From the NCBI GenBank assembly GCA_009667805.1, contig CM019063.1, forward strand, positions 194,846,954 through 194,910,953: a stretch of DNA of 64,000 nucleotides, read 5' to 3'. Of this stretch, positions 1-64,000 are shown one piece after another; positions within the stretch are counted from its first letter, which is position 1, and each line of letters opens with the position of its first letter. The DNA is from Leptobrachium leishanense. Lineage: Eukaryota > Chordata > Amphibia > Anura > Megophryidae. The notes beneath the pieces were generated by a model. The model was not told the origin of the DNA, searched no databases, and saw nothing but the letters and a program-made list of their open reading frames with translations. A program made the position numbers and the translations under genes.

Positions 1-420
1 GGGGGGGACACCTACATTCCCATACTTACCTATATTCACATCCCATACTTGCCTACATTCACAAATTTCGGCCTCTGTGCTTCTCCAGTGCAGTCCTCCT
101 TCACGCTTCCGGCATGGAGCTGACACTGGCATTCCCTTTCTGGTGCTAGTGTCAGCTCCATGCCGACACTAGCACTAACCAGGCTGTCAAAGAGAACTGG
201 CAGTGCGGTGCTGCAATTCGCAATGCTGAATCAATGCATTGCATTGCATCGATTCAGTGTCCGCACCTCCGAACTCTGTCATTCTCAGAGTCACAGCCGC
301 AGGACCCTGATCCTCCCAGCTGCAGCCTGTCACATTACTGTGCGGGGCGCTGGTAGGAAGTGATTGTATAATGTTACTTCCTCCCAGCGCTCCATGCATC
401 TTCATGTGCAGCTGCGGACT
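1..420. repeat. Inverted-repeat-rich segment with short hairpins
   Basis: Positions 111-164 form a near-perfect hairpin built on GGCATGGAGCTGACACT and its complement. A second weak palindrome around 190-280 pairs segments near GATTCAGTGTCCGCACC. The first 60 bases hold a short direct repeat of CCCATACTT and CCTACATTC. No coding potential is convincing on either strand. It may be the edge of an unrecognised foldback transposon. Confidence 0.35.
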
Positions 421-739
421 CGCAGAGGAATGTAGACCTGATGCTGGCTCCCAGGGTCAAATTAAGGTGGCATATGCCTCGCCGGTGAAAGCCACTACTT
501 ACCCGCGTGTCCTTATGGGGTTAATAATCAGTGACTGAATCTGAGAGTATGTTGTGTGTATCTGTGAATGCATATGTTTGAATCGGTGTGTGTCTGTATC
601 CGTTAGTGTGTAAATCTGAAGCTAAAACCATTGGCACATTGAGCAGAGAAGATGCGCAGCCCTAGCACTAACTAACCTGAATGGAGGTGACCTGTAGGAG
701 ATGCAGAGAGCATCACTCAGCCCTGGTTCATGTGAAAAG
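421..739. other. Stretch without recognisable features
   Basis: No open frame with family resemblance, no terminal repeat and no RNA gene seen. The TG-rich piece at about 549-612 is low complexity. Confidence 0.4.
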
Positions 740-1195
740 AAAAAAAGAGAGGCTTGTGAGGATCCTGAGGACAAGCAACGGCACTAGTGGCCTGCTCTAC
801 GGTGGGTGCCCACTCAGGTCTTACAAGGTTTTAGCTTGATTGTGCCATTACAGGGTTGAATGCTCCATATGCAAATCAGCCTGCAATCACACAGAAAGGG
901 TGGCCAGTACTGATTGCCAAGGAAGTCAACCCCTGCACGAGAGGTGCAGCAACCCCCGACGATCGTTTCAGCCTTGTTAGGCCTCGTCAGGACGGTATAG
1001 CTGTATACCTCTCGTGCAGGGATGACGTCCTTGGCAGTCAGTACTGGCCACCCTTTCTGGCTGAGAGCAGGCTGATTTGATTATGGAGCATTCGTCCCTG
1101 TAATGGCACAATCGAGCTAAAGCCTTGTGAGACCTGAACGGGCACCCACTGTAGAGCAGGCCACTAGTGCCATTGTTCGTTCTCAGAACCCTCAC
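740..1195. repeat. Long foldback (inverted repeat) element
   Basis: Two arms of roughly 200 bases face each other. The left arm (about 752-965) contains CACTAGTGGCCTGCTCTAC and GTGCCATTACAGGG. The right arm (about 985-1195) carries their reverse complements in mirrored order. The centre, near 937-1022, has GCACGAGAGGTGCAG against CCTCTCGTGC. The arms differ by scattered substitutions, so it is not recent. A later L1-like insertion (1213-3344) landed just outside the right arm. The superfamily is unknown; no clear target-site duplication was found. Confidence 0.6.
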
Positions 1196-1212
1196 AAACC
1201 CCTTTCTTGTTC

Positions 1213-3344
1213 CTTTTTTTTTATATTTCAAAGTTTTATTGTAGAATAAAATGTCACAAAATCGACCAACGAGGAGAAGGCCTCGCAGGGCCTGACGCAG
1301 AATACATTTCAGTATCACTATCAGACAAAGGGTACTGCGAAGAGTCCGGTGCTGGGTGACATACAATATGAAAGGCGGTGACCCAAATTGGGAAGGGAGG
1401 GTGTTGGGGGGGAGGAGGGAGAAAATCTTGTGGCCATAACCGTGACGCTCCTGGCGCACTCCCCGAGGAGGCCGTGGAGGGATCATGTCACGGGGCCCAA
1501 GAGCCTGAGGGCCAATCATGGCCAACAATGCCATGGTGGCACACCCCGGGACTCCTGAAGGGAAAATAAATTTTAAAAAAAGGGGGGGGGAGCGGAATGG
1601 GTTCACCAGCGGCTATAAGCACCAAACCAAAAGGAGATGCAACTGGGGAGGGAGGAAAAAAAAAAGGGGGGGGAACAACAGGGACCGCGAAAGGAACAGA
1701 AACGGCACAGTAAATAACAAAACCGAACGCATCGCAATGCGACAGGAAAATCTCCCAAGAGGAGCATCACTTGAGTGGGGCTGAAGCCAGCCTCAGGGGG
1801 AAAGAGCATCCCGGGGGACATAAGACAGGGGGGGGGGAGAATGACGGCACACGTGAGATAGCTGCAAGTGCAGCGACAGCATGACATAAACCCCAGTCTT
1901 AGGGTAGCAGGCAACGTGTCCTCGTCAGTGTGGTCTAAACGCAACAACCTGCCAGGATAACAAGGGTTGAAAACGGAAGGGTGAGAGAGAGAGACATAGA
2001 AAGAGGGAGGGGAGAGGAGAGGAGAAAGCGAAGGAAAGGGAGAAAGGGCAAGTGAGAAGATAAAAGGGGGTAGGGCAACATGTCAAAAATCAGGACAGGT
2101 GCAACCGCCACTAGAAGTCACTCAATCCGAGTTGCCGGGGGGTGAAGGGGCACCCACAGACAGGTGCGTTTCAGCTGGGTCCGGCAGTGCCAGGAGTAGA
2201 CCCAGTGTACGAAGGTGTCCCTCAGCCACGTCTGCCGTAGGAGCCACAAGTGTCTGTCCATCCTCCGGGGAGATAATGAGGGAACCAGAAGCGCCCCATT
2301 TGTATCCGACGGCATGGGCGCGGAGGAGGGTCGTAACAGGTCGGAAATTGTCTCCTGGCAGCCAGGACTAGGAAAGGAAGGTCCCGATATATAGCGATGG
2401 AGGCTCCTTCAAAGGGGACCGCGCTGCCCAAAATAGTGAGGAGTGCAGGGTCGCCTCACGAAAGGTGACAAGCACATCTCGTGGTGCTTTCGCGGGGGCC
2501 ATGGCGGCATTCCGGACGCGTAGGGCCGTGAGGACTGGGTCTCGTGGTATTTCTGAGGGACTGAGAACAGTCTCCAAAAAACGCAAAATATACGATGCTA
2601 AGTCCAAGTCCGTAATAGTCTCCGGTACTCCCCGTACCTTTACGTTTCGGCGTCTGTGCCTTGATTCCAACCCAATCACTGCCGAGTGTAAGCTGCTGAT
2701 CTGCTGTTGCATCGCTTGTATGGTAGAAGAGGTTGCCGCCTGTGTCTCCTCCACCCTCTGTGTACGCGTCGTAAGATTCTCCACCTGGGCCCCGGTCTCC
2801 GCAACTGCTGCACCGAGAGTGTGTAGGTCCGCCTGCCAGGATTTCCTGGCGTCCCCCAAAAGTGTGCGTATGTCTCCCTTGGTGGCGGGAAGGGAGTCCC
2901 CCCTCAGGTCTGGCGGCGCCACGTGCGAGGCAGAAGGGGTTTCAGCTTCCTCCACCACCGGCTGTTCCTCCAAGTCAGTATCTGAGAGGGCAGCGTGCAA
3001 CCGCCGCACCCCCCATTCCCCATCCTAGTGATAGACGGATGTCGGGAGTTAGGGGTCCCTCCTGCACTCCACCACCCTTGCTCAAGAGAGTTGCAGCCCC
3101 ACCAGGCCTCCAAGATGGCCGCCAGAGGTGAATGGAGGCCGCAACACCACGGCCCCCTATCGAGACGCAGATCCGGAGTGGGGAACTAAACAGGCTCCGG
3201 AGGTCTACAGTCTGGTGGCCACGGCAGAGCAACACTTGGGGCGAATATTCTGGGCTTCAAGCACCCCAAAGTCCGCTAGTAAAGGAGGTAGGATCGGCGC
3301 TCAACACACTCACGTCCTCCTCGGTCCCCTGAAACAGTTTTGTG
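1213..3344 (-). mobile_element. ORF1-only (half-L1) non-LTR retrotransposon, copy 1
   Basis: A complete insertion on the minus strand. It is flanked by a 17-base target-site duplication, AAACCCCTTTCTTGTTC at 1196-1212 and AAACCCCTTTTTTGTTC at 3345-3361 (one mismatch). In transcript order it has about 335 bases of 5' UTR, one L1-type ORF1 (about 3009-2110), about 890 bases of pyrimidine-rich 3' UTR, and a tail ending in a short A-run (T-run at 1214-1222). No endonuclease or reverse transcriptase coding is present. The last ~80 transcript bases (CCCTGCGAGGCCTTCT, then a stretch ending in AATAAAAC) match the end of the second copy at about 24610-24689. This architecture is like mammalian HAL1 elements, which depend on L1 for movement. 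Family identity beyond L1-type is inference. Confidence 0.75.
2110..3009 (-). pseudogene. L1-type ORF1 protein (RNA-binding chaperone), frameshifted
   Basis: The first ~210 codons (3009-2368) are open. An acidic N-terminus is followed by the segment ATKGDIRTLLGDARKSWQAD, then a heptad-like region (about residues 60-115) expected to form the trimeric coiled coil. Next comes SRHRRRNVKVRGVPE, the usual entry to the L1 ORF1 RRM domain. The C-terminal domain continues in other frames: FEGASIAIYRDLPFL lies on the minus strand near 2400, and further conserved sequence runs to about 2118, so at least one or two frameshifts have broken it. L1 ORF1p binds its own RNA as a trimer and helps target-primed reverse transcription. 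The start at 3009 is the first ATG of the long frame, but an alternative frame opens slightly upstream. The domain order matches copy 2 at 22991-23880. Confidence 0.75.
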
Positions 3345-3361
3345 AAACCCCTTTTTTGTTC

Positions 3362-5648
3362 ATGTGAAAATCCCTGCAGGACTATCCGTAATGATTAAAC
3401 CCTCACAATCCATTTCGGTTGGTGAGGGGTTAAATCGGAATCAGATGGGGTCTTTAATACAGACCCCCTCTGTTTAAAACCCGTCATTCACTGAATGGAT
3501 TCAATGGATGACAGGATTTACTGAAACAAACACCCCTTCAGTGACATCTTTACATAGAGTCACCACTCTTTCACTGCAAGGTAAATGGGCAGTATGGGAC
3601 TGGGTTAGGAAGGTTAACTGATGGCGGGTAACTTATAAGACCTGGCTAGTAGCTCAGGACCTGAAATTTTGAGCCCTGTACTAACATACATTCTTATTGG
3701 CCACATATATCATGAACAGTGCGGATTTAAAATTATCGCACTTGCATATTTGCCAAATGGGGGTACCAGAGGTGTTCCTGGTATATGTTGCTTCTGACAT
3801 GCAAGAAAGTCGCAAAGTGTGTATTTTGCAGGAAAGGGTTTTCTCGTCAGACGAGACTCTCAACTTTAAAGCTGGCAAGCTTGCTCTGTAACTTGGAAGC
3901 CACATCTTGTTAAGCTATTTGGCAATATTGTGTGTTTGTTGATTTTTGGGGACCTTTTGAGTACTTGAGGACAGGGTTGAGAACCACTGGTGTGGGATAT
4001 ATTCAAAGGACCTCTCCAGGATGTATATTAGAATTCTTCTAAGCTCCCTGTCATATCTCATTCAGCTGCAAGCTCTTATCTCAGGTAGCAGAGGCAGGAC
4101 AATAGCCCCCCTGCAGCCTTATCTAAACTTTCTCTCACCCACCTCATTAACTGTTAAATACTGTATAGGATAAAGCACAGCCACAAGTAAAACTCCCCAT
4201 AATGAGAAAAAATACCCAAAATAGAGTCAAGATAAATAAACCTAATTTTATTTTTCCTTTTTCCATGCAATTACTTCAGAAAAAGGAAAACAAAACAGCA
4301 GCATGTGTTTTGTAAATTGGTTTTGTTTGTAATTCACGAGTAATCTAATTACAGCTTATATACATGGTAGTGTCCCTTTAAAACTTTGTTATTTACCTTA
4401 GGTAAGTAAAAGTAGGCTAGACTCCCTAGCCTAGCCCTGGGCCTGGCATGACACATATGGCTAACATGACAGTAAAAGATTGACAGCCTTCAAGGCAAAA
4501 GTGCAACCTCAGCTTTAAAGAACTGTGATAATAGTTAGGAAGAAGTGGTAAAAAAGAGCAAAACGACTTGTGTCATCATGGTGTCCAAAGTGTCCCTTGA
4601 ATGGACTCCATTTTCTACCTGCTCCATTTACTACCTGTTTGCTGCCTTTTAGGAACTTTATACTCTAAATACAGCATAACATCTCAACACAAACTCTCAC
4701 TTCTCTCCCTTCAGATGCTTTATATTTTCCCAGCTGCTTTCTGTAAAGCTCATTTTGCCTTTGCTTCAGCACAGGTCAGCCGCCATCCTTTTCAACAAGC
4801 TCTCAACACCTCTCCTATAACTTTCTCTTTTGTGCAAAATGCTGTTTTTTTCTTTTCAGCATAACTCCCCCCCCCCCTTTTAATTTTAAGCCCACTTTCA
4901 GGTCTGCAAACAACTCTGCACAAATCTGGGCCCTCTTCCTAAGGACTCGAGTCTACTATGTAGACTTAACATTTATGGCGCAAATCGCTATCACAGCCAA
5001 ACCAAAAACTAAAATGTGACTTGAATGTTGTGACTTTTTTCTGTAAATCAGTGGCTCCGATACTTTGTATAGAAGTCATTAATTGTGTGTAGGCAAAGTA
5101 GAAGGAGATTTCTTGGCTCGAGGTGGTATTTGGGCGTCTTAACAAAACTTATTTAGACGTGCTGTTGTTAACTGATTTTGCAAAAAATAAAATCACTTAA
5201 CACTTTTTTAAACTTGGACAATCCCTTACTTACCTCCGGCCCCAGAGGACAACGCAATCCCATGTTCGTCTGCACGGCGCAACTCCATTAATGCAAGCAA
5301 ATACTGATGTGCGAGCCTATGAAAAATTGCTGGTCCATTTCTTTTGTATTGATAAAGTTAATGGGGTGCAAAATTTCCGATTCAACCATTTTTTTTACCA
5401 TCTTGTTGATGATAACATTCAATATTTCTGTATTCAGGGCACCTATAGAAAATTGGCTCATTTCTTATTCAACAAAGAGAAGCTTCACCCAGGACTGTTT
5501 TGGATTTATTTTTTTTGAGAAGAGCTGGCATTCGTCACCAACCATTACATCAAAAGAGATTTTGATAAAAAGCTGAAAACCCATAATAAGTCTCCGGTTC
5601 TTCTTTACTGTCTCTAGTTAGCATTGGAAGCCAGGTGACCGTGAACAA
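3362..5648. other. Mostly featureless stretch with small repeat fragments
   Basis: Bases 3380-3560 contain inverted repeats (GGGGTCT with AGACCCC; TCATTCACTGAATGG with CCATTGAATCC-like complements). Bases 3955-3993 (GAGTACTTGAGGACAGGG to GAGAACCACTGG) match one half of the hAT-type MITE found whole at 25477-25662. TAGTGTCCCTTTAAA at 4369-4383 resembles the end of a T2-like TTAA MITE. The 87-codon frame at 4601-4864 is hydrophobic but matches no family I know. I see no host exon. Confidence 0.45.
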
Positions 5649-5656
5649 TCTACATC

Positions 5657-5975
5657 AAGGGTCAGCAACTGTGGCCTTCCAGATGTTTTGGAGCTAAACA
5701 ACCAAATGCTGGGTGGAGTAGAGGTAACATCACTGCTCTGCGTGGAGAGAGCCTGTGGAGACATGGGTTAGATCCCGGCAAGAGCACCTCTCCAGTGAGT
5801 GTCCTTGGGCAAGACACCTAACGGTACATACTCGCCACCCAGGACATAATTGAAAACGAGAGAAATCTCAATGTATCCTTCCTGGTAAAATCCTTTCTCC
5901 AAAAAAATGAGTGTATGAGCATCATGGGAGATATAGTTCCAAAACATCTGGAGGACCATGGTCTCTTAACCCTGT
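5657..5975. mobile_element. hAT-type MITE interrupted by a SINE
   Basis: The flanks carry an 8-base target duplication TCTACATC (5649-5656 and 5976-5983). The termini are inverted: AAGGGTCAGCAACTGTGG at the left, and the complement of ACAGGGTTAAGAGACCATGG at the right. Subterminal CCTTCCAGATGTTTTGGA is repeated as its inverse. Related but diverged copies lie at 12010-12141 and 57466-57600. A SINE at 5711-5909 split the element. No coding capacity; it would rely on a hAT transposase. Confidence 0.75.
5711..5909 (+). mobile_element. tRNA-derived SINE with LINE-like 3' tail
   Basis: The head (5711-5790) has a tRNA-like organisation, with an A-box-like TGGAGTAGAGG and a degenerate B-box in GGGTTAGATCCCGG. 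The middle carries TGTCCTTGGGCAAGACACC, followed by the shared tail CCCAGGACAT through TCCTTCCTGGTAAAAT. The same unit recurs at 9133-9327, 57752-57900, 60286-60448 and 60467-60665. SINEs of this kind are transcribed by RNA polymerase III and copied by a partner LINE. The tail here is also the 3' end of a LINE present in this window. Confidence 0.8.
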
Positions 5976-6036
5976 TCTACATCAAGGTTCCAGCCATCCT
6001 GTCTTCTGTTTGTTCTTGCTCTGTAGTGAACATATG

Positions 6037-6748
6037 GGGCTTTATTACATTCTCTGCGCAAAAAAGCTTGCGCAGCGCATTGATCTGCGCGCGAAGCGTT
6101 AAACGTTAACGCGCGTAAATTAACGCTGGTATTATTATCTGCGCGCCTTTCTTCATCCGTCAAAACATAATGCGCGTAAAAAAGATGTGCAAAAACGCGC
6201 GCGCATTAACGTTGCACGCAGAAATCGGTGTGCGGACTGTTTGTTTACGTGATTCAGCCAATCCGAATTAAGAACCACAATTGTCTCCCATCTGCGTATA
6301 TATGCTGCAGCAATAATAAAAACACGCACAACTTCTATACTTTATTGTTTGGGTATGTGTAGAATGTGTAACTATACGTTGCCGCGTATTTTTCTTTTGG
6401 CCTGGTGTATTTGAGTTCGTCCAGGTCGTTCAGATTTGCCATTAACACCAGCTTTTCAAAGATGTTAAAATTATGCGCGCTAACGTTGTTCGTTAAAATT
6501 TGCGCATAGATTGTAATGCCATCTGCGTACCAGCGCACAAACGCATTTGCGCTCACAATGTTATGTATAGGACACGTGCAGTACATTACGCTCGCAAAGG
6601 GTTCGCGCAGGTACACCCGCGTTAGATGTTAACGCACATTGTTTGCGCGGACGTTGTAATACGACGTTCAGCGCAAAGGGTTTTGCCCCTCGCGTTAAAG
6701 CGTTTTTGCCCACGCGTTAAGATTTGCATTGGGAATGTAATAGAGCCC
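6037..6748. mobile_element. MITE with GGGCTCTATTACATTC ends and AT target duplication
   Basis: Termini GGGGCTTTATTACATTC (left) and the complement of GGGCTCTATTACATTC (right) are flanked by AT on both sides. The interior is very rich in GCGC/CGCG and CGTTAA words. GRG-type ends with a 2-base AT duplication fit the ISL2EU group of Harbinger-related elements. The segment 6300-6620 is conserved in the second copy (63385-64000), including GTTCAGATTTGCC and CACCAGCTTTT. The minus strand here has a 93-codon frame (6616-6335) of unknown meaning. Confidence 0.65.
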
Positions 6749-8426
6749 ATGGTGTTTATGAACACCTCATCCCTCAGCTTTTTCGCAAACCTCTATCCAC
6801 TGGGAAAATCTACTTAATGGCCAATTTCAAGGTCCTTGGAAGGAAAGAAAAAGGCAAAGTTTAATTAATGTCACAGGCTTCCTCTTCTCTCTGGGGTTAT
6901 CGCGTTCCCCAGGAGAACTATAAGAGCATTAGTGACGGCACCCGTGAAGTCCAAGCTCCCTAACCGCTGCTGCTTACTGTGCATATGGGATTTGCTTGTG
7001 ATTTTTATACATCTTAGTAATGCTGTCTTGATAAATGTATTTCTAAGACATAATAACCCCTTTAATGCAATCCACAATACTTGGCAGAACTTGTTTTCAG
7101 GTTTAGTAATGCTCATTAATGAAATGCTGGGCTTTGCAATGCCTTTCTTTTTTTTCTTCCAGCTGCTGCCTGTCACAGCCATGTCTCCCCTGGGTTCCTC
7201 TTGCTAATGACATTAAAACAGGTTGTTAAATAGACACCAATTGCTACCAGGAACCTCCCCCTTTTAAGTGTGAATTCCTCTCCCATCCAGGGATCTAAAG
7301 GCTGCTTTTATAGTATTTTGATCCCTTTTACTTATTCTTTGTTTGAAAAGCTGCTGATTTAAAAGTGAGAGAGACTTCAGAAGGTGCCTGCTGAGGTTGG
7401 GAAGTGGGAACCTGGAATCCCTTAAGTGATGGACACAAACGTTCAGATGCTGATTATAGTGATTTCCAATGCTAGTTGGGGACTCTGTGCCTGGCAGTAA
7501 GTCATTAAATGCCCCTAATGAGTCAGACCTCTGAAAAGAAAAGAAAAACAAGACGGGCACAAATGTCTCATCCAAACATTTCACTGAAATATGTCCTTTG
7601 AAAGAGTGCAATATAATTCCCCATGTTAACATTGCTGCCCCTTGTCTGGGGAGATCACTGTCAGTGACAAAACTGAGCGATCGCCTAGCATGCTTCAAAG
7701 GGGCATCTCCCAGCAGCCGTAAAAACCACGGGCACTACATTTTAACAAGCTAAATGAAGTAATTGTGAATATTTTTACATATAGGAGTGCAGCGTCTTGC
7801 CTAAAGTTTCTTCATACATTATTATAAATTATTTGTTTTGCCAGGCGGGAGGTTGATATTTCCTGCTAGTAGTATGTACTCTTGTAAAAACAATCAATTA
7901 ATCATGGCGGCCCCTTCGGGGTCTTGGTCATGATTAATCCAATTCCAGCACCGTGCCAGACATGACATTCAAGCCCTGCTCCAGAAAATGCACTCTTTCA
8001 AAAATGTCCTACAATAACATGCAAAGTTACTTTGCAAAATTTTCTGAGCGGTGGTACCTTACACACTCCTATTTCATTAGGGGAGGCGTCTGTGAAGCAT
8101 ATTGATTACAAATGGAAATGCAATCACCTGAATTTAAAAATACATGCTTAAAAATGACACGTTTTCTTCTAAACAATTATTATCAGGTAAATACAGTTTA
8201 TTTACATCCAAGAAGAATGATGTTAAAGGGGGCAGCAGGACCACTTTGCACTATCATAGGATGTGGCATGCACAAAAGGCACCTCTTCCCCCATCCCCAA
8301 ACCCATGGAGCCACTAAGATGGTCAACCCTCAAATCTAAATAACCTACAGGTCTTTAGGTACACTCTTCATTCTACTTCTAAGTCACCCATACACCTTAT
8401 ATACTACCTGTAAGAATCCCTTTACA
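6749..8426. other. Stretch without recognisable genes or repeats
   Basis: Both strands were scanned; open frames such as 7264-7698 (minus) and 6871-7182 (minus) have no family resemblance and no splice context. A small palindrome lies at 7902-7934 (CATGGCGGCCCCTTCGGGG with its partial inverse). The rest is AT-rich single-copy-looking DNA. Confidence 0.4.
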
Positions 8427-8804
8427 TACAGTTGTGTTCAAAATTATTCAACCCCCAATGCTGTAAAGGGTTTTAGGGAATTTAGTGTACATTTGTAATT
8501 GTATTCAGAATGAAATCCTACAAGGACTTTTTAAAGAACCATATGCAACTAAAATGACATCAATTGGTTTTGTAATACAGTAGTAAATGTTTCTTTTGTG
8601 AATTCTTCATTGACACAATTATTCAACCCCTTAAAGACTACCACTCTGAAGAACAGAGGTTCATTCAAGTGTTTTCAATCAGGTATTGAAAACACCTGTG
8701 GATGTCACGGAGCAGCAATAAAGCATAATAAGCACCAATTAGGCAGCTTTAAAATGACTGTGATACTCAGCTCCTTCTAGACATTTACTGGTGTGGTTAC
8801 AAAC

Positions 8805-10023
<1,219 letters not shown>

Positions 10024-10331
10024 GATTGAATGTCACTTGGGGGTTGAATAAAACTGATAATGATGTGAGCACAGAAAAGACATTTGTGGTTATTTCATTA
10101 TAAATGTTATGTTATATTTGTCTGACCTACACGTGCCTCTTTGATTTAATTGTAAGCAAGATGACTGAATGATCAAAATCAATGTCAAACTGGCCAAAAC
10201 ACTCAATTTCAGTGGGGGTTGAATAATTTTGAACACAACTGTAGAAATAGTGTAAATGAGTAGCACTTTACTGACACAATGCTCTTATGATTGTTGAGCC
10301 ATTACTAGCAAGTCAAGCTGGAGTGCAACTG

Positions 10332-10549
10332 ATTTATTTATAAAGTATTTTACCGGGAAGGATACATTGAGATTTCTCTCGTTTTCAAGTATGTCCTGGG
10401 TTCAAGATTCAAAGTTTCAAAACTCAAGATATTAAAAATAAAACACAAATATACGATTAACAGCAAATAAATATGTAGGAAATATATTCATTATGTTACA
10501 TGATTACAGGTGCAGTCTGTATTGATGTATGTTAATAGAGATCTGAGTC
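10332..10549 (-). mobile_element. LINE 3' end (3' UTR and tail), left part
   Basis: Read on the minus strand this is a 3' UTR containing TTTCCTACATATTTATTTG, then CCCAGGACATACTTGAAAAC, then a tail ending in ATAAATAAAT. It matches 62580-62795 over its whole length. It continues, across the piggyBac-like insertion, into the reverse-transcriptase C-terminus at 11740-11950. The final ~70 bases are the same as the SINE tail. Confidence 0.7.
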
Positions 10550-11739
10550 TTAACCCCTTCGCTGCGGAGGACGCGCTCAGCGCATCCACCCGCAGGTAGC
10601 GTTCCTTGTGGAGGACGCGCTGAGCGCGTCCTCCCTTTGGGGCCAGCGATTGGCCGGATCCCGGCTGATTGCTGTGCCCCCCGGTGCAGGCTGACATCCT
10701 CGATGTCAGCCCAGCACCCGGAACCGCCGCCGGCCTAATTAGATGTCATCGCGGCGGCGCGATGACATCTAATTCAGGCCCCCCCCCCGCATGTGCAGAG
10801 GAGGCGCCTGAAAGGGAGGGGGGAGGTCCTTTGGACCTCTCTCCCTCCCGATCGCCGGCGTGCAGGGTGTTAATCCAGGCACCGTTTAGAAGGGCACAGC
10901 CTGCCCTTCCTAACGGTACCTGGAATTAACCCCATGGGGGCTGGATCACGAATCGGCACCGAAAAGCGCCGGTTCGTGATCCTTTCCCGGAGCTGGCCGA
11001 CATCTTGGATGTCGGCCAAGCTTCCGGGAATGCCCCCTGAGGACTGGCGTCATTGTGCATAGCACGATGACGCCAGTCCTGGAGTTAACCCCTAACTGCC
11101 ACCAATGGTGGAGATAGGGTTTTCCAATGAACCCCCTATCTCCCGATCCGTGGCAGGCCGTTCCAACAATACCAAACATGAGTATGAAAAAAGTTTGTAA
11201 AAAAAAATAAAAAAAAAAAAATATTTTAAAAAAATTATAAAAAAAATAAGTTTTTTTTTTCTTTTTTTTGGTTCGTTAATGCAGCAATATTGTTCCCATT
11301 TCAATTATAATGTGAACAATGATGCTGCACTAACGATTTTTGTATGCGGTGCGTTTGTTAAAAATCTCGTAATTTTCCCCAAAAAAAAATGTAACGAGAC
11401 CCCATCTCTAATTTTTTTAACAAGCGCACCCCATACAAAATATAACCGCAATTGCTCGCATGTTAAAATGTGAAGAAAAAAAACACTTTACACGTTGTAA
11501 ATTATTGAAAATTCATATTTTATTGCATTTTTTGTTATAATATACAGACAGGTCATGACGTATACATATAATAATGACATATTATGAATCTGCCGAGTCT
11601 GACGGAAAGAACGATATATAATATGTCTGGGTCATATACTAAAATAAGCCTTCAAAACGCGTTTAAACATGATGAGCAAAACTGGTAAAAAATGACCTCA
11701 GCACAGAGGCGGGAAATGCCTCAGCAGCGAAAGGGTTAA
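10550..11739. mobile_element. piggyBac-like MITE with TTAA duplication
   Basis: TTAA lies at both edges (10550-10553, 11736-11739), with inverted ends CCCCTTCGCTGC and GCAGCGAAAGGG. TTAA plus a CCC-leading terminus fits the piggyBac superfamily. Inside are short GC-rich palindromes (GGACGCGCTCAGCGC; GATGTCATCGCGGCGGCGCG; AGCACGATGACGCCAGTCC) and an AT-rich right half. There is no transposase. It interrupts a LINE, whose two halves are 10332-10549 and 11740-11950. Confidence 0.75.
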
Positions 11740-11950
11740 GTGACTTTAGACTGGGGGGGAAGATTTGATGATGTCTGGGAGGTTATTCCATATTTGCGGT
11801 GCTCTGTGGGAAAATGAGGATCGAGCCACTTGCAGTTCTTTATTTTTAAAGAGGGCTCTGAGTTCCCATTTGGCTGAGACCCTGGAAAACTGTAACGTTT
11901 TTCTATTCAGCCACAATTTTATAAATTTTCTCTAAATTGATATGGATTGA
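11740..11950 (-). pseudogene. CR1/L2-like LINE reverse-transcriptase C-terminus fragment
   Basis: On the minus strand a frame reads ARSSFSHRAPQIWNNLPD then IIKSSP. This is the pattern (aromatic-A-P-x-x-W-N-x-L-P) that ends ORF2 of CR1/L2/Rex-type LINEs. Only the last ~50 codons remain. The sequence continues into the 3' UTR at 10332-10549 once the TTAA-flanked insertion is ignored. It shows which LINE owns the tail used by the SINEs in this window. Confidence 0.65.
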
Positions 11951-12009
11951 AGCACCACAGTACCAATAACAGCAACCTTATGATGAATCAAATGGAAACG
12001 ACTATAGCA

Positions 12010-12141
12010 GAGACATCAAAATCACAGCCCCCCAGATCTTATTGCCTTCAATTCCCAGAATTCTTTCAATGCAATAGACGGCTAGTGAATCATGGGAGTT
12101 GTAGTTCAGAAACATCTGGGGGGGGGGCAGAGTTTGACAGC
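12010..12141. repeat. hAT-type MITE fragment
   Basis: CAATTCCCAGAATTCTTTC, ATCATGGGAGTTGTAGTTC and AAACATCTGGGG are arranged as in the copy at 57466-57600. The right end is cut by another MITE starting at 12144. No coding content. Confidence 0.55.
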
Positions 12142-12143
12142 CC

Positions 12144-12552
12144 AGAGGCACGTTCAGTTCCTCAGCAGTTCAGTTTGCTGCAGCCGTCTCACTGAACGCT
12201 TTGGCTGTGAATATGGAAGCGACAGGGCAGAGGATTGCTTAATGAAAGGTGCCGCTTCTGCAATATCCACTTTTGTCCATTTTATTACCACTTTAGTGTT
12301 AATGTTTACCATGTTCCAATAAATATTTGCTGTTTTGCTCCACCAAACCTTCAAACTGAGTATTTTCTTATTGGATTATTTGCTGTGTGGAGGCGGCCAT
12401 CTTTCCCACGTCACACTCAGCTAACCCCGCAGCACCTCTCTACTCGGCACAAGTGCTAAGTTAGCAGTGCTGAGCGCTGAGCTGCTGAACGGCGTTCAGT
12501 GGCAAGTTGCGAACTTAGCACTTGCAGCGGCTGAGCAACTGAACGTGCCTCT
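12144..12552. mobile_element. MITE with AGAGGCACGTTCAGTT ends
   Basis: The left end AGAGGCACGTTCAGTTCCTC is mirrored at the right by GAGCAACTGAACGTGCCTCT. Subterminal GCTGAGC/GCTCAGC words add more pairing. There is no clear target-site duplication, so the superfamily is unassigned. The interior (about 12230-12400) has no recognisable product. Confidence 0.55.
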
Positions 12553-13226
12553 ATAGTGTAAACCTTTTACACTTTATACTGAACTAGTAGTATGTTGCAT
12601 GTCCAGTTTTGAACAAAATCAGGGACTATTGATGCTGCAGCTTCAGGCCTGTACCCCAAAGAATGAAAATGTAATACTTTTGGCCTGAAATGCCACCAGA
12701 GAGGGATATTTACAGACACACAATGTGGTTGGGTAGGAGGTGGGGTGGGGATGGGGCAGAGGAACAGAGAAGATAAATAGTGCAGAACTACAATTTGGGT
12801 GACAGAAATTGACAAAAGCACAATGGGGTGAGAGAAATGGGCCAGAGGTTCCCTGATATCTTAGTATGTGCAATGCTATCATGTAAAGCCCATTTCATTA
12901 TGGTTTGCACCCGTGGAACATTTGTTAACTAACGTGTACTAAAATGATTCAGCCCAACATACACATTTTGTTTACAAAGTATATACAGAAATACAGTTGA
13001 TTTTCAGGCTTTTTGTCATGAACAGGATAAGGAGCCTCCAAATAAATGATAGGGATCAAATTGGAGGAACAGCAGGACCCACATGTACACCTGGGTTTCA
13101 GGCCCAGGAAGCTGATATTCCAGCACTGTGTAAAAAACAGGGACAGGGTTTCTTGCTCTGTTTAGAACTCACATATAAAGATACAAATTTGTACTACAAA
13201 TGAATTCGGTGGTGACCAAACTTTTA
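12553..13226. other. Stretch without recognisable features
   Basis: Frames on the minus strand at 12567-12882 are proline- and histidine-rich by composition only. No terminal repeats, splice context or RNA gene seen. Confidence 0.4.
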
Positions 13227-13403
13227 CAGGGTTATTCAGAGAGCGTGAAAAGCAGGAGAATGACTGGAGAATGAAAAATTCTAGGTCAAAATAGCCAAAC
13301 CAGAAAAATTCACCCTTTCATCTCACTTTCCAAATCGGCTATTTTGACCTAGAATTTTTCATTCTCCAGCCATTCTGCTTTTCACGCTCTCTGAATAACC
13401 CTG
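13227..13403. mobile_element. Hairpin MITE, family A, copy 1
   Basis: A 177-base near-perfect palindrome with ends CAGGGTTATTCAGAGAGCG and its complement. The arms are about 77 bases with a short spacer near 13300-13325. Two other copies lie at 33592-33771 and 33907-34088. The flanks here (TTA, TAT) share only TA. RNA from either strand would fold into a long stem. Confidence 0.85.
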
Positions 13404-13754
13404 TATGTGAAATGTTATTTGCAACTTTTGTAGTCACCCAAACATGATGAAACATATTATCAACTTAGCCTTAAAGAGGATCTCTCACTTCCGAGTTAGT
13501 GACCTTTTCTATGTTGCTCATGCCACTCAACACAGCTAAAGAGTTTGCAGTGAGGAGTGAGGTGTGACTAGTGTTGATTTGTTTCCCTTCAAAAATAAAG
13601 TAAAAATGGCATGCAAAAGACTGTAGAGACAAGACTGTAGAGCAATACAATGTGCAGATCAGATAAAAACATGAATATGTATCATATGATACACTGTCAG
13701 CAAAATACGTCTGACCACTGTGCAAGACAAGTATAATAACAATTATACAACAAT
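13404..13754. other. Stretch without recognisable features
   Basis: AT-rich DNA between a MITE and the start of the decayed hAT element. Nothing identified on either strand. Confidence 0.35.
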
Positions 13755-14503
13755 TTCAAAAGTTTGAGTTCGAACACGAACCTAACTCAATGCAAGTCAA
13801 TGAGACTCGAAAGTTCGAATTTTAGAGTGCCCTCCAAGAGGGCATATATGCAAGATATTTGTCATAAAAGGTGTATGGCGGTCCGGGTAGTGCCCTGGGG
13901 GACAGTAAACAAGGAAAAAATGTTTTAAAAAAAGACGTTCTTAAAGGAACAGTGAGTTTTCCATGAAATAAGGGTTAAGAATAAAAATGAAAAATTCCTT
14001 CAAATATCGTGCCTAGGAGGTCCCCATAACCTGCCCGTGAAGTGGCGGATTTGAAGGATGTATAGAAACATTTAAAAACAAAAAAATGACATTTCAAATG
14101 ACGGTAAACGGTTTTCCTTTAATCTATTCATAAACAACTGCTTGTGGCGGCAGTCTGTATGGTAAGAGGAGACATTTTAGAACACGCAGAACAAGTTTAG
14201 TGATTTTTGGCTAAATTATGGTGAAACTTATGCAGGCTTTGGATGAAAGTAACAATAGGTGCTTTAAGGCTGGGGTCAGACGAGCGTGATTTCTACGGAC
14301 TATACGTCCGTGCAGTACGGACATCGTCAGTACGGAAGACGCAGTAGTGGTCACACAGTCCGTGATCACGTCAGTGATCACGTCCGTGATTAGTGACGGA
14401 TCAATATAAAAAGTGAAATGTGAGAAACCAAATTTATTGCAGATGAAAAAACCAAGGGAAGGGGTATAAAAAGCCATTTTGGGGAAGGTGGAATTTTCCA
14501 AAG

Positions 14504-16855
14504 ATGGATGCAGTGCAAGTATTCGTCTTTGCTGCAACGGGGTACCTGTACCTGAAGAACAAGCGTAAACGGCGATTATGGGTTCATCCCATAAACGCTG
14601 CCAGACCCACGCATGGCCACTTTGTCACGCTGTACAGGCCACTGCGAGAGAGGGACCCGACGAAGTTCTACAACTACCTGCGGATGTCCATCCCCTCCTT
14701 TGACGAATTGTTGTCGAAGGTACGTGAGCCGTTGATGAAGAGGGACACCAATATGAGGGACCCCATTCCACCCGAGGAGATGCTGGTCATCACGTTGCGG
14801 TAAGTAACAGCAAACACCAGCATTCATATTGTCGGTGCCAGCCAGCAGAGATGTGCTCGAAGTCCAGAGCCCCCATTTTCGGTATGTTGTGATATGCCCA
14901 CCAGCCCATTTGCACAAGCATACCCACACACATTGCATAATATCACACATACTCAATAATGAATGACACAGACAACAGTGACAGCAACTTAAATCTTTTA
15001 TCCATAAGAAATGGTAATAAAATAAAATAACATTAACATACCATGTGTTGCTGAACATAACATAAATCAAACATAAAATAAAGAGTCCACGAACATGTGG
15101 CAAACAACAATGCAGAGCATAAAACAAGTGCATGAGCACGAAACAAACTACAAATCCTCATAATGAGGAGCATCCTCATAATAGGGATCGGGCATGTAAC
15201 CTTGGTATGCAGGCTGATAGGGTGGTTGTGACCTGTCACCAGGGGACATGGGTTGGTGTGGAGGCTCCGGACGCCGGTAATAATCACCAGCATATTGTGC
15301 CCTGGGAGGCACAGGTGGTACTGCAGGCTGGGTCAGGATGCTGTGTATGGTGTCCAATGTTCTTCTGCGGTACTCCAGCTTCTGAGCCAGGGTCATCTGG
15401 TGCAACATGGGGAGACACGAATGATGGAATGTCATGTCATCGTCATCCCAGAACCTGCAGCGTGGAGGTGTTGGTGGTGGTGGTGGTGGATGGTTAGCAT
15501 CCATGAATGTCACCATGGCACGCTCAAATGCACCAGCCGGTGCCCTTCTCCTTTTCTGCGCCGGCCTGGTGGTGTCAGCCCTTGCAGTAGGCAGCTCCTC
15601 GGCAGCGGTCTCCTCCTCCTCCTGCGAGTCTGCTCCGGCCTCTTCCGTCTCTTGTGAGCAGGTGGCAGTGGCACATGGCTGCACGTGTTGCTGTGCCCTG
15701 GATGTGGATGGTAGATCCATGCTGCCCACCATGGGTCTTGGTTCCAGGGTTCGTTGCAGGAATGACAGCTGCTCAGCATAGAGATGTAACTGCTGCCTCC
15801 TCGCCGCTGATCCAGAGCGTGCCGCTTCAGCATCTTTTTTGAGGACCCTTGTATAGTTGTCCCTGACTGTCCTCCATTTTGCGATGACTTCATGTGCTGC
15901 AAAACAGAAGAATGATATTAGGTGCGACTCACGGAATCTGATCATAACACACATTTATTTCTCCTTTTTTGATAGGTATCTTGCCAGTGGATGCAGTCTG
16001 CAGGACCTGCATTATAATTTCCGCGTTGGCAGATCTACAGCTGGGGAGATCGTCCGCAAGGTGTGCCAGACAATTTGGGACACGATGAGGGAAGAATGTT
16101 TGCCAACACCCACAGATGCGGCATGGGCGCAAATTGCTGCAACATTTTTGGAGCGAGCAAACTTTCCAAATTGCCTGGGAGCCATGGATGGCAAACATGT
16201 GCGCATAGTGAAGCCACTGCAGAGTGGCTCACTGTATCACAATTATAAACATTATTTTTCCATTGGCATAATGGCAGTGGCAGATGCCAACTATAATTTT
16301 GTTTGTGTGGATGTGGGGTCATACGGGAAAGATTCAGACTCCACACTCTTCAAGAACTCCACACTGTGGAATGCAATAGGAAGTGGGACACTGCACATCC
16401 CCGGACCCGCACCTTTGCCTGGCACAGATGTCCGCGTCCCCTACGCCTTTGTAGGGGATGAGGCTTTCGGACTTTCCACCCATCTCCTGCGACCATACTC
16501 TGGGACACACCTGACTGTCAAAAAGCGCGTGTTCAACTATAGGTTGCGTGCGAGACGGTATGTCGAGTGTACGTTCGGCATACTGAGCAACAAGTGGAGG
16601 ATTTTCCATAGGCCGCTAGATGTGCACATAGATTCTTCGGTCGATATAGTCAAGTGTTGTTGTGTGTTGCATAATTTTGTTCGTGCGCGGGATGGTGTTC
16701 ATTTTGATGACTCCTTGTCTGTTTGTGGTTTGGAGGAATTTATTAATGATGATGTTATGCCTGTGAATCGACACAGCAACAGGCATCGTGATGCACTGGC
16801 AAACTTTTTCAGTAGCGAAGCAGGACAGGTGCCCAGGCAGATGGGTCGCATTTGA
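14504..16855 (+). CDS. Harbinger transposase (HARBI1-like, DDE), two exons
   Basis: Exon 1 (14504-14799) encodes MDAVQVFVFAATGYLYLK and continues to VITLR. The donor is GTAAGT at 14800 and the acceptor TTTTTTGATAG ends at 15975. Exon 2 (15976-16855) begins in phase with YLASGCSLQDLHYNF. The joined length is 391 codons, normal for HARBI1-type nucleases. Visible catalytic residues are Asp in LGAMDGKHV (about residue 170), Asp in YGKDSDSTLF (about 220) and Glu in RYVECTFG (about 296). An N-terminal region (RVGRSTAGEIVRKVCQTIW) resembles the helix-turn-helix. With its partner protein the enzyme cuts TWA targets in the nucleus. No stop or frameshift is seen. The intron holds exon 2 of the antisense MADF gene. 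Confidence 0.92.
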
Positions 16856-17111
16856 CATGTCAGCTTCATGAATTTGTTTGACATTTACTTTTGTTTGGAT
16901 TAATAATGTGCATTTGATTATGAATAAAAATCATGTACTCACTCTGTACTCTCTGTTCTTGCGCAGACCATGTGTCGTATGCAGGGTACACCGCTCTTGT
17001 GACATCTGCCCATGCGTTGGCCTTGCTTATTTTGTCCTTGTACAGGTTGCTCGCAGTGTCCCACAATTCGGGGTGCTCCCCCACCTCGGTTATCAGCCTC
17101 TCCACGTCCAT
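15148..17111 (-). CDS. Harbinger MADF/Myb-like DNA-binding protein, two exons
   Basis: Exon 1 runs 17111-16943 (start MDVERLITEVGEHPELWD), with donor GTGAGT beginning at 16942. Exon 2 runs 15896-15148 after the acceptor TTTTGCAG. The 169 and 749 bases join in phase to 305 codons. Residues ~1-90 form a MADF/SANT-type trihelical domain (WDTASNLYKDKISKANAW, then WRTVRDNYTRVLKKD). The middle is acidic, with basic KRRRAP, and the C-terminus is proline- and tyrosine-rich. In known Harbinger elements this second protein recruits transposase to DNA and to the nucleus. It lies antisense to the transposase: its exon 2 sits in the transposase intron and its exon 1 lies beyond the transposase stop. The parallel gene at 45880-47860 supports the model. 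Confidence 0.85.
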
Positions 17112-17465
17112 TTCAGTGGCAGCGTCGAGTGTCCAGGATCAATTCTCCGGTCCCTAGAAAGTACTCCAGCCACGCCACGAATGTTCTGGAGTCTGGACGT
17201 GATGTAGGCCGCAGAACAGGTGCGTCTGACGTCTCCAACTCATGTACACATGCCGCTAGCCGCCCGTAGTGCATTCTGTGCGGCCGTTCTAGGGGTTCTA
17301 CGTTCTTGCCTGCCTTGCGTCCGTGGGCCACGGCCGTTGTGCGTCCGCAGTACAGTGCGGACGTACTTCGTGTATCGGGCTCCGATGGGCTTCCTGTCAT
17401 GCTATCACGGACGTACTTTTAGGCGCAATCACGGACGTGAACACTACGCTCGTCTGACACCAGCC

Positions 17466-19020
17466 TAAAATTGGGCCTTTAGTGTCGGCAACAGTGCCGT
17501 CACACCATAACCCCTCTGTGGTATAGTGGAAGAGTGCAGGGTTGGACCCTGCGATCAAATATTAACCCCTTAGTGACCGGGCGGTTTTACACAAATCCGT
17601 CCTTTAGTGACCGCTGCTGTTTTTACGTTTCTGCGCTGTTAGTGTTTAGGTCAAATTTTCATCTTACTCGTTTATTCAACCCACACATATTATACACCCT
17701 TTTTCCCCCGCCATTAAATGGACTTTCTAGAAATACCATTATTTCCATCATATCAATTATTTACTATAAAAAAAATATGAAATATGATGAAAAAATGGTA
17801 AAAACACACTTTTTTCGTAATTTATATCCCAAAATCTACAACCACCAATAAAGACACCGGCTATAATAGTTTCAAAATTTTTATCCCGAGAAAAGAAATA
17901 CCCAATTTTTACATGGTTTTGCCTTTTAACCCTTTCACTGCTGAGCCCGTTCACCTATGTGCGCTGCGCTCATTCTGACCATTTTGTGCTAATTATTTTA
18001 AGATGACAGCCTAGGTCCTATTTAATTAAACCCCCCCCCCCCCAGACAAAAAAAAACTTTTTAAAAAAATCATTTTTTTATTTTATTTTATTTATTTTTT
18101 TTTAAAAAAATTTAAACCAAACCTGGTCATGTTTGGTATCATTGGAAAGGCCATGATTCAAATTATGTCAAATATGACCATCTAGCTGCCATGGATCGGG
18201 AGATAAAGGGATCCTTAGGATCCCCTTATCTCTACATGGCAGCTAGATGGTTAACTGGCCCACTGACATCCTCACACATAATATGGTGAGGTAGTGGGTG
18301 GGGGGGGGACCTGGAGGCTTGGCTGACATCCAAGATGTCAGCCCCCCTCCAGGTTCGAATCCCGTTTTGGTGCCAATTAGCCAATTATGGTTAATGCCAT
18401 ACACCGCTGAAAAGGGGAGACTCTCCCCTTTTCAGCGGTGCAAAAATCATCTCCCTAGCTTCAATGGTTGGGGAGATAGAGGGCTCCGAAGGATCCCCCC
18501 CTCCCCTCCATTGATTTGCATGGGGACGCCTGCTGATGAAGTCACCACGCAGCGTGGCGACGTCATCAGCCTCGCCTGCCCATGTAAATCACATGGGCAG
18601 GCTTCCTCCCTGCCAGATCGCCGAGGGATCCAGCGAGGGAGGTGAGTATCGGGCGGGAGGGGGATTAGGCGCCGCTGACGTACCCTGTACGTCCGCGGGT
18701 CTAAGGGAGACCTGTGGACAGGACGTACAGGGTACGTCAGCGGTCCTTAAGGGGTTAAGATGATATGAATCTGGTAATATAGGCGTCAGTGGCAGTGCAC
18801 CCAAATATTGTGCCTTTGGTGGCAGCAAGTGCCTTCACACCGTAACCCTTTTGTTGTATTGTGGAAGAGTGCAGGGTTGGACCCTGCAGTCCAATATTAA
18901 AATGATATGAATCTGGTAATATAGGCGTCGGTGGCAGTACACCCAAATATTGTGCCTTTGGTGGCAGCAAGTGCCTTCACACCGTAACCCCTTTTGTGGT
19001 ATTGTGGAAGAGTGCAGTGG
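17466..19020. repeat. About 140-bp tandem repeats in the hAT 3' region
   Basis: Two nearly identical units at about 18759-18900 and 18901-19020+ contain GATATGAATCTGGTAATAT, TTGTGCCTTTGGTGGCAGC and GGAAGAGTGCAGGGTTGG. A third, diverged unit lies at 17469-17562 (GTGTCGGCAACAGTGCC, GAAGAGTGCAGGGTTGG). The Harbinger and the piggyBac-like MITE both inserted into this third unit. Removing the MITE rejoins the AATATTAA and GATGATATGAATCTGG pieces. The last unit abuts the transposase C-terminus. Confidence 0.75.
17562..18758. mobile_element. piggyBac-like MITE with TTAA duplication
   Basis: TTAA at 17562-17565 and 18755-18758 flanks inverted ends CCCCTTAGTGACCG and CGGTCCTTAAGGGG. The interior has several perfect short palindromes (AAAAGGGGAGACTCTCCCC; GCTGACATCCAAGATGTCAGC; GACGTACCCTGTACGTC at 18678 and its inverse at 18722). 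TTAACCCTTTCACTGCTG at 17927 is a second terminus, suggesting an older copy inside. Bases 18120-18180 share TGTTTGGTATCATTGGAAAG with other TTAA-type remnants at 30.5 and 52.6 kb. No transposase. Confidence 0.7.
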
Positions 19021-22000
19021 TGGAGGTTTTGTGAATGCAGAAGAGATCCCCAGTTACGTCAGCATCAGGGGATTGATAGCTGCTGATCCAGGACTGATTT
19101 ATTTTTATAAATGTCAGCCGGTCTACAGAGTCGGTGGACAGACGCACTCTTTTGTCTGTGACAAAACCTCCAGCGGCACTGAACGTCCTTTCAGAAAGCA
19201 CGCCGGATGAAGGGCAACCTAGTAGCTGCATAGCATATTGGCTAAGTTCTCCCCAGTGATCCAATCTCAACACCCAGTAAGCCAGTGGATCATCTGCTGT
19301 AAAGGTATCCAAGTCTGCCCCTGCCCCTAGGTAGTCCTGCACCATATGGTGAAGACACTGGCAATGGGTGCCTACATTTGACGTCCCTGGGCGTCGTGGA
19401 CTAAAAAAATTGGAAAAGGCATCAGTCAAGCGGCCCCTTTCACCGCTCTTCCTCTGATCAACCGCAGCCTCAGAAGCACCTGTGTCATCACTTGGTAACC
19501 TACCAGTGCCTGGAAAGGTGTTACACAAGTGTCACTTTAGAGCATCCTCAAGTTTTTTCATCCTGTCCTCCCTCTGTGAGGGCAGGATGAGCTCTGCAAC
19601 TTTACCCTTGTATCGTGGATCAAGAAGGCTTGCCAACCAGTAATGATCCCTCTCCTTGATAGCACGAATCCTGGGGTCCTTTACCAGGCTTTGCAGGATA
19701 ATGGAGCCCATGCAGCGTAGGTTGGAGGTGGCATTAGCGTCCGAGTCTTCCTGGTCAATGAGGATGACCCCATCGTGCAGTTCCTCCTCCCAGCCACGTA
19801 CTAGTCCTTGGGTTTCTGGGCACACAAAACCCTCCCTTGAGGAATCCCCACCTTCAATGCCCCCACTACTTAAATATTCCTCCTCATCCTCCTCCTGTCT
19901 GATCTGAGGAAGACCCACAGGAATGCTGTCTGCGGAAAGACTGAGGCCTTGAAAGCTAGGGAAGGCCTCCTCTTCCTCCTGCTGCTCTGCCTCTAGTGCC
20001 ACATCTATAATTCCCCGCAGAGTGCGCTCCAGCAGGAACACTAAAGGAATTGTGTCACTGATGCATGCACTGTCCCTGCACACCATCCTCATTGCCTCCT
20101 CAAATGGTGACAGTCCAGTGCATGCATCCTTGATCATCAGCCACTGCGGGGGGGACCAAGTTGACCTGAACCTGTCCTTGTGCCATACTCACACAGGTAC
20201 TCGTTGATGACCCTCTGCTGCTTGTGCACACGCTGCAGCATTGCTAATGTCGAGTTCCACCTGGTGGGCATGTCACAGATCAGACGGTTTGTGGGAAGGT
20301 GGAATTCTCTCTGCCAGACAAACACTTGCTGGGAATGACCGTCTGAAGTGGCTGCAGACATTTCTGGCCTGGCTGAGAAGCTCTGCCAGCCCTGGGTACC
20401 TGATTAGGAAACGCAGTACCACCAGATTTAGGACATGTGTTAGGCATGGTTCATGCGTTAACTTACCCTGGCATAGGGCGGAAATAAGGTTGCTGCCATT
20501 ATCACAGACGACCATTCCCAGCTGAAGCCTGCGTGGGGTTAACCATCTCTGCCCCTGCAGAGCTGACAGAATTTCTGGCCCGGAGTGGCTCCTGTCCCCT
20601 AAACAAACCAGCTCAAGCACAGTATGGCATCTTTTTGCTTGAGCCATTGCGTAGCCCCTGTCACGTGTCGGTTTAACTGCCACTTCACCAGAGACAGAAG
20701 GAGGAGGAGGAGGAAGAGGGAGAGGTGGTGGTGGAGCAGACAGACCTCATACAAGCAGCTTTCTGGAGGCGTGGTGGATGAACAAGCTCCAGCACAGAGT
20801 CCCGTCTTGGATCCCTCCCAGCTGCAATCAGAGTTTCCCAGTGTGCCGTGAAGGAAATGTAACGGCCCTGTCCATGCTTGCTGGACCACATGTCTAAAGT
20901 CATGTGCACCTTGCTGCTGACTGCCTTTCCCAATGACTCCATAACATTGTCTTTCACGTGCTGGTATAGTGCTGGAATGGCCTTCCGTGAAAAGAAATGG
21001 CGTTTTGGAACTTGCCACTCTGGTGCAGCACATTCAGCAAATTCACGGAAGGAAGCCGAGTCCTCCAGCTGGAAAGGCAGCAGCTGTAATGCGAGTAATT
21101 TTGCTAAGCTGGAATTTAGACACTGTGCTTGGGGATGGTTGGGACTATATTTTTTCTTACGCTGCAGCAGCTGGGGCAATGTAATTTGACTGCGTAAATC
21201 TTCAGCTGATGGGATGCTGTCACATTGTGAGGAAGGACCTGGTAAATCCATTACTGTAGCATCATCCCTGTCATTGGAGGTTGTAGCAGGCAATGACATG
21301 GCAGGACATGTATTGGGGGTAGAGACAGATGAGGAGGAGGAGGACCTATGCAAAGTGTTGTGCCAACGTGATGTGTGGCAGGTGGTCATATGTTGCCTCA
21401 AGCACGTGGTACCCAAGCGTGGGATGTCTTTCCCACGCTTGATCCTCATCTGACAGATTACAAATAGCAACGTGCGGTCTGCTGCACATTTCTTAAAGAG
21501 CACTCTGCACCTGAACAGCTCTGACATCTGATGCCTTGGTCTGGCTACGGTTGGTCATAGAGGACGTCGTGCCTCGTGTTTGTTGTGCCTCCTCCTCACT
21601 TGACTCCTCTGTTCGATCAGGCACCCAGGTGGAGTCAGTGACCTCATCATCATTGTCATCACCCTCTATCTCCTCGTCACTGGAGCCAACTTTGCAGTAT
21701 GCTGCAGCTGCTGGGGCAACATGAGTGACAGTTATTTGTGTGTCATCACTGGCACCCCCTTCCTCTAGGTTGATTATACTCCCTTGCTCAACCTCAGAGA
21801 TTGAATCAGAGCACTGTAGTTGCTGCGCATCCTCAAGCAGCATGTCACTGTCATTGTAGTCAAACAATTCAGCTGACTCCTCCGTGTGTGATAGTGCGGC
21901 TACGGCAGAAGTAGCTGTGGACATGGAGGCTGCATTAGATGCTTTGGCAGCTGAGGTGGACTGTAAAGCACTAGAAGCCTGGCTGGCAGAGGACTGGAAG

Positions 22001-22146
22001 GATGAGGATGGCCTGGTTAGCCAATCCACCAAATCCTCTGTATGTTGCTGCTGCTTATGACGGCCAGCACCAGTTAGAAAGGACAAGCGTGCCCCTGCAG
22101 AGGATGCACCACGTCCACGACAACCAGAGGCACAGCCTCCCGACAC
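18990..22146 (-). pseudogene. hAT transposase (ZBED-like), multiply frameshifted
   Basis: Reading the minus strand: a Ser/Thr- and acid-rich N-terminal extension starts at 22146. A BED-type zinc finger follows near 21500-21360 (LFVICQMRIKRGKDIPRLG, then TCLRQHMTTCH). The catalytic RNase-H-like core carries ALYQHVKDNVMESLGKAVSS and MTLDMWSS near 20900, then MVVCDNGSNLISAL near 20510. CLTHVLNLVV and MPTRWNSTLAML lie near 20450 and 20250. The helical insertion is next, and the hAT dimerisation domain (YWVLRLDHWGELSQYAMQLL, then SERTFSAAGG) is near 19300-19150. The gene is spread over at least five frames with stops, so it is long dead. The family is a nuclear cut-and-paste enzyme giving 8-base duplications. 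Confidence 0.85.
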
Positions 22147-22354
22147 AGAGGCTGCTTGCCCTCTTATCTGTGTCTAGGAGCGTCTGCCTGTCCTTTTTGG
22201 TCTTTCTGACATGGTGAGTGATATATAGATTAAAGATATACAGAACTCTGATTTAATTATGTTATAAAAATCGGAGATATGCAGAACTCTGATTCAACTC
22301 TGGTATAAAGATTTCCAGAACTCTGGTATAACTCAGACAACCTGGTAGCTGGCA

Positions 22355-22640
22355 GCCAGTGACAAGACACAGATTAAAATTCCCAGAAACCACCTATAAA
22401 TCTGTGAGCCCCCCTGATGGGTGCCAGTGACAAGACACCGATTACAATTCGCAGAAATCTGCTAGAAGTATGTGGGACCCCCTGATAGCTTGCAGTGAGA
22501 TGACACAGATTACAATTCCCAGAAACCTCCTATAAATCAGTGAGACCCCCTGATGGGTGGCAGTGAGAACACACAGATTACCACAATTCCCAGATATCTT
22601 CTAGAAGTGAGACCCCCACAATAGTTGGTGGCAGTGAGAA
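22355..22640. repeat. About 66-bp tandem repeats near the hAT 5' end
   Basis: Four imperfect units carry ACAGATTA, AATTCCCAGAAA, CCTATAAAT or CTAGAAGT, then GTGAGACCCCCTGATGGG and GGCAGTGAGA. They lie between the transposase start and the hAT terminus, where hAT elements often carry transposase-binding repeats. That role is inference. Confidence 0.6.
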
Positions 22641-22990
22641 CATACACTAACACACACTAACACAACAATCTCCTCTCAAAAAACACGTGCTGGGGCTGTG
22701 TGAAGCCTTATATAGTGTGCTGCGGGACTTAGCTCTGTGAGCCCACGATTGGGAAAATATTGCCCAATCAGGACTCTGAGCCGTGATTGGCATAGTCTTG
22801 CACCTGTCTTGCACCTAAACTGTGGACAGGTGCAGGCTGTAGCCAATTACAAGCTTCAGGCCAATGGAAAAGTGCATTGTGGTCCATTGTGGGCGAACAT
22901 GCTGCGAACACGCGGAAATGTTCCGAGTTCGCGAACGGACGATGTTCGAGGCGAACTCCGAACATATCGAACCGAACAGCTCATCCCTAG

Positions 22991-23880
22991 CCCACAATTG
23001 GCAGACCTTGAGCATGTGCTACCTACATTGCAGACAGAAACGGATGATGGCCTTTCAGCTACTAAAGGGGACGTTCGTACTCTATTGGCCGATGCCAGGA
23101 GATCCTGGCAGGCGGACATGCAGACCTTCGTTGTTGCCCTGGCGGTGACCCAGACGCAGTTAGCGGACGTCCAGGTTCGAACACAGGACCTGGAGAGAGT
23201 GTAGGCCGCAACCTCTACTCCCCTAACTGCACTCCAGCAGCAGCTCAACGATCTCCAGTCAGCTGTGGTAGCATTGGAATCCAGACACAGGCGCCGGAAT
23301 TTGAAGCTCCGTGGAGTGCCGGAGTCGGTACAGGACCAGGAGTTGCTGTCATGTTACTCGTTTTCTCACTGCGATTCTCCTTTTCCCTGATAGTCTCCGG
23401 GATCGTGTTGCATCTGCCCTACGAGTGAGGAAGGCTGCTTTGGCTCCGGCTGGAGTCTCTCGGGATGTCATTGCATTGTGATGGTCAGGGATGTGAGTCT
23501 CCATTCAGCAGCTCTCCGTGCGTTTCGAAAAGTTCCCACTGTCTGTTTTGAAGGGGCCTCTATTGCGGTGTTTCGGGACTTTCCTTTTTTGCTTCTTGCT
23601 GCCCGGCGTCGTTGAAACCCGCAACGACTATCCTGCATACCCACGGAGTCGGTTATCGCTGGGGCGCTCTTGGCTCCCTGGTGATCCATCCACCGGGACG
23701 ATGGACACCCACTCGAGACTTCTACGGTTGAGGAGGCTGATGTTCATCTCTGTACCCTGGGTCTACTCTCTGCTTCCCTACCGGAGATGGCTGCCTGCTC
23801 ACAGTCTGGCTCTCCATTACCCCCCCTGCGACCCTGTTTGAGTGGCTCGGTTCATCTGGGGACCCAGTTTTTACTTTTGA
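22991..23880 (+). pseudogene. L1-type ORF1 protein, degenerate
   Basis: The open stretch to 23204 contains ATKGDVRTLLADARRSWQAD, nearly identical to copy 1, then coiled-coil heptads. A stop (TAG) follows DLERV. The frame continues after it with LQQQLNDLQSAVVALESRHR and RRNLKLRGVPES, the entry to the RRM domain. Further sequence in shifted frames includes CFEGASIAVFRDFPFF near 23540 and VGYRWGALGSLVIHP near 23650, parts of the C-terminal domain. Several frameshifts and stops make it non-functional. Expected role: single-strand nucleic-acid chaperone of the retrotransposon RNP. Confidence 0.75.
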
Positions 23881-24689
23881 CCACGTTACACTGTTTTAAT
23901 GTCTTGTCAGCTGTGGTATTTTTTTTTTAATTACTCTAGCCTCATTTGCTGAGACCCCCCCCCCCAATTCGGGGATGTTTTCTTTTTTTTCTTTTTCTTT
24001 TTTTTACTCTTTCGGCTGATTTTTCAAATGAGACCCCTCCATTCGGAGTTGTTTTAGCCCCCTTCCCTCATTTTCCCCTCTTTTGTGTGCCCCGGAGTAG
24101 GTCTTACAGGTCTGAGCTTTTTTTCCAGGTTGTAGGGGCTCAAGGTTTCATTATTCTCCCTCCTTCCCTTTTTTTATTTATGTGGCGGAACATTGGGTCG
24201 ACCTAGGCGAGTTGCTCGGGCAGATACCATGGCCTTGTCCGCCTTTTTCGGCCCTAGGTCGCCTGGCCACGTGGTCGCTTCCGTGGCCTCCGGCTCCCCT
24301 TTTTAGGCCCACCGGAGCGAGCCTGGTATACCACTTCATATATGGCAGTTCTCCACTTCCTTCCCTTCCCTTATTTTTCTTTTAATTGTTTTGGTCCGCT
24401 TCTGTACCTGGGCTCCTTTTTGACAACCTGAGGCAGACGGTGTCACCTTTCCTGCACCGGCTGACACGGTTGTTTTGTCTATCTGTCCCCCCTTTTTTTT
24501 TAACGTTCTTGCTGTCGGGGTTTATGTCTTTATGCTATTATTATTTTTCCCTTATGTGACTATATCGACGACTTTTCTATACTATGTGTGCTAAATATGT
24601 GAGTGCCTATGGCCCCACGAGGCCTTTTTTGTTGGCCAATTTGTGACCTTTTTGCTTACAAAATAAAAACCTTTAAATAAAAAAAGTAA
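22991..24689 (+). mobile_element. ORF1-only (half-L1) retrotransposon, copy 2, 5'-truncated
   Basis: The ORF1 (22991-23880) is followed by about 800 bases of pyrimidine-rich 3' UTR and the end CCCCACGAGGCC, TTGTTGGCCAATTTGTGACC, AATAAAAACC and a short A-rich tail. Order, 3' UTR style and end sequence match copy 1 (1213-3344). No reverse transcriptase or endonuclease sequence lies between ORF1 and the tail. The 5' edge abuts the hAT terminus, so the first ~35 ORF1 codons are missing. No target-site duplication was found. Confidence 0.7.
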
Positions 24690-24699
24690 AGGGGAAGAA

Positions 24700-26150
24700 T
24701 GAAAGGTTTGGGTGGGTATCATACTGGGGCATCATCTGCCCCATGGACCATAACACAAAACAAGCGGGGGCCTAACAGGGAAGGGTGGGCTATTCTCCCT
24801 GGATGTCCAGGTGTGTAGCTTGTATCCAGCACATAGGTAGCAGCAGGGTATAACTGAAAGGAGAGAGAGAGATGGAAGGGAAAGAGTGAGTGAGTTATGA
24901 TAGTGTAGGAGTTATTCAGAGGGAAGGGAAGTCGACCATCAATGCCATTCATTATGTTGCCTTGCATATATGTGAATGACATCTTCTATTGATCAAATCT
25001 GTTCCACCTCATGAAACCACAAACGTTTGGGGAGGGGAGTAAACGTTTTCCAATTATGTGGGAAATCGTCTTTGCAACATTAAGGAGAATTATGATTATG
25101 GAGCGTTTGTAGACTGACAGATCCAGTGGTACGTGGTGCAGTAGTCAAAAGGATCCTCTGTCAGTTTGCAAATCAGTGTGTAGTTGCCTCCAAAAAAGTT
25201 GTATGAACGGACAGGACAACCAGGTATGGAGTAAGGTAGCATGCGGCTCTCGACACCTCCAGTAGGAGCCACCCGTTTCTGCCATATAGGCAGCTAGTGA
25301 GTCCGTTCATTTGTACCAACGGGAAAGTGGCTTGTCGACTCTTTTCCGAGGTTGCCATAGACCAGGAGTTGGATAACAAGAAAGTTTGTTCCCACGGTTT
25401 GTCAGTAATGTCCACCTGCAAATCTCCCTCCTACCTAGCTGCGTATGTGAGATTGTAGATGCATTAGGACTTAGAGCAGTGGTTCCCAACCACAGTCCTC
25501 AAGTACCCCTAACAGGCCAGATTTTGCCGATCACCTTGGGGAAATGCAGACTGAATCCTGCAATCACTGAGCAGCAAATCAGATCACCTGTGCTGTGCTT
25601 CAGATATCTGGGAAACCTTGCCTGTTAGGGGTACTTGAGGACGGTGGTTGGGGGAACCACTCACTTAGAGCATAGAGATTCTATTTGATGTACGAGTTGG
25701 CTGGTGCGAGTGGATAATGGTGCCAGGGTACAAAGATAAGACAGTAGTCTGTGTAGGTGAAAAAAATCGTAAGGAATGAAGTGAGAAGGATTTCTTCCAG
25801 ATGCTTGTGCCATCAGTTTTCTGGAAAATTTTGTGGGAGTGGCATCTATAGTTCCTCCGAGGAAGTAGTGTCCATAAATGTGAGGTATATACCAGTAGCA
25901 AGTGTATTGACAGCAGCAGCAGAAGGCCATGGAACTTTAGACGTAATGCATTGTAAAGTTCTACAAAAGGTAGCATAACCATAACTGTAGGGTGAAAGAT
26001 TGAGTGCATGTGTAGCATCTTCGGAGTGAGGGTGCTGGTGAGTGGATGAGAGCCCAATAGGAAGGTTACAGGGGGAGAATCCAGAGGTGGACAAATCTGT
26101 GTCAGGGCAGGCGGCACAGGTTCAGGAGTGTTGAATACAAGCAAGGGTCC
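24700..26150 (-). pseudogene. L1-like ORF2 C-terminal fragment
   Basis: On the minus strand, shifted frames give EGDLQVDITDKPWEQTF near 25420, WRCREPHATLLHTWLSCPF near 25240 (a Cys/His pattern like the C-terminal domain of L1 ORF2), and further hydrophobic sequence toward 24960. Upstream, about 26090-25680, AFCRTLQCITS-like sequence could be part of the RT thumb region, but this is weak. A hAT-type MITE (25477-25662) splits it. Several stops make it dead. It lies tail-to-tail with ORF1-only copy 2; whether the two families are related cannot be told. Confidence 0.5.
25477..25662. mobile_element. hAT-type MITE with CAGTGGTTCCCAACC ends
   Basis: The 186-base element has inverted ends CAGTGGTTCCCAACCACAG and (complement) near GTTGGGGGAACCACT. 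CTCAAGTACCCCTAACAGGC and its inverse lie next to the ends. The 8-base duplication ACTTAGAG at 25469-25476 and 25663-25670 is exact. A half copy lies near 3955-3993. Confidence 0.9.
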
Positions 26151-26819
26151 AGTACACAGAAAAAAAAGCTTCTATGCCCAGGCCGATACTGGGAAGATGC
26201 TGGACAGTTCTGAAGCAGGGCATGAGAGGAGTATGAAGGTTTATAAAGGTCACAAGTGAGGTGGACACACACTGCTGGGCTGACCCTCTCCTGCCCTGAG
26301 AACACACCCCAGACCAAACCCGTTGGAGGCCTCCAGCCAATCAGCCCTCTCTTTCCTACCTGTCCACTCATCGTGGGCTTTCCTCTGGTGCGGCGCTGTC
26401 TTGGGCCACGCGCCCGGAGTTTAGATGCCGTGGCAATCTGCAGTCAGAGCGAGGCCGGCCCATCAGGAGGAGGAACTGGCTCCCAGCAGGGACATAGACA
26501 CCGGAAGCGGACCTACACAAGGGCACAGTGTGGTCCAGGACCTCGGAGAACTCAGACGAGACTGCCACGGGAGTCTGTGCAGTCAGACACAGCCCCATGA
26601 ACTGGCAGGCACTGGACCTGGGCTGTCGGGCAACCCCACGGTCACATCACAGCGTGTACCCAGCAGTCCTTCGGAGCCAGGGGGTGTCATGGACCGTAAG
26701 GAAATCCATAGTTTTTGTGGTAAATGCTGCACTCCACCAGGTCCAAGAAATGAACCACATAACAATAATGTTTCACATGCAGCAGCACCAGACCACACTT
26801 GTCCTTTGACAACAAAGAC
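26151..26819. other. GC-rich stretch of unknown nature
   Basis: No protein family is recognisable in the frames at 26256-26910. The sequence CCAGGGGGTGTCATGG at 26679-26694 resembles a polypurine tract next to an LTR start (TGTCATGG), so this may be the 3' interior of a Gypsy-type element. No LTR body follows before the Tc1 remnant, so this is only a guess. Confidence 0.3.
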
Positions 26820-27214
26820 AATTCATGAGTGGCTTAGGGATGTCTTCAAGTGGCCCAACCAGAGCCTGGACTTGAACCCAATCAAACATCTTGACTATCT
26901 GCAGAAATGAATGGCAGAAAATACAAAAAATCCAGGTGTTCAAAGCTTTTCACATAAAACCCTTGAAGGTGTGAGACTGTGATTGTTGCCAAATGTGCTT
27001 TAGGTATTGATTTAAGGGTCTGGATACTTATCTCAATTGGTCATTTCAGTTTTTTTGTTTTAAAAAAAAATAAAAAAATTTCAAAAATCTGACTTTTGCT
27101 TTTTAAACTGTTGGAGTATTTAGTGTAGTTTGAGGGGGGAAAAAAATACGCTATTTTACCATAAGGCTGCTAAATGAGAAAATGTAGGTGTCTGAATATT
27201 TTCTGAATGTGCTG
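26820..27214 (+). mobile_element. Tc1/mariner remnant, right end
   Basis: VFKWPNQSLDLNPIKHL (from about 26849) is the degraded end of a Tc1 catalytic domain, with the expected Glu replaced by Lys in NPIKHL. Downstream is a terminus, GTGTCTGAATATTTTCTGAA then TGTGCTG, followed by TA (27215-27216). The left half is lost. This is a different Tc1 family from 8429-10241. Confidence 0.7.
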
Positions 27215-27216
27215 TA

Positions 27217-28490
27217 TTTACAGTATGTGTGAGATGAGGTCATGAGAGTGGGAAATTAAAATGTGTGTGGAGTTGGCTGCGGTGGATTGACGTCTGTATG
27301 GATGAAGTGTGTAGGGTTGACTAATAATAATAATAATAATGCTCATTCTGCCCTGCCTGGGAGACACATGGTAATAAGTTTAAAGGAGATATATACTAAT
27401 TTGTATGAATTGCGAGATAATGTACTTAAATAAATATAATAATTTAGTTCTGATAATAAGTACTAAAGTAGTCTTCTCTTAACTTTCAAACAGGTTTGTT
27501 TTTTCTATGTGCTATCTAAATGGGTAAAAATGCGAGAGAGAGAGAGTTGTAATTGGGGGAAAGAGGATTTATTGACAAACGTAAAATGCGCCGTATAATT
27601 CCAAAAGTGCAAAATCTAAGTTTGCTGCCCTGTCTGTCACATGCCATTAGATTTCCAATTGTATGAATCATAGGTTTACTGCAGGAGAAACCGATCAAAG
27701 GGTGGTCAATGTCACCTTTGACTTTGAATTGGTAAAAAATGGCATCTTTTACAACTAGCTTTATTTACAATTCTAGTCTAATTCATCCTGGGTCATCCTC
27801 AGGACATGGAGTTTTCAGTTCTAATATATAGTTCTATAAGAAATACACCTGGTAGTATAAACATGTCTAGACTTAAACTGCTATATATTCACTCCTGAAT
27901 TTGCGTATTGCATGCCATAGCTGCTGGTCCTAGGGTGGTCTCTGTTTAAACTAAGGAGCAAATTAACTCTATTCACTGCCTAAATTGCTTAAATTGGCAT
28001 ACTTGTGTGGTGTATTGATATGGTAAAGCATGGTCTGCACAGAATACCACAGAAATGTTTAAATTTTATTTATATATATGGTTTATAGAGGACTGATGAG
28101 GAGTCCTTACTGTAGGTGAGCACCCTTTGCTGTTTATTCTAAATACAGTGTTCAGGACGCCACACGTTCTTTGATTACATTTTATTTATACACATTATTA
28201 TATAAAAGTACAAAAGCATAATTAATTGTATTTTTGGAATGCTAAAGCGAGCACCCTAAATTAATACTCTATTCAGAATTACACAGAATTGTACATCTTA
28301 TTCAAAGCTGTGTGAATGATTATTCCACCTTTGGCAAAATGAGTAGCCAAATTCCATGTTCACAAGACATTCCTGATGCAGTGATGGTCCTGAATTGTTT
28401 ATTCTTCCTTCCCTGTTCGTTAATTTGTTCTGTGTTTATAATTGATGTTCTTCCTTTTATATATACAGGTGACTTCGATCACTAAGATAT
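27217..28490. other. Stretch without recognisable genes
   Basis: A (TAA)n microsatellite lies near 27322-27340 and a (GA)n run near 27533-27547. Otherwise this is AT-rich DNA with no long frame, terminal repeat or RNA gene seen. Confidence 0.45.
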
Positions 28491-28492
28491 AA

Positions 28493-28740
28493 AGGGTTAT
28501 TCAATAAGTGCTGAACTTGCCACCTAATTGCCCCGAATAGTAAATTTCACCGTATGGTGCAAATTCTTGGTAGTTCGTCTATTCAGAAAGCTGTCACTTC
28601 ACAAATACTGGCGAATTGACAGAGAAATACAGTGCAGTTCGCCACAATTCGGCAAACCAAGGCGGCAGCGAAGTGGTCCCATAGAGCAATAATGGATAAT
28701 CTATTCAGAGAACGCGGCCATTTTAGGCATTTATATGCCT
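28493..28740. repeat. Partial MITE related to the CAGGGTTATTC families
   Basis: Starts AAAGGGTTATTCAATAAG and contains GTCTATTCAGAAAGC, CTGGCGAATTG and TCTATTCAGAGAACGCGGCC, words shared with the family-B elements at 29493 and 31319. There is no matching right terminus, so it is truncated. Confidence 0.5.
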
Positions 28741-28741
28741 A

Positions 28742-29400
28742 GTGAGGTGTGTTGGGAGATCCACAGCGTCTGCTTTGCTGCCTCCTTGCCTGGATCCGCT
28801 GATGGGGAAGAAGTCGGGGATGAAATCCTGCCTGGCAGAGGGCCCCCGTCAGCAGGATATTGGAGACTCTTTAGGAGATGACCGACGCCACGGGGACTCC
28901 GCTATGTGTCCAACCCCCGACGCAGGCTCCTCGGATGAGGATGGCCTTTTCTGTTCTGAGGCCAAGATGGCACCTCAGAGATCAGCCAAAAGAGGGGCAC
29001 ATTTTAAGGAGAAGGTGGATGGTCCCGTCTGTGTGGGGTCGCCTGTGAAGCAGAGATTGTCAGGGGCAGGCCCATGTGGCCCTAGCATGGTGGTTGGGAA
29101 CCCTCTGGCCTTGCCTGAGGGCGAAGATAGAGACAACGTCTTACCCTACACGAAAGGGTATGCTTGCCAAGATGCGTACTCTATGACAATCAGATTTTAA
29201 TTCCATGCGGACTGAAGTGGATGCTGTTACGGGCCGAATGGCGTATGTTGAGGTGCAGGTGTAGGGCACTGTGGCAGCGCAGACCCATCTTGCAACTCAG
29301 GTAGAGTCCCTGCGGGCCCAGGTGAATCTGCTCTCTGGGGCTGTGGAGACCATGGTGGCCCGTCGCCGCAGGTGAAATGTGTGGATCCGGGGACATTTGG
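28742..29400 (+). pseudogene. Possible L1-type ORF1 fragment, third family
   Basis: An open frame (28742-29200) encodes an acidic, low-complexity N-terminal region with no direct family match. A frameshift later, sequence near 29200-29400 reads like heptads (THLATQVESLRAQVNLLSGA) ending in ARRRR, then a stop and NVWIRGHLD. That is the coiled-coil to RRM junction of L1-type ORF1. It is too short and broken to place exactly, and differs from the two half-L1 copies. Confidence 0.4.
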
Positions 29401-29492
29401 ACATTCTACTCAGGGCTGGATTAATATAGGGGCTGATGGAGCAGCAGCTCCAGGCCCATGCCCCAGAATAGGCCCATAGAAAGGATAACTAT

Positions 29493-30411
29493 CAGGGTTA
29501 TTCAAAGAGCTCCGAAATGCTGGCGTAAGGTAACCGAATGCTGAAATTCAGCGTACGGTTACCTTTCCTGGCCATTCGGCTATCCAGAGAGCAGGCAGTT
29601 TGCCAAATGTTGGCGAATTGGCTGCACATATGGTGCCTGTTCGGTGCCTGTTCGAGGGCAGTGAAATCCTGATAGCTTCGTCTATTCAGAGAACAGTAAC
29701 CAGCAGTGAAAAGTTGCCGAAATGCCCTGCCATTCAGTGGTTTCATTCGACAGGTTTATTCAGGAGAATCCTATAGTCTTCAATTTTAAAAATATTCCCG
29801 TTTTAATACAATATCTAATAAACCGTTTATTATAATATTCTGCAGTAAAAAGTTTCTTTATTTTTAGATTTTTTTTTAGGATCTTTCAAGCATTTTTTCG
29901 GGATTTTTTTGTAAAACAATTTTTCTGTTTTTTTTTTAAAAAATTTTTTAAAACGGTTGTTCTTTTTTCTGTAACAGCCCTTTTTATTATCATTCATTGG
30001 ATCTCGTATGTAAATTTCAGACATTTTCACTCGGTAGTTTGTTTGCAAACAGCGTTTCACTTTTCAAACATTCAAGCGTACTGTTTTGTATTTTTTTCAC
30101 TCCATTCGTTTGCGGTGTCGGGTTTTTCCGGCGGCTGCTCTGCGCTGTGATCGGCTCCTGCTCTGGTTTCTCTGGCGTGTTCGTGGGGTTAATCCAGATG
30201 TTTTTGCCGGTTTCGGTGTGCATTCGCCTGGGTTTTGAGGTGAGTGTTCGGCAGGTTTTCGGCGGCTGTTCCCTGCACTACGACGGCCCTGTGGTGCTTG
30301 CTGAATACACCGCAGGGTCGCCGAAATGGGATTGCCAAATCGTACCGAATTGACGAGAATGAAAAGTCACCGAACGTGCAGTGACTTTTCGATTCTCTTT
30401 GAATAACCCTG
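29493..30411. mobile_element. Long MITE, family B, copy 1
   Basis: The 919-base element has ends CAGGGTTATTCAAAGAG and CTTTGAATAACCCTG. Subterminal GGTAACCGAATGCTGAA (left) and GAAAAGTCACCGAACGTGC (right) are conserved in copies 31319-32228 and 39577-40463. The centre is poly-T/A with AACAGCCCTTTTTATTATCA. No coding capacity. Confidence 0.8.
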
Positions 30412-30715
30412 AATGTCTACATTGATTGGCATTTGGACCCGTGTATCTCCAACTCCGTAGCAGCTACAGGGTCATGTTAGGTATCACTGGAAAGACCAGA
30501 GCATGACCTTTCCAATGAGACCAAACATGACCAGGTTTTATGTAACAATAAAATATTAAATAATTCTTTATTTTTTTCTTTCTAACAGCAATATTTTTCA
30601 CTTTTCAATTATAAAGTGAACATTAATGCTGCATTAACTCACCATCTCATTTCTTATGTCACCAATAAGTGTGGAAGTGATGGCATAATCCTTTGTTGCG
30701 AACTGTTGGAACTAA

Positions 30716-31143
30716 GGCTAGGGTCAAACGAAAGTATTTTTACACGCGAACGTAAAAAAGTGCGTCCGAACGCATTGGTGTATTTTTTCACGGAATATGC
30801 GAAAACGGTCATACGATGCGCATGTTCGTACGTGATGTTTTACGAATCCAAACCAGGAAACTTTTTGCGTCTGGACGTTATGTTGGCCGGACACGAGCAG
30901 GGTCTGACGTCTCCAAATCACACACACACACACCGCTAGCGGGCGCAGTGCACTCTGTACGTCCGTACTAGCGGTTCTGCGTTCTCGAAAAAATGCGTTC
31001 ATTTTCCACTTGCGTTGCGCGGCCGGACTTTCGTGCGACCGTACTTCGTATATTGGCTGTCATTGCCCGTCATTTGCTGCTAGTGCGGCCGTGATTAAGT
31101 GCGCCAGAACGCACGTTAAAAATGCGCTGGTCTGACCCCAGCC
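30716..31143. mobile_element. Harbinger-type MITE
   Basis: Ends GGCTAGGGTCAAACGAAAG and CTGGTCTGACCCCAGCC are flanked by TAA (30713-30715, 31144-31146). The termini match those of the autonomous Harbingers at 14268 and 45560, and the interior keeps GTACTTCG-type subterminal words. It has no genes and is likely mobilised by a Harbinger transposase and its MADF partner. Confidence 0.88.
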
Positions 31144-31318
31144 TAAAACCTAAACGCTGCACTGCAGCGACGAGCACTGGGGGGGGGACTTTGGACCCCT
31201 GCGTCACTAACCTTTACACCGCACAAGGTCAAGTGGGGTGTCATTGGACAGGTCAGAGTCTGGCTTTTGCATTGATACCAAACGTGACCATGTAAAATCT
31301 AAAAAGCAAACAAATTTA

Positions 31319-32228
31319 CAGGGTTATTCAAAGAGATCCGAAATGTGGCCGAAAGGTAACCGAATTCAGCGTACGGTTACCTTTCCTGGCTATTCAGAGA
31401 GCAGGCAGTTCGCCAAATCCTGGCGAATTGCCTGCACCTACGGTGCCTGTTCATTGCCTGTTTGAGGGCAGTGAAATCCCCATACAGAAGCAATGCTTTG
31501 TCTATTCAGAGAACAAAAACCAGCAGTGAAAAGTTGCCGAATTGCCCTGCCATTCGGTGGTTTCATGTGGCAGATTTATTCAGGCAAATCCCATAGGCTT
31601 CAATGTTAAAAATATTCCCGTTTTAATCCAATATCTAATAAACCATTGATTCTAATATTCTGCAGTATGAAATCTCTTTATTTATAGATTTTTTAGGATC
31701 CTTTAGTCATTTTTCATGATTTTGTGTCCAGAAATTTCTTTTTCCGTTTTTTTTTTTAAATAGTTTTTTCTTCTTTTTATAACAGCCCTTTTTATTATCA
31801 TTCATTGGATCTTAAATGTAAGTTTCAGACATTTGCACTCAGTAGTTTCTTTGCAAACAGCGTTTCACTTTTCAAACATTCAAGCAAACTGTTTTTTTTT
31901 TGTATTTGTTTTTGTTCACTCCATTCGTCTGCGGTGTCAGGTTTTTCCAGCGGCTGCTCGGGTTTCTCCGGCATGTTCGGCGGGGTTAATCCAGCTGTTT
32001 TGTGGGTTTTAGTGAGTGTTCAGCGGGTTTTGCGGTGAGTGTTCGGCGGGTTGGCGGTGAGTGTTTGTTGGGTTTGTGGAGGCTTTTCCCTGCACTACAA
32101 CGGCCCTGTGGTGCTTGCTGAATACACCGCGGGGTTGCCGAAATGGGATCGCCAAATCGCACCGAATTAAAGAGAACGAAAAGTCACCGAACGTGCGGTG
32201 ACTTTTCTATTCTATTTGAATAACCCTG
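31319..32228. mobile_element. Long MITE, family B, copy 2
   Basis: The 910-base element has ends CAGGGTTATTCAAAGAG and TTTGAATAACCCTG, and an exact 3-base duplication TTA (31316-31318, 32229-32231). The sequence aligns along its length with copy 1 (29493-30411), including CACTACAACGGCCCTGTGG. The 3-base TTA target suggests Harbinger-type mobilisation, though the termini differ from the Harbinger elements here. Confidence 0.83.
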
Positions 32229-32689
32229 TTAGTTTTAGTTCCAAAGTGATGGCATTGTCCATTTTTCACATATAAAATGAGCAATACCACTGCCGTTACT
32301 CACCTAATTTCCCACGCCGAGAGCAAGGTCAGTGTTTTATACATAGTCATATTATTCATAAGACACCATCCTCCGAAACGCAAGGGAAATTTTTAATCTT
32401 TTTAATTTTTTGGATAAAATTGTTTATTTTTCAGAGAAATGCAGTAACAGTTTCCTATTTTACATTCTTTTTAACACGAATTCCCTATAGAATATATAAC
32501 CACAAAGGTTTGGATGATAAAATGGGAACACATAATTTTAAAGGCTTTAAATGATTGAAGTCTGAATGAAAATTTCCTCACACAGTATCTGCCTGCTTAG
32601 ATATACCCGTATCCGCACTATTAAATAACCTAAAATATGTTTTCATTTCACTAAATTCCAAAAAAAGCAACCACAATATTCAGCTCCAG

Positions 32690-33240
32690 ACCCATAGCGT
32701 CTCACACTCTGATGGCCCGTTCTGGAGCACCTGCCATTTTCAGCACAGTTATGCGCAAACGGAACTACGGCACCGGTGGATGCTCCGCGAGATGTGATCG
32801 CTGGGGCTGCCAAATGCTGTCTGTTGACTGTTTCGTGCTGGTTCTACGTGGCCACTTTTCATACGGTCCATTCGACTTTCTCTTTGACTTTATAATTCTT
32901 TATTTATACTGTAATTTATAGAATTATTAAAATATATAAATATATTACCATTTTTACTATTTTTCTTTTATTCAAACGTTTGCTTTTATTTTCAGCAAAC
33001 GTCTTTTTAAGATTTTTTTTCTGCAACAGCCCATTTCATTATTTTTTACAGGACCTCTTTTATTATTTCCACACATTTTTATGCATTTTTATTGTTTTAA
33101 AACCCTTTTAAAGAGTAGTAGAGTTCTGTCTTTTTTCCTGCAGTTTGGCGGAGGTTGGTTTAGTATTCGGGGGGGGGGGGGTTGGCAGGCTGATCGGCGG
33201 TCTTCGGCAGCTTGAAGATGGGACAAGAAATGCACAGTGG
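32690..33240. repeat. Degenerate family-B-like repeat remnant
   Basis: TGCAACAGCCCATTTCATTA, AAACGTCTTTTTAAGATTTT and the nearby T-rich blocks parallel the centre of family B elements. A run of about 12 G lies at 33170-33181. No termini remain and no coding is seen. Confidence 0.35.
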
Positions 33241-33245
33241 GGAAA

Positions 33246-33590
33246 TCATGGAGTGAGCCAATAGGCTTCTCTAAAGTAATGTGTTTTCAGAGACTTCTTG
33301 AAGGACTTGAGAGACGGGGAGAGTTGAATGTTACGTAGGAGGGAGTTCCATAAAAAGGGGGCAGCTCGGGAGAAGTCCTGAAGTCGAGAGGTGAGGGTGC
33401 GGGTATGGGGAGATGAAAACAACAGATCATCGGCAGAGTGAAGTGGTCGGGATGGGATATACAGTATACAGGTTTGGTTTTTTTTAAGTATCCTATATAT
33501 TGTAACTTGAGAAGCAACCATATGATTAAACACCTAGACAAAAGCTTTGCATTGTGTAGGCTGTATGGCAACTCCATACTCTGCACATAT
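33246..33590 (-). pseudogene. CR1/L2-like LINE reverse-transcriptase C-terminus fragment
   Basis: The minus-strand frame (33533-33246) contains LQDFSRAAPFLWNSLLRN and SLKSFKKSLKTHYFREAY. This is the conserved end of ORF2 in CR1/L2/Rex-type LINEs, downstream of the polymerase palm. The stop follows shortly after. Its neighbour on the right is a hairpin MITE. The rest of the LINE is missing, so this is a dead fragment. Confidence 0.7.
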
Positions 33591-33591
33591 A

Positions 33592-33771
33592 CAGGGTTAT
33601 TCAGAGAGCGTGAAAAGCAGGAGAATGACTGGAGAATGAAAAATTCTAGGTCAAAATAGCCGATTTGGAAAGTGAGATGAAAGGGAGAATTTTTCTGGTT
33701 TGGCTATTTTGACCTAGAATTTTTCATTCTCCAGTCATTCTCCTGCTTTTCACGCTCACTGAATAACCCTG
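33592..33771. mobile_element. Hairpin MITE, family A, copy 2
   Basis: A 180-base near-perfect palindrome with ends CAGGGTTATTCAGAGAGCG and the inverse, flanked by the 3-base duplication ATA (33589-33591, 33772-33774). It differs from copies 1 and 3 by few substitutions, so this family moved recently. Confidence 0.9.
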
Positions 33772-33906
33772 ATAGTGGAGGAACTGCGTTCCCACGCATT
33801 CTTGGTCAGCTTCAGCTCTGTGCTTGTCTGATTGTTTTTTAAATGTATAATATACACCGAAACCTAATCATATAAAAGCTGGAGCAAAATGGAGATAAAA
33901 TACATA

Positions 33907-34088
33907 CAGGGTTATTCAGAGTGAGGTGAAAAGCAGGAGAATGACTGGAGAATGGAAAATTCGAGGTCAAAATAGCTGATTTGGAAAGTGAGATGAAAGG
34001 GAGAATTTTTGTGGTTTGGCTATTTTGACCTAGAATTTTCCATTCTCCAGTCATTCTCCTGCTTTTCACCTCTCTCTGAATAACCCTG
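33907..34088. mobile_element. Hairpin MITE, family A, copy 3
   Basis: A palindrome with ends CAGGGTTATTCAGAGTGAGG and CACCTCTCTCTGAATAACCC, flanked by ATA (33904-33906, 34089-34091). It lies only 135 bases from copy 2 in the same orientation. Confidence 0.9.
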
Positions 34089-34091
34089 ATA

Positions 34092-34638
34092 GTATATCAA
34101 GTTTCAACTAATGGTCAGGAAGTGTTGTTCGTTTGTGTCATTCTGGGAGGCTCAGGAGAGGCCTGTGGACGCTTAAGAAATCCTTCAGAATTTGGCCAAA
34201 TATTGAATATCCTTACTAAAGCTATCATACACAATATCACTATTAAAACTGTTTGGTAACCCTTTAAAATTTACAAGTCAAGGTGAATACACCTTTTGTG
34301 TTCAATATATCTATGTTAGTCACTGAGGACTGTTTGTCTTATTTGCTGTTGTGATGATGTCCATTCATCAACCGTCTTGACTATTTGTTTTTCTTTCATT
34401 TGCCCTGCTAGAACAATTATGCTTGTGTAAATTGGACATAGCCAGTGTGTTCGTCCATTCATGCAAATGACCGTTCCTAAAGTACTCATTCATTCCTCAC
34501 AAATACAATGCTGTATTCATACACATACAAAACCAACCATGTCACGGAATAGTACACCACTAATGTTAAATTTAAGACCTGACTGTTGACTTAGCAGTTC
34601 AAATATTTTACTTTCTACGTATCTGCATTTACCATCAA
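34092..34638. other. Stretch without recognisable features
   Basis: AT-rich DNA without long frames or inverted termini; nothing identified. Confidence 0.4.
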
Positions 34639-35597
34639 TTAAAGGTACACTCTACACATCCTGACCATTTTATTGTTTTAAAGTGGTCAGGATGTGGAGA
34701 GTGCCCCATCTTCTCAACCACGCTCCCTGCTGTGCCCCCTTCTGGTGTAATTGATGGGTGAAGTGGAGGAGTTTCCTCCACCCTACCCAGTGCCACCAGC
34801 AGCCTGGCCTGGGGCTTTTGAATTTCCCGGCTGCCGGTCACCAGATCGGTCACTAGTGTTATCAGCAAACAAAGAGTGAGCTGATGTCACCCTCATTGAG
34901 ACCACACGCAACAGCGAGTGGCTTCAGAGAGGCAGTGATGGATCGGATCTGTTCATCTGTGATCCATTGTTCTGCGCAGGTGCAATGGAACGTGCGTATG
35001 TAAAGCGCATAAGTCCTGTAGTAGTGCACAATTCGCGGTTCCTACACTATGGAATTTGCATAGGAGGGCAAATTACGTAGAAAAGCTTAAGGCCCCGTTC
35101 ACACCTCAGCGTTTTACAGCGCTTTCCTGAGCGCTGTATAACGCTCAACCCCGGAAATCCCATGATTTCCTATGGGGCTGGATCACACCTGGACGTTTTA
35201 CAGCGCACAGGAATGCGCTGTAAAACGTCCGACGCCCAAAGAAGTACGGGAGCTTCTTTGGGGCGTATAGCAGTGCGTTTGCGGCCATAGACATAGCCGC
35301 AAATGCGCTGCAATGCCCTTTCGCGCGGTTTTTCGTATGCGCGACACGCGCATAAAAAACACGTGAACGCACACACTTGAAAAACGCTGAGGTGTGGACC
35401 CAGCCTTAGGGACTTCCGAGTTTGGGAATCCCTGAGCCGAAAAGGAGGAGCAGCACGTGGCAAGGGACAAAAGGTTGAGTCAATTAATCTAAAATAAATA
35501 AAATCTTTAAAAATAATTGCAGAGCCTGTCAGCAGCACCTGCCCTATTATTTAAGGTAAAAAATTGGAGCGCTATTATTAATAGAGTATCCCTTTAA
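34639..35597. mobile_element. T2-like MITE (TTAAAGG ends), copy 1
   Basis: TTAA at both edges (34639-34642, 35594-35597) flanks AGGTACACTCT and its partial inverse AGAGTATCCCT. The TTAAAGG start with TTAA target matches the T2/Kolobok-type MITEs described in Xenopus. The left part contains CATCCTGACCATTTTATTG, then its inverse CTTTAAAGTGGTCAGGATG-like stretch. The second copy is at 53237-53830 in the opposite orientation. A separate MITE at 35091-35405 is nested in it. Confidence 0.7.
35091..35405. mobile_element. MITE with GGCCCCGTTCACACCTCAGC ends
   Basis: Left end GGCCCCGTTCACACCTCAGC and right end (complement) near GCTGAGGTGTGGACCCAGCC form a good inverted repeat, with GTTTTACAGCGC and GCGCTGTAAAACG further in. 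The flanks are TAA on the left and TTA on the right, close to a Harbinger-type 3-base target. It is nested in the T2-like MITE. Confidence 0.7.
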
Positions 35598-35731
35598 GTT
35601 GAAAGTAAAGGTACATTGCTATATAATATTTGTTAGAGCGGCCTCAGGTCTTCATACAGACGCATTATAAAAATGCTTTTTTTTTTTAAGAGTTACCACA
35701 AAATTAGCTATATACAGTGTGTGTATGTATG

Positions 35732-35762
<31 letters not shown>

Positions 35763-36469
35763 ATACCAACCGTGTATCGTGCTGCCTCCGATCACGTCAA
35801 CCCGTCAGCCGGAAGTGACGTATCTACGTTGCTTGGCTTTGCGCGTTCATGGTGATGTGGTTGCTTCCTGCTCGCTGTGCGCGAGTTCGGTAGTCATGGC
35901 AACCTAACGCGTAAACCGAGCCTGTAACGCAGTGCTACATGAAGGAGTCAGGACAACGGGTATTGGGCCTCTGCTAATGATCAATAAGCATGTATCAATA
36001 GTGCTAATAAAAACAGAGATGGTAAATGCTGATGCCCATCTCAACAGTGCATGTGAAATCCGTGATAACAATGTATTTAACCGTGAAAACATGATAACGT
36101 GATGCAGGAAATGAATATGTAAGACAAGATCAACTTGATATGTCACTAAATGACGATGTGTGAAAAAGAGTTAGTGTCAATGTAATAAAGATTTAAAAAG
36201 TGAAAAAAATGAAAAGAGAAAATAAAAAATAAATAATAAAAAATAAAAAGGAATAAAATAATGAATGTGAAATGAAAAAATTGTGAAAAGTGATAGGTGG
36301 CAATCAAGGACAAAAATAACCAGTGATGAGATTGAGAAAGTAAGGAAAAATGTGAACGATGTGGTCTATAAATGTGTGTGCGAATGTAAGAGTGTACGAA
36401 TGTGTGTATCAGTATGATGTGATGGTGTTTATATGCAAAAGATGGGAAAATAACATATGGACATATATA
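35598..36469 (-). other. Probable 3' UTR of the Penelope-like element, with microsatellite
   Basis: This lies downstream (minus strand) of the GIY-YIG frame that ends at 36470. It holds an A-rich low-complexity run (about 36190-36270), a GC-rich piece with GCCGGAAGTGACGT, and a (TA)n(TG)n microsatellite at about 35720-35763. No other frame is recognised. Assignment as PLE 3' UTR is inference from position. Confidence 0.4.
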
Positions 36470-37156
36470 TTAGCGACTGTAAAGAAATGATGTATATAAA
36501 ATATATTCATTGAGTCCTTGAGGAGCAAGTGTATTCAAGGTGGATATCCAAAAAGTTTCTCTCTGTAAAAGTAATTGTGACCGATCTCCTCCTCTATGCA
36601 GAGGTGGAACATGGTCGATAGTGATGAATTTAAGAGTCGGTAATGAGTGGCGTAATGCCAAGAAGTGTTTGGCAACTGGCTTATCTGTATATCCATCACG
36701 GTATGCTGTGTTGATAGCCGATCTGTGGCCCCTTATGCGGTCACGAAGTGTCAAGTCTGTCTTGCCTACATAAGAAAGTCCACAGGGGCAGGTGATAAGA
36801 TAAATCACATACTCAGTAAGGCACGAAATCCGTTGTCTGATGGTGAATCTTTTGCCAGTGGAAGGGTGGACAAAAGTGGTACACGGAGCCATATGTCCAC
36901 AAGTGACGCAACCAAGGCATCGAAAACAACCCTTCTTCTGCATAGGGATATGATGATCATATGAATGTATTGGGTCAGTTTTGACCAAAAGGTCCTTTAA
37001 ACTTTTCGTACGCCGGAAACTAATAAGTGGTGGTGCATGGAATTGTTGAGGCAGAGTGCGGTCAAATTGAAGCATGTTCCAATGTTTACGGATCTGGGAA
37101 GCTGTTTCCACGCCCCGTGGGTGGTATGTAAGAGGTAACATAATTCTAGAAGCGTG
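36470..37156 (-). pseudogene. Penelope-like retroelement, GIY-YIG endonuclease end, 5'-truncated
   Basis: The 229-codon frame on the minus strand is open to its stop. It contains the RT-to-endonuclease linker (FHAPPLISFRRTKSLKDLLV) and a cysteine-rich cluster (CFRCLGCVTCGHM). The GIY-YIG core follows: VIYLITCPCG with LSYVGKT, then RDRIRGHRSAI, VAKHF, GDRSQLLLQRETFWI and LNTLAPQGLNEY. Together they match Neptune-type Penelope-like elements. The endonuclease nicks DNA to prime reverse transcription. The reverse transcriptase that should precede it is gone, cut at 37157 by a Gypsy-type LTR, so the protein is partial although the remaining frame is intact. Confidence 0.85.
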
Positions 37157-37731
37157 TGTCACGGCTCACTGCAGGGGTTAAGGATTCGAGCCCAATATGC
37201 GGTACTCAGATGAAGAGGCAGAAAGGGAAGGTTGTAATCCAGAACATAGGTTTATTAAATAAACACAAGTAAACCAAGGAGGGGAATCTGAATAACTAAC
37301 AACAATAGATAGGAGCTGGATGGGCAGGATACCAGATGGAGGGGTTCTCAGGATACCAGATGGAGGGGTTCTCAGAATGCCAGACGAAGGGGTTCTCAGA
37401 AAGCCAGACAAAGGGGTTCTCAGAAAGCCAGATGAAGGGGTTTCTCAGAATGCCAGATGAGCATCAGGCAGGTCAGTGCATAGCACACAGGTCAGGCTTG
37501 CAATGAGTCATTCTATGGTTAGAATAAACGATGCAGAAGCTCTGATTCAGAGGTGAGGCTGGATTAAATTGGCAATGCAGACCCAGCCCACACCTGAGGC
37601 TGGAGAAGTGAAGGAAAATCAGGAACAGATCCCTGAGTACTTGGACACCAGTCCAGGCAATGGCAAAATCAGGACTGGAATTGCACTTCATTTCCCTTTT
37701 TTACCGCGTCTCTGCGGCGCGAATCGTGACA
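37157..37731 (-). mobile_element. Gypsy-type 3' LTR with internal 24-bp repeats
   Basis: On the minus strand the LTR starts TGTCACGATTCGCGCCGCAG and ends TGAGCCGTGACA, so TGTCACG/CGTGACA are inverted. A G-rich polypurine-like GAGACGGGGGTGC immediately precedes it at 37732-37744. Bases 37320-37460 hold about six tandem copies of a 24-base unit containing CCAGATGAAGGGGTTCTCAG. It interrupts the Penelope-like frame. Only one LTR and a short interior are visible. Confidence 0.7.
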
Positions 37732-38165
37732 GCACCCCCGTCTCAAAGACGCCCTCTGGGCGTCTAAAGCCCTCTCAAAGACCTCCAGATCCTCGAGTCG
37801 TACCAAAGTTCCATTAGAGGACCAGACTAATTCCGGTGACACAGGGTCAGCAGTCACCGCAAACATAGTGCCATTGATCGTTGTCCCCTTCACAGGTGGC
37901 ACATGGGTGTTTGGGACTGGTTGGCTCTCGGAGTCGGATGAGGAAAAGCTGAGAGGGAGAAAGTCATTGATGGGATCACGATAAGGGACATATCCACTTG
38001 GATAGGTTGCCGTGACAACAGATGGCTCAGAGTATAGGGTCCCCAGGTTGTTAGATCTTTGACGAGGTGGCCAGTTGCGGCGCCGTGCGGTTTCCTTTGG
38101 TCTTTCACTCTCAGAATCAGTAGTCTCCCAATCAACGTTGGAGTCCAGTTATCAATCCAAGCCAA
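37732..38165 (-). pseudogene. Gypsy-type retroelement, last part of interior
   Basis: In one minus-strand frame, sequence near 38090-38000 reads RRNWPPRQRSNNLGTLY. It continues through VTATYPSGYVPYRD to an acidic end (VRLEDLEVFERALDAQ) and a stop just before the polypurine tract. Basic-proline tails like RRNWPPRQR occur at the C-terminus of vertebrate LTR-element polyproteins. No catalytic motif is present, so identity rests on position next to the LTR. Confidence 0.45.
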
Positions 38166-39576
38166 ACCCTTTGTGGGACCACACCTGTTTATTTGCCTAT
38201 GTATAAGACAATTGAATGCTCTTTCTAATTCAATTCCATTAAATGTTTATGTGTACAATATTTTTCCATCGGCTGCGCCATATACAAATGTATTAGATGA
38301 ATTATATGGAATGACCCAATGCTGACATTGTAATACGTCGTTTAATGAAGGTTCCTGTCGGGCCAGTTGATCATCTTGCCAAATAGATAGATAAGTGACT
38401 TAATTAAGTCCTTTTTGGTACCTTGATACTCCAACATCGTGCGTTTATTTTAAGCCAAAGAATTTTCGATATGGTTTTGTGCACTATTTAAGCATCCCAA
38501 TATATCGGTCTGGGAGATCACCTGACATTATTTCGATGTTCAATTTATAATTGCTGGTTTGGTTCTAATTGCACTCACAGATGACACTGTGGTTTTGCCA
38601 TAGAATTGATTTTCGCCAATTATCAGCTGGAACGCTTGGATGCAGTATATATTTTCTATCCCCGTGGCTGACAATTTCGTCATAATTATCCAATTCTTAT
38701 ACTAATAGTAGAGCTATACACTCGGTATGATTACCCATAATTGGGAACCCATTTTTTATTAGGGTGCACCATTACCATTTGGTCCTAATAGGACATGGTG
38801 TCAAGTCCTTTGTGACATATCAGAACGCATCATCATTGTTCTCCACTGTGTTTTTTATGTATGTTCTGTATTATGTGTGGATTGTTTTTTCATTATTATC
38901 TTTAATAAAGTTGTTTTTTCGTTTTTCTTTATATATATATGTATTGTGTTTGCTTAAAAAAAAAAAATGCTCTGTGTATGTTTCCTGTAAATATGCTTTT
39001 GCAGTATGTATACAGAAGCTATTATTTGCTGCATTGAACGAATGCACTATGAATGTGTGTGGAGTTGTATTACATATGGCTGCAGCCAGTGTGGGTATGT
39101 GCTATTTACATAGCAAATGTGTATAAATGTTATGAATATGGATTTAGAGTTGTGTGTGTATATGTGCTCTGTGCAGTAAGTGCATATATGTGCTGTTTGC
39201 GTTTATGGCGCAATGTATATGTGCTGCCCAGTCTGTATAAGTGCTATATATATGTGTATAGTGGGTTTATATGCTCTTTGGTTTTGTATGCATTGCAATG
39301 AAAATGATCTATGTATGAAATCTCTGTTGTGTGTGTGTGTATATGTATTATGGTGTGTACAGTGTACAGCCATTGTTTTGTGTTTTTCGGGTGTACCCCT
39401 AAAATGCATAGTTTAAATGAATGTAAAATTGTAAGACAGGATGAATTCTAATGAACACATTTCAGAGAGCATTGAGTAAAAAGGCTAAATTAATAAATAA
39501 AGAGACCTGCAATTAGCAAGAGAAACAAAAAAAACCTGTTTTTGACTGAGGAATGTTTGAAGTTTGTTGAAACCAA
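38166..39576. other. Unassigned stretch with TG/TA-rich low complexity
   Basis: Bases 38166-38930 hold no recognisable frame; TTTAATAAAGTTG at 38900-38912 looks like the end of some transcript or retroelement. Bases 38935-39410 are degenerate TGTGTATATG-type sequence that yields spurious hydrophobic frames. A similar low-complexity patch lies at 49341-49600. Confidence 0.35.
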
Positions 39577-40463
39577 CAGGGTTATCCAAAGAGATTCGAA
39601 AAGTCACCGCACGTTCGGTGACTTTCGTTCTCTTCAATTCGGTTCCTTTTGCCGATTGCATTTCGGTGACCCTGCGGTGTATTCAGCAAACAGCACAGGG
39701 TCCCCGAATTGCAGGGAAAAGCTGCCGAAAACCTGACGAAAACTAACCGAATGCACGCTGAAAACAAGCAAAAAACATCTGGATTAACCTTCGAAGAGGA
39801 GCCGAACAGGAGCCGAATCACACAGAGCCGAAGCAGCTGTGACGTAGAGGAGGCAGTGAATAAATTAGAAAAACCATTGTATGAATCTGGGAAAAAGAAA
39901 CGCTGTTTGCAAAGAAACTACTGAGCGAAAATGTCTGAAATTTTCACAGGAGGTCCAGGGAATGATAATAAAAGAGGGCTGTACAAAAAAAATAAGCAAA
40001 CTGAAAAAAAAAAAAAAAAAAATCGGACTTTTATTTTTTTTTTTAAAAAATTCAGAAAAATGCTTAAAGTATCCTAAAAAATCTATAAATAAAGAGACTT
40101 TTTGCTGCAGAATTTTATAATGAACGGTTTATTAGATATTGAATTAAAACGGGAATATTTTAACATTGAAGTCTATGGGATTCTCCTGAATAAATTTGCC
40201 GAATTAAACCACCAAATGGCAGGGCATTAGGGGAACCTTTCACTGCTGGTTTGTGTTCTCTGAATAGCGAAGCAGTGCATTTTCATGGGGATTTCACTGC
40301 CTCGAACAGGACCGAACAGGCACCGTATGTTCAGGCAATTCGCCAGGATTTGGCGAATTGCCTGCTCTCTGGATAGCCGAATGGCCAGGAAAGGTAACCG
40401 AACGCTGATTTTCAGCGTTCGGTTACCTTTCTCAAGCAATTCGAATCTCTTTGGATAACCCTG
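39577..40463. mobile_element. Long MITE, family B, copy 3
   Basis: The 887-base element has ends CAGGGTTATCCAAAGAG and CTTTGGATAACCCTG, inverted relative to copies 1 and 2. It contains AAAAGTCACCGCACGTTCG, CACAGGGTCCCCGAATTGC, the A/T-rich centre and GGTAACCGAACGCTG. The flanks are CAA and TAA, so the duplication is imperfect. Confidence 0.8.
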
Positions 40464-41080
40464 TAAGACAAAAGGTGATTTGATTGTGTGTGCTAAACAT
40501 GCGTTTTTTGTAAGTGTGTGGCGTACTGTGCTACAGCCGTTCATTAAGTATATATGTCTACGGCAGAATTGCCACTTGCTCTGGTATGTTATAAATGCTT
40601 GATTTAAAGATCTAGTATGATTTATGTACCAGTATTTTTGCTCCAGTAAGTGAATGTGTTGTGTGTTATAGGCTGCGAGAGTTTGTTGACATTTTATGTA
40701 AAACAGTGCTATTACATCTCCATTGCATTTGTGTCTATTGTAAGAGACTCTGCTGATTTAAAAAAATAAAAAAGTTGTTGCCACTTTGAAGCCCACCCCC
40801 CCCCCTTATGCAAACAAGTAACACTGATAGAGGAGAAAAGGTGGGAGGGAAAGTTCTAGGAGAGGAATCTGAGAGGTACAGCAGATATAGAGGAAAATAC
40901 TGCAGGCGTTAGATCAGTTTGGAGAAATTGTAAAATAAATAGAAAAGATAAGAAAGTGATAATAAGAAAGTAAAAGACAAGTAAAATGGGAATGCACAAA
41001 GAAGTTGCTTATGATGAGAAGAGAGAAACGTGTTATAAAATGTGTATTATTGAAAGTAAGATGAATAAAAAAAAGTAATA
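40464..41080. other. Stretch without recognisable features
   Basis: Contains a run of C at 40795-40805 and A-rich DNA. No 5' LTR, primer-binding site or gag-like frame is visible, although the retroviral pol begins just to the right. Confidence 0.45.
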
Positions 41081-42100
41081 GCCCGTGGCGCTGCGCCAGT
41101 ACCACATCCCACAAAAAGCCAGGCAACACACCCAAGTCCACCTTGAACTCTTGCTAAAGTACGGTTTTCTAAAGTTTTGTGCGTCTTCATGGAATACCCC
41201 GTTGCTTCAGTTCAGGAAGAGGGCACTCAAGAATTCACATCTGTACAGGATTTAAGGGCAGTTAATTCTGCCACAGTGACTTTAAACGGATTTGGCCCAA
41301 TTGAGTGTAACCTCCTAGCTCTGATACCCGGCAACACAGAATTCTACACTTAATTTAAAAAGATGCGTTCTTCTGTATCCGCTTGGCTCCAGCGAGTGAG
41401 CCATTGTTTGCCTTTTAGTGGGAAAATGCCCAGAATGGCTCCAAACATCAAATGACGTGCCTCCTTCAAGGTTTACAATCCTCAGGAGAGCGCTGAACAA
41501 AGACTCTCAGCCAGACAAAGCTACCCTATTGCAGTATGTTGCTGAACTCCTGCTTGCCTCACCAACTGAAGAAGATTGTTTCAATGCCACAAACAGGACT
41601 GTTAAGTATTTTATGCAAGGCAGGCTACAAAGTTTCTAAAAGAAAGGCCAAAATCTGCCAACGCAGTGTGAAATACCTAGGCTTTCAACTTACAGGTACC
41701 AAGCGTGCAATCCAGAACGCAAAGAATCAGTCTGCTGTGTCCCTCAACCACAGACTCGTATCCAAGTAAGAGAATTCTTGGGAGCTGCAGGCTTCTGTCG
41801 CCTGTGGATCCACAACTCTGCCATCATTGCCGAGCCTCTGTACCAAGCCACCAAAGGTGCAGAGCCTGACCTATTCATTTGGGTTGAAGAACAAACTGAG
41901 GCTGTCACCCAATTAAAGACTTTGTTGCTTGAAGCCACTGCCCTCCTGGTTGCAGAAGCAGACAAGCTCACAATAGGCCAAGAACTCTTTGTGAAAGTCC
42001 CTCATGCAGTCCAGACTCTTCTAGACCAAAAAGGCAATTACTGGTTCAGCAATGCAAGAATGACCAAGTACCAAGCCATGGAAATCTGGAACACCGAACA
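41081..42100 (+). pseudogene. ERV pol: reverse transcriptase fragment, inactive
   Basis: Shifted frames cover the RT from early fingers/palm (about 41090) through palm (41418-41639), thumb and connection (41636-42075). The polymerase motif at 41537-41548 reads YVAE, where the family has Tyr-X-Asp-Asp, so both catalytic Asp codons have changed. At least three frame changes and several stops are present. The connection-like sequence ends near 42075, after which RNase H would be expected but is absent. In a live virus this enzyme copies the RNA genome in the capsid. This copy cannot. Confidence 0.85.
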
Positions 42101-42129
42101 GAAACTTCGGTTCCCCAGAGAGGACTGGT

Positions 42130-42836
42130 TCAAGTTCACTCACCTATCAAGATTCCGGTATGTAAACCCATATCACCGCAAATGAAAGTCGAAACTCTGC
42201 TCTGTCTAAATACTGCGCTTCAAGATATGCCTAACGTTGACTTCTATATGAATAAGAGAAGATTTGCACCTCATGGAGAATTTATTGAAGATGTTCTTTG
42301 CCATTGGTACAGTGAATATGAACTTCTAGAGAAGCACCACAGCTATATCCAATGGTTGTTTCCCCTGCGTGAACAAGGCCAGAATGCACATGCAAAGCCT
42401 CATGAAGAACACCGCTGAAATCCAACATAGGCTACGGAGAGCCTATAAACTGATGCTGAATTTCTTCGGCGTAAAATTAGTGGGGGAAGAGGAGATAGAA
42501 GTGATACGAGACTCAAATTTTTCAACACGCTTCTCCAATTTGAATACTAACACCCACAATAACCTGAGAATTACCCGAATTGTGAGAAGCATGGGAGAGC
42601 TGGGAGCTGCACAATACCAAGCTCCGCTGGTGAAGTTCTTCCTGAAAGAGATACTGGTTGAAGATCAGCTGCAAAATATGAAAGAAAGTACCCTGAAGTA
42701 TTTCCTGCCGACTGTAAAGAATGAACATGAAAGAGATGCACTGTCTGAATATGCTCTGAAGCACAGAATACCCAAGTATGTCAAAAGACTTCTCTCAGTG
42801 GTGACACCCCTGTTGCCAACACCCATTACGCACTGA
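42130..42836 (+). pseudogene. OGFR-like (opioid growth factor receptor conserved region) domain inside ERV pol
   Basis: Frame 42182-42418 contains FYMNKRRFAPHGEFIEDVL and HSYIQWLFPLRE. After a frameshift near 42400, frame 42369-42836 contains RRAYKLMLNFFGVKL, HNNLRITRIVRSMGELG and YQAPLVKFFLKEILV. These are the hallmark blocks of the OGFR N-terminal conserved region in the right order and spacing, about 220 residues. OGFR is a host nuclear-envelope-associated receptor for met-enkephalin that restrains cell growth. The OGFR C-terminal repeats are absent. There is no intron-like gap, poly-A tail or target duplication around it. It lies between RT connection and integrase, replacing RNase H. Its second half is in the same frame as the following integrase, separated by one TGA at 42834. 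This is a captured host domain or a recombinant; which one is inference. Confidence 0.85.
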
Positions 42837-43998
42837 ACTCCGGCCTACTCTGAAAAGGAGAAGAAATGGCTCTCCGAAGAGCCCGGAGAATACAGAGAAG
42901 ACCGATGGTACCAGTTGGAGAGTGAAAGAATTGTCTTACCAGCCACCCTGGCACCTGAAATTGTCCGGGCCCTGCATTCCAGAACACATGGAGGAAAGAC
43001 ACCCATGGAGCAACAACTAGAACCGCACTTCTACGTTCCTGGACTCACCTCCGTCTGCAGAGTAATTGCCCAACAATGTGTCACTTGTGCTAAGAACAAC
43101 CCAAGGCAAGGGATAGTATAACCACCAGGAGTATTATCGGTTGGATTATCTCCAATGTCCTCCCTACAAATTGACTTTACTGTTCTCCCACCATGCAAAG
43201 GATATAAATATCTACTGGTGCTAGTATGCACACTAATGGGATGGGTTGAAGCCTACCCAACTCGAACAGAAAAGACTGCAGAGGTAGTAAGGTGCCTCGA
43301 GAGAAAATTATCCCAAGGTATGGACTTCCTCTTGAAATCGGATCAGACAATGGCCCAGCCTTCATACAAAGTTGTTTGCAGCAGCTCGCCCGATTGCATA
43401 CAGATTTCAAAGCTCTGGAAAAGAGGAAAGAATGAATAGAAATCCAAAGACATTGATGGCTAAAATATGCCAAGAAACATCACTGAAATGGCTGGATGTG
43501 TTGCCAATTGTTCTACTGCATGTGAGAAGCAGCCCTACCTCACTCCTAAAATTGAGCCCATACGAGATGATGTTTGGTTATCCCACCCCTTTGATAACTA
43601 GGTTGAGGGGGGATCCCCGGGTATTAGGAGAAACTGACCTACGCCAGCAAGTGATCAGGTTAGATCAGACGATGCAGAGCATGTATACATGGGTTAGTGA
43701 ACACATACCACATTTCCTATACTTACCTTTACACAGATACTGTCCTGGGGACTCAGTATGGGTTAAGGAATGGAAGGTAGACCCGTTAGGGACTAAATGG
43801 AGAGGTTTTTATGTTGTCTTGTTATCAACTCCCACAGCAGTGAAAGTGGCCGAAGTGGTGCCATGGATACACCACTCACGATTGAAACCTGCTGCAGAGG
43901 TTACGGACCAGGCATGGAAAGTGATAGCCAGTGAATCTGACCCACTGAAGCTACGTTTCCACCGTACCCAAGCAGCTGCACAGACCAGAGAGGAATAA
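42837..43998 (+). pseudogene. ERV pol: integrase, frameshifted
   Basis: The zinc-binding region (about 42915-43121) shows the His-His-Cys-Cys arrangement, with HSRTH upstream and CVTCAKNN downstream. A stop lies at 43119. The catalytic core follows: Asp in the frame starting 43155 (LQIDFT), Asp in KSDQT near 43340, and Glu in the GKEERMN stretch near 43425, consistent with DD35E. Frame changes between about 43360 and 43430 break it. The C-terminal part (43440-43998) is one open frame ending at a TAA. Its role would be joining viral DNA to the host chromosome in the nucleus. The zinc-binding frame and the upstream OGFR half share a reading frame. Confidence 0.85.
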
Positions 43999-44283
43999 GG
44001 GAGATCCAAGTCTAGTTGACCACCGGCTCTCCAAACTCCAGTCTTTGTGCCTGTTGTTATTGAAAGACCGTTAAGTTTACCGCATTCCCAATCGATGTAA
44101 GCTCCAGAGGTACCCCAGGAGGCCCATGAGCCTCTGCTTCCAGATACTATTTTTAAGAGGTTAAAAAAAAGACCATTTGAACAGTACCAAAGGATCCTTA
44201 TATGTATTGGGATTATTGTTTTATTTTTGACCTTACTGACAATTGTTGCTGGACTATTTTTTCCAATCCAGCTCCCTAAGTGA

Positions 44284-45450
44284 GTGATGTCAGCCCCTAT
44301 TGTGTTGACACCGGAATTTGACATGACTGTCCTACCGGCACAGGATCGCCGGAAACGAGAATTGACAAGACCAGAGGATAAACTGCTTATTAAATTTACG
44401 TATGCATATGCAAAGAAATCAGGATATGAATCTTGTTGGGTTTGTAACAAATTGAACCAGGGGTCATCAGTTATCCCCTACCTTAGTTGTACCCCTTAAC
44501 TTGTCCAGTTTCCCGGTTAATAAGAGCGTGGTGGCACCTAGTGTTCTTAAACTGACTAAGAGCTTAATTATGCCAAAAACAAACCACACTATTCAGATCA
44601 ATAATTGGGCTTACTTCCCTTTATGGTGTTTTAAACTAAAGAAAAATCAGGCCCCACCTAGTTCAATGTGTAACGAATCCTTGTTTAATGCAACACTAGA
44701 TGTATCTGATCCAGGGTCATTGGGAAATAGTCTCCAAGTAATGGTTTGTTGCGGACACTTATGTCACATGTGGATAAATACTGATATAAAGACGTGGTGT
44801 TACCTGGCCTGGGTAGTCCCCCTCCAACGGATCAAAGGTGATACCCTGGACCAAGGGACACCACAACCACGTTATTCCTTAAATTTTGCTAAACGAGAAC
44901 TGTTTTCCAAAGGTGATATGGCCTGGTCTTGGTTTCCTTCCTTCACAGGATGCGGCATTGAAATGATGAGAAGACTTAATATGTTGTACTAAAGGATGAA
45001 ATTGTGAATATTACTATTGCTGACATCCAACTGTTGAATGCGGAGCTCCGAGAAATTCGTAAATTAGAGTTATATCAGAAAATAGCTATTGAACAGATTC
45101 AGGCTGTATTAAATGGAATGTGTGAAATGACGATACAATATGAATGTTGTACTTATCTCCGCACAGCTACTGATGATGTACCTGAATATTTTGATGTAAT
45201 TCTCAAGCACCAAGAGAAAGTGTCCCATCTGGGGTACATTTGGGTCATGGTTTGGCTCAATCATAAGTGCCATTTACAGGGTAGGGTCCCTGATCCTCAT
45301 TGGTATACTAATTCTTCTTATCTGTGCACTAACCTACAAATTAGCCATGTGTCTGTGGCCAATCTGCCGTAAATTCCTGAAGCCAGAAGATAGGCCCCTG
45401 GGGGACACTTCAAATTACCATCCAATGAGCCAAGTAACCCCTACTGATTA
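44284..45450 (+). pseudogene. ERV envelope glycoprotein, degenerate
   Basis: Three shifted frames. 44284-44499 has a CWVC motif typical of surface-subunit ends in gamma-type envelopes. 44501-44992 contains several cysteines and N-glycosylation sites (NESL, NATL). 45004-45240 is a transmembrane-subunit ectodomain with a heptad-rich helix and a cysteine motif spaced C-x7-CC (CEMTIQYECC). A last frameshift near 45245 moves the membrane anchor (LILIGILILLICALTYKL) and short tail into another frame, ending near 45450. Envelope proteins mediate entry; this one is broken by at least two stops and three frame changes. Confidence 0.75.
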
Positions 45451-45506
45451 AAAATCCTTAATGATTTAGTTAGTTGGCTGGGAGAGGTCATTGTAGACTC
45501 TCCGCC

Positions 45507-45518
45507 AAGAGGAGGGAA
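45507..45518 (+). other. Polypurine tract of the ERV
   Basis: AAGAGGAGGGAA directly precedes TGAGATAGC, the likely first bases of the 3' LTR. A polypurine tract next to TG is the plus-strand primer site of retroviruses. It follows the env remnant by about 55 bases. Confidence 0.65.
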
Positions 45519-45879
45519 TGAGATAGCACCTCTTGGGATTTAATTTAGAAATATACTGAGGCTAGGGTCAGAGTGGGGCAGTCGGAACGCGCGTGCAGAC
45601 GCACTAAATCACGGCGGCAGTAGCAGCACATAACGGCCAATGACGGCCAATATACGAAGTACGTGCGTACGAAAGTGCGCCGACACCACGCAACCAGCAA
45701 ATGAACGCATTTTTCTCAGAACGTGAAACCGCTGCTACTGACGTACAGAGTGCGCGGCGGCCGCATGGCAGCGTGTGTGCGTGATTAGGAGACGTCAGAC
45801 GCTGCTAGTGTGCGGCCTACATAACGTTCGAACAGCCAGATTTCCCTAGAATTGCGTTGGTGAGTACCTGCGACTGTGA

Positions 45880-47860
45880 ATGATGTCTGGACCAGAGATG
45901 GACGTCGAGAGGCTCATCAGCGCTGTGGGGGAGCATCCAGGGATCTGGGATACGGCCTGCGAGCGTTATAAGGACAAGGGGAAGAAGGCGAGCGCATGGG
46001 TCGAGGTGTCCCGTCAGGTGTACCCGGAGTACGATACGTGGTCCGAGAAGGAGCAGCACATACAGAGTGAGTATAATATTATTTAATTCATAATCCCATA
46101 AATGTAAATCACAATAATAATAATAAACAAACGAAATCATTGATGTGAAACTCAAATGCTCCCCAGCTGCCAGGGCACCTCACCTGCATCACTGATGAAA
46201 TAATTAGATAGAGCATCGCGATACCTGTTGCTGTATCTATTCACAGCTATGATGTCATAGTTCACATCATCCTCAAGACCGACAACTGTGAGGGTATCGT
46301 CAAAATTAAAACCATCCCTGGCCCGCACATAGTTATGTAGAATGCAACAGCATTTCACTATGTCCACACAGAAGTCCACATTGACATCCAGCGGTCTATG
46401 TAGAATCCTCCACTTGTTGGTCAGTATGCCAAAGGTACACTCCACATACCGTCTCGCCCGCGACAGCCTATAATTAAACACCCGCTTCTTCACAGTCAGG
46501 TGTGTCCCTGAGTAGGGCCTTAGGAGGTGTGTGGATAGTCCGAATGCTTCGTCACCCACGAAGGCATAGGGGACTGTCACGTCACTGCCAGGCAATGGTG
46601 CGGCTCTGGGGATGTTCAGGGTCCCACTCTCAATTTCATTCCACAGTGTGGAGTTCCTGAACAGTGTGGAGTCAGAGTCCTTGCCGTATGAACCGACATC
46701 CACATACACGAAACTATAGTTGGCATCTGACACCGCCAGTAGGCCAATAGAAAAGTAATGTTTATAATTCTGATACAGTGAGCCACTGTGCGGTGGCTTC
46801 ACTATGCGGACATGTTTGCCATCCACGGCTCCCAGGCAGTTTGGAAAGTTGGCTCTCTCCCAGAATCCTGCTGCAATTTCCAGACATGCCGTATGTGTCG
46901 GTCTTGGCAAACATTCGCCCTTCATGGTCTCCCATATTGTTTGGCACACCTTGCGGACGATCTCACCAGCTGTTGATCTGCCAACGCGGAAGCTATAATG
47001 CAGATCCTTCAAACTGCACCCACTAGCGAGATACCTAGAAGACAAAACAAAAATGTTTGAATATGATCACATACCATGAACACAAGCTAATGTCACTCTC
47101 ATCATGTTTTGCAGCACAAGAGGCGATGAACAAATGGCGCACAGTACGCGACAACTACATGCGCGTCCAGAAGAAGCAGGCCATGGCTGCGCGCTCTGGA
47201 GCTGGTGCGAAAAAGGTCCGTGGCTACATATATGCAGAGCAGCTATCGTTCCTCCGCAGGACCCAGGAGCCGCGCAGGAGTGTCAGCAGCATGGACCAGC
47301 CATCGACCTCCGGCACCCAGGCACAACAAATGGTGCCAGGAGATTATGCCAGCTGCCAGGAGGAGGAGAACCAGGGTGGTGCTGAGTCGCAGATGGAGGA
47401 GGATTTGGCGACACCACAGGTGGCAGGTACCGCGACAACGGTCAGCACCAGACCTGGCCAGAAGAGAAGGGCACAAGCTGCAGACCTCGAGCAGGCCATG
47501 CTCACCTTCATGGAGGCACAGACCACCCATGCACACCAACGCTGCATGCTTGCGGACTCCGTGGACATGTCTTTCTCCAATGCATGTACGCTCCTCCTGA
47601 ACAAGATGAGCGAGGCAGAGAAAATGGAGTATCGCCACAGATCTCTGGCAATATTGGAGGACATCCTTTCACGTCCCCATCACGCAGCCGCCTACCATGC
47701 TGTGCCACAATCCGCCAGTGGATCTTCCGTCTCCAGTGAGGTGCTATCCACCCACCCAGCCATGCCCCCTGGAGCCAGGCCACACACGGAGTCGGGGTCC
47801 AGCTGTAGCCACACCACCGGCCCTCATGACCCAGATGCTCCGCGGTATCAGCAACTTTGA
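45880..47860 (+). CDS. Harbinger MADF/Myb-like DNA-binding protein, two exons
   Basis: Exon 1 runs 45880-46066 and exon 2 runs 47115-47860, with donor GTGAGT at 46067 and acceptor TTTTGCAG ending at 47114. They join in phase to 310 codons. The start at 45880 (MMSGPEMDVERL) is the first ATG; MDVERL at 45898 matches the start of the homologue at 17111. The MADF domain spans about residues 7-95 (WDTACERYKDKGKKASAWVE, then KWRTVRDNYMRVQKKQ). An acidic, glutamine-rich middle with QKRRAQ and a Ser/Pro-rich tail follow. Its partner transposase lies antisense; exon 2 is inside the transposase intron. It likely guides transposase to the termini. Confidence 0.85.
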
Positions 47861-48458
47861 TACATGAGCTAAATATGTTTTATTATTTGTTTGTTATGTG
47901 TTATTGTTTTGATTTTGTATATATACTGACCTTCAGTTTACGAGTTGTAATATATGTCCATAATATATTACAGTTTCTTTTCATATTATAGTATTATTTT
48001 TCAACATTGTTGTCGGAGTCATTTATGATTATGTACGTGTGATGTGATGCCCGTGTGTGTGTGTGTGTGCATGTAACAGTGGGCATGTGACTACAGACAT
48101 GATGCACTCATGTCAGGTGACTGGCAGCGATGTCATGTATACAGGTGTGTGACAGTACGTACCTCAAAGTGATGACTATCATCTCCTCCGGTGGTATGGC
48201 GGGCCGCATGTTGGTGTCCCTCTTGGTCAGTGGCTCCCGTACCCGCGACAACAGTTCATCAAAGGAGGCGATGGACATCCGCATGTAGTTGAAGAACTTC
48301 ACGGGGTCCCTCTCTCGCAGTGGCCTGTACAGCGTCACAAAGTGTCCATGCGTGGGTCTGGCAGCGTTGATTTCATGAACCCAGGTTCGCCGCTTTCTCT
48401 TCCTCTTTAGGTACAGGTACCCCATCACACCAAACACAAAGACGTGTGCAGGATCCAT
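46152..48458 (-). CDS. Harbinger transposase (HARBI1-like, DDE), two exons
   Basis: Exon 1 runs 48458-48163 (MDPAHVFVFGVMGYLYLK through VITLR) with donor GTACGT from 48162. The acceptor TTTTGTCTTCTAG precedes exon 2, 47034-46152, which opens with YLASGCSLKDLHYSF. Exon 1 is 296 bases, the same as in Harbinger 1, and the spliced product is 392 codons. The DDE residues are visible in LGAVDGKHVR, YGKDSDSTLF and RYVECTFG. No stop or frameshift is seen. It differs from the protein at 14504-16855 by many scattered substitutions, so the two copies represent related but distinct lineages rather than a recent duplication. Confidence 0.92.
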
Positions 48459-49166
48459 CTTTGAAAAACGCCACCATCCCCAAAACGGCTTTTTATAACC
48501 CTTGCCCTTATTTTTTCATTACTCAAGTGATTAGATTCATCTGATTTTTACTCTTTTTTCACCCCACCGTCATGGAATATGTCCAGAATTGAGCATCGTC
48601 CGACCACTCAAGCGTATTCCGTGAAAAAATGCGTGCGCACGCATCGACGTACATTTTGACGGTGGCCGCAGAAAATGCGCTCATCTGTCCCTAGCCTCAC
48701 ACAGCTAATCCGCCATTTTGGTGTTCGCTCAAGGTATGCTACCAACTCCATTTTGTGTTTTAAAAGTCTGCAGTCCCTTTGTGCTCACTAGAGTCAACTA
48801 AGTTTGACTGCTCTAACTAACAGCTAAGTGTAGCCTCTAATAAACCTGATTTCTGCTGACTGAAGAATTCTCTTCTCCCCCCAGGTCTCTAACTCTAAGC
48901 CATAAAAGTTGCTTAATATATCGAGACAGCAGAAGGAATGCGTAAATCCCATAGCTTGCCATATTTGTTTTGGAAGAAGGATTCCTTTTTATAACCATAT
49001 TGACTAGACAGAGAATTCAGAGTGGGCTCAAGGGTCGTTTCTTTAAAGTGAACCTTGCTGACTTGCAAAATGATGAATAAAGTCCAATATGTATAATGAA
49101 GGTTGATATGCTAAGTGGGAGGGTAACCTGGGGAGGGAAATAAGGTGTGCATTTTTACAAGCCATG

Positions 49167-49173
49167 TATAAAT
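49167..49173 (+). promoter_or_regulatory. TATA box in the ERV LTR
   Basis: TATAAAT lies about 80 bases upstream of the LTR poly-A signal, the spacing expected if transcription starts near 49195 and R is about 80 bases long. No other promoter evidence. Confidence 0.5.
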
Positions 49174-49246
49174 TCTTTGTCTCTCTGTTGGCTCGGGACT
49201 TGAGCTTTGATTTGTGAGCAAGACTTGCAGCTCTCGTCCGGTACCG

Positions 49247-49252
49247 AATAAA
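49247..49252 (+). terminator. Poly-A signal in the ERV LTR
   Basis: AATAAA is followed about 20-60 bases later by T- and GT-rich sequence, as for a retroviral R/U5 cleavage site. Confidence 0.55.
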
Positions 49253-49340
49253 ACCTTTTTACCTTTCAAGAATCAAGGCCTCCGTCTGGCATTTCTTTTG
49301 TCGAGTCATCCCCTAAATACCCGGTCAGATAGCCATTACA

Positions 49341-49660
49341 ACATGTGTACATGTTTCTGGAAGAAACTGTCTATCCTAGGTTTGTGTGGTGCAGGAATGT
49401 ATGAATGTTTATGTATAGTGCAGATTGTTTATATGCTCTGAGTATTAAAATGTAGGCTCTGTGTTGTGTGTGTGTGTACAGTACATGTCTGTGCATGTTT
49501 TTCTGTATAGGACAAATCATGTCTAGGTTTAGTGCTGGGATATATAGCTTATTTGTTTGTATTAAGCCATGTACGTACAACTTACAAGACTGTGTATGTT
49601 GATATTAAAAATCTAATTATATGCCAGTTAGTAATAGTATAACATATTTTATATTTTAGG
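49341..49660. other. TG-rich stretch ending in a splice-acceptor-like site
   Basis: Low-complexity TGTGTG-type sequence resembling 38935-39410. The last bases (ATTTTATATTTTAG at about 49646-49659) look like a 3' splice site 19 bases before the hAT transposase ATG, so an upstream non-coding exon could exist. No hAT left terminus was found here. Confidence 0.4.
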
Positions 49661-52105
49661 GAAAGAGGCATCCTAACAATGGCAAAAAGACTGCTAACAA
49701 CAAACATGACAAAGTCTACTGTTTATGAGCACTTTGCATTATCAAGTGATGGAAAACATTACGTGTGCCAATGTATTAGAAAAGATGATGATGGTGAAAA
49801 ACAATGTGATGCAAAAATTAGCAGTTTCAGTGGGCCTGATAAAAATGCACCTACAAGAGCATCAAATTTGAAAAGACACTTACAGCGTTTTCATCCCAAA
49901 GTGTTAGAAGCCGTGAATGAGAAAGATAGCAATGAAAACATTGCATCTACGTCTGTGACAAAAAATGTTCAGAAATCTACTGGAGAACAATCACAAATAA
50001 GAAAATTCTTTATATCTGACAAAGTTACCATAACGATGACACCAGAAAAATTCAAACACCACATTATTGAAATGGTAGTAAAGAATAGTTTACCACTATC
50101 CTTTTCACAGCCAGCCTTTTTAGGCCTAAATGGAGAAATGGCAAAAAAACTTGGTGTTTCTCTGGAAAGAGAAAGTATAAGGAAACTTATAATTGAGGAG
50201 GCCAAATGTAAAAAGGAAGAACTACAGAAAGTTCTGAAAGGACATTTTGTCTTCCTTAAAATGGATGCATGCACACGTCACAGAGTCAATTATTTCGCTA
50301 TTAATGTTAGATTTGTGGGTGAAAACAACAAAACAATAACACGGACTCTCGGATTAAAGGACACTCAGGCACATCACACCAGTGATTACCTTCAGAAGTT
50401 AGTGGAGGGTGTTCTAGAAGATTTTGAAATTAAAAAGGAACAGATTTTATGTGCTGTGACAGATAACGCTTCTAACATGTTGAGCACAATTGAGAAGATG
50501 AACGCAGTTGAAGAAGATAACAAACAGATATTAGAGTTAGAGGAAGACAGCTCTGCAAGTATTGGAGAAAGTTTAGAAACTGAAGAGAATGCTGACGTTT
50601 TTTTAGACCACTTTGTTGAAGAAGCATTGACGCTTGCTACTATTCATCATATGCGATGTGCTGTTCATACACTGCAACTTGCCATAAGAGATGGATTAAA
50701 AGATCGCCATGTAGCTACACTAATTGGCAAATTACGGCAAGTAACTGTTGCAGCCAGGGCCCCGAAAACAGATGCAATTTTGAAAAGGCGTGCAGGAAAA
50801 GGAGCCATTTTGGCTCAAACAACTCACTGGGGAAGCACTTATTTAATGGTGAAGCGTTTGCTTGAACTTAAAGACTTCATAGAAGAAATGGACAATGAAA
50901 ATCTTGCATTAACTGAAAGCCAGTGGATACAAACAAAAGAGCTGGAGAACCTTCTTTTTCACCCCTTCACTGTCACCAAGAGGTTGCAATGTGACGATCT
51001 AACCCTGGGTAAATTCCTCTTGGAATGGAAGAGCCTGTTATATCGCCTGAACAAAAATGGAGGGTTAATAGCTGAGGGCATTGCATCTTCAATGATGAAA
51101 AGAGAGAGTCTATTGCTGCAAAATGAAATCTTGTTAGCGGCTATTTATGTCGACCCAATGAGCCGACTTTTGTTGAACAGTGAACAGACTGCTACTGGGA
51201 AAAAGGCCCTCTATGATGTCGCAGTTCGCATGAAGGGATTACGACCTGAAATACCTCCACAGGATGAAGTTCTTTTAAGCAATAGTGGTAACTCAGGATC
51301 ATCTTCTTCAAACGAAGAATTAGACTTTGATTCCTTCTTAAACAAAATGGAAGTTGCTAAAAGAAAGCGACGTCGCACAAGCGTTACAGAACCAGTAAAT
51401 GTCCAAATAAAAAAATTCCAACAGGAGTTTGATAAAGCACTAAAAGAAGTTGAAAAGTATGATCGCTCATCAAAACTTACTGTTGAAGAAACCATCCTTG
51501 TTTATCAAGAGATCGTTAGTGATGTGGCCAGAATAGTTACTGCAATGCCACCCACCCAAGTCAGTGTCGAAAGATTATTTTCAGCCCTAAAAATAATAAA
51601 GTCTGACTTAAGAGCCTCTATGAAAGAGGATCTGGCAGAGGCAATTCTCTTCCTTAGAACTCTACATTGAATTGATTTGCATTTGCTAAGCCTATAACTA
51701 CATTTCAAGATTAATATAAACCATTTCTAGGTTTTACAGATTTTGTTTTTTGTTCATATAGATAAGCTTTGTTTTTGTTCTAAAACAACCAAATAAAGTT
51801 CCTGTTCCTGATGTTTTTGCCTGCTGCTACTATCCAGCCACTTGATTAATAAAAAAATTTAATAAAACCTTGTTGTTTTCATTGTGTTTGTCTTTTGCTT
51901 AAACTGTTCAATACAGTAGACTGTTGGCTTCCCAGCCAGTAGTCCTGTGGTAATGACATGTATGTTGCCTTTCTTTCCTTCAAGGAATGTATAAAATACA
52001 TTCGCATATTAATACAGAGGAGTCGGAGTCGGGGAGTCGGGGTCGGAAGTACAAAAAACTGAGGAGTCGGAGTCGGAACATTTATCTACCGACTCCACAT
52101 CCCTG
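49661..52105 (+). mobile_element. hAT transposon with one visible terminus
   Basis: The right end (about 52010-52105) is rich in GGAGTCGG and ends CCGACTCCACATCCCTG. Read inward this is CAGGGATGTGGAGTCGG, the terminus of a well-known hAT group. The expected matching CAGGG-GTGGAGTCGG end was not found upstream as far as I could scan in this window. The intact transposase at 49679-51670 fills the body. Either the left end was lost when the retrovirus region rearranged, or it lies beyond the inserted elements. Confidence 0.7.
49679..51670 (+). CDS. hAT-family transposase with BED zinc finger, intact frame
   Basis: A single uninterrupted frame of 663 codons. The N-terminal BED-type finger is at about residues 27-73 (VCQCI, QCDAKI, then LKRHLQRFHP). 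The catalytic core has Asp196 in LKMDACTRHRVNY, Asp262 in AVTDNASNM and the conserved C-x2-H at 327-330 (MRCAVHTLQLA). QTTHWGSTYLMVKRLLELKD starts the last core block. The C-terminal dimerisation motif VSVERLFSAL is at 628-637, near the conserved Glu631. Length is normal for hAT enzymes. ATG context is acceptable and a splice-acceptor-like TTTTAG lies just upstream. The protein would bind termini and cut and paste DNA in the nucleus. The open frame contrasts with the ruined hAT gene at 18990-22146. It may be a recent element or a gene under selection. Confidence 0.92.
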   Translation: MAKRLLTTNMTKSTVYEHFALSSDGKHYVCQCIRKDDDGEKQCDAKISSFSGPDKNAPTRASNLKRHLQRFHPKVLEAVNEKDSNENIASTSVTKNVQKSTGEQSQIRKFFISDKVTITMTPEKFKHHIIEMVVKNSLPLSFSQPAFLGLNGEMAKKLGVSLERESIRKLIIEEAKCKKEELQKVLKGHFVFLKMDACTRHRVNYFAINVRFVGENNKTITRTLGLKDTQAHHTSDYLQKLVEGVLEDFEIKKEQILCAVTDNASNMLSTIEKMNAVEEDNKQILELEEDSSASIGESLETEENADVFLDHFVEEALTLATIHHMRCAVHTLQLAIRDGLKDRHVATLIGKLRQVTVAARAPKTDAILKRRAGKGAILAQTTHWGSTYLMVKRLLELKDFIEEMDNENLALTESQWIQTKELENLLFHPFTVTKRLQCDDLTLGKFLLEWKSLLYRLNKNGGLIAEGIASSMMKRESLLLQNEILLAAIYVDPMSRLLLNSEQTATGKKALYDVAVRMKGLRPEIPPQDEVLLSNSGNSGSSSSNEELDFDSFLNKMEVAKRKRRRTSVTEPVNVQIKKFQQEFDKALKEVEKYDRSSKLTVEETILVYQEIVSDVARIVTAMPPTQVSVERLFSALKIIKSDLRASMKEDLAEAILFLRTLH

Positions 52106-52106
52106 G

Positions 52107-52520
52107 TAGCTGCACAGCAGCAAAAATCACAGCAATGTGATGTGTATATGAGTTTATCACAGATCTGCACAAGAAACAAAAGCTCATACACACTGCACAT
52201 TACTGTGAGTTTTATTGCTGTGGAGCTATGATACTCATGGCACATTACTATAAGTTTTGTTGCTGTGCAAATCTGTGATATGCTCATAAACACCGCACAT
52301 TACTGTGTCAGAGCCGCACAGCAATAAAACTCACAGTAATGTGCGGTGTTTATGAGCTTTTGTTGCTGTGCAGATCTGATACACTCATGCACACCGCACA
52401 TTGCTGTGATTTTTGTTGCTGTGCAGCTATGATACGCTCATACACACCGCACATCACTGTATCACAGAGTTGCACAGCATTAAAACTCACAGCAATGTGT
52501 GGTGTGTATCACAGAGCACC
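52107..52520. repeat. Cluster of direct and inverted ~70-bp repeats
   Basis: The words GTTGCTGTGCAGATCTG, ATGATACGCTCATACACACC and GCACATTACTGTGAGTTTT recur at least five times, in both orientations. For example, CAGCAATAAAACTCACAG at about 52319 is the inverse of CTGTGAGTTTTATTGCTG at 52203. The cluster abuts the hAT right terminus at 52105. It has no coding meaning and would fold strongly as RNA. Confidence 0.75.
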
Positions 52521-53236
52521 ATCATTGTTTTTTATTTTATTTCCGTTACATAAATCCTGATATCACTGAAAAGACCGTGCTCTGGCCTTTCCAATGATAC
52601 CTGATATGACCCCCTAGCTTCTAGGGTACAGGAGATACGGGGGTTCAAAGCGTTTGCCCTGCTAGTATGTGCCGGTACTGGCGGGAAAAAAGCCCTGGTT
52701 ATCGGTATATCGGCAGTGAAGCAGCCAATATCGATAGCCTTAAGGCTGGGGTCAGACGAACGCAGTGCGAACGTGCGTTTAGGCACATTTTATTACGGCC
52801 GTAGTAGCAGCAAATGACGTCCAACGCAGGCCCACACACGAAGTACGGCCGCATGAAAGTTCGGCCAAGCAACGCAAGCGGCAAACTAACGCATTTTCGC
52901 AAGAACGTCGAACCGCAAGTACTGACGTACACAGTGCGCTGCGTCCGCATAGCGGCATGTGTGCGTGAGTAGGAGACGTCAGACGCTGCTCATGTCCGGG
53001 CCAACAAAATGCCCAGACACCCTAAGTTTCCTGGTTTGGATCCGTAAAAATCACGGCTGAAATTGCACATCGTATGACCACTATTGCGTCTTCCGTGAAA
53101 AAATGCGTTCGGACGCATCAACTCACTTTTTGACGGTAGACGTGAAAAACGCGTTCGTCTGACCCTAGCCTAAAAATCCTCAATATCGACCCCTAGTTAT
53201 AACATACGTACTTTCTGTGCACGTGTAGCCCAAGAC
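52521..53236. mobile_element. TTAA-type remnant interrupted by a Harbinger-type MITE
   Basis: ATCACTGAAAAGACC, TGGCCTTTCCAATGATACC and GATATGACCCCCTAGC (52560-52620) match the module seen at 18120-18200 and 30480-30540. The element is split by the MITE at 52744-53170. No termini found. Confidence 0.4.
52744..53170. mobile_element. Harbinger-type MITE, second copy
   Basis: Ends GGCTGGGGTCAGACGAACGC and GCGTTCGTCTGACCCTAGCC with TAA duplication (52741-52743, 53171-53173). At 427 bases it is the same size as the copy at 30716-31143. Its termini match Harbinger 1 over about 17 bases. Confidence 0.9.
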
Positions 53237-53830
53237 TTAAACGGATACTCTATTGAAAAATAGACTTCCCTTATTGCACTTAAATAAATGAGCAGATGCT
53301 ACTGACAGCCTTTGTCCAATTAGTTTTTTACTCACCTCTTGTCCCTTGATGCGCACAGTTCTGACTCCTGAACCTGGAAGTCGTTTCTGCTTTCTAACAC
53401 AATTTGTACTCCTACACAACTTGCAAAGCATACTAGCCAGAAATTGTGCACCACTACGGACCTGCACACTTTACGTACGTAAATTCTGTAGTGCCTGTGC
53501 AAAGTGAAGGATTGGAGCTGCACCTGCATGCAAAGATCCAAATACATTGAGCTTCTCTGAGACCGCTCGCTCTCATGGGTGGTCTCAGAGAGGATGACGG
53601 CAGCAGGCTTTCTGCATGCTGACTTCATTAATGACCGATTTGGTGACCAGCAGCTGGGAAATTCAAAAATCCCGGCTGCTGGTGATGCTGGGTAGCGTGG
53701 AGGAAACTCCTCCACTTCACCGAGCGGTTTTAAAGGATTGTGGAAACGGGGGTGGCAGAAGGGGGCACTCCTCACATCCAGATCACTTTACACCAATAAA
53801 GTGGTCAGGATGAGGAGAGTGTCCCTTTAA
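53237..53830. mobile_element. T2-like MITE (TTAAAGG ends), copy 2
   Basis: TTAA at 53237-53240 and 53827-53830. Read on the minus strand it starts TTAAAGGGACACTCTCCTC and contains GATCTGGATGTGAGGAGTGC and AGTTTCCTCCACGCTACCC-like blocks, matching copy 1 at 34639-35597 without its nested MITE. Confidence 0.72.
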
Positions 53831-54345
53831 CCCCAATGATGACTGGTACATTTTTGCATTTCTTGGTAAAATGTGACATTCTAAAATTCAAACACCAGTG
53901 TGACTGCTGATAAAACATCACAAGCTGTGAACAGTAGACAGCTTCTTTCAGTCTCCAGTGTGTGTCTCAGATGATAACACCAGACTGATAACAGCATGGC
54001 TCTGATATGCGTTTTTCCCCAGAATATGTAACAACAATGGTTTTAGCATGGCCATTTGAGTTTTATTCTCCAGTATATACTATTTAATTGGGTATAGCTC
54101 TGCCAGTCAGAATTCAGATCTGTCTGGCCAGAGAGGGTCCAAATGATTTCAGGTGCTAAATGTTTTCTTGCCTTTTTTGTTGTCTCTGTCTGTCATTGCA
54201 GGAAACAAAAACCATCTGGGATTTATCTAAATGAGTGATAGAGACAGTGATAGAGGGGGAGAGCTGTGAAGAATAAGGATAAAGCTAGGAGGGAGGTCAC
54301 ACACACACAGTCACTCATATACACACATCATTATTAAATGTATGT
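53831..54345. other. Stretch without recognisable features
   Basis: AT-rich DNA; an ACACAC run at 54300-54309. No frame, terminal repeat or RNA gene identified. Confidence 0.4.
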
Positions 54346-54475
54346 TATTAAATTCAATGTTCTTGAAGCCAGGACATACATGAAAATGAGAAGAATGTCA
54401 ATGTGTCTTTCCTGGTAACATACATTATAAATACACTTTATTTATTTATAAAGAATTTTATTTATAATATCACTA
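54346..54475 (+). mobile_element. LINE 3' end, diverged
   Basis: AATTCAATGTTCTTGAAGCC, AGGACATACATGAAAATGAG and TGTCTTTCCTGGTAACATAC, then a TTTATTTATTTATAAAG-type tail, correspond to the LINE 3' end at 62700-62795. It is more diverged than the other copies. Confidence 0.6.
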
Positions 54476-54587
54476 ATACTGTACCACACATGTGAATATT
54501 GTATACCCTATAGGTCATGTGTGTAACCATATAATGTATTGACTTTAAATTGTATTTTGTGTCAAATAATTACACTCACTGTTGACA

Positions 54588-54690
54588 AACTTTGGAACTA
54601 AACATAAGAGGCGTTGAGGGTCCTGCTCAGATGAGCTTACAATCTATCGCAGGGATGTCACACTCTGGCCCCCAGAGGAAAACATTATGG
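54588..54690 (-). repeat. Dispersed repeat E (minus copy)
   Basis: On the minus strand, GTTCACCATAATGTTTTCCT, GGCCAGAGTGTGACATCC, GATTGTAAGCTCATCTGAGC and CTCAACGCCTCTTATGTTTA occur in this order. The same order appears on the plus strand at 60095-60225. It may be a LINE or SINE fragment; the family is not identified. Confidence 0.55.
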
Positions 54691-54752
54691 TGAACTGGAA
54701 TAAAGGAGTTGCGATGAGCTATTAAGTTGGATTCTTACAGGGTAAATAACAT

Positions 54753-55495
54753 GGGCACTATTACATTCTTCAAGCTATTACATTCTTCACCCTTTGTGAG
54801 CGTTAACGTTAGCATTGGTGGCCATAGCGCGTGCGGACCATATTACAATCCGAATGCTAAGGGGTTAAAAAAACCATTAGCGATTCGGAGCTTGCGCTTT
54901 TCAGTGTGAGGTTACTGTACTTTGCGCTCCCTATGCTTAACATGGGGAGCGCAAAGTGTTAATTAGCATTAGCATTACAATGTACTAACGCTAATTACCG
55001 TCCGGCTGCGGTTAGCCCGACAGTGAGCACCAGATCCTTGCTGTGGTTAACGGATTCCGCTGCTGCAGAATCCGTCAGCACCAGCCAAAAATTTCCCCAA
55101 ATCAATCACATACTCACCTTCCATCCCGCGGCGGGAACGATGGCTCCAACCTCCTCCTCTGGCAGCCAGGAGCAGGGAGAGACTGGGGGAAAAAGTCCCC
55201 CAGTCTCCCTCTGTGGATCACTACGCCAACTACGCGAGACGAGATCTGGCAGGTCATGTGACCGGCAGCGTGTGCCTCAATGAAGTCCTATGGACTCCAT
55301 GGAGGGGATGCCCGCGGTGGCGCTTAGCACTGCCACGCGCATCCTGGGGTTTAACGCCAGGTTACGATGCAGGCTGCTTTTTTAGTGCCTTCATCGTGAT
55401 ATCACGCTAAAACGGGGACGCAAAGGCGAAACCTGCAGGCGCAGGTTTTTTTCCCTAGTGTCCCTGATTTGGCGTTTAGATCGCAATATGGCCCC
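54753..55495. mobile_element. MITE with GGGCACTATTACATTC end, AT flanks
   Basis: Left GGGCACTATTACATTC and right (complement) GGGGCCATATTGCGATC form an imperfect inverted repeat flanked by AT on both sides. The start resembles the MITEs at 6037 and 63385. The interior has palindromes (TTTGCGCTCCCTATGC with GGGGAGCGCAAAG). No recognised product in its GC-rich frames. Confidence 0.55.
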
Positions 55496-55536
55496 ATATC
55501 TCTCAAGTGTCCTTATTCAGAAGAGGCATTCCCTAA

Positions 55537-56148
55537 CAGGGCCAGCTCTAGCATTTGTGGGGCCAGCTCTAGCATTTGTGGGGCCAGCTCTAGCATTTGT
55601 GGGGCCAGCTCTAGCATTTGTGGGGCCAGCTCTAGCATTTGTGGGACCAGCTCTAGCATTTGTGGGGCCAGCTCTAGCATTTGTGGGGCCAGCTCTAGCA
55701 TTTGTGGGGCCAGCTCTAGCATTTGTGGGGCCAGCTCTAGCATTTGTGGGGCCAGCTCTAGCATTTGTGGGGCCAGCTCTAGCATTTGTGGGGCCAGCTC
55801 TAGCATTTGTGGGGCCAGCTCTAGCATTTGTGGGACCAGCTCTAGCATTTGTGGGGCCAGTTGCAAGGTAAAACGAGGGGCCACTTCGTAATTTCCGTTT
55901 TCTTTGAACCTGTTTTTAAAGTTGAAGAGGCAGAGCTGTGGGTGGTAAGGGAAAAAAATGTAAGTAAAATCACCCCAAATTAATAAAAAATAATTGGGCA
56001 AATATTCAAGAGCAAAAAAGGGACTTCTATTTTCAAATGAGTATCCCTTTTAAAGTAACAAATGCTGAGGTTGGCAGCACATTAGGGGCTGCTTGAAGCG
56101 CAGGGCGAGGTGTGATTCACCAATCACACCTTCTAAAAGCCGGCCCTG
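55537..56148. mobile_element. MITE whose left end is tandemly amplified
   Basis: The left terminus CAGGGCCAGCTCTAGCATTT is matched at the right by the complement of CAGGGCCGGCTTTTAG. The CAGGGCC start suggests a hAT-type element, but no 8-base duplication was found. The terminal 21 bases are repeated 15 times (55538-55852). The right half contains GGTGTGATTGGTGAATCAC-like self-complementary sequence. Confidence 0.55.
55538..55852 (+). repeat. 21-bp minisatellite, 15 units
   Basis: Fifteen head-to-tail copies of a 21-base unit built on GGGGCCAGCTCTAGC plus ATTTGT. Units 6 and 15 share the variant GGGACC, nine units (189 bases) apart, which points to duplication of a nine-unit block. Because 21 is divisible by three, all frames look open and give artificial 7-residue repeat proteins. 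Confidence 0.95.
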
Positions 56149-57465
56149 AACCTTATAGGGTCTATTCACGTCGGTGCTTTACATTTTAGCGGTTCAGTTT
56201 TGCCAAAAATGTGATGAATTCACTATTTAGTGAATGGTTGCCTTATTTTGCCAAAATTGGAGTCGCCACAGCAGATGGCAGCTGTGATTAGGGTTGCCAG
56301 GTCTGCCGTGTTTTCCTGGACACATATAATTTATTCGTGCTGATGAGCAGTATGTGGAAGATGCCACCTCTCGGCATGTAGAAATTCATATGCTACAGGT
56401 AAGGAATCAAACTGGAGTCCCAGGTGACCTGCTTTGATTTCCTTCCTTCAGCATATGAATTTTACATTTTGCAGGGCAGCACTTTTCCCTATGCTTCCCC
56501 TCTGCATGAAACAATAATGTGCCCAGGAAAACATGGCCGACGTGGAAACACAAACTATGATGTCTATTTTTTTAGGGTCTCCTCCAAATATTATCAGCGT
56601 GTGTGGGTGGGTGTAAAACGGAGCTGCAGATGGTCAGAGCAGGAGGCCCTCACCTTGAGGTGTGCAGATACCTGTTGAAAACTGACATACTTGAGGCTGC
56701 ACGCCTCAGCGCTGACAGGCCATTAGCTAAGGCCCAGCCTTATACGATGTCCAATAAATCATATTAGTTTTGTAAAATGCCAAATGTGACATAAGGCCTT
56801 TAAAAAATAAATAAATGAAATACATATTGTAATGTATTGTACAAAGGAGGCATCTGACGCTGACTGATTGCGAGGGTCGGTTACTTTTGCACCTTACTTG
56901 TCCCTAGCAGTGTCTTGTCACTGTCTGCTCTGAATTGCCGGTAAAATGCTTTGCTCCTCAGTGCATCCTTTGAAGGAGCCGGGATTCATATGCGGTTAGC
57001 TGCTGTCTGCGCGCATCTAAAGTAGGCAAGTAGTTCAGCAGTCGGCCCCTTTAGTTGATGGCACACACATTATCACGCAAGCCACACGCAGCTGCCTGCA
57101 TATAAGCTCTGACTCTCGGCCTTGCTGCCGCTGGAGAATCTTGTGGGAGCGAGAGTCACGTTGAAGTGTAAATGCAGGGAGCTGCGCTCAGGTTGCGTGT
57201 GACATCAGATAAAGGGGCGGTTGCTGAACTATTTGGCATCTTTAGTTAATGTCACACACAGTATTGCGCACCTAGCGCGCAGCTCCCTGCATTTACACTT
57301 GAACGCAACTCTCGCGGGTCGGCAGCAAGGCCAAGAGTCAGAGAGTTGCATTCAAGTGTAAATGGAGGCAGCTAAACAGTTGAGGACCGCGGGGCCAACT
57401 TGAAAGCGGGGCCGGGTGCACGCACCTCTGGCACTCTTGAAGAGCTGGCCATGCCCTCTAATGAA
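56149..57465. repeat. Unassigned stretch with inverted repeats
   Basis: Bases 56160-56285 share GTGATGAATTCACTATTTAG and TTTTGCCAAAATTGGAGTCGC-like words with 57900-57985. Bases 57028-57380 hold two sets of inverted repeats: AGTTCAGCAGTCGGCCCC against GGGGCGGTTGCTGAACT, and GTGTAAATGCAGGGAGCTGC against GCAGCTCCCTGCATTTACAC. No gene seen. Confidence 0.5.
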
Positions 57466-57600
57466 GGACTGTCAAACTGCAGCTCCCCAGATGTTGATGT
57501 CCTACAATTCCTAGAATTCTTTGAATGTAATAGATAGCCAGGAAATCATGGGAATTGTAGTTTAGAAACATCTTGGGGCCCTGATTTTGACGGCTCTGCA
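57466..57600. mobile_element. hAT-type MITE
   Basis: ACTGTCAAACTGCAGCTCC, CCTACAATTCCTAGAATTC, ATCATGGGAATTGTAGTTT and AAACATCTTGGGGCCC form the inverted-arm pattern of the hAT MITE family seen at 12010-12141 and, more distantly, 5657-5975. Target duplication not resolved. Confidence 0.6.
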
Positions 57601-57668
57601 ATTACTGTTTAACTGTCCATATATTTGCATTGTGGGAGAATAACAGAGGTGCAAAGCAATAAAACTCA

Positions 57669-59256
57669 AATGGGTCTATTAAAAAAGCACCCAAATTGCA
57701 CACAATTTTTGTTTCAATGCAATTCGCTGGATTTTTTTTTATTTTTTGAGAAAAGTATTTTACCAGGAAGATTACATTGAGATTTCTCTCGTTTTCAAGT
57801 ATGTCCTGGGTGGCGAGTATGTACCGTTAGGTGTCTTGCCCAAGGACACTTACTGGAGAGGTGCTCTTGCCGGGATTGAGTCTGTGTCTCCACAGTCTCT
57901 CATTTCAGCGATTCCATTTAACGATAATACGTTGAATTCACTATTTAGCAAATGGTCACTATATTTTGCCAAAACAAGAGTCGCCAAAGCAGTTATCGAA
58001 CGTTGGCAAAAACTGGCGAATCGCACCAATAATCCCTGAATTGACATCGGCAAAAAAAATAAAAGACTTAAATCAATAAAATGTGTCCAAATAATAAATA
58101 AATAAATAATAATAATAAAAAAGGTCTTTTAATAAAGAATAAAAAGTTCTGTTGCAAAATAAAAATTGTCTTTTAAAACTATAATGTCGTCTAAAAACAC
58201 AAAAATGAAAAGGGTTTTTGGAAAAAATGAAAGGATAAATGGTCTTTCAAAAAATATTTTAAAAAAATATATTACTTTTTGACATTGAAACCTATGGAAT
58301 TCGCCTGTTTAAACCTGTTCAATTGAAACACTGGGAATCATGGCATTTCACCGGAATTTCAGTGCAATTTGGTGCTCTGTGAATAGAAGACACGATTGTC
58401 TTCTATGGCGCGATTCCACCGGAATTTTTGGTCTCTTTTGTTCCCTGCACTTTGGGGAGTCAAATTCGCCGACCCTATGGGGAATTCAGCATTCACCACA
58501 GGGTCCCCGTGCAGGGAAAAGCCGCAACCACACCCGAAAAACCACTGCAAAACAGCAGATTCGACCCAAAAAATCACTGCAAAACCACTGAAAAAACATC
58601 AGATCGAACCGATAAGCTGCCGAAAAAACGCAGAACACACCCGACGATCCGCCGGAAAACCAAACGCATCCCAATAAAAGCCGATGATCTGTCAAACAGA
58701 GCACCGACCAGCCGCCGGAAAAAGCAGACAAGTTGACGAACGGGTAAAAAACAAACCAAAAAAACAGCTACTTTTAAAAGCTGTTTGCAAAAAAACTACT
58801 TCACAAAAATGCCTGAAAATGACATGAATAATAATAAAAAAGGCTGTTACAGAAAATAAAACGCTATTTAAAAAGAAAATCGGATTTTTTTTTGCTAAAA
58901 AGTAAATAAATCACTTTTTGCTGCAGATTAAAAGAATACACGGTTTAATAAATATTTAATAAAAACAGGGAATATTTTTTACATTGAACCCTATGGGATT
59001 CGCCTGATTAAACCTGCCGAAGGAAACCACTGAAAATCAGGGCAATTCACTGACATTTCACTGCTGTTCGGTGTTCTCTGAATAGATTAACCATTGCTTC
59101 TCTATGGGGTGTCCACTGCTGCCGAAAGTCACCGTATTTCGCTGGCAATTCACCAATATTTGAATAGCTGAATGGTCACAAAATTGCACCGTATGGGGAA
59201 ATTCACCGTTCGGTGCAACTTCGGAGCCAATTCCGCTCTCTTTGAAAAACCCATAT
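57669..59256. mobile_element. Family-B-like MITE, large, with nested SINE
   Basis: The left end TGGGTCTATTAAAAAAG and right end (complement) ATGGGTTTTTCAAAGAG resemble the family-B termini. Internal GGGTCCCCGTGCAGGGAAAA, AATAATAAAAAAGGCTGTTA and GCTGTTCGGTGTTCTCTG parallel copies 1-3. A SINE is nested at 57752-57900. More diverged than the other copies; edges approximate. Confidence 0.5.
57752..57900 (-). mobile_element. tRNA-SINE (head truncated)
   Basis: Minus-strand copy from tail (AGTATTTTACCAGGAAG) to B-box region (GCCGGGATTGAGTCTGTG). The outer part of the tRNA-like head is missing. Confidence 0.78.
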
Positions 59257-60094
59257 AGGATTGCACTAAATTTCGTTAAGGTATATAATGTATAAACCTC
59301 ATGGGAGAACCTACAAGAGAAAATACAATTCCTCCTTCATTCAGCTTCATCACCTTCACTCTTGCCTTTAAAGGACTATCACCGTCATTTGTAGCTTCTA
59401 CTTTGTAAATTTCACATTACATGTGTCAGTACTTACCGTAGTTCAAATTCAAATAAACTTTATTGGCAGGACCAAATACATTTTAGCATTGACAAAGCAT
59501 ATTGGGAGGCTCTATGGGCTGGAGGGGGGGTAGTGGGACATTATTAGGGGTAAAGAACGATATGGGGGGGGGGAATAGGTAAGTCCATGGACATTATCAG
59601 GGGTAAGGGATGATATTTACACCGTACCCGTTCATGCTACATATTCTCTCCTTCCACACCATATTTTTTTTTTAAATTCCAGCTTTTCTTTTTTTTATCT
59701 TTTCTTTGTTGGTCATTATAGTAATTTGAGGAAATAGTTTGTTATTGTCTGTTCCAGGCAGCTTTGTATAAGTTCCTGCATTCTGTGGTGTGTTATCACT
59801 TCTGCAGACCATTCTTTCCACTGGGTATTGGGTTTGCTTTAGGACTTGACAGCAGCGCAGAGATAACTCTGTTACTAAGTTTCGTCAGAAACTGCAATTG
59901 TTGTCGAAACAAAACTGGATCTGTTTAAATGAATCCCGTTGCCTCGTCTCATACAAGTCATACAAGCATTCTTACAGTGAATGCACAGCTGGATTTGGCA
60001 TTTAGAAGTTACCATCCTCCAGAGTACAGCAGGAAATATCTACTGCTCCCTGTCTAATCTGCTGCTTCTTTATATCACCACTCAACTGCTTTAT
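59257..60094. other. Stretch without recognisable genes
   Basis: Bases 59450-59600 carry AAATAAACTTTATTGGCAGG, ACATTTTAGCATTGACAAAG and G-runs, a type of sequence seen at some LINE 3' ends, but no coding part is attached. Nothing else identified. Confidence 0.35.
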
Positions 60095-60225
60095 TCCCGT
60101 TCACCATAATGCTTTCCTCTGTGCGGCCAGAGTGTGACATCGCCGAGATAGATTGTAAGCTCATCTGAGCAGGGCCCTCAACCCCTCTTATGTTTAGTTC
60201 CAAAATTTGCCATTTTGTTAGTTTA
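60095..60225 (+). repeat. Dispersed repeat E (plus copy)
   Basis: GTTCACCATAATGCTTTCCT, GGCCAGAGTGTGACATCGCC, GATTGTAAGCTCATCTGAGC, AGGGCCCTCAACCCC and TTATGTTTAGTTCC match the minus copy at 54588-54690. Confidence 0.55.
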
Positions 60226-60285
60226 ATCCGCCATTGTTTTCTGCGAAAGCTGTTGGCCTATACAATTTATTTATTATTATTTTTT

Positions 60286-60448
60286 GAGAAAGTATTTATC
60301 CAGGAAGGATACATTGAGATTTCTCTCGTTTTCAAGTATGTCCTGGGTGGCGAGTATGTACCGTTAGGTGTCTTGCCCAAGGACACTTACTGGAGAGGTG
60401 CTCTTTCCGGGATTCGAACCTGTGTCTCCAGTCACAGAGCAGTGATGT
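60286..60448 (-). mobile_element. tRNA-SINE, copy with good B-box
   Basis: Minus-strand unit from the tail (AGTATTTATCCAGGAAGG) to the head, with GGTTCGAATCCCGG (complement of CCGGGATTCGAACC at 60408-60421), a canonical polymerase III B-box. It is followed by a T-run at 60449-60466 and a second SINE. Confidence 0.85.
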
Positions 60449-60466
60449 TTTTTTTTTTTTTTTTTG

Positions 60467-60665
60467 TATAAGGATTTTACCAGGAAGGATACATTGAGAT
60501 TTCTCTCGTTTTCAAGTATGTCCTGGGTGGCGAGTATGTACCGTTAGGTGTCTTGCCCAAGGACACTTACTGGAGAGGTTGCTCGCTGGGATTGAACCCA
60601 TGACTCCACAGGCTCTCTCCATGCAGAGCAGTGACATTACCTCTACTCCACCCAGCCGGTACTAC
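60467..60665 (-). mobile_element. tRNA-SINE, complete tandem neighbour
   Basis: A full minus-strand SINE from tail (GATTTTACCAGGAAGGATAC) to head (CTCTACTCCACCCAGCCGG). The T-run (60449-60466) between it and the SINE to the left is consistent with this copy's A-tail, or with insertion into the A-tail of an existing element. Confidence 0.85.
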
Positions 60666-60799
60666 TCCACACAGCTGGTTGATGATGATAATAATTAGGG
60701 TTGCACCGATACTAGTATTGTATCGGGGCCGATACTGGGTACTGCAGGAGTACTTGGTACTCGTGTAGTACCCCCCCCCCCGATATTTTTCCCGATACC

Positions 60800-61290
60800 G
60801 GAAGCCGGCATTGAGCCGGCTTGCCGGCATCCGAGGGGCTGTGGCGGCTGTCCGAATGCTATATCAGCATTCGGACAGCCGCCCCTGGAGCTCTCTGGCA
60901 TACTTACCTTCCTGGGCGCCGCCGGGAATGTCTCCGCGCGTGCGCTCGTTGGAAGGAGCCCAGCTGCGACCACGTGGGACCATGTGATCGCGGCTGGGGT
61001 CCTTCCAACGTGCGCACGCGCGGAGACATTCCCGGCGTCGCTCAGGAAAGTAAGTATCATCGCGGAGAGCAGCTGCAGGGCCTGTCCGAATGCTCTATCA
61101 GCATTCGGACAGGCCCTGCAGCTGCTCAGTGTTCATACTTACCTTCCTGAGCGACGCCGGGAAAGTTTCCACGCGCGCTCCTTCGAAGGACCCCTGCCGC
61201 GATCACATGGTCCCACGTGGTCGCGGCTGGGGTCCTTCCAACGAGCGCACGTGCGGAGACATTCCCGGCGGCGCCCAGGAAGGTAAGTAT
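60800..61290. repeat. Repeated GC-rich palindromes
   Basis: A module alternates between direct and inverted forms: CTGTCCGAATGCTATATCAG with GCATTCGGACAG hairpins at about 60850 and 61082. GTGCGCTCGTTGGAAGGA at 60941 is mirrored by GGTCCTTCCAACGTGCGCAC at 61000. GCGGAGACATTCCCGGCG occurs at 61020 and 61253. CTTACCTTCCTGGGCG and its complement GCCCAGGAAGGTAAG bracket the block. It would extrude or fold into several strong hairpins. Confidence 0.8.
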
Positions 61291-61304
61291 CATCGCGGGG
61301 GGGA

Positions 61305-62415
61305 ACCATGAGCTGGGGGGCATACCCATGTGTGAGCTGTGGGGGCATATCCATGAGCTGGGGGCAATACCCATGTGTGAGCTGGGGGCATATCCATGAG
61401 CTGGGGGGCATACCCATGTGTGAGTTGTGGGGGCATATCCATGTGTGAGCTGTGGGGGCATATCCATGAGCTGGGGCAATACCCATGTGTGAGCTGGGGG
61501 CATATCCATGAGCTGGGGGCAATACCCATGTGTGAACTTGGGGGGCATATCCATGAGCTGGGGGGCATACCCATGTATGAGCTGTGGGGGCATATCCATG
61601 AGCTGGGGGCAATACCCATGTGTGAGCTGGGGGGGCATACCCATGTGTGAGCTGGGGGGGCATACCCATGTGTGAGCTGTGGGGGCATATCCATGAGCTG
61701 GGGGCAATACCCATATTGTGAGCTGGAGGGGGCATATCCATGAGCTGGGGGGCATACCCATGTGTGAGCTGTGGGGGCATATCCATGAGCTGGGGGCAAT
61801 ACCCATGTGTGAGCTGGGGGGCATATCCATGAGCTGGGGGGCATACCCATGTGTTAGCTGTGGGGGCATATCCATGTGTGAGCTGTGGGGGCATATCCAT
61901 GAGCTGGGGCAATACCCATGTGTGAGCTGGGGGGCATATCCATGAGCTGGGGCAATACCCATGTGTGAACTTGGGGGGCATATCCATGAGCTGGGGGGCA
62001 TACCCATGTATGAGCTGTGGGGGCATATCCATGAGCTGGGGGCAATACCCATGTGTGAGCTGGGGGGGCATACCCATGTGTGAGCTGGGGGGGCATACCC
62101 ATGTGTGAGCTGGGGGCAATACCCATGTGTGAGCTGGGGGGGCATACCCATGTGTGAGCTGGGGGGCATACCCATGTGTGAGCTGGGGCATATCCATGAG
62201 CTGGGGCATATCCATGTGTGTGCTGGGGCATATCCATGAGCTGGGGCATATCCATGAGCTGGGGGCAATATCCATGTGTGAGCTGGGGGCAATATCCATG
62301 TGTGAGCTGGGGCATATCCATGTGTGAGCTGGGGGCAGTATCCATGTGTGAGCTGGGGCAGTATGAATATATATATATATATATATCGGGGGGGATATAC
62401 ATGTGAGCTGGGGGC
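61305..62415. repeat. Minisatellite of ~20-24 bp units, 1.1 kb
   Basis: Several dozen units of GAGCTGGGGGCATATCCAT and GAGCTGGGGGCAATACCCAT with an optional GTGT spacer. Higher-order blocks repeat; for example, the order of units near 61400-61650 recurs near 61855-62060. An (AT)n run lies at 62367-62386. All six frames look long and open but are repeat artefacts. Confidence 0.93.
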
Positions 62416-62579
62416 ATTTTTATATGGTCTGTTCTTATTGGAAAGCGTCACATGACATTAAAGAAAAGTATCGGTACTCGGTATCGGTGAGTACTTTTAA
62501 AAAGTATCGGTACTCGTACTCGGTCTTAAAAAAGTGGTATCGGTGCATCCCATATAATAATAAATATACAGTATATATA

Positions 62580-62795
62580 CCGTAAACACCATGCAGGACA
62601 GAAACAGCCGTCATACATATTTCCTACATATTTAATTTCTGTTAATCTGTATTTTTTATTTTTTTTATATCTTGCATTTTATTAATTTGTATTTCTGTAA
62701 CAATTCAATGTTTTTGAACCCAGGACATACTTGAAAACGAGAGAAATCTCAATGTAGCTTTCCTGGTAAAATACTTTATAAATAAATAAAATACC
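62580..62795 (+). mobile_element. LINE 3' end (3' UTR and tail)
   Basis: TTTCCTACATATTTAATTTC, CTGTTAATCTGTATTTTT, CAATTCAATGTTTTTGAACC and CCCAGGACATACTTGAAAAC, then TTCCTGGTAAAATAC and an ATAAATAAAT tail. It matches the minus-strand LINE end at 10332-10549. From CCCAGGACAT onward it equals the SINE tail, but the sequence before that is LINE UTR, not SINE. Confidence 0.72.
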
Positions 62796-63384
62796 CATTG
62801 TATTTTAGTGATTTATTCAAAGCCACACTATCGTTTTTTTCAGAAATATTTTTCTGTCCCATTTGCCCCCCATGATATGTAGTTGCGGTTATGTGACTCA
62901 CTTTTCCACTGAGGTCTCTCCATTCGTTTTCTCTATTAATTCCCACAGTTTTTTGTGTCAATCCCTTACCCACATCTGTCTCTCCCTTTCATGGTTTACA
63001 TGTATCCCTTCCATATGCCACTTCCTCCTGTCTTCTGCACCCTGTCTCACCTCGTCCTACCTTTCCAATACATTTCATTTGCTTCCTTGATGAATTCTTC
63101 ACCTTTTAATTTTAACAACACCTTTTGGCTGTGAGTTCACACTGACAAAATCCTCACCCCTATTGTTTTGGCATATCCAGCCAGTGTGACATTTCTTCAA
63201 ATCCTAAGGTGCAATCCTGTAACTGTACAGTCTGTACATATGGCATGTGTCAATGCTGCATGTAGCAATATGGAATTCAGCCATAGTGTGACCTAGCAAA
63301 TCCATCGGTGACAGAGAAGGTTGGGATTTAAAATTTTATTACATGGTGCATAAATATAGACATCATAATTATTTAGCAGGTCTA
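62796..63384. other. Stretch without recognisable features
   Basis: No terminal repeats or family-like frames; the pyrimidine-rich piece at 62990-63090 gives only chance frames. Confidence 0.4.
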
Positions 63385-64000
63385 GGGCCCTATTACAGTC
63401 TTCACGCAAAAACGCACGCGCAACGCGTGAATTTTTAAACGTTAACGCGCGTAAATTAACACTGGTATTACAATCCATGCGCATTTTTTCATCCGTCAAA
63501 AAATAATGCGCATAAAACGGACGCGCAAAAACGCACCCGCATTAACGTTGCGCGCAGAAATCAGTGTGCGGACTGTTTTTTCACGCGATTCAGCCAATCA
63601 GAATGAAGAACCACAATTATCTCACGTTAAGTTTTTGCGCCTGCCAAAGTCAATCTGCGTATATATGCTGCAGCAATAATAAAAACACTCACAGCTTCTC
63701 AATTTTATTGTTTGGGTATGAGTAGAATGTGTAATTATACTTTGCTGCATATTTTTTTTTGGGCTGCTGTATTTGGTTTCGGCCAGGACGTTCAGATTTG
63801 CAGTTACCACCAGCTTTTAGGAGTTATTAAAATAATGCACCCAAAGGCTGTGTGTTAAAAACTGCGCATAGATTGTAATACCATCCACATACCAGCGCAC
63901 AAACGCATTTGCGCTCACAATGTTAAGTATAGGACGCTCGCAAAGGGTTCGCACAGGTTCACCCACATTAGATGAATACGCGCGTTTGTTGCTCTAAGGG
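63385..64000. mobile_element. MITE with GGGCCCTATTACAG end, cut by the window edge
   Basis: The left end GGGCCCTATTACAGTC and the CGCG/GTTAA-rich interior match the element at 6037-6748, including TATATGCTGCAGCAATAATA, GTTCAGATTTGC and CATACCAGCGCACAAACGC. The right terminus lies beyond 64000. Confidence 0.65.

What the first reader, a model, noticed from the sequence alone, without database searches (positions are those of the whole stretch)
42130..42836. Host-like OGFR domain embedded in the pol region of an endogenous retrovirus
Seen: the OGFR conserved-region blocks (for example HSYIQWLFPLRE, HNNLRITRI, YQAPLVKFF) lie in correct order between RT connection sequence and an integrase zinc-binding domain on the same strand. 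Known: OGFR is a cellular protein and is not a standard part of retroviral pol. Inference: the virus, or a recombinant between virus and host mRNA, captured about 220 residues. Retroviral capture of host genes is known, but I know of no description of OGFR inside pol.
Basis: partly seen in the sequence, partly recalled or inferred. Interest (0 to 1): 0.92.

Follow-up and report, generated by a model that had tools for sequence, protein, structure and literature searches.

The report
Frog retrovirus carrying host OGFR domain
A family of retroviruses in a frog genome carries, inside its polymerase gene, a piece of a frog growth-control protein (the opioid growth factor receptor) taken from the host's messenger RNA and apparently kept because it was useful to the virus.

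Summary
Confirmed and extended. The window holds one broken copy of a large retrovirus family whose pol contains the conserved region of the host opioid growth factor receptor (OGFR; PF04664). In better preserved copies the domain lies in frame between RNase H and integrase; the window copy has lost 691 nt with RNase H. Besides the window, 28 of 29 integrase loci fetched carry OGFR directly upstream. A family search scored 150 places, 27 in open frames of at least 1000 codons, 9 of exactly 1440. OGFR-less relatives in the same genome show the empty linker. OGFR and RNase H trees each make the OGFR-bearing rows one clade (99/97; 95/88), the OGFR beside the Leptobrachium host gene (94/89), fitting one capture. 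Host introns are absent, and two broken copies still hold the receptor's N-terminus, so spliced mRNA was the source. The domain shows purifying selection (omega 0.22; lnL gain 302 over omega 1; rows chosen from the best scores). Two of three proviruses examined have LTR pairs and 4-bp duplications. What the viral OGFR does is inferred. Ten full-text searches listed no earlier description.

The parts
41640..42077 (+). 3' part of reverse transcriptase and connection sequence (frameshifted, broken)
   Evidence: about 98% DNA match in many same-genome copies; no Pfam hit over cut-off on this piece; in the related protein P0025 RVT_1 lies upstream of RNase H and OGFR
42077..42078 (+). deletion point: 691 nt holding the RNase H region missing relative to L002
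   Evidence: pairwise alignment; spacing in other copies; RNase_H PF00075 in P0018, the predicted protein 100% identical to the L048 frame
42078..42220 (+). linker, probably decayed remains of the OGFR N-terminal segment (host exons 1-2)
   Evidence: weak alignment to host N-terminus (window type P0018 z 2.5, 15 of 500 shuffles as good; sister lineage L086 z 4.3, 2 of 500)
42221..42767 (+). OGFr_N domain (PF04664), split over two frames by a small deletion near 42400
   Evidence: hmmscan
42768..42833 (+). end of the captured segment and return to viral linker sequence
   Evidence: alignment of the RNase H-IN linker with OGFR-less relatives
42834..42836 (+). TGA between OGFR and integrase, shared by most fetched copies: TGA in 57, TGG in 2, gap in 1 of 60 rows; by the coordinates these are 49 distinct loci, 46 with TGA, the window included
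42939..43106 (+). integrase zinc-binding domain (Integrase_H2C2)
   Evidence: hmmscan E 2.5e-10
43152..43313 (+). integrase core (rve), frameshifted
   Evidence: hmmscan E 2.7e-06, below curated cut-off
43732..43893 (+). integrase C-terminal domain of MLV type (MLVIN_C)
   Evidence: hmmscan E 6e-16
44284..45369 (+). probable env remnants (frames with CxxC- and CX6CC-like motifs, recalled pattern)
   Evidence: no Pfam hit; DNA shared with other copies to about 45100, as far as their fetched flanks reach

Best explanation
SHOWN or strongly supported: an MLV-like (class I) retrovirus of a frog of the genus Leptobrachium acquired, probably once, an intronless copy of host OGFR coding sequence from about residue 1-3 to the end of the conserved region, placed without clear loss of viral sequence in the linker between RNase H and integrase of pol. 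The OGFR-bearing lineage diversified, trimmed the N-terminal part, kept the ~205-residue conserved domain in frame under purifying selection, and amplified widely. INFERRED: the domain is made as part of Gag-Pol, packaged with the polymerase, and either released by the viral protease or left on integrase or RNase H, so each infecting particle delivers OGFR domain to the new cell, as non-primate lentiviruses deliver a dUTPase coded in the same place (position recalled). Most likely action (my estimate 0.4): a decoy or dominant-negative for the host growth-inhibiting OGF-OGFR pathway, keeping the target cell cycling, which viruses of this type need for integration (recalled). The confidence given is for capture plus retention as a selected pol module, not for this action.
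For: HMM identity; shared junctions in 29 of 30 IN loci, window included; unbroken frames from RNase H through OGFR in several copies, e.g. L021, L048; predicted Leptobrachium leishanense proteins joining RVT_1-RNase H-OGFR (P0025) and RNase H-OGFR-H2C2-rve-MLVIN_C (P0030), and P0137, 882 aa with 49 cluster members; 27 of 150 scored places in open frames of at least 1000 codons, 9 of exactly 1440 (my count), against 1204 in one OGFR-less relative; empty linker in OGFR-less relatives; introns at residues 32/33, 62/63, 87/88 of a host paralogue absent from L087; OGFR tree with 19 ERV rows one clade 99/97 beside 3 Leptobrachium host rows 94/89; RNase H tree with 16 OGFR-bearing rows one clade 95/88 beside 4 OGFR-less frog ERVs; omega 0.219, lnL -6562.5 against -6864.2 at omega 1 (kappa held); 56 host-invariant columns, mean retention 88% in ERV rows against 26% at host-variable columns; LTR pairs of 99.7% and 97.1% with TG...CA ends and 4-bp duplications at 2 of 3 proviruses.
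Against: No expression, protein or virion data. The 20 lineage rows of the selection test were chosen from the best PF04664 scores, which favours conserved copies. Among 7 near copies of the window type omega is 0.62. OGFR is less constrained than its neighbours (0.234, 9 rows, against 0.091 for RNase H, 4 rows, and 0.089 for one IN pair). TGA stands between OGFR and IN in 57 of 60 window-type rows, so there the downstream integrase is not in one unbroken frame with OGFR. 4 of 56 host-invariant positions are changed in most ERV rows. L087 and L088, which show the long capture, are broken, and L088 had no IN match in its 3 kb. Known here only from one species. No LTR pair was found at the third provirus examined nor by direct-repeat search around the window copy.
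Confidence: 0.9

Rival explanations
1. The OGFR module serves the pre-integration complex: attached to integrase or RNase H it provides nuclear import or a chromatin tether, using partners of host OGFR.
For: It sits directly before integrase; host OGFR is reported in nucleus and cytoplasm with nuclear localisation sequences (passage in PMC11749475); [quoted passage not shown]
Confidence: 0.3
2. The OGFR segment is a passenger: a tolerated spacer between RNase H and integrase that rode along with a successful element.
For: Window-type near copies evolve with relaxed omega 0.62; OGFR is less constrained than RNase H; one subfamily amplified in spite of a TGA after OGFR.
Against: omega 0.204 in 14 rows with near copies left out, and a log-likelihood gain of 302 over omega 1 in 27 rows; synonymous differences often saturated while the core residues are kept. 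A mere spacer would not be expected to keep the OGFR core residues.
Confidence: 0.07
3. A host OGFR retropseudogene landed in an ERV copy.
For: The segment is intronless.
Against: OGFR lies directly upstream in 29 of 30 integrase loci, in deeply diverged lineages, and in open-frame proviruses, two of which have paired LTRs and 4-bp duplications.
Confidence: 0.01
4. Host OGFR-like genes were themselves derived from the virus, or OGFR was captured more than once.
For: The Leptobrachium host OGFRs lie next to the ERV clade.
Against: Host OGFR-like genes have introns, and OGFR of fish, mammals and other frogs lies outside the ERV clade; both OGFR and RNase H trees give one OGFR-bearing clade.
Confidence: 0.03

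Closest known systems
Host mRNA capture by crocodilian ERVs (KIT-ligand; nectin3 in CrocERV31), PMC4299795 (passages read)
   Same: Host coding sequence taken from mRNA into an ERV lineage; the KIT-ligand case without loss of an ERV domain; purifying selection is reported in the passage just before the nectin3 section, presumably for KIT-ligand
   Different: Other genes and hosts; nectin3 is described as replacing another part; here the host domain is fused inside pol between RNase H and integrase
dUTPase of non-primate lentiviruses, coded within pol (table footnote in PMC4299795; position between RNase H and IN recalled)
   Same: An extra folded domain in pol, between RNase H and integrase
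   Different: OGFR domain, no known enzyme activity, donor traced to the same frog lineage; class I virus
Retroviral cyclin of walleye dermal sarcoma virus (recalled, no call)
   Same: A captured cell-growth regulator in a retrovirus of a cold-blooded vertebrate
   Different: Separate accessory frame there; pol-internal fusion here
Host OGFR of Leptobrachium leishanense (P0002, P0003)
   Same: PF04664 domain, 54% identical over 41-42% of the L048 query, nearest host relative in the tree
   Different: Host paralogues have introns; the predicted proteins carry no RNase H or integrase
OGFR-labelled protein of Marseillevirus LCMAC202 (BFVD)
   Same: An OGFR-like fold in a virus (E 1.0e-08, TM 0.75 on target)
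   Different: Giant DNA virus, separate 186-residue protein, 22% identity

Membership tests
OGFR conserved-region family (PF04664) | HMM match above curated cut-off | tested here: met
   148.6 and 76.9 bits against a cut-off of 22 in the window; 150 of 150 scored places over the cut-off, of 5871 candidates
OGFR conserved-region family (PF04664) | conserved core residues | tested here: met
   38 of 56 host-invariant columns kept by at least 90% of 19 ERV rows, mean 88%; 4 changed in most rows
OGFR conserved-region family (PF04664) | binding of Met-enkephalin / growth inhibition | not testable with these tools
   needs protein assays
Class I (gamma-like) endogenous retrovirus | MLV-type integrase C-terminus | tested here: met
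   MLVIN_C in the window and in P0030
Class I (gamma-like) endogenous retrovirus | TG...CA LTR pair and 4-bp target duplication | tested here: met
   2 of 3 proviruses examined; no pair found at the third nor around the window copy
Class I (gamma-like) endogenous retrovirus | recognisable env | tested here: inconclusive
   no Pfam hit on env-position frames; only recalled motifs
Retroviral capture of a host gene | intronless copy of an intron-bearing host gene | tested here: met
   first three exons of a host paralogue on C2726; L087 contiguous over the same three junctions
Retroviral capture of a host gene | host-side phylogeny points to the host lineage | tested here: met
   ERV clade beside the Leptobrachium host OGFR, 94/89
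Retropseudogene inserted into one ERV copy | junctions private to one locus | tested here: not met
   29 of 30 integrase loci have OGFR directly upstream
Pol-internal accessory domain of the lentiviral dUTPase kind | location between RNase H and integrase in one frame | tested here: met
   P0030, P0024, P0137
Pol-internal accessory domain of the lentiviral dUTPase kind | dUTPase domain | tested here: not met
   no dUTPase model hit in 9 proteins scanned at E 0.01

The most novel reading that the evidence does not exclude
A retrovirus lineage turned a captured host growth-regulator domain into a standing part of its Pol polyprotein: a virion-packaged OGFR domain working beside integrase in the newly infected cell, kept across deeply diverged lineages after a single mRNA capture.
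Probability: 0.6. Interest if true: 0.9.

Novelty: new variant of a known kind. Interest (0 to 1): 0.83.

Why it matters
Host-gene capture by retroviruses is known, but the cases I know of are separate frames or replacements (recalled). Here the host domain is built into pol at the RNase H-integrase boundary, and one genome shows the stages: an empty linker in relatives, a long capture, trimming, selection, and a copy with 99.7% identical LTRs. It is a natural experiment on what OGFR's conserved region does, for which no related solved structure was found by sequence, and on which domains Pol can accept. It also warns annotators: many predicted Leptobrachium proteins named after the OGFR domain are retroviral.

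Full report
Observation. Pfam finds OGFr_N (PF04664) in two overlapping frames of window 42221-42767 (E 2.1e-21 and 2.2e-43), followed on the same strand by integrase zinc-binding, core and MLV-type C-terminal domains. The copy is broken: it changes frame within OGFR near 42400, has a TGA at 42834-42836, and its integrase is frameshifted. Compared with copy L002, 691 nt are missing between 42077 and 42078. Those bases hold RNase H in copies where the frame is open.

It is a family, not a locus. With the window segment as a DNA query, 40 matches were scored of 1079 first-look candidates in the same 3.54-Gb genome: the window and 39 others at 86-99% identity, some partial. Starting from integrase instead, 40 were scored of 2412 candidates; of the 30 loci fetched, the window among them, 29 carry OGFR directly upstream, 2 of them partly, and the thirtieth, L049, shows neither RNase H nor OGFR in its upstream 1.5 kb. 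With the Pfam family itself as query, 150 places were scored of 5871 candidates, all over the cut-off; by my count of that table 27 lie in open frames of at least 1000 codons and 9 in frames of exactly 1440.

Host.

Anatomy. Predicted proteins of L. leishanense give the order: P0025 has RVT_1, RNase H, OGFR; P0030 has RNase H, OGFR, H2C2, rve, MLVIN_C; P0024 has RNase H, OGFR, H2C2. P0137, 882 aa, stands for 49 sequences. Aligned with 6 OGFR-less relatives from the protein database, the OGFR segment of 4 L. leishanense proteins is an insertion of roughly 200-230 residues into the linker between the end of RNase H and the N-terminal extension of integrase. OGFR-less relatives in the same genome run straight through this linker; in L096 the residues right of the insertion point share the pattern PVVAA..PAPL.EW.PVYSE with the OGFR-bearing P0137. 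One such locus has an open frame of 1204 codons, against 1440 in 9 OGFR-bearing places, a difference of 236.

Source. Host OGFR-like genes lie at C12:9.488-9.515 Mb and on C2726. In the C2726 paralogue the first three exons break at residues 32/33, 62/63 and 87/88 of P0002; later exons were not found in the 7.5 kb fetched. L087 aligns from host residue 3 across all three junctions without a gap of intron size, at 63% identity, with stops, and is flanked by RNase H and integrase matches; L088 shows the N-terminal part too, with RNase H upstream but no IN match in its 3 kb. So the source was spliced mRNA, and the capture began at or next to the start codon. Later lineages shortened the N-terminal part: the linker before the domain is 119 residues in L086, where host similarity is still detectable (z 4.3, 2 of 500 shuffles as good), 92 in L085 (z 2.6, 9 of 500), 81 in the window type (z 2.5, 15 of 500), 34 in L083 and 21 in P0137, where none is seen.

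Trees. Rooted on 8 fish, 19 ERV OGFR domains form one clade (99/97) beside the 3 Leptobrachium host sequences (94/89), apart from Spea, other frogs and mammals (43 rows). An earlier unrooted tree of 52 domains separated 27 retroviral ones from 25 host ones at 100/100; 22 of the 27 were labelled retroviral beforehand and 5 only after reading their flanks. A tree of the viral RNase H, which does not use OGFR, also joins 16 OGFR-bearing rows (95/88) beside 4 OGFR-less ERVs of the same genome (96/97 against 20 other vertebrates' or unnamed ERV proteins) (40 rows, P0031 dropped for length). The two trees fit one capture after the split from the OGFR-less sister.

Selection. Over 195 codons of 27 copies omega is 0.219; fixing omega at 1, with kappa held at its estimate, lowers log-likelihood from -6562.5 to -6864.2. 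With near copies left out (14 rows) omega is 0.204; the 7 window-type copies alone give 0.62, as expected of decaying insertions. Many of 105 pairs have synonymous distance above 1 or saturated. For comparison RNase H gives 0.091 (4 rows), OGFR in that sample 0.234 (9 rows), one integrase pair 0.089. The 20 lineage rows came from the best Pfam scores, a bias towards conserved copies. ERV rows keep on average 88% of 56 host-invariant positions and 26% at host-variable ones. In the model the OGFR part has pLDDT near 90 and is mostly helical.

Mobility. Of three proviruses examined, two show LTR pairs: 689 bp with 2 mismatches and target duplication ACGG, apparently inside a tandem repeat array, and a 681-column alignment at 97.1% with CAAG; at the third no pair was found in the pieces fetched. 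Four-base duplications fit class I ERVs (table in PMC4299795). The OGFR domain has thus travelled inside replicating proviruses, at least one of them recently.

How it might work. As part of Pol the domain would be packaged and delivered at entry (inference). In human pancreatic cancer cells Met-enkephalin with OGFR restrains growth through p21 (abstract of PMC2253554). A truncated OGFR could act as decoy, keeping the target cell dividing; or it could serve integrase as import or chromatin adaptor, since OGFR is reported to have nuclear localisation sequences (passage) and a TERF2IP interaction (passage). I put 0.4 on the decoy, 0.3 on the adaptor. Neither is tested.

Known or new. None of ten searches of the held library listed a paper that describes this (titles and abstract starts seen, four papers looked into besides PMC10435555). 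PMC10435555 names L. leishanense in a figure of threatened hosts of invading ERVs and its main text has no 'opioid' (passages). The nearest precedents are the crocodilian ERV captures of KIT-ligand and nectin3 (passages) and dUTPase within pol of non-primate lentiviruses.

Noticed in passing
window 46155-47045 (-) and 47057-47857 (+): A 297-aa DDE_Tnp_4 transposase (E 2.2e-34) next to a weak MADF/Myb-like frame (below its cut-off), the layout of a PIF/Harbinger element (recalled); 15854-17114 matches 45895-47157 inverted at 77%.
   Followed up: partly
window 42834-42836 and 60 fetched rows: TGA between OGFR and integrase in 57 of 60 rows, TGG in 2, gap in 1: this subfamily spread with a stop after OGFR, by readthrough or by help in trans.
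   Followed up: partly
P0029, Phyllobates terribilis: A predicted protein with two OGFr_N domains in tandem and no retroviral domain found.
   Followed up: no
G000:C12:9488510-9515198 and C2726: Several host OGFR-like first exons close together, apparently a tandem gene cluster.
   Followed up: partly
BFVD A0A481YX38: A Marseillevirus protein labelled opioid growth factor receptor matches the OGFR fold, a second virus kind with this domain.
   Followed up: no
window 61297-62358 and 55539-55860: Tandem repeat arrays (self-comparison).
   Followed up: no
L033 2300-3303: An OGFR-bearing copy with about 1 kb inserted in the integrase C-terminal region.
   Followed up: no
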